Source: Lepidostoma basale (taxonomy: Eukaryota > Arthropoda > Insecta > Trichoptera > Lepidostomatidae). From it: a stretch of 64,000 bases of DNA. The DNA lies in NCBI GenBank assembly GCA_022606425.2, contig JAHDVF020001366.1, positions 62,001 through 126,000 of the forward strand. The letters run 5' to 3'. The notes under the pieces were generated by a model. The model was given only the letters and a program-made list of their open reading frames with translations. It did no database searches and was not told the DNA's origin. The translations under genes and the position numbers were made by a program. Shown here one piece after another: positions 1 through 64,000 of this stretch; the stretch's first letter is position 1, and each line of letters starts with the position of its first letter.

Positions 1-17
1 AAATGTAACGATAATGG

Positions 18-242
18 ATCAGAAGTGTTGAGGACATAGTAAGATGGGGAAGAAGCAGAATGCGCTTTTGGAGAGACCAAGTGGACCGCATGGAGAATCC
101 AAAAATTGCAAAAATTGTTAAAGATGAAAACCCAAGCAGAAAGAGATTACCAGGAAGGCCGCCAAAAATATGGAGAGATGGCTTGGACATCATCATTCCA
201 GGACAGCTCACCGTCATAAACAGGTCATACGACCTAAAATAA
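18..242 (+). pseudogene. LINE-P reverse-transcriptase C-terminal fragment
   Basis: Translation from about base 18 gives the tail of a non-LTR retrotransposon polyprotein: SVEDIVRWGRSRMRFWRD, then LPGRPPKIWRD. The Trp-rich VEDIVRW block and the basic GRPPK-WRD block are diagnostic of this family, which recurs here at 1363, 6120, 7235, 8448, 45150 and 50780. The catalytic RT domain is missing, so it is a dead 5'-truncated scrap. Family placement is by motif; the clade is not certain. Confidence 0.7.
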
Positions 243-761
243 GTGGAATAAAAAGAAGAAGATTATACGATATATGAATAATATTTTTTCCTTGTAACAC
301 AACGCTTTATTTTTAAATACAAATAAAATTAAAAAATACACATTAAAATAAAAATAAATACACATTAAACATATTTCGGGACACAGATGCCCTTCAACAC
401 TATAGTTAAAATATGATATTGTATATACAAAATTTTTTTTAAACAAATTATATCATGAACACAACTTATTGAATGCTAAGGCATTAACACTGTGGAATTT
501 CATAGTTATATACTTAGGAAATTGAAAATTACTTTAAAATTAAAAAACACCACATTTTTCGAAGTAATATAATAAAAATCATGTAAAAATATAATAAAAG
601 CTTAACAAAGAAAGACCAATATAAAATACGAATTAAATTCGATACAAAAATGTCATGTGTTTTAATATTTTTTTAAAATATTTTGTGGATTAAATAAAGT
701 TATTTTCTAAACTGTTAATGAATAAACTTGTTTTTTGTATCAGAATTGTATTTTATTTTAC
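243..761. other. AT-rich gene-free stretch
   Basis: No coding pattern. Around 371-402 on the minus strand there is a decayed HH-D-like motif (GTTGAAGGGC ... TCCCGAAAT). A sequence around 503-530 (ACTTAGGAAATTGAAAAT) recurs at about 4118, suggesting old dispersed repeats. Confidence 0.5.
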
Positions 762-763
762 GC

Positions 764-799
764 GACAGCTGTTTCATCAACCAATGTTGACATCATCAG
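764..799 (-). ncRNA. Hammerhead ribozyme-like motif, HH-A
   Basis: Read on the minus strand: CUGAUGA core, one extra U, helix II GUCAAC/GUUGAU around a 4-nt loop, then GAAA, the self-complementary ACAGCUGU, and GUC as the predicted cleavage triplet. All invariant core residues (C3, U4, G5, A6, G8, A9, G12, A13, A14) are present. Helix I looks weak. Such minimal type I hammerheads are known from Penelope-like elements of animals; attachment to such an element here is inference, since no Penelope coding sequence is visible. Confidence 0.6.
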
Positions 800-804
800 G
801 TGTT

Positions 805-1362
805 TCTATAGTATATCAATAATTAGTTATTTGCAATTTCCTAAGTATATCATTAATGTTATCAGTTTTGACAGATGTTAAAAAATATATTTTTATTGAA
901 AAAATATTATGCATTATTTTTATTTAAAATATGCGAAAACTTCAAAATGATGTTCAATTATATTATAAAAGATTATTGAATACTCGTGTATAGTCTAATA
1001 ACGTCTAAAACAAATATTTGATGGTGATGCTTTGAGCCTTCGCAGTCTCAAATATCACGCACGCATTAGCTCCTCTCGCTGAGACGAGTTTATTATCTCG
1101 CCATAATACATCTTAATGAAATCACTAATCCCTCTTTGATTATTGCAAATTGAAAACGAAAATAAGCCCGAGAGTAATCTATACGTATAAGACTTTCAGT
1201 AATATCATCCCCTTGCAAGAAATACAGGATGAATGGTACTTCGAGACCCAGAAACTATATATAGACAGACAGCTCACACACAGACTAACATAAATTATCA
1301 TTTCAGACATATTTAACAATGACAAACCATCACGTCTTATTCTTCTTCTTTTTCTGATTTAT
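805..1362. other. No gene seen
   Basis: AT-rich DNA with a slightly more GC-rich patch around 1030-1100. No open reading frame with family resemblance and no clear repeat boundary. Confidence 0.5.
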
Positions 1363-1560
1363 TTAGGACTGTGTCCTGTTATTTCTCTGAGCCTGTTCCA
1401 GGGATGCAGATGTCCAAATGTCTTGCCATCTTTTAGCTGGTCTTCCTGTAGGTAGATTTCCTGTTGGTACTTTATTTGCGGCTATATTTATCACTCTTTC
1501 AGAACATGCTCTTTCCACATTATCTCTCCAATAGCGTCTTCTCGACACGACATCTTCTAT
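1363..1560 (-). pseudogene. LINE-P reverse-transcriptase C-terminal fragment
   Basis: The minus-strand reading contains SRRRYWRDNVERA followed by GRPAKRWQDIW. This matches the RRRYW...GRPPKRW C-terminal signature of the LINE-P copies elsewhere in the window. No RT palm motifs; a dead fragment. Confidence 0.7.
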
Positions 1561-1667
1561 ATTGCTGATCTTTCTTATTTCAAATTCAGAGAGATTTTAT
1601 TATTGTGGTTCTGAGGAGACTTTTTGTTCTGATGCAGCTCTCATTTCTATCCCATGTGTCATTAAAT

Positions 1668-2110
1668 GCCATTACGTCGTCTCCCCTAAACGCCAATGGA
1701 CCGCCACACTACTCTACCCTGACACACTTCTCTAGTTTTCTCCATATTCATACAGCGAGTCATACACGCACGTCGATTCTTCCAAATTCAAACATGACCA
1801 ATTCGCTCATGGCACGTTTTCCTCGGTCTTCCTCGACTCTACTTACGGCACGGTCACGTACTTTGGCGCTCACCTTCCAAAAAGATCTCCCTCGAACGGT
1901 TAGTTTGTTTCTGGTCATACGTTGTACGATCAGGTATTATTTAAAAAAAAGGTTCCTTGCTTACATATTTTTACTTCACTGCTGCTCATATATGACAAGA
2001 TTGATTAGTAAAATACTTCTTTTTCTCCTTTTTTAGACTTCTTCCCTCCACTTCTGGATAAAGATCTCTTCCATTTTTCACCGTTCGTTCCTGTGTTGTC
2101 CCTTCCGCGT
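1668..2110 (-). mobile_element. Decayed LINE-T 3' end with RTE tail scrap
   Basis: The minus strand of 1668-1910 aligns by eye with the C-terminus of LINE-T: the basic RPRKT block, the cysteine-containing RACM..C..VEE block, and the GGGGAGACGACGTAATGG-like end. Many substitutions and stops show age. Next to it, 2035-2110 on the minus strand reads NGRDLYPEVEGRS-like, the usual last residues of an RTE-type ORF2. Probably two unrelated scraps side by side. Confidence 0.55.
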
Positions 2111-2360
2111 CTAGGTAGTTCCAGTTATTCAGCAATGTCATTAATTATTCCATCTTTAGTGAAGTCCTGACATTCCTTATCTTTGTCCAAGGCCTCGATT
2201 GAGGTATTCTGGGTGTCCATGTAATACTGCCCTGTCTGGTTATATGTATATTCATCCCATTGCCATTTTTTGTGTAAAACGGTCTTTTGAACCCAATTAC
2301 TTTATACATTTTTTTTTAGCTATTTGTTTTTAAATTGTTAAATTGCATTTTATTTAACGC

Positions 2361-2448
2361 GACAACTGTTTCATCAACATATGTTGACATCATCAATAAT
2401 ATCATGTGACGCCTGATGATGTCAACATAGGTTGATGAAACAGCTGTC
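2361..2448. ncRNA. Inverted pair of HH-A hammerhead-like motifs
   Basis: Two HH-A copies face each other. The plus copy (2413-2448) has CUGAUGA, helix II GUCAAC/GUUGAU, GAAAC, AGCU and GUC. The minus copy (2361-2396) has the same helix II but a changed 5' core (AUUGAUGA in place of CCUGAUGA). The arms make a palindrome. The following sequence (2449-2520) ends in the GTTTCGG...CAAACAATGGACT block seen beside other HH-A copies, so the family is longer than the ribozyme-like core. Confidence 0.6.
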
Positions 2449-2539
2449 AAAAAACAAAGTTGTTTAATTTAACAGTTTAAAATGTTAAGGTATCATAGTG
2501 TTTCGGCCCAAACAATGGACTAGTTGTTTATATTTATTT

Positions 2540-2645
2540 TTTGCAGTGTGATAATCCTACTGTCATCGCCGGGAATTGAACCCGAGATCTTTAGTATGGC
2601 AGTCAGAGCTCTTGATACTCTGCCACGAAGCTCGTTACTACCATT
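2540..2645 (-). mobile_element. tRNA-derived SINE fragment
   Basis: The minus strand carries a B-box-like GGTTCAATTCCCGGCG, then TGACAGTAGGATTATCACAC, matching the start of the SINEs at 31467 and 41358. The A-box region is degraded. Only the tRNA-like head remains. Confidence 0.6.
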
Positions 2646-3672
2646 TTTGTTTAACTGTACGTTCCATGATTTCGGCAAATTTGGTTCGGTGTTTAACTTC
2701 TTCTTTTCGTATTCCGTATTTTATTTTAAAGTACAACACCCCCTGTGTATATTTTTGAAATAAAAAAGCGTCAAGGTCACTATCGCGATGCCTCCCACAG
2801 ACAGTCGTGTGGACCATACAGCTGTCGTTGGTTGTGTAATGTTCTAGATGTGTCCTGTTCCTAGCCTGGCCCCAGTAGATAACGGGACCCAGATATTCGT
2901 CTCGATCCTTCTTTTGACGAAATCCCCTTTTTACGACCCGCCCGAATCTCTCGCTTACATCTGGCTTTCTTCATTAACTTTCTCCCCTTTTCTCTGTGTT
3001 TTTTTCCTCGGCTAATCTTCGCCTATACTCCCTCGAAGCCCGGATCAAATTGTTTCATCTCTTGTAAGCCGTTTCCTAGTTTCTTCACCTTTGAATTACA
3101 TGCTCATATTTTCCTGGTATTCTTAGCAAATGGGGCTCAGACTCACTACTATCGATCCCAGTATCTTGCTCCTTACAGGAAGCGTTGAAGAATCACTCAG
3201 TTGATTGAATGAACTTTTATTTAGACTCTTTTTTGTTTTGTTTGAACCATTGAACAAATTTACTGTTTTCGATACGGCTTTATGTGAAGAAATGTTTTTT
3301 TTTAATAAAATGTAATTATTTTATTTATGTTACCATTATCTTCTTCTTCGCTTGCCGTATCAGGTCCCCCTGACGTAGGCAATCACTCCGGCGAAAGGTT
3401 CTCTATCTTGCGCAACCCGGGACATCTCCCCCACAGCCAAGACGTTTGCCTTCTACCAGGACCACGCTGCCCCTCAATTTTTCCCACCAGTATTAGTTGG
3501 AGCAAACTGTATTTATCTCCCAGCAGAATGTGACCCAGATATAAAATCTTACGGAACTTAACGTCCTTAACGTCCCCTTAACGTCCTAACGTGCATGGCA
3601 CATTTTAATGGTAAAATAGTTATATCTTTAATATTATATATACAGAGAAATGGGTTAAATGAAGGAGATACT
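2646..3672. other. No gene seen
   Basis: Mixed sequence with a moderately GC-rich part (2770-3000 and 3350-3500). Short open frames exist but none resembles a known family. Possibly very old repeat debris. Confidence 0.4.
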
Positions 3673-3775
3673 CATAACTGTAAGAAGTACAGCCTGAGAT
3701 CGAGAAGAACCGACCCCAACGGTCAACATAGACAATGAGTTGGGATAGCGCCAGGAAGAAGAAGACGATAATTAT
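3673..3775 (+). mobile_element. Probable LINE 3' tail
   Basis: Contains the run AGATCGAGAAGAACCGACC ... GAGTTGGGATAGCGCC followed by GGAAGAAGAAGACG. This acidic/basic end with a GAAGAAG tail resembles the 3' end of RTE-like copies such as 43378-43815. Too short to place firmly. Confidence 0.35.
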
Positions 3776-5428
3776 TATCAAAATTTATATCGTTATTTCG
3801 ATGATGGTGGCAAAACCATTTAAAGTGAAGTAAAGTAAATTCAGTATGTTTATTTTATTCCATAAAACAAATAGGAGCAGTAGAAAAGAGAAAAATGTAT
3901 GAATTAGTCCTTTAAATTATTTTATTTTTTAAATGTATTTTTTTAGCTTTCTAGATTGACGACAGTGCAATTATTATTTATTTATTATTTCGATTTTTTT
4001 TTGCATTTCTTAGTAATTTTATTAATGTATAAAAAAGATACGTGAATTGATTACAGATGAAAACATCCATTTTCGAAAATTTCCCCGTAATATTCAAACG
4101 CTTAAACTAGTAAGATATTCTTAGGAAATTGAAAATAACTTTGTGATCCACAAAATATTTAAATAGCCTCCATCTTTATGTGTAAAAATATAATAAAAAT
4201 TAAACAAATAAATACTAATATAAAAAACGCATTTAAAATTCGATAAAATAATTTAAATTTAAAAATTAACCTGGGCCATTTGTTATAAGTACTAAGTATT
4301 ATTTTTTATCAGTAAAAACTAATAAATAAAATATATTATTATAATTATATTACAACGTATATTACTTTGGAACTATATTACGATGGAATTACTAACTTAT
4401 TAATACCTAAGTATATTACTATGGAATTCCACAGTGTTATAGCCTTAGCGTTCAATTAATAAAATATTCGACATTTTATGATAGCCTAGCAAGTGAAACA
4501 TTTCATTTCCTCTACAACACATTGTTTTTTTAGAATCGGGATATTTTCTATAATATTTAATCAGGGCCTTTACATCGTTGTTCAATAAACAATAAAAAAC
4601 ATATGTATGAAATGCTGAAACTGGTTTTCAATTAAATTTATTATTGATTCTAATGAAATATAAAGAAAAAATTAAACATGGAGCAAAGTTATAATTTAAC
4701 ATAATTGTAAACGAAATATTCCCGCTTAAATATTTTAAATAATTGTTTGCTGTGTAACATAACAGATTTCCTGTCTTATAAACTAAATACATAAGTAGTC
4801 GCATTACTAAAGCCTAAAATTCTTTGTTCTCTATACAGCATACAACTCTAAATAGGGCAAAATTATGACTGTGAAACAACGTGTATTCGCGAGCTTTTAA
4901 GTTTTAAATAATTTCCTCTTCATTAAAATAACTCACAGGAAACTAACTCACGAAGGTTTAGCGTATATTTACTTTATTTGCCTTCGGATTAGATTTTCAT
5001 GGATCTCAATTGCTGTTAAGACTTGTTTTTTAATTACCAAATCACATAATTTAGTCTATTTTAAAGGTAGGTATGCTACGCATTTTGTAAATACTAAAAA
5101 TGTAATGAATTAAAGTTAATGAAGCTTACTTTGATGGAACATCTCTTCAAAGGAAATATGTGGGTGAATGCTAAAGAAAAAGTCCCTATTTTCAATACAC
5201 ATTTTTTTTACATAATTTTAATTTAAGAACAAAATAGCACGTAATTCTCCCTAATAAAATTTCTTCGTAATACGATAATAACCTCATTGTAAAAGATCGT
5301 TAATTTAATAAATATAATGGCATCGACATTTTACACTTTTGTATAGAAACATAAAATTTTTATTAAATATCATAAAGAATCATGAAAGTTTATCTTGAAT
5401 TCCAAATTCCATTGCCTTACCTTCCTTA
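3776..5428. other. AT-rich gene-free stretch
   Basis: Over 1.6 kb without a coding signal, tRNA or recognisable transposon terminus. Very AT-rich. It ends at the A that forms the target site of Helitron A. Confidence 0.5.
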
Positions 5429-5765
5429 TCTATATAAATAAAAGGCAGTTTCTCTCTGTGTGTGGACTGATTCCGGGGTTATTCCTGCGCAGATCGTTTT
5501 CAAATTGATACACTTCCTTAATAGATAGACAAAGGTGGGCATAGGCATATTTTTGTTATTAATCGAGCTCTAATTAACTTTGTAAATTTATAAATTTTTG
5601 TAGTGCGAGCGAGTATAGACCTTCATGTTCGTATCACCTGAGTATCGATCTTTAGAGTCTATATTCGCTTGGCGTGATAATATGCAAATTAGTGGCTTTT
5701 TTGACTCTTTGCGTGGTCAGATATGAAACTAGTCGCTCTTTTGAACTGAAAAATATACGCACGAA

Positions 5766-6748
5766 TAGGGATGGGCAAAACGACTCATCTCAGGGATCTG
5801 ATCTGAACGGTTCCGCTCAGCAAAGTGAGCGGACTCTTTTTAACGATCCACAGTTCACCATTTTGAGTCGTTCAAAGTTTGAAATTATTTTAGTGACCTT
5901 TTTTTTTTTGCTCCTCGACCAAAAAAGTTGATTCCGGTAAAAAAAAAAAATTCACCAGGATAAATTTTTTGTCGATGAGCTAAAAAAAAAATTCACAACG
6001 ACAAACAACTTTTTTGACAAACGACTCGATAATTATCAAGAAGAATCGGCTCACTTTACTGAGCGGAACCATTCAGCCCAGATCCCTTAAAAATAGTCGA
6101 CTCTTTTGCAATCGTAAACTACGAAGTCGTCTTATTGATGAGAACCTGCAATTGTGGCTAAAATTAAGAATAGCAACAAACAAACATGCATCAGGCCCAT
6201 AATAACATACGGAATCAAAGCAAGAGCAGACACTGTCAGAACCAGACTGCGACCTATTGTGGAGAGAATCGTTAGAGATAGGATACCCAACGAATAAATT
6301 CGCAAATCCTGCAACATTGAAGACATAGTGAGATGGAGTAGGCAGAGACATCGAGAGAATGGATCCAGCAAGAATTCCTAATATCGTGATGCAAGAGACT
6401 CCAGAGGGCAATCGACCACCAGGATGACCACCAAAGAGATGGAGAGAAGGCTGGTCGCCTTCATCACAGGAAGAAGTATGAAATAATGTTTTATTCAGTG
6501 TACCCGTAATTGAATGAAGTGCAAAAATTATAGTAAAGGTTATCTAAATCAATAAACATATTTGGTTTTCAATTTTTTTTTAAATCGTTGTAAAGTACGC
6601 ATTTGGCTCTTTGGCTAATAAGTTTGCCGACCCCCCTGACCTAGCGGATCATTGAGCTGCCGTTCTTTTTTTTATGGATCATCGCTCACCCGCTCACCAA
6701 AAAGATTCGAATCTTTGAGTCGACTCGTGAGCGGATCGCACATCCCTA
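5766..6748. mobile_element. hAT-like element (hAT-1), copy inside Helitron A
   Basis: The left end TAGGGATGGGCAAAACGACT and the reverse complement of the right end, TAGGGATGTGCGATCCGC, are imperfect terminal inverted repeats of the common hAT type. No transposase. No clean 8-bp duplication is visible. The interior carries a LINE-P fragment and the right end of a second hAT (hAT-2, ending at 6638); the left end of hAT-2 is deleted here but present in the copy at 49963. Confidence 0.65.
6110..6475 (+). pseudogene. LINE-P fragment within hAT-1/hAT-2
   Basis: Plus-strand frames give IITYGIKARADTVRTRLRP, then CNIEDIVRWSRQRHRENG, then a PPR-WREGW-like end. This is the thumb/C-terminal part of a LINE-P RT. 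It has stops and frameshifts and is duplicated almost base for base at 50780-51145. Confidence 0.65.
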
Positions 6749-7068
6749 TTGTAACTGTCAGATCTGCGACATTTGCGTCGCAGTGCAGTGTTTTGTAAGT
6801 AAAATATTTATATTTCTATTTCAAATATATCTTCAGTTTATTCTATTTTGCCGTTGAAATGAATACAGATTATATTTCCGCATTACATATTTCAAAGTTG
6901 TAGTTTCAAATTATATCGAATAGAAATGAAATGATGTATCGTTTTACTTACGTATTATTTTAGGTTATGTTATGACTACATGGAAAAACGTTAAATTCTA
7001 AGTAACAATTCTATGAATTGGTATAATCTATTTTAATAATGTTATTTTAATGTAAAATTGTTCTGGCA

Positions 7069-7158
7069 GGGCGATAACCTATATCTTTTGGATTAGACGG
7101 GCGATAACCTAAATCTTTTGGATTAGACGGGCGATAACCTATATCTTTTGGATTAGAC
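7069..7158 (+). repeat. 3 x 30-bp tandem repeat
   Basis: Three back-to-back copies of a 30-bp unit beginning GGGCGATAACCTATATC; the middle copy has one change (AAATC). The single-copy version of this unit lies inside the 430-bp tandem repeat of Helitron C, so the same internal Helitron segment has expanded twice on different scales. Confidence 0.9.
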
Positions 7159-7234
7159 GATTTACTTCAGCTGTTTTAGTTTTTCTCTGAAAGCCTTTTT
7201 TTTTAATATACTGCTCATTTTAATATAATTATTT

Positions 7235-7400
7235 GATTTTTGCAGAGATGCCGACGCTAAGGATGATACCAGGAAAGACTCTTTGAGATAGGGTGAGGAA
7301 CACGGCTATCCACGATATCTCCAAGGTGGAAGATGTCGTGAGATGGGGCACACAACGCAAGACTGGCATGGATGGATCCCACACCTCGATACGTGCAAGA
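7235..7400 (+). pseudogene. LINE-P fragment in Helitron A
   Basis: Reads LRMIPGKTL then a stop, then RVRNTAIHDISKVEDVVRWG, the segment just upstream of the RRRYW block of LINE-P. The same segment forms part of each 430-bp unit at 51671-52957. Confidence 0.65.
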
Positions 7401-7538
7401 CAGATTGTTATATTTATGAACTAATTTTGAAATGGTATGTACAGGTTGGATTAATTGGTTTAATTGAATACAGATTATATTTCCGCATTACATATTTCAA
7501 AGTTTTAGTTCTAAATACTATCGAATAGAGAAGAAGCT

Positions 7539-8001
7539 TATACGCGTACTTTGGTCAGGGAAATATTAAAATAACCACAGCAACGATAAGAAAGTTCTAA
7601 TGATATACAATATCAATTTATTCGTTTTACTTACGTGTCATTTTAGGTTATGACGTTTCGTTGTGTAATAATTAGTTAATTGAGAGAAGAAATTATACAT
7701 AGTTTTACATGTACTTTTAGGTTATGAAGTTTCTGGGATTAAAAATATTCAATGATAATTAAATTGCTTTCAGGTTATTTCAAAGGATGATAGCGACAAT
7801 TAGTTATTTAAAATACAATTAATATGACATTTGATGAATTCAAACATAAAGGTGTTCTTTATACGCGTACTTTGGTCAGGGAAATATTAAAATTACCACA
7901 GCAACGATAAGAAAGTTCTAATGATATACAATATCGATTTATTCGTTTTACTTACGTGTCATTTTAGGTTATGACGTTTCGTTGTGTAATAATTAGTTAA
8001 T
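7539..8001 (+). repeat. Direct repeat pair of about 145 bp
   Basis: The block starting TACGCGTACTTTGGTCAGGG at 7539 recurs almost unchanged from 7862 (ending in GTGTAATAATTAGTTAATT). The copies are separated by about 180 bp of AT-rich sequence. They lie within Helitron A and presumably arose by internal duplication. Confidence 0.75.
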
Positions 8002-8159
8002 TGGTATAATCTATTTTCATAATGTTATTTTAATGTAAAATTGTTCTGGCAGGGCGAAAATCTATATCTTTGGGATTAGATATTAAGTTTTGATAAAATA
8101 ATTGCCTGGTTGTGAGAGACCACTGTTCTAATGGGGATATTTTTGTATTGGGATTGAAA

Positions 8160-8369
8160 TTATTTTGTTAATGAGCCATATTGGTGCATGTTGCAATTCT
8201 TCTTTATTTTCCATTCCACTGAGTAATTCCAACAGCACACATACCCAAATACACTATGAGATACTTCAGCTTTCTTAGTTTTTCTCAGAAAACAAATGCT
8301 GTGATAGGTAAACATATCCTTATATGCAGCATTAGCTGCTTCAGTTGGAAGAGTCCAGTAATATTCCAT
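8160..8369 (-). CDS. Unknown 69-residue ORF inside Helitron A
   Basis: The minus-strand ORF starts MEYYWTLPTEAANAAYKDMF and is rich in Cys, Trp and Tyr. It is open in both Helitron copies (the partner is 11733-11948), with a few replacements and a 2-residue indel. No LINE, hAT or helicase motif is visible. It could be a captured host exon or a chance frame in an element of recent origin. A deleted remnant (TEAANAV...) lies in the 430-bp units of Helitron C. I do not recognise it. Confidence 0.35.
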   Translation of the reverse strand: MEYYWTLPTEAANAAYKDMFTYHSICFLRKTKKAEVSHSVFGYVCCWNYSVEWKIKKNCNMHQYGSLTK

Positions 8370-8447
8370 TTTTGGCCATTAAATTCTACATTATGCTGAG
8401 ATTTAAAATATTCAAAGATAATTAAATTGCTTTCAGGTTATTTCATT

Positions 8448-8644
8448 TGCTTGAGGATGGGGAAGACAACGCAGAAGATAATGGATTGCGCATGTGCAGA
8501 GGATGGGGAAAACAACGCAGAAGATACTGGAATTCGCATGTCCAGAGGATGGATCCCACACTTCGATATATGCGTATCACAAGACAATGTTGTTATCTTT
8601 ATGAACTAATTTGGAATGGTATGTACAGGTTTAAATTGGATTAA
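8448..8644 (+). pseudogene. LINE-P fragment with 46-bp internal duplication
   Basis: Reads RRRYWNSHVQRMDPTLRY in one frame. The block GAGGATGGGGAAGACAACGC recurs 46 bp later (8453, 8499, with a third start at 8545). Because 46 is not a multiple of three, the duplication shifts frame. Found again, inverted, in Helitron B at 11458-11665. Confidence 0.7.
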
Positions 8645-8689
8645 TTGGTTTAATTCGTTACATAAGAATATAGACATTTTATGTTTACT

Positions 8690-8747
8690 ACTCCATGATA
8701 CATTCTCATCTGTCTTACCTTTCCTGTATTTGGGGCTTTATTACAAA
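8690..8747 (+). pseudogene. LINE-C RT tail, 5' half, cut by Helitron B
   Basis: Encodes MIHSHLSYLSCIWGFIT of a CR1-like RT C-terminal domain. The frame resumes at 13595 with KKATEIQVIQNRAVR. The intact version (11407 to 11084, minus) shows the two halves are contiguous in the parent, so this is the precise insertion point of Helitron B. Confidence 0.85.
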
Positions 8748-9053
8748 CTAGCTGACCCGGCAACGCTTCGCTATTGCTAAATTCGAGTACATAAATAAAC
8801 CCAATATATATTCAACAAATACAATTAAAGTTCAATAACAATTCGTTTATTTATTGGATTAAATGCCATGTGTATGGATGCAAAAATGTGTGTCTATATC
8901 TTTAAAACAAAGTTTCAATCCAAGCAAACTCGCTGTGAATTATAAACTTGAATACATATTACTAAGGTAATTGAAAAACTATTTTTTGAATATTTTATAT
9001 GAAATTTAATAATCAAATAAACAATATTATATCACATTTGCAGAAAACATTCA

Positions 9054-9380
9054 TTATATTAAAGAAACAAAACTCTTGATTTTGTTGTCCATGAAATTCA
9101 CATCAGAGCCAATAAAGTAAGTTTCTACGATCGTGATTTCGGCACTGCGAGTCCGCTGGCGTGGAATAGTAATATAGATGATAATACTACAAAAGCCTCC
9201 CTTCCCGACTTCCACAACTGTATCCCTCGCCGCTCTGCGCCATTGACCTCCTGCCACTCGTTTAATGTCATCAGACCATCTTGCTTGTGATCTGCCAGAA
9301 TTTGTGTAGCTGTTTCTCTTTCGCCACTCCAGGCCAGAAGATCTTATCACCCGTTGTCCTTGCTTTATGACCGATCCCAT
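9054..9380 (-). pseudogene. RTE-like C-terminal fragment in Helitron B
   Basis: The minus-strand frame contains RSQARWSDDIKRVAGGQWRR then AARD, the RTE-type end (R-x-x-RW-DDIK-x-AG-x-W-x-x-x-A-x-D). It runs without stop into non-LINE sequence. The same 108 residues occur inverted in Helitron A at 15111-15440. Confidence 0.75.
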
Positions 9381-9599
9381 TCCATTTAAACATTAGTTAT
9401 TTTACACGCTGCATCGGCAACTTTGGTCCGATCCTTGATTCATCAATTTTGGGCCCTGGAATTAAAAAAAAAAAAATTTGAATTGCCATAAGGCGGACAC
9501 CGAAGAGGCGCATAAGGCAAAATTTAAATTTCCATACAATGAATGAATTACAACTGTTTTTCACTTGTTTGCTGAAGATATTCTTCATATAAAAGGCAG

Positions 9600-9955
9600 T
9601 TCATGCTATATGCATAATAATAATAATAATAATTAGGCTAATTTGTCAAATTAACTAACTAACTAACTAACCATCACGCCGTCTCCCCGAAAGTGTAAGC
9701 AGAGAGAATGGACTGTCACACTTTTACTGATGCGGCACTCCATCCTTCTCTTTTCGCCCCGCGGGAGACGCGGTGTGATGGGTTGCGAACCTCATCGCCA
9801 CCAATAGGCATCTCCCGCGCACACTTCGATCGTCCAACACCCACAAAATAAATCTAAAACAAATAATATAAAATACAATGATATAAAATAAAATAACAAA
9901 ATAAAAATAATTTTACACAAAATGTTCTTTTTAGACGGTGCACATATTGTCTATT
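9600..9955 (-). mobile_element. SINE-T copy in Helitron B
   Basis: The plus strand reads (TAAC)n, CCATCACGCCGTCTCCCCGA, then the SINE-T body with GGAGTGCCGCATC-like and GCACACTTCGATCGTCCAAC blocks. Oriented minus, with the GTTA tail at about 9652-9672. Absent from Helitron A at the matching place (15010-15035), so it is younger than the A/B common ancestor or lost from A. Confidence 0.75.
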
Positions 9956-10289
9956 TAATTTATAATATGTTCCACGTATCCACTGTTTTTTAATTTAGCA
10001 CATAATGTAATAACACATAATGTTTTTTTCGATGTTGCACATGTTGACTTGGACGATCCGGACATTTGTGTTTATTTAATTTAAGTAACACGTATCCACC
10101 ATTTTTTAAATTATCTGTAGTAAGGCACTTAACCAGCAAGAACTTGAAAATAATATTGAAGAAATGATTCAAATTGTCATTGGAACAAATGAAAAATTTA
10201 TTTCTACACCTGTCAAAATTCTTTACAAAAACGATAAAACTAATAAAACCTTTTAATCTGATTAATTTGTCAAATTAATTAAACTAATC

Positions 10290-10465
10290 AGATTTTAAAG
10301 GTTGGTCATGTTAGAAGTCGGAGGAATCGACATGCGTGTATGACTCGTTGTATGAATGTGGAGGAAGCTAGAGAGGTTTGCCAGGATAGAGTAGTGTTAT
10401 GGTCCATTCTCTCTGCCTACCCCTGTGGGGAAACGGCGTGATGGTTTGTTTGTTTGTTTAATTTG
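10290..10465 (+). mobile_element. LINE-T 3' end in Helitron B
   Basis: Encodes VGHVRSRRNRHACMTRCMNV (C-terminal Cys block) and ends CTACCCCTGTGGGGAAACGG, CGTGATGG, (TTTG)n. The stem-loop CCCC-loop-GGGG and stop codon TGA in GGCGTGATGG match other LINE-T copies. Counterpart in Helitron A: 14505-14668, minus. Confidence 0.8.
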
Positions 10466-10479
10466 TATAATCGCCGTTT

Positions 10480-11420
10480 TCGTGAATAGCTCACCTCAAG
10501 GGCGCTTTGACATTGTTTTTAGTCATGAAAGGTGCATGTGACAACAGCGAAATCACGATCGTAGAAACTTAATTTATTGGCTCTGATGTGAATTTCATGG
10601 ACAACAAAATCAAGAATTTTGTTTCTCTAAACATATGAATGTTTTGTGCAAATGTGATATAATATTGTTTATTGATATACAGACAACCGTTGTTAACATT
10701 TTATGCGATAATTTGAAAAGGTGGGTTTTTAGGTGATATTTAAAGTCTGTCGGATTGTCAATGCATCTGAGGCGTGCAGGAAGCATATTTCAGGCGGACG
10801 AACCTACTACTGTGAAAGCCCGAGCAACACAAAATTCAGATATACTCGTATAGGTGGCACGTTTGGGAATGTGCTTAATTATTGTCTATAAACTGTAAAT
10901 TTAAAAACCTTACCTGAAATTAATAATGGAATTTTCATATATGAATGAAAACTACTAAAAGTAGCTTATGTGTAATGTAAAAATTAATTTTAAGTTGATC
11001 AGATTGAAGTTTTTGGTTCGACATCATTATTAAATCATTAGGGAGTTTATTAAATTCTGTAGAGGCTATAAATTGTAAGGATTTTACACCGAATCTAGTT
11101 GAACGCAATGCTTCTTATTCTGTGAGCGCGTATCATGCTGGTGTACGTCCGTATTGAATATTGGTCGAGTATTAGAGCGCGTTGATGACTTTATTATTTG
11201 TATTATAGTTTTAGTGATCTCTAATTTTGGATGGATTTGAAATGGAATTATTTTCGTCTGAGAATATAGGGCCCTTACATGAGTGTACCACGGTAGACGG
11301 AAAATATATCTAACAGCCCGATTTTGGATCACCTGAATCTCATTAGCTTTCTTCTTTGTAATAAAGCCCCAAATACAGGAAAGGTAAGACAGATGAGAAT
11401 GTATCATGGAGTAGTAAACA
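10480..11420 (-). pseudogene. LINE-C (CR1-like) RT C-terminus and 3' UTR, Helitron B
   Basis: Minus-strand residues run LSYLSCIWGFITKKKANEIQ, then VIQNRAVRYIFRLPWYTH; this is the thumb/C-terminal domain that follows the RT palm in CR1-like LINEs. The 3' part encodes a PTDFKSHLKTYLF-like block and ends with the family 3' terminus (GGCGCTTTGACATTG...). Homologous to residues 250-390 of the ORF at 56403 but a different subfamily. Confidence 0.8.
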
Positions 11421-11457
11421 TAAATTGTCTATATTCTTATGTAACGAATTAAACCAA

Positions 11458-11665
11458 TTAATCCAATTTAAACCTGTACATACCATTCCAAATTAGTTCA
11501 TAAAGATAACAACATTGTCTTGTGATACGCATATATCGAAGTGTGGGATCCATCCTCTGGACATGCGAACTCCAGTATCTTCTGCGTTGTTTTCCCCATC
11601 CTCTGCACATGCGCAATCCATTATCTTCTGCGTTGTCTTCCCCATCCTCAAGCAAATGAAATAAC
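11458..11665 (-). pseudogene. LINE-P fragment, Helitron B copy
   Basis: Inverted counterpart of 8448-8644, with the same 46-bp duplication and RRRYWSSHVQRMDPTLRY. The duplication therefore predates the split of A and B. Confidence 0.75.
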
Positions 11666-11732
11666 CTGAAATCAATTTCATTATCTTTGAATATTTTAAA
11701 TCTCAGCATAATGTAGAATTTAATGGTCAAAA

Positions 11733-11948
11733 ATGGAATATTACTGGACTCTTCTAACTGAGGCAGCTAATGCTGCATATAAGGATATGTTTACCTATCA
11801 CAGCATTTGTTTTCAGAGAAAAACTAAAACAGCTGAAGTAACTCATAGTGTATTTGGGTATGTGTGCTGCTGGAATTACTCAGTGGAATGGAAAATAAAG
11901 AAGAATTGCAACATGCAGATGCACCAATATGGCTCATTATCAAAATAA
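11733..11948 (+). CDS. Unknown 71-residue ORF inside Helitron B
   Basis: Partner of the ORF at 8160-8369. It starts MEYYWTLLTEAANAAYKDMF and ends NMQMHQYGSLSK. An acceptor-like stretch (TTTGTTTTCAG) occurs after the FTYHSICF codons, which could mean a frame running into intron-like sequence if it was captured. Function unknown. Confidence 0.35.
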   Translation: MEYYWTLLTEAANAAYKDMFTYHSICFQRKTKTAEVTHSVFGYVCCWNYSVEWKIKKNCNMQMHQYGSLSK

Positions 11949-12149
11949 TTTCAATCCCAATACAAAAATATCCCCATTAGACCAGTGGTCTCTCACAACC
12001 AGGCAATTATTTTATCAAAACTTAATATCTAATCCCAAAGATATAGATTTTCGCCCTGCCAGAACAATTTTACATTAAAACAACATTATTAAAATAGATT
12101 ATACCAATTAACTAATTATTACACAACGAAACGTCATAACCTAAAATGA

Positions 12150-12545
12150 CATTACCATTTTATGCGATAATTTGAAAAGGTGGGTTTTTAGGTGAGAATT
12201 AAAGTCTGTCGGCTTGTCAATGCATCTGAGGCGTGCAGGAAGCATATTTCAGGCAGCCCGAGCAACACAAAATTCAGATATATAGGTGGCACGTTTGGGA
12301 ATGTGCTTAATTATTGTCTATAAACTGTAAATTTAAAAACTTTACCTGAAATTAATAATGGAATTTTCATATATGAATGAAAACTACTAAAAGTAGCTTA
12401 TGTGTAATGTAAAAATGAGCCGGTTTTCATTCGCCACTCCAGGGTACATCTAATTCACTGATCATCCGTTGTTTGATTGATCTAATTCCATTTTAACGAA
12501 GTTATTTTGCACGCTGCATCGGTAATTTTCGTCCCATCTCTGATC
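12150..12545 (-). repeat. Duplicate of LINE-C 3' segment plus RTE scrap
   Basis: 12152-12420 repeats 10700-10980 in the same orientation (TTTATGCGATAATTTGAAAA ... CTTATGTGTAATGTAAAAAT) with a 23-bp deletion. It is followed by an RTE-like scrap (12425-12540) similar to the start of the 9380 fragment. An internal duplication private to Helitron B. Confidence 0.7.
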
Positions 12546-13375
12546 CGTTACTTTATTTTCCTAGAAATAAACGGAAAAAGTCATAAGAATTGTGTCATTC
12601 ATTCATATTGTAATTCATATTGTATATCATTAGAACTTTCTTACCGTTGCTGTGGTAATGTAACAATTTCCCTGACCAAAGTATGCGTATAAAGAAAACA
12701 GCAAAATAGAATAAACTGAAAATATATTTATGAATTAGAAATATAAATATTATATTATACTTACGGAAGCAAGTTTCTTCATATTCTTGTAGAGCTTCGA
12801 CGTCCAATATTTTATATTTTCGCTATCATCCTTTGAAATAACCTGAACAATTTAATTATCATTGAATATTTTTAATCCCAAAAACTTCATAACCTAAAAG
12901 TACCGAAACTTCATACCTACAAAATATTACGACGTACAAAGAAATTGTGACAGTTCAGAGACCACGTGACCAATCGAACGGCTAGAACTCTAGAAAACGA
13001 ATATCATTAAGTAATCACCGTCGAACGTAAGAGAAACGAATAAGTTTCAGCCACACGAAAAAATAAAATTTCGTTCATAACCTCAAATTGACGCGTAAAA
13101 ATTATACTCGCCAAAATTAAGAAGTATAATTACCTGTCTGCATTAGTGTACATTAAAATATGGCCAATAAAATATACTGTACCAATTAAACAACCAATTA
13201 TTTTAGTACGTAATAAGCAAAACGTATTAAGTATTATACATCCCAAAGTAAAACGCAATATATTGGACTGTCAGAAAGCAAAACACATTGTTGCCACTAC
13301 ACAAAATTACATGGAGACTGAATTCTCTCCAGACCGTGTCAAACGAATATAGACTCAAAAGATTGATACTCAGGT
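12546..13375. other. Helitron B interior without gene
   Basis: AT-rich. It includes an inverted relative of the 7539 repeat (12600-12690) and short frames without family resemblance. At 13376-13594 the Helitron 5' region, homologous to 5429-5660, begins (read on the minus strand). Confidence 0.5.
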
Positions 13376-13594
13376 GATACGAACATTAAGGTCTATATTC
13401 GTTTGCACTACGAAAATTTTCAATTAATTGATTAATTTATAAAGTTAATTAGAGCTCGATTAATAACGAAAATATGCCTATGACGACCGCTAAATTCCAA
13501 TTAGTCCATTCCCCAAGATACAGAAGGATCAGCTCAGGAATAACCTCAGAAATAGTCGACACACACCCGGAAGATCGCCTTTTATTTATATAGA

Positions 13595-14500
13595 TAAGAA
13601 AGCTACTGAGATTCAGGTGATCCAAAATCGGGCTGTTAGAAATATTTTCCGTCTACCGTGGTACACTCATGTAAGGGCCCTATATTCTCAGACGAAAATA
13701 ATTCCATTTCAAATCCATCCAAAATTAGAGATCACTAAAACTATACTACAAATAATAAAGTCATCAACGCACTCTAATACTCGACCAATATTCAATACGG
13801 ACGTACACCAACATGATACGCGCTCACAGAATAAGAAGCATTGCGTTCAACTAGATTCGGTGTAAAATCCTTACAATTTATAGCCTCTACAGAATTTAAT
13901 AAACTCCCTAATGATTTAATAATGATGTCGAACCAAAAACTTCAATCTGATCAACTTAAAAGTAATTTTTACATTACATTTTTACATTTTTACATTACAC
14001 ATAAGCTACTTTTAGTAGTTTTCATTCATATATGAAAATTCCATTATTAATTTCAGGTAAGGTTTTTAAATTTACAGTTTATAGACAATAATTAAGCACA
14101 TTCCCAAAGGTGCCACCTATATATCTGAATTTTGTGTTGCTCGGGCTTTCACAGTAGTAGGTTAGTCCGCCTGAAATATGCTTCCTGCACGCCTCAGATG
14201 CATTGACAATCCGACAGACTTTAAATCTCACCTAAAAACCTACCTTTTCAAATTATCGTATAAAATGTTAACAACGGTTGTCTGTATATCAATAAACAAT
14301 ATTATATCACATTTGCACAAAACATTCATATGTTTAGAGAAACAAAATTCTTGATTTTGTGGTCCATGAAATTCACATCAGAGCCAATAAAGTAAGTTTC
14401 TACGATCGTGATTTCGCTGTTGTCACATGCACCTTTCATGACTAAAAACAATGTCAAAGCGCCCTTGAGGTGAGCTATTCACGAAAACGGCGATTATACA
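13595..14500 (+). pseudogene. LINE-C RT tail, 3' half, Helitron A
   Basis: Continues the frame cut at 8747: KKATEIQVIQNRAVRNIFRL, then LDSVKSLQFIAS-like residues after a frameshift near 13862, LPNDLIMM, and further on a PTDFKSHLKTYLF block. Ends with the CR1-like 3' terminus (CGCCCTTGAGGTGAGCTATT). Mirrors 11340-10480. Confidence 0.8.
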
Positions 14501-14504
14501 AATT

Positions 14505-14668
14505 AAACAAACAAACAAACCATCACGCCGTTTCCCCACAGGGGTAGGCAGAGAGAATGGACCATAACACTACTCTATCCTGGCAAACCTCTCTAGCTTC
14601 CTCCACATTCATACAACGAGTCATACACGCATGTCGATTCCTCCGACTTCTAACATGACCAACCTTTA
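14505..14668 (-). mobile_element. LINE-T 3' end, Helitron A
   Basis: The plus strand reads (AAAC)n, CCATCACGCCGTTTCCCCAC, AGGGGTAGGCAGAGAGAATG. Minus-oriented C-terminus with the conserved stem-loop. Base-for-base counterpart of 10290-10465. Confidence 0.8.
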
Positions 14669-15110
14669 AAATCTGATTAGTTTAATTAATTTGACAAATT
14701 AATCAGATTAAAAGGTTTTATTAGTTTTATCGTTTTTGTAAAGAATTTTGACAGGTGTAGAAATAAATTTTTCATTTGTTCCAATGACAATTTGAATAAT
14801 TTCTTCAATATTATTTTTAAGTTCTTGCTGGTTAAGTGCCTTACTACAGATAATTTAAAAAATGGTGGATACGTGTAACATAAATTAAATAAACACAAAA
14901 GTCCGGATCGTCCAAGTCAACATGTGCAACATCGAAAAAAACATTATGTGTTATTACATTATGTGCTAAATTAAAAAACAGTGGATACGTGGAACATATT
15001 ATAAATTAAATAGACAATATTTTTTTTAATTCCAGGGCCCAAAATTGATGAATCAAAGATCGGACCAAAGTTGCCGATGCAGCGTGTAAAATAACTAATG
15101 TTTAAATGGA

Positions 15111-15440
15111 ATGGGATCGGTCATAAAGCAAGGACAACGGGTGATAAGATCTTCTGGCCTGGAGTGGCGAAAGAGAAACAGCTACACAAATTCTGGCAGA
15201 TCACAAGCAAGATGGTCTGATGACATTAAACGAGTGGCAGGAGGTCAATGGCGCAGAGCGGCGAGGGATACAGTTGTGGAAGTCGGGAAGGGAGGCTTTT
15301 GTAGTATTATCATCTATATTACTATTCCACGCCAGCGGACTCGCAGTGCCGAAATCACGATCGTAGAAACTTACTTTATTGCCTCTGATGTGAATTTCAT
15401 GGACAACAAAATCAAGAGTTTTGTTTCTTTAATAAAATGA
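15111..15440 (+). pseudogene. RTE-like C-terminal fragment, Helitron A
   Basis: 109 residues, almost identical to the minus-strand 9054-9380 copy, with ARWSDDIKRVAGGQWRRAAR. The RTE part stops near residue 60; the rest is read-through into Helitron 3' sequence. Confidence 0.75.
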
Positions 15441-15810
15441 ATGTTTTCTGCAAATGTGATATAATATTGTTTATTTGATAATTAAATTTCATATAAAATA
15501 TTCAAAACTTAGTTTTTCAATTACATTAGTAATATGTATTCAAGTTTATAATTCACAGCGAGTTTGCTTGGATTGAAACTTTGTTTTAAAGATATAGACA
15601 CACATTTTTGCATCCATACACATGGCATTTAATCCAATAAATAAACGAATTGTTATTGAACTTTAATTGTATTTGTTGAATATATATTGGGTTTATTTAT
15701 GTACTCGAATTTTGCAATAGCGAAGCGTTGCCGGGTCAGCTAGTTATATAATAATTAGCACTGAATCATTTCATTATGTATTCGATTTTCTAGCATTTTA
15801 TTATTAACGC

Positions 15811-16212
15811 TTGTTTAAAAATACAATTAAAAGAATTGAATTGTCGAATGAAAATATAAGAAGTGAATGCGGTGCGAATGATGGTGTCATGAACGAAATA
15901 ATGAAAGGATCCTTAAAATGGTTTGGACATATGGAAAGAATGAATGAAGAAAGAATGGTAAAAAATATATATGTTAATGATGTAAATGGAACCAGAAATA
16001 GAGGAAGACCGAGGAAAACGTGGCACGATCAAATAAATCAAATATTGAATGTCGGCCACGTGAGGACTCAGAGAAATCGACGCGCATGCATGACACGATG
16101 TATGAATGTTGAGGAACGAGAGAAATATGTCAGGAAAGAAAAGTGTGGCAGTCCATTCTTCCTGCCTACCCCTTCGGGGAGACGGCGTGACGGTAAGTTA
16201 GTTAGTTAGTTA
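15811..16212 (+). pseudogene. LINE-T C-terminal fragment
   Basis: 5'-truncated copy: IMKGSLKWFGHMERMNEER, GRPRKTWHDQINQIL, RRACMTRCMNVEE. A 1-base loss near the end moves the reading from the usual frame into FFLPTPSGRRRDG. The DNA still shows CTACCCCTTCGGGGAGACGG and a (GTTA)n tail. No palm domain. Confidence 0.85.
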
Positions 16213-16980
16213 TTATTAACAGTTTAAAAATACACTATTTTTCTTAAGTTAAAACAATCGTGAAGTGAGGGTTACGTTTTTAATTTGAGAGTGCCCTAGC
16301 AGGGAAAACATGTCAACAACGCGAAAGTTATATCAGAATAGAACAGACTGACTGGGATCGGAACAGTCGAAGGACTATTGCAACACAAGAACATGCACTC
16401 TCAAGTGATGGTCCACGTCGAGGGGCCCGAAATGACACATTGAGAAGAAGAAGAAGAATATATAAAATACATATCACCCTACAGTTTTTTGAGTTAAATT
16501 TTTAATTCAAATAGTGGCTGTTAATTATTTGTTTCGTTATCCAAAAACTATCTAAATTTATATTATGTAATATACGAGTAGTGAGAGGAAAATGAAGGTA
16601 GACTAGTAATACGTATCTTTCCGTTTTGTTGGTAAGGCACATTAATATTCCGTGTATCGCTTATACCCAGATGGCGTCTAAATAGGTAATATGGCCAGTG
16701 ATTTATAGTGGCTCAGTTTAATATTGTTCACAATCTGGGGTAGGTAACAGCGCTGGAGGGATGTGGCTGTAATACAAAAGTATCGATAGTCACCCTTAAA
16801 GATACGAGACAATGCATTCAGATATAATACAGTGCATTGTGAAATATCGGTTTGATTCTTTGTAATATACATATTTAATCATTTACCAAAAATAATAGGC
16901 TTACGAAAATGGTAAATTAAACAATGCTTATTTCATTGTAAAGATCACTGTATTATTATTTCTTAAATTAAATTGACACA
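16213..16980. other. Mostly gene-free; possible LINE tail at 16300-16465
   Basis: 16300-16465 holds a moderately GC-rich tract ending in GAGAAGAAGAAGAAGAA, which looks like the 3' tail of an RTE-type LINE, but no motif is firm. The rest is AT-rich without signal. Confidence 0.35.
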
Positions 16981-17012
16981 AACGTGTTTCGGAAACAGAA
17001 GTCCTTCATCAG
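16981..17012 (-). ncRNA. Hammerhead-like motif, HH-D
   Basis: Minus strand: CUGAUGA, extra A, helix II GGA/UUCC-type stem, GAAAC, AC, GUU. Helix I can form 4 bp (UACA with UGUG, one wobble). The core is fully consensus; the GUU cleavage triplet is allowed but slower than GUC in characterised ribozymes. Related motifs follow at 17100-17131 (plus, core decayed to CUGAUAU) and 17246-17277 (minus, core intact). Confidence 0.55.
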
Positions 17013-17245
17013 TGTAGTATATTATTGTTTAAATAATTAAATATTGTTTAAATAATAAAAAAAAAATATATTATTCTGTATATAAAATAATTAACTACAC
17101 TGATATAGGGCTTCGGTGTCCGAAACATTTTTGATTTAATTTAATTTTGACTTTTAATAAAGTGTGGTATAAAAAGAAATAAACATTCATTTTTACACTT
17201 AGTATGCAACACGCATTTTATTAAATAAATAAGAATTAAATACCA

Positions 17246-17277
17246 AACATGTTTCAGACTAACAAGCCCTTCATCAG
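17246..17277 (-). ncRNA. Hammerhead-like motif, HH-D
   Basis: CUGAUGA core, extra A, an imperfect helix II (GGG...UCU type), GAAAC, AU, GUU. It directly abuts the tail of the SINE-T copy at 17281, so one may have inserted beside the other. Confidence 0.5.
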
Positions 17278-17280
17278 TGA

Positions 17281-17760
17281 TATTATATAACTAACTAACT
17301 AACTAACCATCACGCCGTCTCCCCGAAAGGGTAGGCAGAAAGAATGGGCTGTCACACTTAAACCGATGCGGCACTCCACCCTTCTCTTTTCGCCCCGCGG
17401 GAGACGCTGTGTGATGGGTTGCGAACCTCATCGCCACCAATAGGCATCTCCCGTGCACACTTTGATCGTCCAACATCCACAAAAAATAATATAAATACAA
17501 TGATATAAAATAAAAGAACACAATAAAAATTATTTAACAAAAAATGTTATTTTTAGATGATGCACATATTGCCTATTTAATTTATGTTCTACGTATCCAC
17601 AGTTTTTTTTTAAATAAGCAGTAATTAGGCACTAACAAACCAACACCAGCAAGATCTTTAAAAGAATATTGAAGAAATTATTCAAATCGTCATTGGAACA
17701 AATGAAAATTTTATTTTGCACCTGTCAAAATTCTTTATATAAACAAAAATACTTGTATAA
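17281..17760 (-). mobile_element. SINE-T, near full length
   Basis: The plus strand starts (TAAC)n CCATCACGCCGTCTCCCCGA. The body carries the CGCGGGAGACGCTGTGTGAT and CATCGCCACCAATAGGCATC blocks, and the 5' part runs to about 17760 (CACCTGTCAAAATTC). No RT. The last ~55 bp equal the coding 3' end of LINE-T. An open frame of about 70 residues crosses it but is not conserved in frame between copies. Confidence 0.8.
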
Positions 17761-18381
17761 TTTTAACATCAAAACAGTACAAAGGTATGACGTGTCATAA
17801 TTAACTATTACAAAGTGTGGCAACAATCAAATTGACCAAAACAATTCACTTATAAACGAAATATCTCCAAATTTACGGCAGCACCACATGAACCAAACCA
17901 AATTTTCAAAATCAGAACCACAAAAAAATATATATTATTATATATAAATATAAATATTAAAAAAATTATAATTTATTTTTTACAAATGTGGCCAGTTTTG
18001 ACAGATGTTAAAATGATTTATTTTTTAACGTTAATGATTTTATTATAACAAATATTCTGAATAAATTTTAAATTCAAAATAATTATTAATGTTCTTATTG
18101 GAGTTCAGGTATTAATTTACAATAAAGATAATAAATAAAAGATTGGAATTTTTATTTTTTATTAAAGCGAGTGTTGTATACTAAGTATATAAAAAAATTC
18201 ACATTACTTCAGCTGTCTTATTGTCTTAAAATTTCTTACCACAAAGTGAGTTCTTCATATGAAAATTTATATATTATTCTTAATATGGAGCTTTATAATA
18301 TGTAGGTATGTAAATATATGGTAGGTTCTACCATACCAGATAAGGTTTTTGATTATTTTCCTCTATGTAATCTGAGATTTT
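17761..18381. other. AT-rich gene-free stretch
   Basis: No coding or repeat boundary recognised apart from general AT-richness. It ends at the long-TIR MITE. Confidence 0.5.
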
Positions 18382-18932
18382 CCCAATGCGGGTTATCAAT
18401 TCAAGGAATAATTTTATCTCAATAGAGACGAAGATGCAAACTGGGAACTGAATATGGTGATCGAGGTGTTTACAGGACTTATGACCTGTCATTGGTTGGG
18501 TTAAGCGCACGCTTTATGTAATTACAACATTCCCCATTCCACCTTTCTTATGACCACCTTTTTACGAAGTTGTATATATGTTAATATCCAACACCACAAT
18601 TCACATGTCAGTTTCAATGCGCCATCTATGAAGATTAGATTTAAGCATTAAGCAGAAGATCTTTATAACGCAATGTGAAAGGCTACCGCCATTAACGCAC
18701 TGCTTAGATAACGCCTGGAAATGTCACTCCAATTTATATGCTAACTTGGACCAGTTTTTGTTTTATACAAGGTGGAATGGGGAATGTTGTAATTACATAA
18801 AGCGTGCGCTAAACCCAACCAATGACAAGTCATAAGTCCTGTAAACACCTCGATCACCATATTCAGTTTCCAGTTTGCATCTTCGTCTCTTTTGAGATAA
18901 AATTAATCCTTGAATTGATAACCCGCAATGGG
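18382..18932. mobile_element. MITE with ~164-bp terminal inverted repeats
   Basis: Arms 18382-18545 and 18769-18932 are near-identical inverted copies beginning CCCAWTGCGGGTTATCAATT. The ~220-bp centre has no ORF. Relatives: 34299-34615 and 42352-42545 (half). Flanks of the 34299 copy and the right flank here share an ACTTGTATACGAATRCTGG-like sequence, so the true end may lie slightly outside. Superfamily unassigned. Confidence 0.85.
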
Positions 18933-19340
18933 TAAATAAAATCCAGTATTCGTCTACAAGTATTTGTATACATTCAAAAATGTTGTATAAAACATAAGAA
19001 TATATTATTTATTTGACACGACACCCTGTTTCATAACGGAGTATCGACATTAACACAATAAGGTATCTGATACCCTCCTGAATCCAAAACATCTCCCAGC
19101 TCGTTTCGAGATGGAATCGGTTAATTTTGTTATTTATTCATCAGCTGTGTTGCTCTTCTCTCTACATTCCCTGCCATTGTATCCCCTGCCACGCGGATGT
19201 TAATTAATCATACAAATTATACAGATTTCTATCGATTTCCTCGCTTTGTAGTACCTGCAGCGTATCTAGTACTAGCTGATCTCTGATTCTATATATAAAT
19301 ATATTCTGATATCTCAATAACTCCGGAAATAAAGCAATGG
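18933..19340. other. No gene; decayed HH-A relic near 19020
   Basis: About 19019-19060 (minus) reads ...ATGAAACAGGGTGTCGTGTC, a decayed HH-A end with GAAAC and GUC but no proper core. Otherwise featureless. Confidence 0.4.
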
Positions 19341-19696
19341 ATATAGATCAGAGGTTCCCAAACTTTTTTGTCCCGTAGACTCCTTGCCGATTTTTATCTA
19401 TTTTGTGTAGACCCCCTGCTTTCCTAAAATAGATTTTTTTTCAGAGCAAAAATTAGAAATCAAAAAAGCCGTAATTCGTTGTCGACCTTTTTTTTAAAGC
19501 TCATTTGGGAAAACAGAATGTCCAATCTTTGCCGAACGAGCTAAAAAAAAAGGTCGCCGACGATTTCGATCGTCCGATTTCCCGAAATGAGCTAAAAAAA
19601 AGGTCGCCAACGATTTCGACATTCGTTTTGCGTTTCAAAATTCGGCTTTAATTAATTAAACCATCTCGTGGACCCCAATTTACATATTTTGTCGTT

Positions 19697-20878
19697 TTGT
19701 CAATAAATTGTCCTAGACCCCTTGCAAGGGCTTTGGACAATGGTCACCAGGTTGACTGCTCTTATAATGACTTTTCTAAAGCCTTTGATACCGTCAACCA
19801 TGATGTACTTCTGCGAAAGCTGTCGGAAATTGGTTTCTCTTCTAAGTTGGTTTTATTTTTTATTAGCTACCTGAGGGAAAGGAAACAGTTTGCCTCATAC
19901 GGTATATTTCAATCTGCACTTTTTCCCGTATATTCCGGAGTGCCACAGGGCTCAAACCTTGGTCCACTCCTCTTCACCATCTTCATTAATGCTGTCGCGA
20001 GGGTTATACAATTTTCGCGATTTCTTTTATTTGCAGATGATCTTAAATTATTCCTTGAGATAAAAAGCCCCGAAGATTGCCTCCATCTCCAGTCAGATAT
20101 AAATAATATCGTCCGCTGGAGTAAAACCAATCAAATTTATTTCAATATCTCTAAATGCGTAATTTTATCTTTTACGAGAGCATTGCGTACTGTTTATTAC
20201 AGACACACAATGGATAACCAGCAACTTAAGCGTGTTTCAACGATAAAGGATCTTGGTATCGTTTATGAAAGTAGGCTGACTTTCCATGCTCACATCGAGA
20301 GAATATGTGGAGTTGCACTGAAAATGTTGGGATTTATTCTCCGAACTGGTAGAGTTTTCAAGAATCCCTATGTTTTGCGAATTTTGTACAACTCATTGGT
20401 CCGGAGCCGGCTCGAGTGTGGCTCGGTGATATGGAGTCCCCACGAGGCGAGATACTCGCTCATGTTAGAGAGGGTTCAGAAAAGATTTCTGAGATATCTC
20501 TACATGAGGGAGTTTGGTAGCTATCCGTGGCTTTATCCCACTGCATTCCTCTTGGGCATGCTGGGGACCAATAGTTTACAGATAAGAAGGGATGGGTGCA
20601 CACTTACCCATTTCTTCAGACTTATCAGGGGATTCTTTGAGAACTCCGTCATCTTGGAGGCTATCCATCTTTATGTTCCGGATGGCTATCTTCGACAGCG
20701 TCAGCACAGACTGTTTTATCTCCCAGCATGCAGAACCAACCTGCCTCTGGTGATGCCGGTAGGGAGAGCAATCAAACTGCTGAACATGATCGCTTCGGAG
20801 ATCGATGTCTTTCATATTCGTGAAAGTACATTCAGAAGACAAATACTCTTGACTTTGGAGAGTATTTTGTATTCCTAA
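19697..20878 (+). CDS. LINE-J reverse transcriptase, 5'-truncated
   Basis: 393-residue open frame; the first ~9 residues come from hAT target DNA, so the start codon is fortuitous. RT motifs: DFSKAFDTVNHDVL (about 24-37), GVPQGSNLGPLLFTIFINA (about 79-97) and the catalytic LLFADDLKLF (about 109-118). A C-terminal thumb and a SRLECGSVIWSPH block follow, then a ~130-residue C-terminal domain ending LESILYS. Clade is Jockey/CR1-like by motif. Fingers and endonuclease are lost, so not autonomous, but the frame is uninterrupted, which suggests a fairly recent insertion. Confidence 0.88.
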   Translation: MSINCPRPLARALDNGHQVDCSYNDFSKAFDTVNHDVLLRKLSEIGFSSKLVLFFISYLRERKQFASYGIFQSALFPVYSGVPQGSNLGPLLFTIFINAVARVIQFSRFLLFADDLKLFLEIKSPEDCLHLQSDINNIVRWSKTNQIYFNISKCVILSFTRALRTVYYRHTMDNQQLKRVSTIKDLGIVYESRLTFHAHIERICGVALKMLGFILRTGRVFKNPYVLRILYNSLVRSRLECGSVIWSPHEARYSLMLERVQKRFLRYLYMREFGSYPWLYPTAFLLGMLGTNSLQIRRDGCTLTHFFRLIRGFFENSVILEAIHLYVPDGYLRQRQHRLFYLPACRTNLPLVMPVGRAIKLLNMIASEIDVFHIRESTFRRQILLTLESILYS

Positions 20879-21012
20879 TGTCGAACCATCTCTCATGCGT
20901 TCCTGGTATTATATATTCCTTATGTTTTACCTGTTCTCAATAGATGCCTTAAACTATAAAAAATGTTTGTAATGTCTTTTGAGAAAATAAACTGATTTGA
21001 TTTGATTTGAAA
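19723..21012 (+). mobile_element. LINE-J insertion, 5'-truncated
   Basis: Flanked by an imperfect ~17-bp duplication of hAT sequence (AATTGTCCTAGACCCCT on the left, AGTTGTCGTAGACCCCT on the right). The body starts inside the RT domain and ends with a TGATTTGATTTGATTTGA tail preceded by AATAAA. 3' fragments of the same family lie at 24780, 40045 (minus) and 59163 (minus). Confidence 0.88.
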
Positions 21013-21084
21013 AGTTGTCGTAGACCCCTGGGGGTCTATATTGACCACTTTGGAAATCACTGATATAGATAGATTAAATGGAAT

Positions 21085-21450
21085 TTTATATAATGAAAAT
21101 ATAAGAAGTGAATGCAGTGCGAATGAAAGTGTTTGAACAAAATAATGAGAGGATTGTTAGATGGTTTGGACACATGGAATGAACGAATGAAAAAACAATG
21201 GTAAAAAAGTAAATGTTAGTTATATAAACGGAACTAGCTATGGTGGAAGGCCGAGTTAAAGGTGACACGATCAAATAAATCAAATATTGCCTCGTGATGA
21301 GTCGGAAAAATCGACGTGCGGGCATGACGCAGTGTGTGGATGTTGAGGAATCATAAGAAATATGTCAGGAAAGAACAGTGTGGCGGTCTATTTATTATGC
21401 CTAACCCTTCGAAGAAACGGTTATTATTATGACGGTTAGTTAGTTTGTTA
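21085..21450 (+). mobile_element. Decayed LINE-T 3' end
   Basis: Recognisable ENIRSECSANE, MRGLLDGLDTWNE-like and RACM...EE blocks with several frameshifts. Ends in a broken GGTTAGTTAGTTTGTTAGTT tail. Confidence 0.7.
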
Positions 21451-21487
21451 GTTACAATGAAAATAAGTTATCTTTAACATACTAACT

Positions 21488-21818
21488 TACCATCACGCCG
21501 AGGAGATCTCTAATCTACTGCATTTATTCTACTTTCATCCTTCTTTTGCCAGTTCCATGCTTTGCTTCCATACATAAGGGTCGGTAGAAAAACACTATTG
21601 TTCACTGCCATTCTAGCTTTTTTGGACAGGTTTTTGTTTGCGATGACAACTTTACCACCACCTACCACAATTGCACCATTCACTTTGTTGCCTGCCCCAA
21701 CCCTTCTTTCAATATCCCTCTCCACTCACCCATCTCTTGTAAACATACTACCTAAATACACGAACTCATCTACTTGCTCCAAATTTTCACCATTCACGCT
21801 AATGTTGCAGACTGTCAT
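21488..21818 (-). pseudogene. LINE-T connection-domain fragment
   Basis: Minus strand: ERDIERRVGAGNKVNGA, KARMAVNNSVFLPTLMYGSK, AWNWQKKDESRINAVD. Same region as residues ~220-290 of the 36176-37441 ORF. A small in-frame insertion (VVGGG) interrupts it. It ends next to a CCATCACGCCG remnant at 21489. Confidence 0.8.
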
Positions 21819-21831
21819 CATTAATTGATAA

Positions 21832-22480
21832 TCAGTCAAGGGTACATTAAAAAATATCATTAATTAAATAATTATAACAGAAAGCCCGACTCCAATCTCT
21901 CCTGCCGCTAGACCACCATATTCTATTGACATTATATTATATCTAGAAATCAACGTCTTAATTCATCGAAGTGCTCTTGTACGAGAGACTGTAAATAAAC
22001 TCATGGATATGAAAATAGCAGTATTCAAAGTTATCGAAACTTGTTTAACAATATGTTTCTTGAATAAACGCAAGAGGAAATTGTTTCACGTCGTAAGTGT
22101 TTGGCTCGGATTCGTTTGTGTTGGTAGTGCATACACTGGGGCTGAATGAATTCCTTATTCGGAAACTCTCCGTTATTTCGATAAGCTCGAGACTAGCGGG
22201 AAAACTTTGTGGCGACGGGTACAAAAAGTTTCATCAGGTCGCTCCCCGGCTCTGAATTACCAGTTAAACTTAACTTTTGTGTTAAACTCTGAACGGTGGA
22301 ATCATCCAAATGCATTGTGGGAATGTGACTTTCATCCGATACAATAGTTATAACAATAATAACTGTTTCTTTAGTGGAATGTACAGGGTGTGCATTGTGC
22401 AATCAGTGGTGCTTCGTGCGTAAATATTGTGGATTTACTTTAAGCAATTTATAAATTTGAATAAATATAGTTAAACTATC
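21832..22480. other. No gene recognised
   Basis: Contains a moderately GC-rich, non-repetitive-looking patch (22080-22300). I see no domain and no splice-consistent long frame. Confidence 0.35.
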
Positions 22481-22745
22481 TAAAACGAACATTATGTGTT
22501 AATATATTTTTGTTTTGTTATTTTTTTTTTATATCATTGTATTTTATATGATTTTTTTTAGATTTATTTTGTGGATGTTGGACGATCGAAGTGTGCGTGG
22601 GAGATGCCTATTGGTGGCGATGAGGTTCGCAACCCATCACACCGCGTCTCCCGCGGAGCGAAAAGAGAAGGATGGAGTGCCACATCGGTTAAAATGTGAC
22701 AGTCCATTCTTTCTGCCTGCCATTTCGGGGAGATGGTTAGTTAAA
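22481..22745 (+). mobile_element. SINE-T copy, plus orientation
   Basis: Body with GTGGATGTTGGACGATCGAA and GGTGGCGATGAGGTTCGCAA, then the LINE-T-shared end CAGTCCATTCTTTCTGCCTG. The terminal stretch has a deletion (GGGGAGATGGTTAGTT without CGGCGTG). Confidence 0.75.
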
Positions 22746-22782
22746 CTTTGTATTTTAACACTTTTTGTTTTTACTGAACTCA

Positions 22783-22814
22783 GACATGTTTCGGTTACAA
22801 GTAACCTTTATCAA
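22783..22814 (-). ncRNA. Hammerhead-like motif with U3-A8 core
   Basis: Minus strand: UUGAUAA core, one extra A, a perfect 6-bp helix II (GGUUAC/GUAACC), GAAAC, AU, GUC. Relative to CUGAUGA, C3 is U and G8 is A, which preserves pairing between the two. The remaining invariant residues match. This is the cleanest example of the altered core in the window. Confidence 0.55.
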
Positions 22815-22867
22815 TATATACAATTTTAACAGTCAAATAAAATAGATCAGTCACTTATATACTAAAT

Positions 22868-23042
22868 GGAGATCGAGTTATGTATAAAAGAGGAAGGGGT
22901 ATAATTAGGATTGAAGAGAGGGGAGATGTAACGGGAACATATCGAGCATCATCGATTCCCATGCTCGATATGTTCCCGTTACATCTCCCCTCTCTTCAAT
23001 CCTAATTATACCCCTTCCACTTTTATACATAACTTTATCTCC
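22868..23042. repeat. Near-perfect palindrome, 82-bp arms
   Basis: Left arm 22868-22949 and right arm 22961-23042 are inverted copies with only a few mismatches, separated by 11 bp. The arms include GATGTAACGGGAACATATCG and its complement. No coding sequence. A transcript would fold into a long hairpin. Confidence 0.9.
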
Positions 23043-23090
23043 GCGAAGAGATTTCCCGGGTTTCGGATTACGGTTATTTACAAATGTCAT

Positions 23091-23122
23091 TTGATAATGT
23101 CATGGGCAGGGAAAACATATCA
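23091..23122 (+). ncRNA. Hammerhead-like motif, HH-B, degraded
   Basis: UUGAUAA core followed by UGUCAUGGGCAGG and GAAAAC, AU, AUC. Helix II and the GUC triplet have decayed, but the downstream family sequence (CATTCACATAAAATA...CTTCTAGAGAACAGACG) is typical of HH-B. Confidence 0.4.
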
Positions 23123-23779
23123 TTCACATAAAATACAATCAAACTTCTAGAGAACAGACGTGTTCACTAATATTAATTGTTTAATAAATAAGTACTCAAG
23201 TGGCCATGTAAAATACAGCATCCATAAACAACATAAGAAATAGATATATAAACAATATTTCATGCACATCTCGCTTTTAATACGTTGTTCCACAATAACA
23301 AAACAAACAGAGGGCTTAAATTACTCCTTGCACAAAACAACCCTTTTACATTACATCAAAATCTGTCAGATATTAATTAAAGTCCTCGTTAGATCATCCC
23401 TTTCTGGTGAGGCGTCGTGCGGAACGCTTGACCAAAACAGACCGGTTACGCACTGCGGGCGGAAATCAAAACAAATTATTATTCTTGTCTCGAAGATTTG
23501 ACGATGATTGTACTCTCTTGAACCACGGTACGAGGAATACTACACAGTAAAATTACTACAGTAGTAACAGTAACTGTTTTATTGCTTTAATGAGAAACAT
23601 TGCAACTGCATAATGTAATTGTAATTATTTATGAAATTTGAATCTTCTCTTATAATTATCTTAATTAATGTAGGCGGATTGTTGAACCCACTATATATAT
23701 GTGCATGAAATGTATAACATTTTATTTATTTTTTATTTATTATAACACTAATGATTTATATCAATGATACTATAATAGA
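23123..23779. other. No gene recognised
   Basis: HH-B family flank to about 23165, then unassigned sequence. Short frames only. Confidence 0.4.
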
Positions 23780-23995
23780 TGCAAAAATGATCCGACAGAT
23801 TTCAAAACTAAACTTAAAACCCATATTTTTCATAATTCATACCCAATTTAAACATTTATACTTTTTAACCGATCGCGTAAATCAGATGCAGCGTTCAAAT
23901 TTAGATTTTTAGATTCAAAACACGTCTTAATACACCTTTGAGGTGATTACATCATAAAAACGGCACTTTAAAAGTTAGCATATTATTATTAGAGT
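23780..23995 (+). mobile_element. LINE-C 3' end fragment
   Basis: Encodes DPTDFKTKLKTHIFHNS, the last conserved block of CR1-like ORF2, followed by the family 3' terminus (CACCTTTGAGGTGATTACAT ... GCACTTTAAAAG) and (ATT)n. The same terminus occurs at 41728-41810 and at the end of the Helitron-borne copies. Confidence 0.75.
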
Positions 23996-24239
23996 TTTTA
24001 ATACAATCTACAATGTGAACAGTAATAAAACACATATTATGTTGATAAAGGAAGCAGGCCGTTGTGTAGGATTGAACCCATATTTCATGGATCAGGACCC
24101 TAGACCAACCACCCAGAGATTAAATTATTTTTTCGAAAACGGGAAATTATGGCGTGCCACTTCTCATGAATTATCTACCAGATTAAATACTCATAAAATT
24201 TTTTTTTTATACATGTAATAACAGTGTTTTAAATTTAAA

Positions 24240-24670
24240 CATTTCTTCTTCTTCGTCAGCCCTTATCGGTTCACTGCTGGACATAGGCCTCTTCCCTTTC
24301 CTTTCGCTCGTCTCTATCTCCTGCCAGCCGTAGCCACATCCCCCCCCCCCTCTCACCACGGCAGCAATGTCGTCGGCCCACCTTTTTTGGGGCCTGCCGA
24401 CGTTTCTTCTATTCTCCCATCGTCTCCACCTTATTATTTTCTGGGTCCATCTATCCTCACTCTGTCGCGCCACACGACCCGCCCATTGCCACTTCAGTCT
24501 CGCTAATCGTTCCATGATGTCCGTTATTTTTGTTTAGCGTCTATTCTCCTCATTTCTAATTTTATCTCAGAGACTGACGCCGAGCATATGTCTTTCCATG
24601 GAACGCTGCGTGACTCTTAATCTCTCTACATTTCTCTTGGTGAGGGTCATAGTTTCCATCCCATACGTAA
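24240..24670 (-). pseudogene. RTE-like ORF2 C-terminus
   Basis: Minus strand: LRVTQRSMERHMLGVSLRDK (upstream of a frameshift), MERLARLKWQWAGRVARQSE, GRPQKRWADDIAA. These are classic RTE C-terminal motifs. Ends in a (GAA)n tail. Sister copy at 43378-43815. Confidence 0.85.
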
Positions 24671-24779
24671 ATATTTAATGAGATTAAATGCTATTAATAT
24701 CACAACTATTAATATTTAACTTTCAATGAAATGATTTTTTTATCAGCGCGTATGTTATATTATTCTCACTCATGCGTTA

Positions 24780-24893
24780 CTAGCATTCATTATATATTTA
24801 ATATATTATTTTACTTGTAGATAGATGCCTTGTTTGTTATTATTGTTTATTATGTCTGTAAAGATAATAAGCTGAATTGATTTGATTTGTTTG
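24780..24893 (+). mobile_element. LINE-J 3' UTR fragment
   Basis: TAGATGCCTTGTTTGTTATT ... AATAAGCTGAATTGATTTG resembles the 3' UTR and tail of the LINE-J at 19723. Coding part absent. Confidence 0.6.
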
Positions 24894-25147
24894 ATGATCA
24901 ATATAACCTTTATAATAAGGGTTGTTATTTATCCATTTTATTGATGTTTAAGAAATATATATCTTTAAAAAGCATTTGATTGATAAGAAAGTTACACTCG
25001 AAAAAACAGTGCTCAATTAAAAATAAATTAGGTATTTTAAATTATTCACATAATTCCACTCGAAAAAAAATCATCCAAATAATGTTTGTACAATAAAAAA
25101 TATGTTGCATGTATTTTTTGTTTCATGAACAATTATGTAAAATTATA

Positions 25148-25887
25148 TGGGTGGGTCAGAATATTAATGGATCAAATCCAAATTTTATAAATTTGGAGAT
25201 TAATGTTTCTACAGGTAGATAAAACAGATTTCTATGTTGTGTGTTAATAACAGAATAGCTTTTCAATTTTCTCCAAAAATGACAATACTACTATTGATTA
25301 GAGATCAAAATTTGAAACCTTTCAGAATATTAGTGAATCATGGCCAATTTAACAGCTCGTTCACCATCAGAGGTATATTATATTGACTGTTGATTGCTAA
25401 AAATGAGTTCAGGTGAAGACTTTAGTTCGTCCAGTGCATGAGACTTTACAAATTAGTTTTGGGCGTTAATACAGGTGTTTGAAGAAAACAAGTCTAAATT
25501 CAGTGACAAATGAAACCCGGGAAGTCAGAACCAAGTGACCATGACCAAAGTGAGGAAGGTTTTAAAAACGATGAAGTTATTAACGATTAATGTTGTATTT
25601 TAATGTTGCTCTATTTTGATTTTTTTTAAATGTATTTCAGGAAAAATTTCAGAATAAGAGTGAATCAGGTCCATTTTATTTTCTTTTATTTGTACTTTTA
25701 ATATTAATAAAGCCTTTTGTATCTTATTTTTTGTATATTTATTTAAATTGATTCATGTACTATCAAATTAAATGAAGTATTTGCAGTGAAAAGATCCCTG
25801 GATTTTACAAAAGTCTTTCAACTTTAGGTCTAATTATCTCAGAATCAGGATCGATGGACTTGATCCATTAATATTCTGAACCACCCA
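25148..25887. mobile_element. TA-flanked TIR element with repeated terminal motif
   Basis: Ends TGGGTGGGTCAGAATATTAA and, reversed, TGGGTGGTTCAGAATATTAA form ~34-bp TIRs; each side is flanked by TA. The TIR core TCAGAATATTARTGRATCA recurs inside (25323 and, more diverged, 25651). A short frame MSSGEDFSSSSA begins near 25404 then stops. Probably a decayed Tc1/mariner-type element or MITE. Confidence 0.75.
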
Positions 25888-25901
25888 TATGTCCATCACA
25901 T

Positions 25902-25932
25902 TTGATAATGCCTTAGACAGGCGAAACGTGTA
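25902..25932 (+). ncRNA. Hammerhead-like motif, HH-B
   Basis: UUGAUAA, U, helix II GCCU/AGGC around UAGAC, GAAAC, GU, GUA. The cleavage triplet is GUA, which still fits GUH. It carries the U3/A8 core. Confidence 0.5.
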
Positions 25933-26352
25933 ATTTACATAAAATGTAATAAAATTTCTGGGAAACAGACGTTTATATTCGAATCAATTATTCTGTATGT
26001 ATTGTTGAATGCTTCATTATTAATAATTATCATCCCTTTCAACTGATCCATTAATCAAATACAGTTACATCCTTGTTCATTGAAATAGCGTAAACATAGG
26101 TATTTAGATGTGTATTTCCACACATTTAATACAAAACATTACTCGAATATTTGAAACAGTACGATTACGTGCATTCTACTCGTAAAATAGAGGGTTGATT
26201 TTAACCCGGGAATGACAAAGAACTTTTGCACACAATGTAAAATGGACTATTCAGTTGGTAATTCAGTTGAAAAACAGTGTAAATTTGTCAATAAACTTTA
26301 GTAGCGAAAACTATACTATCTATAGGTTAAATTCTTTCTACATTTCCAGACA
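25933..26352. other. HH-B flank and AT-rich DNA
   Basis: The HH-B family flank (AAAATGTAATAAAATTTCTG) continues to about 25985. No gene after that. Confidence 0.5.
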
Positions 26353-26360
26353 ATCTATGT

Positions 26361-26754
26361 CAGTGATTCCCAAAGTGGTCTATATAAACCCAAGGGGTCT
26401 ACGACAAATGTTGAAAAAAATTGGGGGTCCATGAGATGTAAATGAGGGCCCACGAGATGGTTCAAAATCGGACGACCGATATCGTTGACGACCTTTTTTT
26501 AGATCAATCAGGAAAATTTGATGGTTGAAATCTTCGGCGACCTTTCTTTTATTTTTAACTCATTCGGCAAAGATCGGACATTTCATTTCCCCAATGAGAT
26601 AAAAAAATACAAAAAAGGTCGACAACGAATTCCGGCTTTTTTGTTTACAGTTTTTTTTTGCCCTGAAATAAATCTATTTTAGAATAGCATGGGGTCTACA
26701 CAAAATAGAAGAAATCGGAAAGGGGTCTACGGGAAAAAAAAATGGGAACCTCTG
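26361..26754. mobile_element. hAT MITE, 394 bp
   Basis: Inverted relative of the element at 19349. Ends CAGTGATTCCCAAAGTGG and GGGAACCTCTG. Flanking 8-mers ATCTATGT and ATCTAAAT agree at 6 of 8 positions, consistent with an old target duplication. No ORF. Confidence 0.85.
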
Positions 26755-26774
26755 ATCTAAATGATCATTTTTTA

Positions 26775-26870
26775 ATTTTACTTGGGATGTGATAATCTGA
26801 CTTACATTTCTTTTTTAATTCGTTGTTCGGTATTCTATCATACATCGTTTTCACTCAAATTCTTGTCAGT
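26775..26870 (-). mobile_element. Small LINE-T fragment
   Basis: The minus strand contains a YDRIPNNELKKKCK-like block (compare DRIPNDDIREKCKADD at 29500). Only about 90 bp. Confidence 0.45.
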
Positions 26871-27500
26871 GATCTTGTCGGCTGACGACATCGGCTATAT
26901 AACCTGAATTTTCTGGAATTTTCGTTACGTATATAAAAATTATATTTTTGTGAATGTTCAAGACAAAAAATGTAACACCCATGTTATACAATATAACTTC
27001 TAGAAAACAACGATTTTAACTATTTTAAATACTAATATTACTCCATGAGTTGAATGAAGTTTGGTGTTATAATCATAATTATAATTTTGGTTTTGGAATT
27101 GAAGGTTAGGGGTTGTGATTCCTGCCTCGTCCCTGTAGGACGCCCAGGGAGCGATTAGAATGGGGAGATCTGAGCTGCTGCCTAGTCGAAATCGCTCCAA
27201 TTGTCTCTACTTAAATGGGGTATTCCAGTGGCGGCGCAATAGTTTTTTTTTATAGAATTACTATAACTATTCTATAACACGACAAATCTAAATCTTGAAA
27301 TGTTCTCCAATTCAATAGATTGGAAGCAGGCCTTCTACTTTTCGTGTGAATGCTTAGGAATGACAAAAATTCTCACGTTGATCATTATAAATATATGTAT
27401 GTTATATTCATTATTCATATAAATTTTAAAAAAATACTAAGTTCTAAAAAAATATGTTTACAATGTTTCTAGGATTTTATATATAAAAAAAAAATTATAT
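26871..27500. other. No gene recognised
   Basis: A less AT-rich patch at 27105-27235 has no recognisable motif; the rest is AT-rich. Confidence 0.4.
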
Positions 27501-27504
27501 TAGT

Positions 27505-27649
27505 TACAAATATGTTTCGCCTTGCAAGATCATTCTCATGTTATAGCTCTAGGTACATAACTCAACTTTAATATTATTTATTGTTTCTTGAACAATGATG
27601 TAAGACTCCATTCCACATTTAATAATGCCTTAGAAAGACGAAACATGTC
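27505..27649. ncRNA. Two facing hammerhead-like relics (HH-C, HH-B)
   Basis: Minus 27505-27538: AUGAGAA, helix II region, GGCGAAAC, AUAUUUGU. Plus 27619-27649: UUAAUAA, U, GCC...GAC, GAAAC, AU, GUC. Both keep the GAAAC and self-complementary loop III but have core substitutions. The inverted arrangement repeats the theme seen at 46700 and 58384. Confidence 0.45.
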
Positions 27650-28890
27650 TTTCCCATAAAAAAATAATAAAACTCCTAGAAAGCTGAAGTTTTCAATCGT
27701 ATTAATTATCGTATCAATCTTACGTATTCAATCGTATCAATCTTAATAATTTATCAATGTTCATTGTGATTAAAAATTCACGGAAATTTCTTAAAAATGT
27801 TTATTTATCCTATTTAATAATCACTCAATTCTCAGACTTTAGAAATATTCTAAAATTGTTTGGTTTAACTATCCCTATTTTTTTATATTAGTAACACTCA
27901 AGAATTTGCTTTCTATAATTTTCCGCACCCTCAAGTTTTATAAAATCATATATTATATTTAAGGATACACTGTTTTGTGGTTAGGTATAGTTTGAGAATA
28001 TTTTTAATATTATGTAAAAAAATCTTTGTAAAATCAATTTAAAAATGACCTTTGGTATTATTATTATGTCAAAAGCAAATTGTTGTGCTTTGAAATATAT
28101 TTACTTAAATAAGTACTTTGATGCAACATTTTATTTCGTAATGTACTAAGCAAGATAACTTTGTGGTTACAGAATAAATTTGGATGTGAGGAAGTAAAAT
28201 AGTAAAATTAGGATATTGGAAACGGTATGAGCTTCTCTATCTCGACGAGTTTCGAAAATATGATACCTTGTTCGAAATTTTTTAAGTTTTTAGAATTATA
28301 TTTGAGAAGATCTTGGGTATTTCCTTGTTTTATGTTATCTACTTTGATCTACGTTTTGGAGATCGTGTCATAATTTATCTTTTGAGTAAATATGAACTAG
28401 ATCATTCACAAAAAATATAATTAAAATGACTATGAAATAAATTTATTTCAGCAGAACAAACACCCCTTTTAATAATTTTTTTATAGGAAAAAACTAACAA
28501 CTTTCGTACGCCGATGGCGCTAAATGGATACCTCACATCCTGTTGTTCCAATATCCCTGGGGGAGCGAGAGCTTTAATCTTCGCAGCTTCCAGCATCTGA
28601 AGAATATTCGTGGTTCTATTTATTCGGCGAGATTTATTCGTTAAGGGACCCTAATCGACCAGGATCTCATGATTACAATGCGAAAAATTCGTTGTAAGAA
28701 GAACGGCTTTTGCTGGTTGGTACACACATATATGTTAACATAAAAAGTGCTACACCTTTACCTAAAGAATTATTTCTCGTGAATCAACATAATTATAACC
28801 TATTGTTTTGGCCGAAACACTATGATATTTTAACGTTTTATAACTGTTAATTCAAAAACTTTGTTTTATATCACAAATTGTATTTATTTT
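27650..28890. other. AT-rich gene-free stretch
   Basis: No family resemblance in any frame. From about 28800 the HH-A family distal block begins (TTGTTTTGGCCGAAACACTA). Confidence 0.5.
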
Positions 28891-28897
28891 ACTTTAC

Positions 28898-29188
28898 GAC
28901 AGCTGTTTCATCAACGAAAAAAAATGTCGCGTAAAATAAAATGCAATTCTGATACTTAAGACAAAGTTTTTTAATTTAACATCCTATAACGTTAAAGTAT
29001 TATAGTGTTTCTGCTAAAAAATACCAAGAACAACCACCCCTTTTCAGTTTTTTTTGATATGTAAGGATCATAATGAAAATATCATTATCATCCGGCCACA
29101 TGAAAATCAAAAATTAGGAAAATTTGACATTTGACATATATTTTTGTAACACCTGATGATGTCAACATTGGTTGATGAAACAGCTGTC
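28898..29188. ncRNA. HH-A inverted pair; plus copy intact
   Basis: The plus copy 29153-29188 has an intact CUGAUGA core, U, GUCAAC/GUUGAU helix II, GAAAC, AGCU, GUC. The minus copy (28898-28920) keeps GACAGCTGTTTCATCAAC but lost the rest by deletion. About 230 bp lies between them. Confidence 0.6.
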
Positions 29189-29204
29189 GTAAAGTAATAT
29201 ATAA

Positions 29205-29868
29205 CCTAGTTCTTGGTACGTATCTGGGAAGCATGTTTACAAGAGACGGAAAAATAGAGAAAGACATCGAAAGAAGGGTTAATGCTGGGAATAAAATAAA
29301 TGGCGCACTCAAAGTCATTACTTCAAATAGAAATATATCCACAGAAGCAAAAATGGCACTACACAATGGAGTTCTAGTGCCAACCTTCATTTATGGAAGT
29401 AAAGCGTGGAGCTGGCAAAAGAAGGATGAAAGCAGGATAAACGCCGTAGAAGTGAGATCACTAAGAAGAATGTGCGAGAAAACGTTGTTTGATAGAATAC
29501 CGAACGATGATATAAGAGAGAAATGTAAGGCAGATGACTGCATCGTGGATGAAATTAAAATAGGATCCTTGAGATGGTTTAGACATATGGAACGAATGGA
29601 TGACAGAAGAATGGTTAAAAAGTTGTACACAAGTAGATTGAGTGGAAAAAGAAGCCGAGGACGACCGAGGAAAACATGGCATGACCAAATTAATCAATTA
29701 CTAAAAGGCGGCCACATTCGAAATCGGAATAATCGACGTGCGTGCATGGTACGATGTGTGAATGTAGAGGAAGCCCGAGAGGTATGCCAGGACAGAGCAT
29801 TGTGGCGATCCATCCTCTCTGCCTACCCCTCCAGGGAAATGGCGTGATGGTTAGTTAATTGTTTATTG
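29205..29868 (+). pseudogene. LINE-T ORF C-terminal part
   Basis: Open frame of 204 residues (29233-29847): DIERRVNAGNKINGALKV, SKAWSWQKKDESRINAVE, DRIPNDDIREKCKADDCI, GRPRKTWHDQINQLLKGG, RRACMVRCVNVEEAREVC, ending SREMA with TGA in GGCGTGATGG, then a short GTTA tail. The palm domain is cut off. It directly follows the HH-A motif (gap about 15 bp). Confidence 0.85.
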
Positions 29869-30406
29869 GTAAGAACATATTATTTCATGAAGAAGAAAGC
29901 ACATTATTTTTAATATTTTTCTTTGTCTGTATCGCCATTATAATTTATATTCATAAATAACAAGTTGATTCCCGAGCTATATTTGGTATTTTTTCTTTGT
30001 ACGAAGCTTGCATGTACGAGTATTACAGTGATATATTAGATTTATCGTTCTCTTATGTATATTCATCCTTACACCAATAAAACTTGAATGGAAACATTTC
30101 AAAACTTCATAAACTTTCGTAATTTGAATTTGAACGACAAAGTTTTAAATTTGAATCGTAATTTGTTTAGTTAAATGAAGTTTTTTAAATAACTTTTAAA
30201 ATATACCTGTCTTTATATCTTTCTAGATGAATTTTTATTATTTTATAGTTAGAAAGAATAACAGAGAGCAAATGATTTTCTTATTTTTACATACTATCAT
30301 TATATTTGAGGTTCATTCATTATAAGTTATTATAATTTTAATTTATTTATTATTTTTATATTATTTTAAATATATTAAATCTTTATATTTATATATAATA
30401 ATATCA
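29869..30406. other. AT-rich gene-free stretch
   Basis: No coding or structural signal recognised. Confidence 0.5.
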
Positions 30407-30438
30407 CTGATGAAGGGCTTGTTTGTCCGACACATGTT
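30407..30438 (+). ncRNA. Hammerhead-like motif, HH-D
   Basis: CUGAUGA core, A, GGG...GUCC helix, then GACAC in place of GAAAC (A14-to-C, expected to kill activity), AU, GUU. Confidence 0.45.
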
Positions 30439-30491
30439 TGTTTTTTAATTTTTTTTTAACAAAGTTTGTGATGTATACAAATAATAACTAA

Positions 30492-31335
30492 CTATGATAA
30501 CTAACTAACCATCACGCCGTCTCCCCGAATGGGTAGGCAGAAAGAATAGACTGCCACACTTTTCCTTTTTGACATATTTCTCTCGCTTCCTCAACATTCA
30601 TACATCGTGTCATGCACGCGCGTCGATTTCTCTGACTCATCATATGGCCGACATTCAATATTTTATTTATTTGATCGTGCCACGTTTTCCTCGGTCTTCC
30701 TCTATTTCTTGTTCCATTTACATTGTTGTCATGTAAATTTTTTACCATTCTTTCTTCATTCATTCTTTCCATATGTCCAAACCATGTTTATGATCCTTTC
30801 ATTATTTTGTTCATTCACTTATTATATTTTCATTCGACACTATCATACACAGAGTATCCACACATTTGACAAAGAGATCTCATTTATACTGCATTTATTC
30901 TACTTTCATCCTTCTTTTGCCAGTTCCATGCTTCGCTTCAATACACAAGGGTCGGTAGAAGAACACCATTGTGCACTGCCATTCTAGCTTTTTTGGATAG
31001 GTTTTTGTTTGCGATGACAACTTTAAGTGCTTCATTCACTTTGTTGCCTGCCCCAACCCTTCTTTCAATATCTCTCTCCATTAGCCCATCTCTTGTAAAC
31101 ATACTACCTAAATACACGAAGTCATCTACTTGCTCCAAATTATTACTATTCACGCTAATGTTGAAACATCTGAACAGTCTGAAGACTGTCATGATTTTTT
31201 ATTTTTCAAAAATCATAACCTTGGATTTATTAACATTCATCATCATATCATTTCGCATGCATACCTCATGCATACAATTCACCAGGGCTTTTAGTTCATG
31301 CTCGTTGTCTGTAGGTAGGACGGCGTCATATAAGT
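30492..31335 (-). pseudogene. LINE-T fragment (palm edge to 3' end)
   Basis: Reading minus: a broken YADD region (YDAVLPTDNEHELKALVN), MMMNVNKSKVMIFEK, LEQVDDFVYLGSMFTRDG, NKVNEALKVVIANKNLSK, MERMNEERMVKNL, GRPRKTWHDQINKIL, ending FGETA. A deletion around 30800-30880 removes the DMRSLRRMC...KGSLRW part. Tail is (TAAC)n on the plus strand. Confidence 0.85.
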
Positions 31336-31466
31336 AATATATAAAAAAATATAAACATTAAATATCCGCAACACAAAGTTATGGCGAATATAGAAGAAAT
31401 TAATAATAATATTTTGCATAGGAGAAAAAATTCACGAATTATATATGTTTATATATATATTTTTGT

Positions 31467-31697
31467 GTTGAATCGCTCTTTATATCATTGAAGCACGAGT
31501 CAAATCAATGTAAAGGGCAGAGTTATCATATTGATTCTCTTGACATATAATGGATAGCTAATCTATCGCCATTTTATTGTCACGTAAATTATACACCAGA
31601 CCAAAGACAGTGTGATAATCACACTGCCATCACCGAGAATCAAACCCGGGACCATCGGTGTGGCAGTCGCAGCACTTACCACTAGGCTACGAAGGAA
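31467..31697 (-). mobile_element. tRNA-derived SINE, full-length-like
   Basis: The minus strand starts with a tRNA-like head (CTTCGTAGCCTAGTGGTAAG as A box, GGGTTTGATTCTCGGTGA as B box). The body has ACACTGTCTTTGGTCTGGTG and AATAAAATGGCGATAGATTA, and the 3' end is GAGCGATTCAACAC. Same family as 41358-41616. Confidence 0.85.
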
Positions 31698-31819
31698 GCC
31701 ATTATACCATCACTTCTTCATAACTATACATAGATGGTTTAAATATTAGGTCCTTACATATGAAATTGGCGTTTTGTATGGGAGGAACATAAAGTTGATT
31801 TTTTTTAATATAATATATT

Positions 31820-33901
31820 TATTTAATCAAAGTATGTACCATTGCTATCTATGCACTTTTGCCATCTCATAGGTAGTTCATCGATCCCTTTACTAAAAAA
31901 CCATTCGGACGGGAATCAATAAAATCTTTGAAGTCGGTTTGGACTGCCCCATCGGAGTTTAATTTTTTCCCTTGCAAGAAGTTATCCAAATTTCGAAAAA
32001 AATAGTAATCTGTTGGGGCAAGGTCCGGAGAATACGGTGGATGTCTTAGACATTCCAATTGAAGCTCTTCTAATTTGGTAGCCGTCTGTTGTGCAGTGTG
32101 TGGTCTAGCGTTATCATGAAGCAGCTGTGGCCTAGAGCGATTAACCAGCCTCGGTTGTTTAGCAGCTAGCTTTTCCATCATGGTTTGCAGTTGCTGACAA
32201 TAGACATCTGCCGTAATCGTCTGGCCAGATTTAAGAAAACTGTAGTGAACGACACCAGCACTAGTTGTAATGGCTATCTCCCTACCTCGGCTAGCGCAAA
32301 GAGCGGGCCCTTAGATCTCCAGTTTTCTCGTGAGATACTTTCCGGCTGCTTGTCATTCGAATAGGGAAAGGTGTAAATAAAGACATATCACGGAATACAC
32401 GAGGGTTTATTGTAACACATAAAATAGTTAAAAATATTATCTAGGGGCTAGAGATGTCGTACGAATACAAAAAAAAGGCACATGATGAAATAATGAAGAG
32501 GCTGTTTGAGGCGATTCCTCGACGGCGTGCTCGTCAGGACATCGACCGGCGACGTCGTCCGTAGACGTTATCAGCGACGCTGACCAGAAGATGGTGGGTC
32601 AGCAAATCAATATTCAGAGCGTCACCTGGTAGACACGAGGTTCCCTAACCTGTTGGTGCTGTCTGAAGCGGCGTGAAGAAGTGGTCCTCGCAGTTCCGCA
32701 TGGTGGTGAGGTCTACCACGTTGTCGAGACATGATGTGCGACAACACGTGGGCGGCAATTTCGGGAGAAGAGGATGGCTCGGACCGTGGCGGAGGGAATC
32801 AACCGCAGCAAAGTCGGGCTTGACAAACGGCCTGGGAGCGGATATGCACTTTTGGCATCGCCATAGTGCAGGACAAGTTGATGGAAAACCTGAAATAATG
32901 CCACAGATTTTATGGGCACGATGGCAAGTACCTCAAATACCTTGCTCGAAGTTATTCCATGGCGGATGAGGCTAGATGAAAGTGGATGATCCCATCAGGA
33001 AAATCGCGGGTCGAAACGGCGATCCTCCAATCGATGCCGCGAAGTTGACAGCTCAAAACGAAGTGAAGTGGGCCCGTATGGGCTGCGCAGAAGGGGTTGC
33101 GCAGAAGGGGCTGAGAGTCAACTGCAGAGGGCGCACACATCGGGGTGAATTTAGCGCCAAATCCGCGAAGCGCGCGGGAACAAGAGTCTGTAGCACTCTG
33201 GTGGTAAAAACGGGAACTAGGGGTTTGAATGGAGTCGAGAACTAAACGCTGAATATTGAGATAATGGAAAATAAACAAGAAATAGTAACTGTTACGTTAC
33301 ATAGTCCACCAAACGCTCACAAGTAACTTTTTGGAGTCAATTTTCGCTTGGGGCATGGTTTGGCTGGTTCGGAAGGGTTCCGCCATTGCGATGAGCGCTT
33401 CCGATTATCATACAGGATCCACTTTTCATCACAGGTAATGATTCGATTCAAAATCCCTTCATTATTGTGCCGGTTGAGTAATGCAACGCAGCAGTCAACG
33501 CGCGTTTGTTGATTTGCTTCACTCAATTCGTGAGGTACCCACCTTTCAAGCTTTTTCACCTTCCCAATTTGCTTCAAGTGGATCAAAAGAGTTTTATCAC
33601 TAACACCGTAGCCTGCAGCTAACTCGGACGTGGTTTGCGAAGGATCCGCTTCCACAATAGCCTTCAATTCTTCATTATCAACTTTGGTCTCCGGCCGTCC
33701 ACGGGGCTTGTTCTGCAGGTCGAAATTTCCAGAACGAAAACGTTGGAACCAAAAAGGCACTGTGTTTTCTTTTGCGGCACCGTCGCTATACACATCATTA
33801 ATCCTTTGAGCCGTTTCTGCAGCACTGGTGCCACGGTGGAACTCGTACTCGTAAATAACGCGATATTTCAAGTTTTCCATTTTATAAACTGAGTGACGCA
33901 A
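31820..33901 (-). pseudogene. mariner transposase, split and frameshifted
   Basis: N-terminal part (33901-33317): helix-turn-helix region with PETKVDNEELKAIVEADPSQ, the mariner hallmark WVPHEL, and the first catalytic Asp in ITCDEKWILYDN. One base is lost near 33322 just before the KLLVSVWW codons. After the insertion the C-terminal part has LLHDNARPHTA (second Asp) and PPYSPDLAPTDYYFF (third Asp). There are exactly 34 residues between the last two Asp, i.e. DD34D. Inactive because of the insertion and frameshift. Confidence 0.92.
32266..33301. mobile_element. 1,036-bp TG...CA insertion, probable solo LTR
   Basis: Starts TGTAATGGC and ends GTTACGTTACA; flanked by TAGT on both sides (32262-32265, 33302-33305). 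Removing the insert plus one TAGT restores the mariner codons VWWTSAGV. TG/CA ends with a 4-bp duplication fit an LTR retrotransposon. The interior is unusually GC-rich (32500-33200) with two adjoining frames of 98 and 89 residues that I do not recognise. AATAAA occurs at 32376. No internal repeat, so solo LTR rather than a complete element; alternatively a small DNA element with short TIRs. Confidence 0.75.
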
Positions 33902-34298
33902 AGAAAAAAAAACAATTGAAAAAAAAATGAATTATAATTTTCGAAACACAAATACTTGAGTAAATAGCTGTATAAATTTGAATTTGGAATTCTTAACCAA
34001 ATAGAAGATATTTGAGATCAAAGTTGCCAGTACGGCAAAAAGCCAATTTCATATGTAAGGACCTAATATTATTATTGGTCAAAGATACTGTTAAAGGAAC
34101 TCATATCATAAATAGTGTTTGACCCATGTCATTAATAGTGATAAAAAAATCATGCCATTAATAGTAAGATATCAATAATGAAAGTCCTCTCACGATACTC
34201 CCATATCAAATTGTATAAAAAAAAAAATTACAATATATATTTTTTTTAATGTATACATATACTTGTATACGAATGCTGGATTTCACCCATTGCGGGTT

Positions 34299-34615
34299 AT
34301 CAATTCATGATTATATAGATTTTATAGATAGATTATATAGAATAATCTTAGAGATTAACATATATAATCAAAATCTTCATAGATGGCGCATTGAAACTGA
34401 CATGTGAATTCTGGTGTTGGACTTTAACATAAATACAACTTCCAAAAATTTGTCAGACATGGTCATAAGAAATGTGGAATAGGGAATGTTGTAATTACAT
34501 AAAGTGTGCACTTAACCCAACCAATGATAGGTCATAAGTCTTGTAAACACCTTGATCAACCATATTCAGTTTCCAATTTGCATCTTCGTCTCTATTGAGA
34601 TACAATTAAATCATG
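34299..34615. mobile_element. MITE copy (family of 18382), left arm truncated
   Basis: Left end CCCATTGCGGGTTATCAATT; the right arm from 34470 mirrors the 18769 arm (GGGAATGTTGTAATTACATA). Most of the left arm is deleted and replaced by an AT-rich stretch. Confidence 0.75.
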
Positions 34616-34988
34616 AAAAAATAATTGTTCGAGAATTTTTAGTCTTAAAGAAAAACGCGTCTTCCATTTTGGTTTCAAGTGAAATAATGTTATAAAGTTC
34701 ATCTAAGCGATTAAATATGTATGTATTCCCAAAGGTGGTTATAACGTGAGTGCTTACGAGAAAGTTACACAGACAAGTCGACAATTACGCCGTGTTTTAG
34801 GCAGTCAAAATTCGACTTTGGGAAGTCAAAATAATGTGTTCTCAGTATCCCCGAGCAAACATCTCATTCGCCCCTCTTTTATTTAAAGAGACGAGCGTGT
34901 ACAGACAGCTACTCAAATATATCAACTGAAAGCTGACACAAAATACGAATTAATAATTTAAGAAGAAAAGAGCACATGAGATACCTCT
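34616..34988. other. No gene recognised
   Basis: Unassigned sequence of moderate AT content. Confidence 0.4.
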
Positions 34989-35000
34989 CTAATAATAACT

Positions 35001-35139
35001 AACTAACTAACTAACCATCACGCCGTCTCCCCGAAAGGGTAGGCAGAAATAATGGACTGTCACACTTTTACTGATGCGGCACTCCATCCTTCTCTTTTCG
35101 CCCCGCGGTAGACGCAATGTAATGGGTTGCGAACCTCAT
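35001..35139 (-). mobile_element. SINE-T, 5'-truncated, with 12-bp target duplication
   Basis: The duplication CTAATAATAACT is exact on both sides (34989-35000 and 35140-35151). Inside are AACTAACTAACCATCACGCC and the SINE-T 3' 120 bp, cut off at CGAACCTCAT. Direct proof that SINE-T moves by target-primed retrotransposition. Confidence 0.9.
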
Positions 35140-35151
35140 CTAATAATAACT

Positions 35152-36147
35152 TTTTCGGAATTCGTAATCGCCTCATTGAAAAAATCTTTAGATTAATAAA
35201 GATAACGTGGTTGAACTTTCACATTTGTAAATATATATTATATGAACGCTGGTTACTATTATACTTAAGTGGTTTAAACATAAAATAAAGAAAAAATAAA
35301 ACACTTTTATAGTTAAATATGTCATGTACCATGGGTGGCATCTTTGAGGTGACATTTGAACTACACTATATTATTCATTATTCTCGTTTGCACAGTTATT
35401 GATCTTCATATTTAACACCAATTGGGATCTTAAACTCATTTTTGACTATTTTTATTCTTGACACCTTTGTAATGAGTTCTCAAATAACCTTGAAGTTTTA
35501 GAAATTAAAAAAGTTATTTAAAATAATGAAAATTATATATAATATTATTAACCACTAAATAAATTTAATTTCAAGTCCAATCTTTATTACACAGTTCTAA
35601 TTTAAAAAACAATTACCTCTGCCCTTGTACTTTACTACTTAAGAATATAAAACGGCTTTGTCTCATATCATTGTTCAAGTTTCTAAACCGAATTTAAGTA
35701 CTTAAGTTTACGAAAGTGCAAAAATTGTATTATATTAAATTTAAAAACTGAACATCAAAGAAATAATGTAATCTTTTTAATTTATTTTGGCCACTGTCTA
35801 ACTCCGGCCCACCTGTTCAAAATCAACTGTTCTCCTTCCCCTATTTGTGAATGCGGTGCAAATGGCGATCTTCAACATTTAATTTCTCAAATAAATCATA
35901 AGTGTATTTTTTACATTCCCCATCACCATAGAAGTATTATTGTCATCACAATCAAAACTTGTAATTATATCATTAAATCATTTTCTCTCTGTTAATAATT
36001 TAAAATTATAGGAATTTCACGATTTTATAATGTAATTAATCTATAAGTTAGTTTTTTTTTCTATTTCTTTTTCACATAATTATTAAGAATATAAATAATA
36101 TTTGTTTATTTAAACTGTTAGACAATGATGTTATTTTGAAATTTACT
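35152..36147. other. AT-rich gene-free stretch
   Basis: About 1 kb without coding resemblance except a possible scrap at 35780-35900 (minus or plus uncertain). Confidence 0.45.
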
Positions 36148-36158
36148 AATTGTAACCA

Positions 36159-37429
36159 ACAACAACAACAAACCATCACGCCGTTTCCCCGCAGGGGTAG
36201 GCAGAGAGAATGGACCGCCACACTACTCTATCCTGGCACACCTCTCTAGCTTCTTCCACATTCATACATTGAGTTATACACGCACGTCGATTCTTCCGGC
36301 TTCTGACATGACCAACTTTTAATATTTGGTTAATTTGGTCATGCCATGTTTTCCTCGGTCTACCTCGACTCCTTACTCCATTTACATTGTTAACGTGTAC
36401 TTTTTTAACCATTCTTTCTTCACCCATGCGCTCCATATGTCCGAACCAACGCAGCGAACCTTTCATAATTTTGTTCATAATACCTTCTTTCGCTCTGCAT
36501 TCCTTCCTAATATCAGCATTTGGGATTCTGACGTACATTGTTCTACCACACATACGTCTTAGGGACCTCATATCTACCGCATTTATTCTGCTCTCATCTT
36601 TCTTCTGCCAGTTCCATGCTTCGCTTCCATACATAAGGGTTGGAACCAGAAGTCCATTGTGAACGGCCATTTTCGCTTTCATTGATAAATTCTTGTTTCC
36701 AATAACTACTTTTAAAGCTCCATTCACTTTGTTACCCGCACCAACCCTTCTTTCAATATCACTGTTCGTTCGGCCATCCGCTGTGAACATGCTACCTAAA
36801 TACACAAATTCCCTCACCTGTTCCAAGTTCTCTTCATTTACACTTATATTACAAACTGTCATTTGCTCTTCCCTTTCAAAAACTAACACCTTTGACTTTC
36901 CGACATTCATCATTAAATCGTTCGACTTGCATACCTCATACATTCTCGACACCAAGACTTGTAATTCGTCCGCACTATCCGCAACGAGAACGGCATCGTC
37001 CGCGTAAAGCAGACAGTTTACAGACAGATCACTCATCTTAGCACCAGCATTTATACCTTTAAGTTCTTTCATACACTTGTCCATATACAGATTGAACAAC
37101 CAAGGGGACATCACGCAGCCCTGCTTAACACCCTTCGTGATATCAAACCAGGGCGTGATGTCCCCATTTACCCTAACACTGGCAGTGCTCCCTTCGTAGA
37201 GAGAAGAAACCGCCCGTATTAGTTTTGTGCTCACTCCGTATTCGGACAAGATTGACCACAGTTTTTCTCTGTCCACTTGATCATAGGCTTTTTGCAAATC
37301 GACAAACGCACAGAAAAACTTACGGTTTTTGGCCATAAACTTCTCCGCAAGCGTTCGAAGTGCAAAAATGTGATCCATACAACCTCTTCCGGTCATAAAA
37401 GCGCCTTGAACATCCCATACTCTTTCAAT
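36159..37429 (-). mobile_element. LINE-T, longest copy, 5'-truncated
   Basis: Flanked by an exact 11-bp duplication AATTGTAACCA (36148-36158, 37430-37440). 3' tail on the plus strand is ACAACAACAACAAA. Begins inside the RT domain and ends at the TGA-overlapping tail, with essentially no 3' UTR. Confidence 0.92.
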
Positions 37430-37441
37430 AATTGTAACCAT
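36176..37441 (-). CDS. LINE-T reverse transcriptase (421 residues, truncated)
   Basis: Uninterrupted frame; the first residues (MVTI) come from target DNA. Motifs: GAFMTGRGCMDHIFALRTL (13-31), FVDLQKAYDQVDREKLW (about 46-62), KGVKQGCVMSPWLFNLYMD (about 103-121), the catalytic LLYADDAVLVAD (about 144-155), VYLGSMFTADG, the long IERRVGAGNKVNGALKVV connection, WFGHMERM, GRPRKTWHDQINQIL, RRACITQCMNVEE and the C-terminus CGETA. Fingers and endonuclease are missing. Clade uncertain; RTE-like by connection-domain motifs. An intact frame suggests recent mobility. Confidence 0.9.
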   Translation of the reverse strand: MVTIIERVWDVQGAFMTGRGCMDHIFALRTLAEKFMAKNRKFFCAFVDLQKAYDQVDREKLWSILSEYGVSTKLIRAVSSLYEGSTASVRVNGDITPWFDITKGVKQGCVMSPWLFNLYMDKCMKELKGINAGAKMSDLSVNCLLYADDAVLVADSADELQVLVSRMYEVCKSNDLMMNVGKSKVLVFEREEQMTVCNISVNEENLEQVREFVYLGSMFTADGRTNSDIERRVGAGNKVNGALKVVIGNKNLSMKAKMAVHNGLLVPTLMYGSEAWNWQKKDESRINAVDMRSLRRMCGRTMYVRIPNADIRKECRAKEGIMNKIMKGSLRWFGHMERMGEERMVKKVHVNNVNGVRSRGRPRKTWHDQINQILKVGHVRSRKNRRACITQCMNVEEAREVCQDRVVWRSILSAYPCGETA

Positions 37442-37510
37442 AATATAATAATTGTAACCATAATATAGTAATTGTAACCATAATATAATATAACCTTAAT
37501 ATGTAACCTT
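37442..37510 (+). repeat. Short tandem repeat around target-site sequence
   Basis: The target sequence AATTGTAACCATAATATA is repeated about three times (37430-37500), continuing as TAACCTTAATATGTAACC. The LINE-T integrated into this tandem array. Confidence 0.75.
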
Positions 37511-37573
37511 AATGTATTATTACTTGTATGACACATAATACTCCATGGTGAATGTGTCAAATAAATAAATATT

Positions 37574-38640
<1,067 letters not shown>

Positions 38641-38689
38641 GGTTACCAGGCGTCACACAAATTGAGTTATTCAGCTACTCCACCTGTCT

Positions 38690-38810
38690 CGGGGTGTCCT
38701 CCTGTGCCTGTTGTCACTCCGCTCCGGAAGGGAAGGGGGGAGTGGTGAGTGACGTCACTGAGCTTACCACGTGACCGCACACACCGGAGCACGTGACACA
38801 CTCCAATCAG
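38690..38810. promoter_or_regulatory. Promoter-like GC-rich island
   Basis: Within about 60 bp: a consensus CRE palindrome TGACGTCA (38750-38757), two E-boxes CACGTGAC (38768, 38790) and CCAATCAG (38803). The surroundings are GC-rich in an otherwise AT-rich region. No TATA box at a good distance and no coding exon recognised downstream. It could be a real pol II promoter, for instance for a non-coding first exon, or the regulatory end of an unknown transposon. Confidence 0.4.
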
Positions 38811-39257
38811 AAGAAATGGAGGAGACATCATACAACATTCGCACTTGAGTTTTTTTTTCGTGATTTTTCTGTCGTGTCACTTCGTGATTTTTCTGTTCTT
38901 CTCTTTTAGTTTGTTTTCATTTATTTATTCGGGATAACCTTAACGTACACCTATTTATATTGCAACTTAAGAAGAACATAATAAACGGGTATATTATAAA
39001 ACTATTTTTGTTAAAGATAATTTCACAAAATAAATAAACATATTTATTTTGGGTTCTTTCGGCACTGAAAAATTAACTTCAACTTGAAAAATATATATTC
39101 GTTCTATACAAAAAAATGTATTTCCCTGCGTAAAAACTAACTTAATGACCCTTTCATTTTGTTTATAAACCTTTCATTTGCACTGCATTCACTTCTTACA
39201 TTTACATTAAACATATTGTCGGACACATTTTTTTTTACACATTCGTCAAAGAGTTAA
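38811..39257. other. No gene recognised
   Basis: AT-rich sequence downstream of the promoter-like island; no exon-like frame. Confidence 0.45.
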
Positions 39258-39500
39258 TTTTGATGCATTTATTCTACTTTCATTCTTATTTTACCAGTTC
39301 CACCACCACTTCTGCCCACCTATCACCAGACCCCAGAGCCACGTCAGTCAGTCGCTATGATTCGTTCGTTGTCGCCAAGTTCATTTCTGATAATGTCCCT
39401 AAAGTTTACACCAAGCATGGCTCTTTCCATGGCGCGTTGGATGACTTGGAACTGGACCCCTTGTCAGCGTCCACGTCTTGACTCCATAGATCATGGCCGA
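39258..39500 (-). pseudogene. LINE-T scrap and RTE fragment
   Basis: 39258-39305 minus matches the LINE-T WQKKDESRINA region with changes. 39330-39500 minus reads VQFQVIQRAMERAMLGVNFR, DIIRNE, an RTE connection motif. Both are decayed. Confidence 0.65.
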
Positions 39501-40040
39501 CAAGACGCACTGGAGAAGACTGTCTTGGCAATTGAATATCTGTTTATTGTGTTGAAATTATGATAACGGTTAATGTTCTTAAAAATCCCAAAAAGCAAAC
39601 AGCATTTCTGATGGGTAATTTACGTAAATAAATGCTAGTTATTTAGTGAAATCTCCTTTCGCCGCATTGTGCCCTAATCTACACAAATGTGTCCGACATT
39701 TGGTTCCCACACAGCCTCCTCGCTCCAGGTACAGAACTCACAAGGTAATGCTCCCATTGTTCCCGGATTCATACAACAGTCGAATAACCCGAGACAAACA
39801 GGGAAACATGTTTATAAAACGGTTTTTTCGCTTTAATTCGTGGTTTCGTTACCAATATTGTTATACCATATTTTATATTCTCGTCTTATGGTTCTTTGTA
39901 ATCATACATTTTCTAACTTATTGAAAGTTAAGTTATATATTTTCAAATGTATGTTTTTTCTAAATTATATTATCATCATGTATTCTTATTATTTAATGTA
40001 ATTTATTATTTTACTGTTAAAAAATAATTGTTAGTACCTA
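39501..40040. other. Unassigned; possible LINE C-terminus at 39650-39800
   Basis: A plus-strand frame reads PPRSRYRTHKVMLPLFPDS, weakly like the very C-terminal block of some LINEs (R-T-x-x-x-x-L-P). Not enough to call. Confidence 0.25.
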
Positions 40041-40044
40041 CTTT

Positions 40045-40568
40045 CATTTCATTTAATTTATTTTGATAATAATCACAAACATTACAGAAATACAATTCCA
40101 AATCGTTTGCAATTACATTATAAACAGAGAAGCATTAAAAAAATGAAAATTAAGCTTAAGAATTATAAAAAATCATAACATTGATATTGCATCCCTGAGG
40201 CAACTCACACTATCACGAAATATGTCGACCTCCGAGGCGATCCGATTAAGCAATAAGATTGCCCTACCCACAGGCATAACCATCGGCAGGTTGGTTCTGC
40301 AGCGTGGCAAATAAAACAATCTGTGCTGTCCTTGACGAAGGTAATTATCGGGTACAAATAGTCCTACATCACTCAGGACATCCGAGTTCTGTATACGGCC
40401 GCCAATCAGCTGAAAGAAGTGAACTCCCAAGTGAATGTTCCTCATTCTCTCCAATGATTGGTAGCTTAACATACCTAGCAAGAATTCAGTCGGAAAAAGC
40501 CACGGGTAGTAACCGCGCTCCCTGAGGTAAAGAAAACGCAGAATTTTTTTCTGCACTCGCTCCACTTA
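40045..40568 (-). mobile_element. LINE-J 3' fragment
   Basis: Minus-strand frame of 130 residues (40565-40173): ERVQKKILRFLYLRERGYYP, WLFPTEFLLGMLSYQSL, LRQGQHRLFYLPRCRTN, PMVMPVGRAILLLNRIASEV. Collinear with the last third of the ORF at 19697. The 3' tail is ATGAAATGAAATG repeats at 40045-40060. Confidence 0.88.
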
Positions 40569-40659
40569 TAAAAAATAGCCCAACATAATTTAAAAAAATT
40601 GAATTTTTGTATCGAATTTTAAATGCGTTTTTTATTAGTCTTTCTTCGTTAAGTTTTTT

Positions 40660-40700
40660 TACACCTGAAGATGGAGGTATCCTCTGAAACATGTCGTGTA
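40660..40700 (+). ncRNA. Hammerhead ribozyme-like motif, HH-E, most complete
   Basis: Helix I UACAC (40660-40664) with GUGUA (40696-40700), 5 bp; core CUGAAGA (40665-40671, fits CUGANGA); extra U; helix II GGAGG/CCUCU around UAU; GAAA (40686-40689); C-AU; GUC with predicted cleavage after 40695. All invariant residues are present. Helix III can form only one or two pairs alone, but ACAUGU is self-complementary, as in dimeric hammerheads. Confidence 0.7.
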
Positions 40701-40851
40701 TTTAAAATTTTATTTTATTAAAAAGTGGTTTTAACAATGTTTTTTTTAATTCCTTAAGTAGATAATTTTTTTAGTTGGTAAAAATGTTCTTAGTGTAAAA
40801 GAATACGAATGAAAACGTCTGTTAGAATTTTTTATAATGTTTTATGTGAAT

Positions 40852-40941
40852 GACATCTTATGCCTATCTTAGGCATTATCAAATGTAATACGCACAAATG
40901 TGATACACATTTATTAATGCCTTACATAGGTGAAACATGTC
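40852..40941. ncRNA. Inverted pair of HH-B motifs
   Basis: Minus 40852-40882 (UUGAUAA, GCCUAAGAUAGGC; the GAAAC part is decayed) and plus 40911-40941 (UUAUUAA, U, GCCU/AGGU, GAAAC, AU, GUC). HH-B family flanks extend outward on both sides (GAAAACGTCTG / ACAGACGTTTTCATTCG). Confidence 0.5.
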
Positions 40942-41357
40942 ATTCACATTAAATATAATAAAATTTCTAGAAAACAGACGTTTTCATTCGAAATTTAATT
41001 ATTTAATACAGAGTTTTAAATCATTGTTCTAGAAACAATAAGAGTATCTTGGGAGAGACAATGATACTCGTATATCGAAGATCATAAAAAATATATTTCT
41101 AACCATCGCGCCGTTTCCCCGGAGGTGTTGGCAAACATAATGGACCGCCATACTGCTCAGTCCTCACACACCTCTCTAGCTTCCTCTACATTCGTACATT
41201 GTAAGATGCACGCTCGTCGATTTTTCGACTTCGAATGTGGGCGCCTTTTATTATTTGATTAATTGGGTCAATTTCCTTGGTCTTCTACGGCTTATCTTTC
41301 CACTCACACTGCTTGTATACATTTATGCTATTTTTTACTCGTCCATTCGTTCCATAT

Positions 41358-41616
41358 CTTATCAGACGACCTTCGTGGCCGAGTGGTAAGTGCATCGTCT
41401 GCCACCCCGAAAGTTCCGGGTTCGATTCCCGGCGAGGGCAGTGTGATTGTCACACTGTCATTGGTCTGGTGTGGGATTCATGTGACAATAAAATGGCGAT
41501 AGATTAGCTACCTATCACATGTCACGACAATCACTATGGAAGCTCTAATATCGTTTACATCGATTTGGCTCAAGCTATCATGATGTAAAGAGCGATTCAA
41601 CAAAATAATAATAATA
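41358..41616 (+). mobile_element. tRNA-derived SINE inside LINE-T
   Basis: A box TGGCCGAGTGGT (41376-41387), B box GGTTCGATTCC (41419-41429). Unlike a tRNA gene it has no matching acceptor stem at the 3' end and continues into the family body (ATTGGTCTGGTGTGGGATTC, AATAAAATGGCGATAGATTA, GAGCGATTCAACA) with an (ATA)n tail. The target is the LINE-T CCATATGTCC site. Confidence 0.88.
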
Positions 41617-41727
41617 ATATGTCCAAACCATCTCAGGGACCCTTTAATTTTTTTACTTATGATGGAATCATCTGCCTTACATTTCATTCTAATTTCGTCA
41701 TTCGGTATTCTATCATAGATTTTTAGA

Positions 41728-41810
41728 TTTAAAACACGTCTTAATGCGCCCTTGAGGTGATTACATCACAAAAACGGCGCTTTAAAAGTTAGCATATTAT
41801 TATTATTATC
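41728..41810 (+). mobile_element. LINE-C 3' end inside LINE-T
   Basis: AAAACACGTCTTAATGCGCC, CTTGAGGTGATTACATCACA, GCGCTTTAAAAG, (ATT)n. Same terminus as 23880-23995. The LINE-T sequence TCATAGATT is repeated on both sides, a likely target duplication. Confidence 0.75.
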
Positions 41811-41915
41811 ATTTTCTCATAGATTATTTTTATTGATGTCATTTTACTTTCATTCTTCTTTTGCCAGATCAAATCTTTGCTTTTATACATAAGGGTTGGC
41901 ACTAGAACACCGTTA

Positions 41916-42351
41916 TCTCTATTGTTATAAATATGAGTGATAAAAATCACATGTATTTATAAGCAAGGAAATTCCAAAGATTTTCTAAGCGTCATGTCTT
42001 CAGTAATACAGGGTTAAGCTGCGGAAATCCACGATTCTTCTGAAATTTAGCCCAGGAGGCCCAAAGAAGCGAGAACAAAAGACGTACGCGGAGAATGTGA
42101 GAAGCAATTGTTTTAACATGTGACAGGGGTAAAATACCTTGAAGCGACATTTTTGTCCAAACAATAGAACACAGACCATTGTTTCGGGGCTCACACCTGT
42201 AATAGGTTGCATATAATTACGGAACCAAGCAAACTTTAAGATTTATTCGTAGTGATTATGAATCTGCGCCGTAAGAGAAATTCGCAAATTCAGATGAAGC
42301 ATACTTTCGACGAGGTTAAAAAAATAAAAATTAAATAATTTTTAAGGATTA
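41916..42351. other. No gene recognised
   Basis: Unassigned. A moderately GC-rich part (42000-42200) has no family motif. Confidence 0.4.
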
Positions 42352-42545
42352 AATTGATCTCAATAGAGACGAAGATGCAAACTGGAAACTGAATATGGTG
42401 ATCGAGGTGTTTACAGGACTTATGACCTGTCATTGGTTGGGTTAAGCGCACGCTTTATGTAATTATAACATTCCCCATTCCACCTTTCTTATGACCACCA
42501 TGTCTGACAAATTTTTGGAAGTTGTATATATGTTAATATCCAAAA
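42352..42545. mobile_element. MITE half (family of 18382)
   Basis: TCTCAATAGAGACGAAGATG through CCCCATTCCACCTTTCTTAT and on to the internal GTCTGACAAATTTTTGGAAG shared with the 34299 copy. The outermost ~40 bp of the left arm and the whole right arm are missing. Confidence 0.8.
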
Positions 42546-42554
42546 CCAATTTTT

Positions 42555-42615
42555 AATAATAATAACAATAATTATAATAACAATAATAATAATAACAATA
42601 ATAATAATAACAATC
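42555..42615 (+). repeat. (AAT/AAC)n microsatellite
   Basis: AATAATAATAACAATAATT-type trinucleotide run. Confidence 0.9.
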
Positions 42616-42659
42616 ATTTTTAATTATTTAAATTTATAAGACTGTTATCACGTATCACA

Positions 42660-42960
42660 AACAAACAAACAAACCATCAAGTAGGCAGAGAGAATGGACC
42701 GCCACACTACTCTATCCTGGCAAACCTCTTTAGTTTCCTCCACATTCATACAACGCACGCACGTCGATTCCTCCGACTTCTAACATGACCAACGTTTAAA
42801 ATTTGATAATTTTGGTCATACCATGTTTTCCTTGGTCTGCCTCGACTCCGTACTCCATTTACATCATTAACGTATACATTCTTAATCATTTTTTCTTTAT
42901 TCATACGTTTCATATGTCCAAACCATCGCAGCGATCCTTTCATATTTTTGTTTTTAATAC
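42660..42960 (-). pseudogene. LINE-T C-terminal fragment
   Basis: Minus: MKGSLRWFGHMKRMNKEKM, GRPRKTWYDQNYQILNVGHV, RSRRNRRAC. The stem-loop region is deleted (AACCATCA joins GTAGGCAG), which distinguishes this copy. Confidence 0.8.
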
Positions 42961-42997
42961 CTTACGTATCACGATTTATCTAAATTAGTTCGTTACG

Positions 42998-43073
42998 ACA
43001 GCTGGTTCGCCAACCTATTTTGGTTGTTTGTAACACTCGATGATGCCAACATAGGTTGGCGAAATCGCTGTTG
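42998..43073. ncRNA. HH-A inverted pair, decayed
   Basis: Plus 43036-43073 has CUCGAUGA (one-base insertion in the core), helix II GCCAAC/GUUGGC (a compensated change from GUCAAC/GUUGAU), GAAAU, CGCUGUUG. The minus copy is truncated. The paired change in helix II supports a structured RNA. Confidence 0.5.
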
Positions 43074-43377
43074 CGACAAACTCATTTAAATAAACCCTGA
43101 TACGTATTAACAGTGTTCTAAATTGAATGATTTTATTTTGTTGAAGTATCATACTCGTATTTCGGTCAAAACAATGGATTATTTAATAACGAAATAAAAC
43201 GTTGTTTTAGAACTTCTTACAGTTTTGTGTTTACTTCGACAGTGACAGCGATCTTTAGACCCACTGGCATCGTCAGACTGGTCTGAATTTAATTGCGTTT
43301 ATTAAATTTAGTTAATTATTGTTTTTTGAACAATTCTTATAATATGTCTAAATAGAAAGGTTTATGATTCATGCATA

Positions 43378-43815
43378 CTGCCGTTGATGACTTATGGGAT
43401 AGAAACTATGACCCTCGCCAAGAGAAATGTTAAGAGATTAAGAGTCACGCAGCGTTCCGTGGAAAGACATATGCTCGGCGTCAGTCTCCGAGATAAAATC
43501 AGAAATGAGGAGATTAGACGCCGAACAAAAATAGCGGACATCATGGAACGACTAGCGAGACTGAAGTGGCAATGGGCGGGTCATGTGGTGAGACAGAGTG
43601 AGGATAGATGGACCCAGAGAATAATAAGGTGGAGACCATGGAAGAATATGAGAAACGTCGGCAGGCCGCAAAAAAAGGTGGGCCGACGACATTGCTGCCG
43701 TGGGGGGGGGGGGGGAAATGTGGCTGCGGCTGGCAGGAGATAGAGACGAGTAGAAGGGAAGGGAAGAGGCCTATGTCCAGCAGTGGACCGATAAAGGCTG
43801 GCGAAGAAGAAGAAG
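43378..43815 (+). pseudogene. RTE-like ORF2 C-terminus
   Basis: LPLMTYGIETMTLAKRN, RSVERHMLGVSLRDKIRNEE, RRRTKIADIMERLARLKWQW, AGHVVRQSE, NVGRPQK, then a frameshift before WADDI. A run of 14 G at about 43700 follows. Ends with GAAGAAGAAGAAG. Sister of 24240-24670. Confidence 0.87.
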
Positions 43816-44309
43816 ATTGTTTATGAGAATGACATGTTTTGCCTTTCTGAATAAACTTCCAGATATTAGGGGTTTTCATTCGTGAGTAATTTAGTTTTTA
43901 TGAAAATTGTCTTGGAAAAAATATTTGACATTTGTTATTATTTCCGTTAATATCAAATAACGAAATGAGCAAATCAAACAGGAAAACAGACTTCTCTTTC
44001 TTCGAACTTTGAGTAATATATATTATATATACGAATCTCCCTAAAGCGTCACCATTAGTTATTTTGATTCCTACTAAGAAAATCATTGAAAGTTATAACC
44101 AGGAAATGTTATGTTTATATAAGTAAGAAGAAATATTCACATGTATAATTAATTGTGTTAATTAATGTTTGATACCCTATTAACAAATACTATTCTTGTA
44201 AGCAAAAAAACGTTGATTGTAATAAAAAAAAATTAGCAATGTTTATTTTTTAATTTTGCAGACAACACCAACTTTATTAAAAAAATAAATATTTTAAATA
44301 CAAAAAACA
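43816..44309. other. HH-B flank scrap and AT-rich DNA
   Basis: 43820-43885 shows the HH-B context (GAATGACATGTTTTGCCTTT ... GGGGTTTTCATTCG) with an internal deletion. No gene. Confidence 0.45.
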
Positions 44310-44341
44310 AACATGTTTCCGACACAGAAGCCCTTCATCAG
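44310..44341 (-). ncRNA. Hammerhead-like motif, HH-D
   Basis: CUGAUGA, A, GGG...GUC, then GGAAAC (helix II end shifted by one), AU, GUU. Core otherwise consensus. A third HH-D at 44985-45013 (plus) has lost the 5' core (CUGAAAA). Confidence 0.5.
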
Positions 44342-44503
44342 TGATTAGCATATTTAAAAAAAATCATTAATATGGTCAGTTTTGACAGATATTAAAATGA
44401 TTTTTTCAGAACGTTTATGCTTTTGTAATAAAATATATTTACTGTTAAAATTTAAAGCACTGTTATAATATCACAATTTATTTTTATTCATTGAGAGTGT
44501 CGT

Positions 44504-44718
44504 GACAGCTGTTTGGTCAATTGTCCCTTCTAAACCCTGTTTTTTCCCACCTTTCTTATATTTGTTTGTAAAATTGTCAACAGATTTCGTATACTTAATT
44601 TTAACTATGACTAACCACACTAATGAGTTTTTTGACCTGTAAATAGTAAGTCTTTTCATTTGTAACTCTAGTTTATTGTAACATGATGATGCCAACATCG
44701 GTTGGTGAAACAGCTGTC
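44504..44718. ncRNA. HH-A inverted pair
   Basis: Plus 44693-44718: AUGAUGA (C3 lost), U, GCCAAC/GUUGGU helix II, GAAAC, AGCU, GUC. The minus part retains only GACAGCTGTTTGGTCAA. Flanks carry the HH-A outer blocks (TAATATCACAATTT / AAATTGTGATATTATAAC) as inverted arms. Confidence 0.5.
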
Positions 44719-45149
44719 GCGACACTCTCAGTGAATAAAAAGAAATTGTGATATTATAACAATGTTTTAAATTTAAAAAATAAGAATGTTGGAGTAACAT
44801 AGTATTTTGGCCAAAACAATGGACTATTTAAAAAATATTTTGAATTAATCAAAAATAATATTTTAATGTTCTTATTGGGCTCCAGCCCCTACAATATTGA
44901 TTTATTTCCATTTCCATTTATTTTAATATCTGTCGAAACTGACCATATCCATGGAATTTAAAAATATATGTATTTATATCATTGCTGAAAAGCTTCTGTG
45001 TCCGAAACATGTTGGTTTTTTTTTAATTTTTAATAAAGTTGGTGTTGTTTACTAAGATAAAAAAAAACATTGTTCAATGAATCCATAACACAAAATTCTG
45101 GCGAATATAGAAAAAAAAAAGATTTATTTAGCTCTATTCATAAGATCAA

Positions 45150-45785
45150 ATTTCAAAACAGCTGAAGATATCCAATCAAGTCATCGAAGACAAAGCAAAG
45201 AAGCAAGTGATACAATCTTGGTGCAGAGATATCTAGTCACGGTGACCTTCACAACGAAGCTAGAAAGCAAATTAACAGAGCAGAAGAAATATCCGATTCC
45301 TCAAAGGACACAATATTGAGAAACGAAAACATGCTCATAGATAGCAAGGTCTGGGTCCATTATCACATACGGTATAGAAACTGGAGCTAACAAAGATGAA
45401 ACTAAAACCGTCGGATATCTGAAATGAGAAATTTCCGATTTTATAGAAGTTATAAATGTTAATCCCGTAAAATACTTGAAATTGAGGTATTAAGTTTGTA
45501 AAACTTATTTATTTATTTATAATAGTACCCACGATTGTTTAGTGATTTTGCTTGAATTTAATTTATATAAATTGTGCTATCCGCGAGATCTGCAAGGTGG
45601 AGGATGTCGTGAGATGGGGCAGACAACGCAGAAGTTACTGGAATGCGCACGTGCAGAGGATGGATCCCACCAGAATCCCACACGCTGTGGCGCATCAGAT
45701 TCCTGCTGGCTGCCGTCCCCCCGGAAGACCGCCGAAGAGATGGAGAGATAGTTGGAAGTCAACCTCCCAAGAGAGGCTAACTTGA
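45150..45785 (+). pseudogene. LINE-P fragments
   Basis: 45340-45430 reads SIITYGIETGANKDETKTVG. 45565-45770 reads AIREICKVEDVVRWGRQRRS, YWNAHVQRMDPTRIPHAV, GCRPPGRPPKRWRDSW. Connection and C-terminal parts of one element with sequence lost between them. Confidence 0.75.
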
Positions 45786-45837
45786 TTTCAGGAACAGACC
45801 AAAGGTATATAAGTAGAAGAAGAATAAGAAAAATTCT

Positions 45838-45916
45838 GACAAATTTGTTTCGCTTTGCGAGGGCATTCTCAAACTCCTGTTTTGATAATGCCCTCGCAAT
45901 GCAAAACAAATTTGTC
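45838..45916. ncRNA. Palindromic pair of HH-C motifs
   Basis: Minus 45838-45872: UUGAGAA, U, GC...GC, GAAAC, AAAUUU, GUC. Plus 45882-45916: UUGAUAA, U, GCC..., CAAAAC, AAAUUU, GUC. Loop III here is the 10-nt self-complement ACAAAUUUGU. Helix II is weak. Confidence 0.45.
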
Positions 45917-46020
45917 ACAATTTATCAAATTTATATAAATTTAATCCAAGTAAAACCACTAAACAATACTTGTCTACTATTATAAATTACTTGAAACGTA
46001 TTTAAAATGTACTTAAAAAA

Positions 46021-46700
46021 CAGTAAAAATCTTAGCATACACTAATTGAATAAATACTATTTATCAATGAACTTGTAAGCATTTAACAAAATATGTTTTT
46101 ATCGTATAATATTTATAAGAAATTTCGTGTATTATCATTATTTCATATATTCAAAGTTTTTGACTTTAAGAAAATTCATTTTTTTTGTTTTATATTTAAG
46201 TTGTTTGTGACTACGCTATCTCTGCGTCCTTAGGGTAAACTTACAAACCCTTGAAAAAATAATTATTTCTAAGTATTTCAGCTACTTAACCGCATTAGCT
46301 TCACCGCTAGAGGGCGCAGAATAGTGCGCTACCCCCCGCCGTAGTTTACGGCGTCTTGGGGGAGTTACGGCATTAATAATAAGTACCAAATTGAAAAGGG
46401 TGTTAATAATTAAGGGCCACTGCCCTATCCCGGGAGAAGGGTTGGACGGAACGACTCTATGAATCAATCAAAGTTTGAGTTACGTTCGTGCAAAGTGTGT
46501 CTTGATGAATTTGTGATTTAATTAACAATGCAGGCGTTGTTGTATGAGTATTACCCTCTTTATATTGATTACTTATAGTGTTACACTTTTAATAAATATT
46601 AATAATTAATTTAACTTCATCAAACGACGAATTTAAATTAATGTTTTTTTTTAAGAATATAATTATTAAACAGTCCATTTTTTTGACCGAAACACTATGA
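46021..46700. other. No gene; GC-rich patch at 46295-46465
   Basis: The patch contains GCCGTAGTTTACGGCGTC and a CCCGGGAGAAGGGTTGG run and ends GACTCTATGAATCAATCAAA. It looks like part of a repeat I cannot name. Confidence 0.35.
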
Positions 46701-46703
46701 TAC

Positions 46704-46905
46704 TTAAACATTTTATAACTGTTAAAGAAAAAAGTTCGTTTTTACATCACAATTGTATTTATTTTACGACAGCTGTTTCATCAACCAATGCTGACATCAT
46801 CAGGTGTTAATGATGTCAACATTGGTTGATGAAACAGCTGTCGTAAAATAAATACAATTGTGATATAAAAACAAACTTTTATCATTAACAGTTATAAAAT
46901 ATAAT
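46704..46905. ncRNA. ~200-bp palindrome built of two HH-A motifs
   Basis: Arms 46704-46803 and 46806-46905 are inverted copies (ATAACTGTTAA, TCACAATTGTATTTATTTTA, CGACAGCTGTTTCATCAACC). The minus copy 46768-46803 has the full CUGAUGA...GAAAC-AGCU-GUC core with a weakened helix II (GUCAGC). The plus copy has lost CUGA (UUAAUGA). Confidence 0.6.
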
Positions 46906-46992
46906 TATTTTTTTAATATATATTTTTTATGAAATAATAAAACAACTGTTCTAGAAGTTTTATTATGGTTTATAGAAATTGCATTAGAAAAA

Positions 46993-47030
46993 CGTAATGT
47001 TTACGTAATGTTTACGTAATGTTTAATACA
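46993..47030 (+). repeat. 12-bp tandem repeat
   Basis: ACGTAATGTTT repeated three times in an HH-B-like context (TTGCATTAGAAAAACGTAAT). Confidence 0.8.
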
Positions 47031-48569
47031 TTATGATAAAACTTCTATTGAAGAGACGTTTTCAAACGTATTAATTATTTAATATGTAGTTTTATATCAT
47101 TGTTAAAAAAACGTTAACGATTACAATAGTATGAACTTATCTTAAGGTTAAAACAAACAAACGTATGCGATTCTACATGGATTTACTTAATTATACAAAC
47201 TATAAAAAATTAATGTTTTTTTCCAAAAATGAAAGGTTTTATTGTATTATTTCAAAGCCTGAATTTCAATATTTAATATTAATGAAAACGTCCGTTTCCT
47301 AGAATTTTATATGATTGACGAAATTTGCCTTGTTAAAGTTTTATAAAATAATATTTGAAATCATGACACTTTCATAAATATACGAAGAAGATGAAAAAGA
47401 CATATACAAGAAGATGAAGAAGAAGAAATATACAAGTTATAAAACTTCTTGAATACGGATATTTTCGTATTCAATTTTTAATATAGAGTTATACATAGAG
47501 CAGGAAACTAAATTTGAATATAAATTAACATCTTAAAATGAGGAAACCAAAGTTTTATGTAAATAAAATATACAAACAATAATAAATATTCAACAGGCAA
47601 ACAAAATATTTAATAGGAAATCATGAAAAAAATTACAACATAATGACAACATATGTAGATTAAACAGTATTTTATTATATAAAATATAAATGAGTACAGA
47701 AATTATTTATTCGCGTTCATCATTTAAATTGTTTCGTATTTTGCAAAAAATAAAAAATATTTTTAAACGATTTTATATTTTATTTTAAAGTAAAATGTTT
47801 GTTTATCCTAATATCAACTATTAAACGCATATTTAATTAAGTGCCATCTATCGTCATAAATTAAAAGGTTAATGAAAAAACTTTAGTTCTAGCATTTCAT
47901 AGCAGTTTGTTTTTGTTAGGTTTATTTGTAGCACTAAACGTGAATATAAAACAATAATATACGCTGTATTATTAACGTGAAAAGATTTGTTCTCTTCTGG
48001 GAAATATATATTTTTAACATTGCGGCAAAGAAAATGGGAAAATTGGAAGGGGAAAAAACAATTCGGATGTGAAGATAGACTGCCGATATTCGAATGTGAT
48101 TTGATACAAAGCTTTCTCTAAGGAAAAACATTCGATCACGTACAAACAACAATGTAACACGAAACACAATACTATTTGAGTGCTAAAAAATTCTTGTCGG
48201 AGTAAAATAAGGCGAAATTGATGTAAATGCAAACGCGATCATTCTTAGCTCAAAGGAAAGGATTTTCCTTTCTGCGAGAGGGAAAACCGCGAGATTTTCT
48301 GAAAATCTGACTTGGAATGTCAAAATAACCGTATATATTCTCCTCACACTTCATCCCATCTCTTGGTCCTGGAGCCACCGGCGACACCCGGCGACCGCAA
48401 TTCAAGCCCAAACAATCACACCTTGTATAAATAACAGTAGATGAAATGCATTCACTTCTTTTATTTACATAACACTCTTTCATTTCCAGATTTACCACAT
48501 ACATTGGTTTGTTTTTGATGATTATTTAATTAAATTTATTGCTACATATTTATTGCTACAATCTTATTA
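47031..48569. other. AT-rich gene-free stretch
   Basis: About 1.5 kb. Short frames on the minus strand at 47934-48504 show no family motif. GAAGATGAAGAAG simple sequence near 47395. Confidence 0.45.
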
Positions 48570-48705
48570 TGGACGAAATCATAGAAGAGGTAGCTGGCTT
48601 GGGACTAGGTTATAAAATGGGCAGTAAAACTGGGAACGTCATTTGCTATGCAGACGATGCTGCATTAATAGCAGAGTCTTAGGATGACCTTCAAAGAATG
48701 TTGTA
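48570..48705 (+). pseudogene. RT palm fragment
   Basis: Reads GLGLGYKMGSKTGNVICYAD, DAALIAES, stop, DDLQRM: the YADD catalytic box of an RTE-type reverse transcriptase. An isolated scrap. Confidence 0.7.
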
Positions 48706-48734
48706 CAAATGACACACAGTATCATAAAGGCTAA

Positions 48735-49150
48735 ATATGGCTATCTTCTTCTTCTTCTTCTTCCTCAGCCTATTTCTGTCCACTCCTGGACAAAGGCCTC
48801 CTCCATTTGCTTCCATGTCATTCTGTTGTGTGCAGACTGCATCCAGGTTATTCCGACGTGTCTGTTTAGATCATCCTTTAACCGTAGTTGCGGTCGCACT
48901 GCACTTCTCTTCGCCGTCCACGGTCTCGTAGTCAGCAGTCTCATTGTCCATTTTTCATCTTCTGCTTCGAGTTTCTGGCTACGTGACCCGCCTATTGCCA
49001 TTTTAGAGTCGCCACCCGGTGGATGATGTCAGTGACCTTTGTTTTTTCTCTCACCGTATCGTTTCTAACTTTGTCTCTTAGGCTTGTTCCTAACATGGCT
49101 CTTTTCATGGCTCTTTGCAACAATCGTTTATATGCTGATTCGTTAGTCCT
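48735..49150 (-). pseudogene. RTE-like ORF2 C-terminus
   Basis: Minus: YKRLLQRAMKRAMLGTSLRD, KVRNDTVREKTKVTDI, RPQLRLKDDLNRHVGITWMQ, TWKQMEEAFVQEWTEIG. A clear RTE end with a (GAA)n tail (TTCTTCTTCTTC on plus). Converges with the RT scrap at 48570. Confidence 0.85.
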
Positions 49151-49625
49151 GTAAAATCTTCGAATATAATGTTAGTAAATAGAGTTCAAATCTCAGGGAA
49201 ACAGAGCAAGGAAGGTACAAATAAATTGTTGGAAATTCTGTTAAAATATTTATTGTATTTATTATTTACATATCCAACGTTCATAAAAATACGTTTTTAT
49301 AAAATAAAAATTCGTTTGTAACGTTTTGACGCATCTTCCCCTTGTTTTCTGTTCCCAGAACAGTCACACAGTAATGTGCCGTCCGTGTTTGTTTCGATTT
49401 CACCAATTTAAGGAGAATTGCGCTGTGAATTTAAATTGCTTCTTCCAGCCGTTTTATTTCCTTCACACGACATAATGGCTATTGCAAAGTCTGTTAATGG
49501 CTTAAAAGGTGAAAGGAAAGATGGTGGGACTCTGAAAGGGTGCTAGGACATAAATTATTGTCATTGAGTCCTGTAAGGAGTGAGGATAGGCACAGGTGAT
49601 GCTTGCCGATCTTTTCTCTTATCTA
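49151..49625. other. No gene recognised
   Basis: Unassigned; ends at the A of the Helitron C target site. Confidence 0.4.
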
Positions 49626-50455
49626 TCTATATAAATAAAAGGCAATCTTCCGGTGTGTGTGGACTAATTCCGGGGTTATTCCTAAGCAGATCGTTTTCAT
49701 ATTGATACACTTCCTTAATAGATAGACATAGGTGGGCATAGGCATATTTTTGTTATTAATCGAGCTCTAATTAACTTTGGAAATTTATAAATTTTCGTAG
49801 TGCGAGCGAGTATAGACCTTCATGTTCGTATCACCTGAGTATCGATCTTTAGAGTCTATATTCGCTTGGCGTGATAAGATGCAAATTAGTGGCTTTTTTG
49901 ACTCTTTGCGTGGTCAGATATGAAATTAGTCGCTCCTTTGAACTGAAAAATATACGCACGTATAGGGATGGGCAAAACGACTCATCTCAGGGATCTGATC
50001 TGAACGGTTCCGCTCAGCAAAGTGAGCCGACTCTTTTTAACGATCCACGGTTCACCATTTTGAGTCGTTCAAAGTTTGAAATTATTTTAGTGACCTTTTT
50101 TTTTGCTCCTCGACCAAAAAAGTTGATTCCGGTAAAAAAAAAAAATTCACCAGGATAAATTTTTTGTCGATGAGCTAAAAAAAATTCACAACGACAAACA
50201 ACTTTTTTGACAAACGACTCGATAATTATCAAGAAGAATCGGCTCACTTTACTGAGCGGAACCATTCAGCTCAGATCCCTTAAAGAGATCACTAAAAAGA
50301 GTCGACTCTTTTGCAATAATATACGATTCACCGAGCGCAGAGGTCGGCAAAATGCGGCTCCGGAGCCGCTCGATAATTATCAAGAAGAATCGGCTCACTT
50401 TACTGAGCGGAACCGTTCGTCGACTCTTTTGCAATAATATATGATTCACCTAGCG

Positions 50456-51304
50456 CAGAGGTTGGCAAAATGCGGCTCCGGAGCCGAAGGGGTTTGTTGA
50501 AAGGAAAAATAATCGCGAGATACTTGCTTACCATCGCATCATTCATCAAGAACGCTCTGTCCGCAGACATTTCCAGAAGAAATTTGTAAAGTTATGGAAT
50601 TGGTGATTACGATTATCAATTCCGGTTTAGCTAAAACTCTTAATCATCATCGCCAATTCAAAGATTTTTAGTCATCATCTTCAACGCCTGAAATAGTATT
50701 ACTGACTCTTGCTGATCTTTCGCTTTTCGCTTCTACATATTCATGCGGACAATTTTATTCAAGCATGAATTTTAACAAGAGTAAACTACGAAGTCGTCTT
50801 ATTGATGAGAACATGGAATTGTGCCTAAAATTAAGAATAACAACAAACAAACATGCATCAGGTCCATAATAACATACGGAATCAAAGCAAGAGCAGACAC
50901 TGTCAGAACCAGACTGCGACCTATTGTGGGGAGAACCGTTAGAGATAGGATACCCAACGAATGAATTCGCAAATCCTGCAACATTGAAGACATAGTGAGA
51001 TGGAGTAGGCAGAGACATCGAGAGAATGGATCCAGCAAGAATTCCTAATATCGTGATACAAGAGACTCCAGAGGGCCGTCGACCACCAGGATGACCACCA
51101 AAGAGATGGAGAGAAGGCTGGTCGCCTTCATCACAGGAAGAAGTATGAAATAATGTTTTATTCAGTGTACCCGTAATTGAATGAAGTGCAAAAATTATAA
51201 TAAAGGTTATCTAAATCAATAAACATATTTGGCTCTCAATTTTTTTTAAATCGTTGTAAAGTACGCATTTGGCTCTTTGGCTAATAATTTTGCCGACCCC
51301 CCTG
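50456..51304. mobile_element. hAT-2, nested in hAT-1, exact 8-bp duplication
   Basis: Left CAGAGGTTGGCAAAATGCGG, right reversed CAGGGGGGTCGGCAAAATTA. Flanked by ACCTAGCG on both sides (50448-50455, 51305-51312). It carries the LINE-P fragment at 50780-51145. No transposase. In Helitron A only its right end survives (to 6638), followed by the same ACCTAGCG. Confidence 0.88.
50780..51145 (+). pseudogene. LINE-P fragment in hAT-2
   Basis: Near-identical to 6110-6475: the TYGIKARADTVRTRLRP and CNIEDIVRWSRQRHRENG blocks, again with stops. Its presence inside both hAT-2 copies dates it before their separation. Confidence 0.65.
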
Positions 51305-51670
51305 ACCTAGCGGATCATTGAGCTGCCGCTCTTTTTTTTATGGATCATCGCTCACCCGCTCACCAAAAAGATTCGAATCTTTGAGTCGACTCGTGAGCGG
51401 ATTGCCCATCCCTATCTCTGAAATGTCAAATTTGAATTGCGTGTTACAGATTCGTAAGTAAAATATTTATATTTCTAATTCATATATATCTTCAGTTTAT
51501 TCTATTTTGCCGTTGAAATGAATACAGATTATATTTCCGCATTACATATTTCAAAGTTTTAGTTCTAAATTAGGTATATCGAATAGAAATGAAGTTACAT
51601 ATCGTTTTACTTACGTATTATTTTAGGTTATGTTATGAATCTACATGGAAAAACGTTAAATTCTAAGTAA

Positions 51671-52957
51671 CAATTCTATGAATTGGTATAATCTATTTTA
51701 ATAATGTTATTTTAATGTAAAATTGTTCTGGCAGGGCGATAACCTATAATATCTTTTGGATTAGACGATTTACTTCAGCTGTTTTAGTTTTTCTCTGTTA
51801 TGCTGTGATAGGTAAACATATTCTTACATACAGCATTAGCTGCCTCAGTTGGAAAAATCCAGTAATATAACATTTCCAAATGTTCTGACGTTCCCACGCC
51901 AGTGTTTTTTTTTTAATATACTGCTCATTTTAATATAATTATTTGATTTTTGCAGAGATGCCGACGCTAAGGATGATACCAGGAAAGACTCTTTGAGATA
52001 GGGTGAGGAACACGGCTATCCACGATATCTCCAAGGTGGAAGATGTCGTGAGATGGGGCACGCAACGCAAGATACTGGCATGTATGGATCCCACACCTCA
52101 CAATTCTATGAATTGGTATAATCTATTTTAATAATGTTATTTTAATGTAAAATTGTTCTGGCAGGGCGATAACCTATAATATCTTTTGGATTAGACGATT
52201 TACTTCAGCTGTTTTAGTTGTTCTCTGTTATGCTGTGATAGGTAAACATATTCTTACATACAGCATTAGCTGCCTCAGTTGGAAAAATCCAGTAATATAA
52301 CATTTCCAAATGGTCTGACGTTCCCACGCCAGTGTTTTTTTTTTAATATACTGCTCATTTTAATATAATTATTTGATTTTTGCAGAGATGCCGACGCTAA
52401 GGATGATACCAGGAAAGACTCTTTGAGATAGGGTGAGGAACACGGCTATCCACGATATCTCCAAGGTGGAAGATGTCGTGAGATGGGGCACGCAACGCAA
52501 GATACTGGCATGTATGGATCCCACACCTCACAATTCTATGAATTGGTATAATCTATTTTAATAATGTTATTTTAATGTAAAATTGTTCTGGCAGGGCGAT
52601 AACCTATAATATCTTTTGGATTAGACGATTTACTTCAGCTGTTTTAGTTTTTCTCTGTTATGCTGTGATAGGTAAACATATTCTTACATACAGCATTAGC
52701 TGCCTCAGTTGGAAAAATCCAGTAATATAACATTTCCAAATGGTCTGACGTTCCCACGCCAGTGTTTTTTTTTAATATACTGCTCATTTTAATATAATTA
52801 TTTGATTTTTGCAGAGATGCCGACGCTAAGGATGATACCAGGAAAGACTCTTTGAGATAGGGTGAGGAACACGGCTATCCACGATATCTCCAAGGTGGAA
52901 GATGTCGTGAGATGGGGCACGCAACGCAGGATACTAAGATACTGGCATGTATGGATC
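51671..52957 (+). repeat. 3 x 430-bp tandem repeat in Helitron C
   Basis: Copies start with CAATTCTATGAATTGG at 51671, 52101 and 52531, i.e. an exact 430-bp period. Copies differ by only a few bases (TTGTTC/TTTTTC, TGTTC/TGGTC, a T-run of 9 or 8). Each unit holds a shortened remnant of the unknown ORF, a GTTCTGGCAGGGCGATAACC block and a LINE-P piece (KVEDVVRWGTQ). Near-identity points to recent amplification. Confidence 0.95.
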
Positions 52958-53039
52958 CCACACCTTGATATGTGCAAGACAGGTTGTTATATTTATGAAC
53001 TAATTTTGAAATGGTATGTACAGGTTGGATTAATTGGTT

Positions 53040-53265
53040 TAATTCCACTATTAGAGGCAGAACAGGAGTGTCGGACATCATCGGAAGAGTGGCAGCGCTA
53101 AAATGGCATGCCGCTCGCAGCCCTGATGATAGATGTACTGTAACCCGAAACCCAGGACGTCCTCAACTTCGATGGAGGGACGACATTGGATGCGTGTTGC
53201 CCAGGATCGACAGACATTGAATCAGATGAAGGAGGCCTACGCCCAGGAGTGAACGGATATAGACT
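53040..53265 (+). pseudogene. RTE-like fragment in Helitron C
   Basis: RTGVSDIIGRVAALKWHAAR, SPDDRCTVTRNPGRPQLRWR, DDIGCVLPRI; tail ATGATGATGATGATAC. Decayed RTE C-terminus with a GAT-type tail. Confidence 0.75.
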
Positions 53266-53357
53266 CATGATGATGATGATACAAAACATTGAAACACCTA
53301 CATTCAACATTTTAAATATTTCTGGAATGGGTAAAATTCTGCAACAATGAAAGTTCA

Positions 53358-53545
53358 TTGTATGGAATGAATGCTTTAAATTATCAACTGATTTCTGTAG
53401 AATCACACTCCAAAGGAGAATTGATTCAATGTATATTTCCAGACATCACACAAATTTACAAATTTCGTCATTGGTTAAGTGAATGTGCATTATTAGCTTC
53501 ATCTAATGGACATCAAAATCAAGAGTTTTGTTTCTCTAAACATTG
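53358..53545 (+). pseudogene. Helitron helicase (Pif1-like) remnant
   Basis: In an 110-residue frame, residues ~20-52 read GELIQCIFPDITQIYKFRHW, LSECALLASSNGHQN. This matches the Helitron/Pif1 helicase stretch that normally reads I-x-P-x-x-x-x-x-Y-x-x-x-x-W-L-S-E-R-A-I-L-A-P-x-N, just before the C-terminal helicase motifs. Walker motifs and Rep are absent. It joins the conserved Helitron 3' region at AAGAGTTTTGTTTCTC. Confidence 0.75.
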
Positions 53546-54349
53546 TATTTCTAAGAGCATTATTATGACCTTGAATGGTATATGTATGAATGTTTTATGC
53601 AAATGTGATATAGTATATTTATTTGTTTTTTTAATTTCACTTAAAATATTAAGGAAAAAATTAAGACTGGACGTTACAAAAATGGTTTAAAAATAAAGCT
53701 GAAAAAGATAAATATAAACTTTTTTTTGGGTGGCATCTTTAGGGTAACGTTTTAACTACACTATATTATTAAATCATAACGCGCTTTTGCACAGCTATGT
53801 TTAAGACCAATTGGCATCAAAAACTCATTTCAGACTTTTTGTAAACTTGCCACCTTGGTAATGCCCAGCCTTCAATTGTTCAATTCACATTAGTATTATT
53901 CAAGGTCACATCAAGTTTGCTTGGATTAAACAAATGTTTTAAAGATATGAACTGAATTAGGATACACACATTCTTACACCTATACACATGTCATTTTATC
54001 CAATAAAATCATTGATATTGAACTTTAATTGTATTTCTTTAATATATATTGGGTGTATTTATATACTCTAATATAGCAATAGCGAAGCGTTGCCGGGTCA
54101 GCTAGTTACATATAAAGCGAAACAACAATGTTAAAAAAAAATTAATGAAAGTTTTAATTTATTTAAACAGGTTTTTACCTTTGTAGAGCATAATTATTGT
54201 GACAATAAACATAAACAAGTACCCACTTACATACTTTAGTTCATGGAACAAAATAAGATAATTAAATTATAGTTTCTTTAGTACCACTTACATACTTTAG
54301 TTCATGGAACAAAATAAAATAAGATAATTAAGATAATAAAATATAAAGA

Positions 54350-54560
54350 AGCCGAGGACGACCGTGGAAAACTTGGCATGACCAAATTAATCAATTACTA
54401 AAAGGCGGCCACATTCGAAGTCGGAACAATCGACGTGCGTGCATGGTACGATGTATGGATGTAGAGGAAGCTCGAGAGGTATGCCAGGAGAGGCCAGTGT
54501 GGCGATCCATCCTCTCTGCCTACCCCTCCGGGGAAATGGCGTGATGGTTAGTTATTTAGT
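54350..54560 (+). pseudogene. LINE-T C-terminal fragment
   Basis: SRGRPWKTWHDQINQLLKGG, RSRNNRRACMVRCMDVEE, ending SGEMA, with CTACCCCTCCGGGGAAATGG, CGTGATGG and a GTTA tail. Same subfamily as 29205. Confidence 0.82.
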
Positions 54561-54665
54561 TAAATTATTTACTTGTTCTACCATATATTCGCCAAGTATT
54601 GTTTATTCACATTTAAAAAAACAATGTATTTGTATGTAATACAAAACGCTTTTTCACTTTTCACA

Positions 54666-54697
54666 AACATGTTTCGAATTGTACACGTTTTCTTTAG
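54666..54697 (-). ncRNA. Decayed HH-D-like motif
   Basis: CUAAAGA, A, ...UUC, GAAAC, AU, GUU. G5 is changed to A, which should abolish catalysis. Confidence 0.35.
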
Positions 54698-54902
54698 CGC
54701 AAAGTTTTTAACAGTTTTAATTGGAGTTTAAACTATTTAAATTTCATATATTAAAGGTATTTAAAAAAAATAGTTTTTTTTTAATTTTCAAAAGCATTTA
54801 TTGTTTCTAAAACATAGATGTAAAAATCTATATTAAAAATTAAATAATTATGAAAACGTAAAATTACAATGAGTTCATTAACTTTCAAGATATTTTTGTG
54901 TA

Positions 54903-54959
54903 AACTAACTAATTAACTAACCATCACGCCGTCTCCCCCAAAGGGTAGGCAGAAAGAAT
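54903..54959 (-). mobile_element. LINE-T/SINE-T 3' end scrap
   Basis: AACTAACTAATTAACTAACC, ATCACGCCGTCTCCCCCAAA, GGGTAGGCAGAAAGAATA; it ends where the large LINE-C begins. Confidence 0.75.
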
Positions 54960-55018
54960 AATTAATACCAGGCTACAAATGTTGTTTCACATCTAGAAAA
55001 TCAAAAAAAGGTGGTGGA

Positions 55019-56413
55019 GTGGGTGTATACATTAAGAACTCTTTAAATTTTACAATAATAAACAGCACGTGCATCAGTGATAAAGACTGCTTTCTAGGTA
55101 TTAAGATCGAGTGTAATGGTATGAATCCATTTAAATTGTTTGTAATATATAGAACACCAAATAATGATGTTAACACCTTTCTTAACTCTCTTGAAAAAAT
55201 TCTTAAAAGGTGCCGCAGTGAAACGTTAATTATAGGAGATATGAATATAGACATTTCAAAACAAAGCGACTCCCTAAAAAAATACGAATCTACGCTCAGT
55301 TCATACCATTTCAATATCTGTAACAAAAAATATACAACCCGTGACTCACCTAACAGTCGATCCTTAATAGACCATATTATTACTAATAATGTAGATATAG
55401 CTGGTCGAATATCAAATATCGACGAGGAATTAAGCGATCACAACTTACTTATCCTCGACGTTTTAAAAAATATTCAAAAACTTAAAAATAACAGAATCCT
55501 TTTACCAGCACTGAGTAAAAGAACAGACATAACTGGAATTAAAGCTGATCTAAGTTGTAATAAATTTACTCACGGAAGTGACATTAACAAAAACTATAAT
55601 GATTTCCAGAACTACATAAAAAATATCATAGATAATAATACGCACGAATTCATACCAAGAAGAAAAGATAAAAATAAATTTGGTAATACACCGTGGTTCG
55701 ATACTAAACTCAATGAATTAATCAAAATTAGACAATTCTGGGTACAAAAATGGAAAAACAACCCCAACGCTACAAATCTCCAACTAAAAAATAAATCTCG
55801 TAACACCGTCACTAACTACAGAAGAAGCCTCAAAAAAAAATATCTATCAAATATTTTTGAAGAAAGCCTACATGACTCTAGAAAAACTTGGATTAACATT
55901 AACTCTGTTCTTAAAAATAATGTAAATAATAAACGTGAAAAAATTGAATCTATAATATCTAACGATATTGAAATTAATGATAAAACACAAATTGCACATA
56001 CCTTCAATACATACTTTACCTCAGTTGGACATAATCTTGCCTCTAAAATTCCGTCGAAAATAACAGATACAAATTCTATATCTAACTCTAAAAATAATCA
56101 GCAATCACTCTACATGTCCCGCACTAACAAAAAAGAAATAAAATACATAATATCAAAAATAAAGACAAAAGCCGCACCTGGTGTTGATAAACTATCAGCT
56201 CGGATACTAAAGACATGCAGTGATGAAGTAACTAATGACCTCGTCATATTAATTAATAATACTTTACTCTCTGGAATTTTTCCAGACCAATTAAAAATAG
56301 CTAAAGTTACTCCAATTCACAAAGCAGACTCAAAAAAAAAATATACAAAACTACCGACCCATTTCTGTTCTCCCTGTCATCTCAAAAATATTCGAAAATG
56401 TTATGAAAATTAG
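55019..56413 (+). pseudogene. LINE-C endonuclease and RT N-terminal part
   Basis: 464-residue frame, open upstream to about 54961. AP-endonuclease motifs: IIGDMNIDIS (about 73-82), SRSLIDHIITN (about 113-123) and EELSDHNLLIL (about 136-146), which carry the catalytic Asp/Asn/His set. Then a spacer and the RT fingers: KTKAAPGVDKLSARILK and PDQLKIAKVTPIHKADSKKK. The frame leaves the RT sequence at the run of ten A (56332-56341). Confidence 0.88.
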
Positions 56414-57641
56414 ACTAACAAAATACTTAGACAAAATAAACTTTCTTTCGACAACCCAATACGGATTCACGAAAAAATCCACGACAAAAAGTGCAACCTT
56501 CGATATAATAGCTTCACTACAACGACAAATAGACAATAAGGAATTCACATCTGCAATTTTTATTGACTTGCAAAAAGCTTTTGACACAGTTGACCATAAA
56601 ATACTACTCGTAAAACTTGAATACATTGGAATAACCGACAAATACCTAAATCTTTTTAGAAGCTACTTAACCAATAGACAACAATTAGTCGACATAGACC
56701 AATACCAAAGCACAACTCAAACAATTACATGTGGTGTTCCACAAGGATCCGTTCTAGGTCCACTACTCTTTTTGATATATATAAATGACATAACCGATCT
56801 TAAGTTACATGGTACCATACAGCTTTATGCCGATGACACGGTTATCTTCTATCACAACAAATGTTTACAACAACTAAAAACGGAAATGCAGAATGACCTG
56901 ACTAAACTTACAGAGTGGCTTAGACTAAACAAACTAACAGTAAACGAAAAAAAAACTCATTTCTTAATTTTTAATAATAAGTCAAATTGTAATATTGAAA
57001 TTAAAATGAATGGACATATTCTTCACAAGCAAAACTTTACGAAATACCTTGGTCTTATAATCGATGACAAATTATCCTGGAATCTACACATAGAAAAGAT
57101 AATTTCAAAGATTTCACCCGTAATTGGAATTCTGTATAGATTCCAAGGAATATTAAATATAAATACATTATTGGCAATCTATTATGCATTTGTTCACTCT
57201 CACATATCGTATCTCTCGTGTATCTGGGGATTTGCTACAAAAGAATACATTAATCAATTACAGGTTTTACAAAATAGAGCAATCAGAAATTTACTTAAAC
57301 TACCACTGGATACCCATACTAAAGATATATATAAAAGGACAAATATTTTACCAATAAATATACTTCCTTTATACGAAATAACCTGTACAATAAAACAAAT
57401 CGTTGATAAATCCTACCATTATAATACAACCTTTAAACTTAATAATGATATTCATAACCACAACACAAGACAAGCAAAAAATATAAATATCCCTAAAGTT
57501 AACACCACTAAATACGGAATCAAATCCTTACAATATTTAGCCTTCAATGCTTTAAATAACTTACCAGAACATTTAAAACTAGCTCCCAATATGAAAATAA
57601 AAAAATATTACTCTCAACTATATTCCAATAATCCCTCCTAA
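56403..57641 (+). pseudogene. LINE-C RT palm, thumb and C-terminal domain
   Basis: 412 residues in the next frame. IFIDLQKAFDTVDHKILLVK (about 52-71), CGVPQGSVLGPLLFLIYIND (about 103-122), the catalytic QLYADDTVIFY (about 133-143), KYLGLIIDDKLSW, HISYLSCIWGFATKEYINQL, then HNTRQAKNINIPKVNTTKYG, IKSLQYLAFNALNNLPEHLK, the C-terminal block usual in CR1-like LINEs. The RT domain is continuous with the upstream frame except for a single-base shift. Confidence 0.9.
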
Positions 57642-58264
57642 GTTTCGTTTCACTAACAATAATTTATGTAATTATTTTACTTCAGTGTCCTCATTTTCCT
57701 ATTGTATATTATTATTATTATTGTTTATTTACCTTTATGATGTGTTTTTCTTTTTTCCCTTAAGTTCCAATGTGTTAGTTTTTTCTTTTCTTTTATACTA
57801 TGTGTCTACTATGTTACTTAAGATATAATATGTTTGTTATTCTCTCATACTGCTTTTATTTACATTTATGATGTGTTTTTCCCTTAGGTGATAATGTGTT
57901 TGTCTCTCTTTTATACTACTGTTTATATACCTTTATAATGTGCTCTTTCCCTTAAGCTATAATATGTTTGTATTATTTTTATAAATCCAATGTAACAATT
58001 TTTGGGATCTCAAAAATGAGTGTTCACAACACTCACGAGACTCCTTTACAAAATAAAGAGAAAAAAAAAAAAAAAAAAAAATATTTAACCTTTGTGTTTA
58101 TAAACATAAAATAATAAAACACTTTGTGGAACTTCATTTTAGAATATAGGAATTTAACTAAATATATGTTTAAAAATATTGAAGTTTTTTAATTATTATA
58201 ATTTTGTGTTTCACTTTGCTCGTATTTATAAACTTTATGGTTATTATAATTTACGCCAACTAAG

Positions 58265-58289
58265 TTTGCTTGGACCCAAGTTTCATCAG
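58265..58289 (-). ncRNA. Weak hammerhead-like relic
   Basis: CUGAUGA, A, a strong ACUUGG/CCAAGC-type helix, but CAAAC in place of GAAAC and no GUH directly after. Probably decayed or coincidental. Confidence 0.25.
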
Positions 58290-58383
58290 GGCAATATATA
58301 ATATCAAAATAAATTATTAATTTCGTAATTAATACGAATGAAAATGTCAGTTTTCTAGAAGTTTTATTATATTTTATGGAAAT

Positions 58384-58456
58384 GACATGTTTCGCCCTTC
58401 TAAGGCATTATCAAATGTTAAACATTTGATAATGCCTTAGAAGGGCAAAACATGTC
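58384..58456. ncRNA. Palindromic pair of HH-B motifs
   Basis: Minus 58384-58414 is the best HH-B: UUGAUAA, U, GCCUU/GGGC helix II, GAAAC, AU, GUC. Plus 58426-58456 is the same with CAAAAC. The palindrome extends outward into GTTTTCTAGAAGTTTTATTA and its complement, about 95 bp per arm (58325-58520). Confidence 0.55.
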
Positions 58457-58520
58457 ATTACCATTAAATATAATAAAACTTCTAGAAAACTGACGTTTTC
58501 ATTCGTATTAATTATTTAAT

Positions 58521-59162
58521 ATGAAGTTTTACATTATTGTTCAAGAAATAATAAATATTAATTTTGTTATTATATTGCCCTGTAGTTGTTTAATAAAAAG
58601 TGATTTATTATTTGATTTTAAGTTTAACATGTCTAAACAAAGAGTGAATGCTTCGTACGCAAATTTTGTATTTTTGTGTCTTGGCGTATACCAAAAAATG
58701 GCATACAGTTATTTTTTAAATAAATTATTTATTTATAATAAAATGTTATCAGCAACTACACATAACCCGCACTAAATTCTAACAGTATGAAGGACTGTTG
58801 CCATTGTGCGAAAGCTTCGCACGAAATTATGTACATATGTCGAGAAGAGTGTGATGTATATAACCTGACATAAAGTACATATCTTCAACATTCATGCACT
58901 ACCTGTCTCACCCCTTTAGGCGTACTCTCAACCCTCTTCTACCAAGTAGGGTTCGAGAGATCTCGTTTTAAATAATTTGTCGCATTATTTCTTATATAAT
59001 ATTATTAACTGTTTTATTTGAAACACTGTTATAATTTTATAATTTATTTAATTTAAAATAAGAAACAATCTCGATTCCTGTCTCTTATCAACGTTGGATT
59101 CATTTCAAAATACTAATGAAATTTTGAATACTTAATTTAATTTAATTGATTGTGATATTCCA
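58521..59162. other. AT-rich gene-free stretch
   Basis: A short frame at 58521-58775 has no family resemblance. Confidence 0.45.
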
Positions 59163-59400
59163 ATCGAACCAAATCAGTTTATTTCATCAATAAACATTAC
59201 AAAATTAAGGTTTAAGGTATCTATTGAGAGCAGGTAAAATAAAATATTACATAAAGTAAACTACAAGAAACGCATGACAGATATTTCGAAATTAGGAAAA
59301 CAAGATACTCTCCAATGTCAAGATTATTTTCCTTCTGAACGTACTTTCTCTAATATGAAAGACGTCGATCTCCGTGGAGACCGCATATTATAACAGTACT
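59163..59400 (-). pseudogene. LINE-J C-terminus and 3' UTR
   Basis: Minus: EIDVFHIRESTFRRKIILTL, ESILFS stop, matching the end of the ORF at 19697 (EIDVFHIRESTFRRQILLTL), followed by a 3' UTR with TCAATAGATACCTTAAACC. Confidence 0.85.
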
Positions 59401-59589
59401 CCCAATTAAACAGTTAATAATGTTGATGTATTATTGTACGAGTATTTACGCCTTCAAATTATCTTATATATTATAATGCTTATTTGTACAAAAGTGGTTC
59501 AATACACATTGGAAATAAGGTCGTCAAAATAAAAAACATAATGAAAATAAAAATTATTTGTAGTAAACAACCCTCACAGCATAAAGTAT

Positions 59590-60360
59590 CCACAAATTAA
59601 AAAGCCCACAACGCTCCATGAAGAGGCACACGCTCAGCGTGAGTCTTTGAGACAAAACAGGAAATGAAGATATAAAATGCCGAACCCAAGTTATACTGCT
59701 AAATTGAAGTGGCAGTGGGCTGGACATATAGTCAGACAAGGCAGTATCTGAGGAACATCCAGAATACTTCAATGGAGGCCGTGGAGAAAGAAAGATAGGC
59801 TGGAAGAAAACAACTGCGCTGGGCTGGACGCGTCGTTAGAATGCCTGAGGCAAGACTCCCAAGGAAGATTATGTACTCTCAGCTTACCCAAGGAAAACGC
59901 TCACACGGTGTGCAGAGGAAACCTACAAAAGACTGGCATCGACTGTAATTGCTGGGAAAAGACTGCAGAGGACAGACCTAGGTGGAGAATAGCAGTACAT
60001 AAAGGCACACAAGACTCTGAAGCACAGCGCAGAGACGTCGCTGAGAGGAGGAGAAAGGAGAAACCACTGGGAGACGGTGACGGCTCCACTACAGGCGCCT
60101 TCCCCTGCCCCAGATGCCCCAAAATATCTGGGTCCGGGATCGGGCTCTTCAGTCACATGCGGACCCACAACCGCGAAGGACAGTCTTCCTCGGATACGAG
60201 GGACAGCCGATGATGACGATGACTTCAAAGATGGACTGACGACGTTGCCCGAATAGCTGGAGCTTGGATGAAAAAGGACAGAGAGAAAGGGAGAAGAAAG
60301 GAACGAGTGGAGGAAAATGTAAGAGGCCTATATCCAGCAGTGAAGAGAGGAAGGCAGAAT
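59590..60360 (+). mobile_element. RTE-like C-terminus interrupted by a zinc-finger LINE
   Basis: 59590-59787: QRSMKRHTLSVSL, LKLKWQWAGHIVRQGS, ILQWRPWRK. 60216-60360: RWTDDVARIAGAWMKKD and VRGLYPAVKRGRQ. These are the two halves of one RTE end, split by the insertion at 59788-60215; AAAGATGG-like sequence flanks both sides. Confidence 0.8.
59788..60215 (+). pseudogene. LINE C-terminus with C2H2 zinc finger
   Basis: LRWAGRVVRMPEARLPRKIM, YSQLTQGKRSHG, then after a frameshift near 59935 WEKTAEDRPRWRIAVHKGTQ, EAQRRDVAERRRKEKP, and a finger FPCPRCPKISGSGIGLFSHM, RTH (C-x2-C-x12-H-x3-H). This is the C-terminal arrangement of a widespread animal LINE family (RW-GHV-RM ... C2H2). Tail GATGATGACGATGAC. 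Confidence 0.85.
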
Positions 60361-60469
60361 AAGAAAAATAGGTAAATAAATTATATGTTTTATGACATGT
60401 ATTATTTATGTTCCGACTGATTTCGGCAACTCGCTGCCATCTTATGGTCTATCCCAGACATTTTCTCTC

Positions 60470-60715
60470 TCCGGTCTCAATCTATCGATTGGTCTGCAGC
60501 AAGGTGACGCACCTCCTCTTCCACTCCGCTTGATCCTCGGCAACTCTCTTCAACTCCACATAAGAGGTGCAGCCCATATCTCGGTAAATCTGGTCTAGGT
60601 ACTCTTGGCGAGGTCGTCTTCTGCCAATCGATCCCTCGACCATTCCCTCCAATATATTATGCAGGAAACATTCGTGTGTAACACATGACCAATCCATCTC
60701 ACGCCCAGACATTGA
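60470..60715 (-). pseudogene. LINE C-terminal fragment
   Basis: Minus: FLHNILEGMVEGSIGRRRPR, QEYLDQIYRDMGCTSYVELK, RVAEDQAEWKRR. The order EG-x-V-EG-x-x-GR-RPR ... Y-x-x-x-K-x-x-A-x-D-x-x-x-W is typical of an RTE-like LINE end. A family distinct from the other RTE copies here. Confidence 0.75.
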
Positions 60716-61447
60716 GTAGAATATAATAGCGAGCTCCTGGTGTACGCTTCTCTGCCCTGTGCTAGTCAGAAAATTGTTCCACTATCTGGGTTCCGGTCAA
60801 CTCTCGGATGTGTTTTAACAGTCTTTGTTTTAAATTTGCTGGGTCTTTTGAACCCCAAAATAAACTTTTAATACTTTGGGGTTAACTCCCTTCAATGTCG
60901 TTGTTTTACGGTTCACACGGGGAAATGTAAAGCGAACTAGTAAATTCCGGCAAACAGGATATCAGGGAAGTAAAGAAATGAATAATTTAGCATGTGGAAA
61001 TACGCGGCGCAGATCTGATGATGTATGGAACATTCGCGCTATCGTAAAACTGGCTCCCCCTACGCAGGCCGGGGGTTCGTAAGCCGCGGGATGCGGCCCC
61101 GGGTTACGTAAGAGCATTTATATCAAAAGGTGTTATATTCGGGGTTCTTTTGTACCGCGGCATTGGTACAACATCAATAGAATAAATTTTAATATGTTGA
61201 GGGTATATTCTAACTAAATTATACGACTCTAGCGATATTGTCGTGTCATATATTTTATAAATATTGTACAAATTTTATGTATGCTTGTTATTTTTTTCGT
61301 TAATAATAATTCATAAATTTGATAATTTATTTATGTTTTTTATTATTATAGACTTTTGAAAATAAACAAATACTGTATTTGTGGTATAGCATTATTGAAA
61401 ATATTTGTGATTTGTTTTTTCAACACTTTATTAATTAAATATTATTA
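60716..61447. other. Unassigned; GC-rich patch 60870-61130
   Basis: The patch (CTACGCAGGCCGGGGGTTCG, CCGCGGGATGCGGCCCCGGG) stands out from its surroundings, but I find no domain. Possibly the 5' or 3' region of an unknown repeat. Confidence 0.35.
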
Positions 61448-61950
61448 TTTAACTAACTAACTAACTAACCATCACGCCATCTCCCTGAAAGGGTAGGCAG
61501 AAAGAATGGACTGTCACACTTTTACTGATGCGGCACTCCATCCTTCTCTTTTCGCTCCGCGGGAGACGCGGTGTGATGGGTTGCGAACCTCATCGTCACC
61601 AATAGGCATCTCCCGCGCACACTTCGATCGTGCAACACCCAGAAAATAAATCTAAAACAAATCATATAAAATACAATGATATAAAATAAAATAACAAAAT
61701 AAAAATAATTTAACACAAATTGTTCTTTTTAGATGGTGCACATATTGTCTATTTCATTTATGTTCCACGAATCCACCGTTATTTTTTAATTTAGCACATA
61801 ATGTAATAACACATGATAATATTTTTCGATGTTGCACATGTTGACATGGACGATCCGGACTTTTGTGTTTATTTAATTTATGTTTCACTTATTGTATCCA
61901 CCGTTTTTTAAATTAGCTGTAAGTAGGCACTTAACCATTTATTATTATTT
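61448..61950 (-). mobile_element. SINE-T, near full length
   Basis: The plus strand starts AACTAACTAACTAACCATCA, has the full body, and runs to the 5' part near 61940. One stem-loop change: CCCTGAAAGGG in place of CCCCGAAAGGG. Best copy together with 17281. Confidence 0.82.
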
Positions 61951-62475
61951 ATTTATTAATTATTCATCTGTTTCGTCAAACTATGTTGATATCATTAGTT
62001 GCTACAATAACAATTATATCTAGCAAGTTTATTTATTTATTAGAGCCAATGTATTTCTCTCCCATCGGAGCTTGGTCTGAGTCACAACAGGATTACATTT
62101 GGTTTGTTTTGTTACCCTGACAAAAGTGCAGTGGGAAAGAAACCGGTAGAATCTAAAAACACAAATAAAATGCTTGAAAAACAAATAGCAAAATAATTCA
62201 TTTTTTTTGTTATTATTTAATACACATTTTTTAATACCAATAAGAGGTCTATTTTCTAGCAATTTTATATAATGGGAATGACATATTTCGCCATGCTAAG
62301 GCATGTTCAAATAGCATTATCCAAATCACAAAATATGTCATGTTATGTAATGTAATAAGACTTAATATTAAAAATATATGGAGTTTTGAATCGTTGTTCA
62401 GGAAACAAGTGAAACTGCTTTGGAACTAAAAGTGTACAAATTTTAATAAATAATTACTTATTTATTTATTTTTAA
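61951..62475. other. Decayed HH-A and HH-B relics
   Basis: 61967-62003 (minus) is a decayed HH-A (GAUAUCAACAUAGUUUGACG, AAACAGAUG). 62276-62312 (minus) resembles HH-B (GGCGAAAUAUGUCAUUCCC). No gene. Confidence 0.4.
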
Positions 62476-62508
62476 CTGAAGAAGGGCGTATGCAATCCGA
62501 GACATGTC
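62476..62508 (+). ncRNA. Hammerhead-like motif, HH-D variant
   Basis: CUGAAGA core, A, GGG...AUCC helix region, GAGAC (A13-to-G change), AU, GUC. The core change should reduce activity. Confidence 0.4.
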
Positions 62509-63061
62509 CAAATAGTGTTGTGAAATAATACAAATCTAAAAATATTGTTCAACCATAATTTGTGTAATAAGCATTTTTTTAAATGCTGTTTTTTTCTAAC
62601 CTAAAACCAGTGGGACGTAATTGGTTGGTAATTAAAAATGTATGTAAAAAAACACTTTCATATTTGAGCAGAATAATTCTAATGCTTAAAAATATTTTAA
62701 ATCTATTTTTATTTGCATTATTGATATTTTAAGAAATACCTAAAAATATCGATTCCTCGTCTTGATCCTTTTCCATCGGATCCTGGAAAACACCGTGATA
62801 CAGCAGCTTAAGCAGGGATTTCGTGAGGCAACTAAACCATTTCCGAGGGTTTTCTAGTCAGGATTTTCTTCTTCTTCCGATACTTCGTTAAAAATATCAA
62901 TCTCACTCTGTTATTATTTATTTAACCTACGACAAATTTAGGACACATTGCATAGTGCTAAAATAAAAATGAAATTTATTTTTAAAATATCACTGAAAAA
63001 ATTGACGTGTCAAGAGGGTAAATTCAGGATTTCTGACAATATTATTTTTTGACAAGAGGAA
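62509..63061. other. No gene recognised
   Basis: AT-rich with a short, more complex patch at 62750-62880. Confidence 0.4.
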
Positions 63062-63300
63062 TTATGATAAAGTGGAATTCCATAAGTGAAGTTCACGCAT
63101 ACGTCTCCATTCCAGAAAGGGCCATTGAGCGCACCTCCATGCTAATGTGCCTACCCATGGCACGAATGCCACTTCCCGTCTATTTTTGCACTTAAGCCAT
63201 ATAAATTCATTTCCCCGGTTCGGGTAATCTCCCTGGCCCTGGGAGCTGATATATGATATTCCCGACTGAGGCAGATGACACACTGTAATTTGTCAACGCC
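63062..63300 (-). other. Unassigned 73-residue frame in a more GC-rich patch
   Basis: The minus frame reads MCHLPQSGISYISSQGQGDY ... FLEWRRMRELHLWNSTLS. High Trp content and a patch-like composition suggest an old repeat or LINE 3' region, but I cannot assign a family. Confidence 0.25.
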
Positions 63301-63447
63301 AGGGCGATGTGAGTGTATCAAAAATTCAAGAGATTTTTCTTAAACTCTGAATTTTTAACCCTCGTGTGCATGAACTTATTTTAAAACAACGCTGGAATAT
63401 TTTTTTAAATATGAGTATTTCAAATATTATAAGGTTATTTAATCTTA

Positions 63448-63785
63448 TTTAATGATGGTGTCATGAACAAAATAATGAAAGGATCCTTAATATGGTTTGG
63501 ACATATGGAAAGAATGAATAAAGAAAGAATGGTAAAAAAATTATGTGTTAATGATGTAAATGGAACCAGAAATAGAGGAAGATCGAGGAAAACGTGGCAC
63601 GATCAAATAAATCAAATATTGAATGTCGGCCATGTGAGGAGTTAGAGAAATCGACGCGCGTGCATGACACGATGTATGAATGTTGAGGAAGCGGAAGAAA
63701 TATGTCAGGGAAGAAAAGTGTGGCAGTCCATTCTTTCTGCCTACTCCTTCGGGGAGACGGCGTGATGGTTAGTTAGTTAGTTTAT
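63448..63785 (+). pseudogene. LINE-T C-terminal fragment
   Basis: NDGVMNKIMKGSLIWFGHME, GRSRKTWHDQINQILNVGHV, RS stop (one nonsense change), RACMTRCMNVEE, then CTACTCCTTCGGGGAGACGG, CGTGATGG and (GTTA)n. Close to 15811. Confidence 0.82.
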
Positions 63786-63915
63786 TGAATGTTTCTGGAA
63801 AAATGATTTAAAACTCAATATTAAATATCTAATACAAATGATAACGTCTCTTTTCTTAATTTTATTACATTTAATTGGAATACATAATTCGCCTTGCTCA
63901 GGTATTATTTGACAT

Positions 63916-63947
63916 TTGATAATGCCTTTATAAAGTAAAACGTATCC
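63916..63947 (+). ncRNA. HH-B relic
   Basis: UUGAUAA, U, GCCU...AAGU, AAAAC, GU, AUC. An inverted partner is suggested at 63890-63910 (TAATTCGCCTTGCTCAGGTA). Decayed. Confidence 0.4.
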
Positions 63948-64000
63948 CTCCCTTGAAATATAATTAATTTTCTAGGAATCAAAGATTTTAATTTGTACAA

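What the first reader, a model, noticed from the sequence alone, without database searches (positions are those of the whole stretch)
22783..22814. Hammerhead variants with a compensated U3-A8 core
A whole dispersed family (HH-B, plus the HH-D-like copy here with a perfect 6-bp helix II) reads UUGAUAA where the consensus is CUGAUGA. The two changed positions, 3 and 8, pair with each other in the known structure. A joint C-to-U and G-to-A swap, seen at 22783, 25902, 58384, 45882, 23091 and 38271, is a covariation across many copies. It suggests an RNA still selected as a ribozyme with a core that standard searches, which demand CUGANGA, would miss.
Basis: partly seen in the sequence, partly recalled or inferred. 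Interest (0 to 1): 0.88.

Follow-up and report, generated by a model that had tools for sequence, protein, structure and literature searches.

The report
Hammerhead-like ends of Penelope-like retroelements
The repeat looks like the hammerhead-ribozyme-like end of a Penelope-like jumping gene, in which one core base pair was swapped for an equivalent one and then inherited by thousands of copies; the swap itself was already known in nature, but here it is the fixed state of whole repeat families.

Summary
All six cited UUGAUAA sites exist, but three have lost GAAAC, and they fall into three families (B, E, D). In the own genome (769 Mb) the motif YTGANRA-N10-18-GAAACATGTC has two main states: 13,898 C3-G8 and 19,525 U3-A8, against 1,073 U3.G8 and 936 C3.A8. 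The single-change classes are nearly equal, so copies decay with little pairing constraint; the pairing signal lies between families and is inherited, not repeated. C3-G8 relatives lie behind a GIY-YIG endonuclease frame: Penelope-like element ends. Family D (the cited copy) aligns outside the core with a C3-G8 relative and keeps helices I and II in subfamilies that are nearly all U3-A8: the best case for a compensated ribozyme. Family B (four of six sites) has only 2 bp of helix I. The copies scanned carry, with one exception in 70, one extra nucleotide before helix II. Natural U3-A8 hammerheads were reported in 2011; their fixation in high-copy repeat families, unseen by Rfam, I did not find in print. 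Cleavage is untested.

The parts
22808..22814 (-). family D core, UUGAUAA (positions 3-9, U3 and A8)
22793..22806 (-). helix II of the family D copy: arms 22801-22806 and 22793-22798; one unpaired A (22807) between A9 and the helix
   Evidence: fold
22788..22792 (-). GAAAC (G12 A13 A14 A15.1 C15.2)
22783..22785 (-). GUC; predicted cleavage after C17 (22783)
   Evidence: cleavage inferred from the hammerhead model
22815..22824 (-). helix I 5' strand (8 of 10 positions pair with 22773-22782)
22773..22782 (-). helix I 3' strand
22868..23042 (.). palindrome upstream of the family D copy, read as the truncated head-to-head partner end
   Evidence: 92% self-match; reading is inference
25898..25990 (+). 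family B arm, UUGAUAA, GAAAC intact
58326..58418 (-). family B arm (cited as 58384), GAAAC intact, head-to-head with the next
58422..58516 (+). family B arm, partner; AAAAC
23087..23172 (+). family B arm, AAAAC
38223..38303 (-). family B arm (cited as 38271), CAAAC
45828..45926 (.). inverted-repeat element of family E (cited as 45882); one arm UUGAUAA with AAAAC, other arm UUGAGAA with GAAAC
40665..40695 (+). family F motif, C3-G8, helix I ACAC/GUGU
   Evidence: helix I by eye
17246..17277 (-). family A motif, C3-G8 (core 17271-17277)
   Evidence: low end counted by hand
29153..29188 (+). family C motif, C3-G8, loop AGCU; further copies with cores at 2413+, 46797-, 793- (C3-G8), 2390- (U3.G8), 44683+ (A3.G8)

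Best explanation
The motif is the minimal type I hammerhead-like end of a Penelope-like element (PLE) family. In the ancestor of family D the core pair C3-G8 was replaced by U3-A8, and later copies inherited it. Family D RNAs would fold into helix I, the core, a 5-6 bp helix II and a 2-bp helix III (A15.1-U16.1, C15.2-G16.2, palindromic ACAUGU), and would cut after C17, most likely weakly or as dimers as other PLE hammerheads do. Shown: sequence, family structure, homology of D1 and D2 to a C3-G8 family, helices that can form. Inferred: that founder RNAs cleaved, and that cleavage trims PLE transcripts. Single genomic copies drift close to neutrally. Family B is a second, more abundant U3-A8 family that lacks a proper helix I and is probably not a working monomeric hammerhead.
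For: Descriptor far above chance. Own genome: family D 27-mer within 3 mismatches 1,950 places, reversed control 0; helix-II-anchored D pattern 1,224, first 100: U3-A8 97, U3.G8 2, C3.A8 1, C3-G8 0. D1 aligns with C3-G8 family A' outside the core: z 11.9 upstream, 4.6 downstream; D2 with A' 3.7 and 5.3 (one representative each). A' sits 116 nt behind a GIY-YIG frame (Pfam PF01541, 23.3 bits, cut-off 22.6, E 8.2e-5). D2: helix I pairs 1-3 in 7 of 7 copies, pair 4 in 5, pair 5 in 6; D3 pairs 1-4 in 4-5 of 6. Helix II pair 5, not fixed by the search, is mostly A-U there and G-C in 5 of the first 100 (my count by eye). Families G and F have helix I of other sequence, 6 bp in 12-16 of 16 and 4 bp in 8-10 of 11. 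Head-to-head partners exceed tail-to-tail: 20 against 6 of 30 U3-A8 loci, 10 against 3 of 30 C3-G8 loci, as reported for PLEs (PMC3846280, passages). In an Anolis PLE C3G/G8C compensation partly restores cleavage (PMC11167929, passages). A viral-collection hit, L001, is a U3-A8 hammerhead with an 8-bp helix III and one mismatch among the first six helix I positions.
Against: No cleavage data. D1 helix I has two mismatches; two folded D copies do not give the hammerhead fold as minimum free energy, and are no more stable than shuffles (z +1.0, +0.9). One extra nucleotide between A9 and helix II in all 12 window motifs and in 69 of 70 fetched copies with helix II of 4 bp or more (some copies seen twice in overlapping loci). 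D3 does not align with A' (z -0.4 down, 1.1 up) or with D1 (0.8, 0.5), only downstream with D2 (27.4). No GIY-YIG within about 1.5 kb in 8 of 8 family D loci, so D is tied to PLEs only through A'. Of 20 stretches taken beyond GIY-YIG places, 3 have the F motif, 1 a decayed one, 16 none. Family H, 1,915 places, 89 of the first 100 A3.G8, multiplied without the pair.
Confidence: 0.62

Rival explanations
1. Inactive relic: U3-A8 families descend from founders that no longer cleaved; the hairpin and GAAACATGTC persist because the element end serves another role (binding of the PLE protein, RT start, promoter, start codon).
For: Near-equal U3.G8 and C3.A8; family B with 2 bp of helix I makes up most of the U3-A8 places listed (about 93 of the first 100 by eye); family H with unpaired A3.G8 amplified; no significant excess of core conservation among 11 B arms (0.879 against 0.835 in the tail, resampling p 0.14); in the Anolis PLE, ribozyme mutants still insert in vitro (PMC11167929, passages).
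Against: In D the only core positions that changed are the two that pair, to a Watson-Crick pair; helix I pairs hold in D2 and mostly in D3, with other letters than in F and G.
Confidence: 0.33
2. One reading: recurrent independent C3-G8 / U3-A8 covariation across many copies under ongoing selection.
For: Strong joint distribution genome-wide (13,898 and 19,525 against 1,073 and 936); a small significant excess of the wobble U3.G8 over C3.A8 (p 0.0024).
Against: The states are nearly fixed by family; copies share flanks; singles are nearly symmetric. At most two origins (B and D) are visible, and even these could be one: B flanks match no other family tested beyond z 3.3.
Confidence: 0.03
3. 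Chance hairpins in AT-rich DNA.
For: The heptamer alone is at chance frequency.
Against: 12 against 0.27 with helix II and GAAAC; genome counts of hundreds to thousands against 0-5 for the reversed pattern.
Confidence: 0.02

Closest known systems
Minimal type I hammerheads of Penelope-like elements (reviews PMC6155905, PMC7761336, passages; Cervera and de la Pena 2014 and Lunse 2017 cited there, not held)
   Same: Thousands of dispersed copies, very short helix III, in or by PLE ends
   Different: U3-A8 core in D, B and E; whether published PLE motifs also carry the extra nucleotide before helix II could not be checked
Natural U3-A8 hammerheads (PMC3088659, section 8 read)
   Same: Same joint exchange at 3 and 8; such cores told there as already proven active in vitro
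   Different: There 'several' examples; here the near-fixed state of families with thousands of copies, with an extra nucleotide
Anolis PLE PAc hammerhead (PMC11167929, passages)
   Same: Ribozyme at the PLE pLTR/ORF start; cut site given as 26 bp past the start codon; in the family F copy at 40665 C17 is base 25 of an ATG that starts at A9
   Different: PAc has C3 and G8; the compensated core there (C3G/G8C) was engineered
Inverted pLTR structure of Adineta Penelope elements (PMC3846280, passages)
   Same: Head-to-head inverted copies most frequent
   Different: The passages seen say nothing of ribozymes

Membership tests
hammerhead ribozyme (type I) | Core U4 G5 A6 A9, G12 A13 A14 | tested here: met
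   Family D window copy and relatives (the searches that found the relatives demanded these letters); GAAAC lost in 3 of 6 cited sites
hammerhead ribozyme (type I) | Positions 3 and 8 form a Watson-Crick pair (consensus C3-G8) | tested here: met
   U3-A8 in D (97 of first 100 among Y3/R8); letters differ from the consensus; published as a natural variant
hammerhead ribozyme (type I) | Helix I of several pairs beside the core | tested here: inconclusive
   D2 and D3 4-5 bp, D1 2 bp, mismatch, then more; B 2 bp only, so not met for B
hammerhead ribozyme (type I) | Helix II directly next to A9 and G12 (10.1-11.1) | tested here: not met
   One extra nucleotide in all 12 window motifs and 69 of 70 fetched copies
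hammerhead ribozyme (type I) | A15.1-U16.1, H17 and a helix III | tested here: met
   ACAUGU gives 2 pairs with a 2-nt loop, C17; stability not shown
hammerhead ribozyme (type I) | Match to an Rfam hammerhead model | tested here: not met
   None at E up to 10; two viral C3-G8 controls matched at E up to 1, though below their gathering scores
hammerhead ribozyme (type I) | Self-cleavage after H17 | not testable with these tools
   needs a bench assay
Penelope-like element | RT and GIY-YIG endonuclease beside the motif | tested here: inconclusive
   GIY-YIG domain for A'; pieces of the same frame before G and F motifs, two of them at E 0.005 only; not found in 8 of 8 D loci; RT part not examined
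Penelope-like element | Head-to-head inverted ends | tested here: met
   also GIY-YIG pairs in - then + order on C453, C542, C1107, C1549, C1139

The most novel reading that the evidence does not exclude
A Penelope-like lineage (D1-D3) fixed a compensated U3-A8 core and kept it as a working ribozyme while helices I and II changed letters, together with an extra nucleotide before helix II: a natural hammerhead subtype in thousands of copies that present models do not see.
Probability: 0.35. Interest if true: 0.55.

Novelty: new variant of a known kind. Interest (0 to 1): 0.4.

Why it matters
If family D RNAs cleave, U3-A8 is not a rare curiosity but a state that a retroelement lineage can live with, and descriptor or Rfam searches undercount hammerheads in such genomes. 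The four 3/8 classes and the pairs D / A' and D1 / D2 / D3 give a natural mutant series to ask whether PLE hammerheads must cleave at all, which a review calls still a mystery (PMC7761336, passages).

Tried and rejected
Chance reading: rejected (and genome controls). Copy-level selection on the pair: set aside because U3.G8 and C3.A8 are nearly equal; the small excess (1,073 to 936, p 0.0024) leans the other way. Core conservation in B arms: not significant. Family H first looked like an A3-U8 case; the census shows A3.G8 with decay: first 100 A3.G8 89, A3.A8 6, U3.G8 2, A3.C8 1, A3-U8 1, C3-G8 1; that pattern fixed N7 as T and left out G3. That its G8 and A9 may join an extended hairpin is by eye. 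Viral scans for family B and C patterns: 0 and 0; prokaryote scan: 1, in a MAG (L123), taken as chance. Viral classes with a canonical helix II: C3-G8 at least 120 stretches, scan cut at its limit, U3-A8 2, U3.G8 2, C3.A8 1. By my script, which knows only helix III closed by a loop, 104 of 131 C3-G8 copies have helix III of 2 or more and helix I of 3 or more; none of the other five passes; L001 fails by a mismatch at the second helix I pair. A first head-to-head count with 3 substitutions was too lax and was replaced by 1 and 2. A first GIY-YIG word search had a wrong spacing and found nothing; tblastn replaced it. The organism was not identified; moth or butterfly was a guess, untested.

Limits: the genome counts demand GAAACATGTC, so families C, A and E are largely left out, and A3.G8 of family H is outside the 2x2 table. 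Listed places are the first 100 in contig order. In one search families are set by regular expressions of mine: D3 is defined as N7 = A, and helix II pairs 1-4 of D are fixed by definition, so their pairing there is no evidence. Shuffles were single-letter. Overlapping loci (for example L163/L164, L200/L201) share pairs, so head-to-head counts are not all independent. One of the 20 stretches (L250) begins about 1.7 kb beyond its GIY-YIG match and is not comparable; the rest cover about 750 nt after it.

Full report
1. What is there. On the minus strand at 22783-22814 the window reads UUGAUAA, one A, GGUUAC UU GUAACC, GAAAC, AU, GUC. Beyond the cited stretch lies a helix I: 22815-22824 pairs with 22773-22782 at 8 of 10 positions. 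The five other cited sites carry UUGAUAA, but 45882 and 23091 have AAAAC and 38293 has CAAAC where GAAAC is needed. A descriptor of any 3/8 state with helix II of 3 bp or more (2 or more G-C) and GAAAC gives 12 sites in the window against a shuffle mean of 0.27: seven C3-G8, three U3-A8, one A3.G8, one U3.G8. Rfam finds no hammerhead in the window at gathering or at E up to 10.

2. Families in the window. Self-comparison groups the sites. Family B arms start at ACAT, four bases before the core, run for about 93 bases and often stand head-to-head (58326-58418 and 58422-58516; 40803-40889 and 40906-41003). Eleven B arms: T at position 3 in 10, A at position 8 in 10, GAAAC intact in 4; the core is not significantly better conserved than the rest. 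45828-45926 is an inverted repeat with other flanks, family E. Families A, C and F are mainly C3-G8.

3. The own genome. The window lies in a 769-Mb genome of 1,572 contigs. Counts of YTGANRA-N10-18-GAAACATGTC, both strands: U3-A8 19,525, C3-G8 13,898, U3.G8 1,073, C3.A8 936; the reversed-pattern control gave 5, 0, 4 and 1. RTGANYA gave 413, control 10. From either paired state the two single transitions lead to U3.G8 and to C3.A8, so neutral decay predicts equal numbers; they are within 15% of each other, with a small significant excess of the wobble (p 0.0024). The two peaks are therefore family states; copies in place show little constraint on pairing.

4. Family D is the strong case. The D 27-mer has 1,950 places within 3 mismatches, control 0. 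With four pairs of helix II fixed and Y3, R8 allowed, 1,224 places; of the first 100, 97 are U3-A8, 2 U3.G8, 1 C3.A8, none C3-G8. In that list helix II pair 5 is mostly A-U and G-C in 5 of 100 (count by eye); the G-C copies may be one branch. Sorted by my rules, D1 (10 distinct copies), D2 (7) and D3 (6, defined by N7 = A) keep U3-A8 in 9, 7 and 5. D2 helix I pairs 1-3 hold in 7 of 7, pair 4 in 5, pair 5 in 6; D3 pairs 1-4 in 4-5 of 6; D1 has mismatches at pairs 3 and 6 and pairs at 1, 2, 4, 5, 7, 8 in 8-10 of 10. The flanks of D1 align with those of the C3-G8 family A' (z 11.9 upstream, 4.6 downstream), those of D2 less (3.7, 5.3); D3 aligns with D2 downstream (27.4) but not with A' or D1. 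So the exchange most likely happened within a family tree whose relatives are C3-G8. By the recalled consensus about eleven core letters are otherwise invariant; that two changes fall on the bonded pair among them, in matching letters, would be about a 1 in 100 accident (one in 55 position pairs times about one half; my estimate, after the fact).

5. Family B is weaker. Helix I has pairs 1 and 2 in 11 of 12 copies and then fails: pairs 3 and 4 in 2 of 12 each. It is nevertheless most of the U3-A8 places listed. Its flanks match no other family tested beyond z 3.3, so a second origin of U3-A8 is possible but not shown.

6. What carries the motif. At C1:1342505- / 1343926+ two copies stand head-to-head and both contain the end of the same reading frame, which has a GIY-YIG domain (PF01541, 23.3 bits, cut-off 22.6), followed after 116 nt by the C3-G8 motif. 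Pieces of that frame lie 173-201 nt before G motifs (L191, L204 at E below 1e-6; L197/L198 at E 0.005 only) and 322 nt before an F motif (L199). Of 20 stretches taken beyond GIY-YIG places, 3 have the F motif by the strict scan, 1 a decayed F, 16 none; one of the 16 (L250) was taken too far downstream to count. The genome has 62 GIY-YIG matches among 150 scored of 541 candidates, two with frames of 758 aa. So these are ends of Penelope-like elements for A', and probably for F and G; D is linked only by flank homology, no GIY-YIG lying in 8 of 8 D loci. With one substitution allowed, a head-to-head partner lies within 1.4 kb for 20 of 30 U3-A8 loci (tail-to-tail 6, direct 2 up and 4 down), 10 of 30 C3-G8 (3; 4 and 6), 9 of 20 U3.G8 (3; 3 and 0) and 4 of 8 D (1; 0 and 1). 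Head-to-head is the most frequent form in Adineta (PMC3846280, passages), and cleavage and extension of both target strands by the Anolis PLE protein (PMC11167929, passages) could give it; that link is my inference.

7. How it most likely works. By the hammerhead model U3-A8 replaces C3-G8 as the core pair and cleavage follows C17. Helix III is only AC-AU-GU, self-complementary, which fits the dimer mechanism suggested for PLE hammerheads (PMC7761336, passages). Against activity: the fold program does not give the hammerhead fold for two D copies or a B copy, while it does for a G and an F copy, and none of the five is clearly more stable than shuffles (D +1.0 and +0.9, G +0.6, F -1.0, B -0.5); the extra nucleotide breaks the usual junction, though C3-G8 relatives share it; and family H, 1,915 places with 89 of the first 100 A3.G8, multiplied without the pair (whether H is a PLE was not tested).

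8. What is known. Perreault 2011 states that C3 and G8 covary to U3 and A8 in several natural hammerheads and that such cores had been proven active in vitro (PMC3088659, section 8). C3G/G8C partly restores the Anolis PLE ribozyme (PMC11167929, passages). In a cave-cricket satellite C3 and G8 were mutated in only 4 and 2 of 198 sequences (PMC2837043, passages). A U3-A8 hammerhead turned up here in a viral contig, L001, which Rfam missed at E up to 1 while matching two C3-G8 controls below their gathering scores. I found no report of U3-A8 as the fixed state of a PLE family in the listings of searches, which cover open-licence papers only; the papers most likely to hold one were not held.

9. 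Verdict.

Noticed in passing
own genome, family H; 1,915 places: A hammerhead-like hairpin family with A3.G8 (89 of first 100), where G8 and A9 may join an extended hairpin; it multiplied without a 3-8 pair. PLE origin untested.
   Followed up: partly
L200/L201; window 58326-58516, 46710-46900, 2360-2448: Head-to-head inverted copies are commoner than tail-to-tail or direct ones, spaced from about 30 to over 1,000 bases.
   Followed up: partly
family B arms, for example 25898, 58422 and L152-L181: Most B copies seen start at the same ACAT four bases before the core, single and paired alike (by eye); no explanation for this fixed 5' edge.
   Followed up: no
L001:11086-11109 (viral contig): U3-A8 hammerhead (N7 = A) with 8-bp helix III, missed by Rfam at E up to 1.
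   Followed up: partly
5181-5339 (+): Weak, broken similarity to the GIY-YIG piece (tblastn E 0.005), perhaps a PLE remnant in the window.
   Followed up: no
51670-52935: Tandem array, 430-bp unit, 2.9 copies, 99% alike.
   Followed up: no
8185-15745: Long inverted repeats, 98-99% complementary, a recent inverted duplication or an assembly matter.
   Followed up: no
41369-41440 (+): tRNA match above the gathering score.
   Followed up: no
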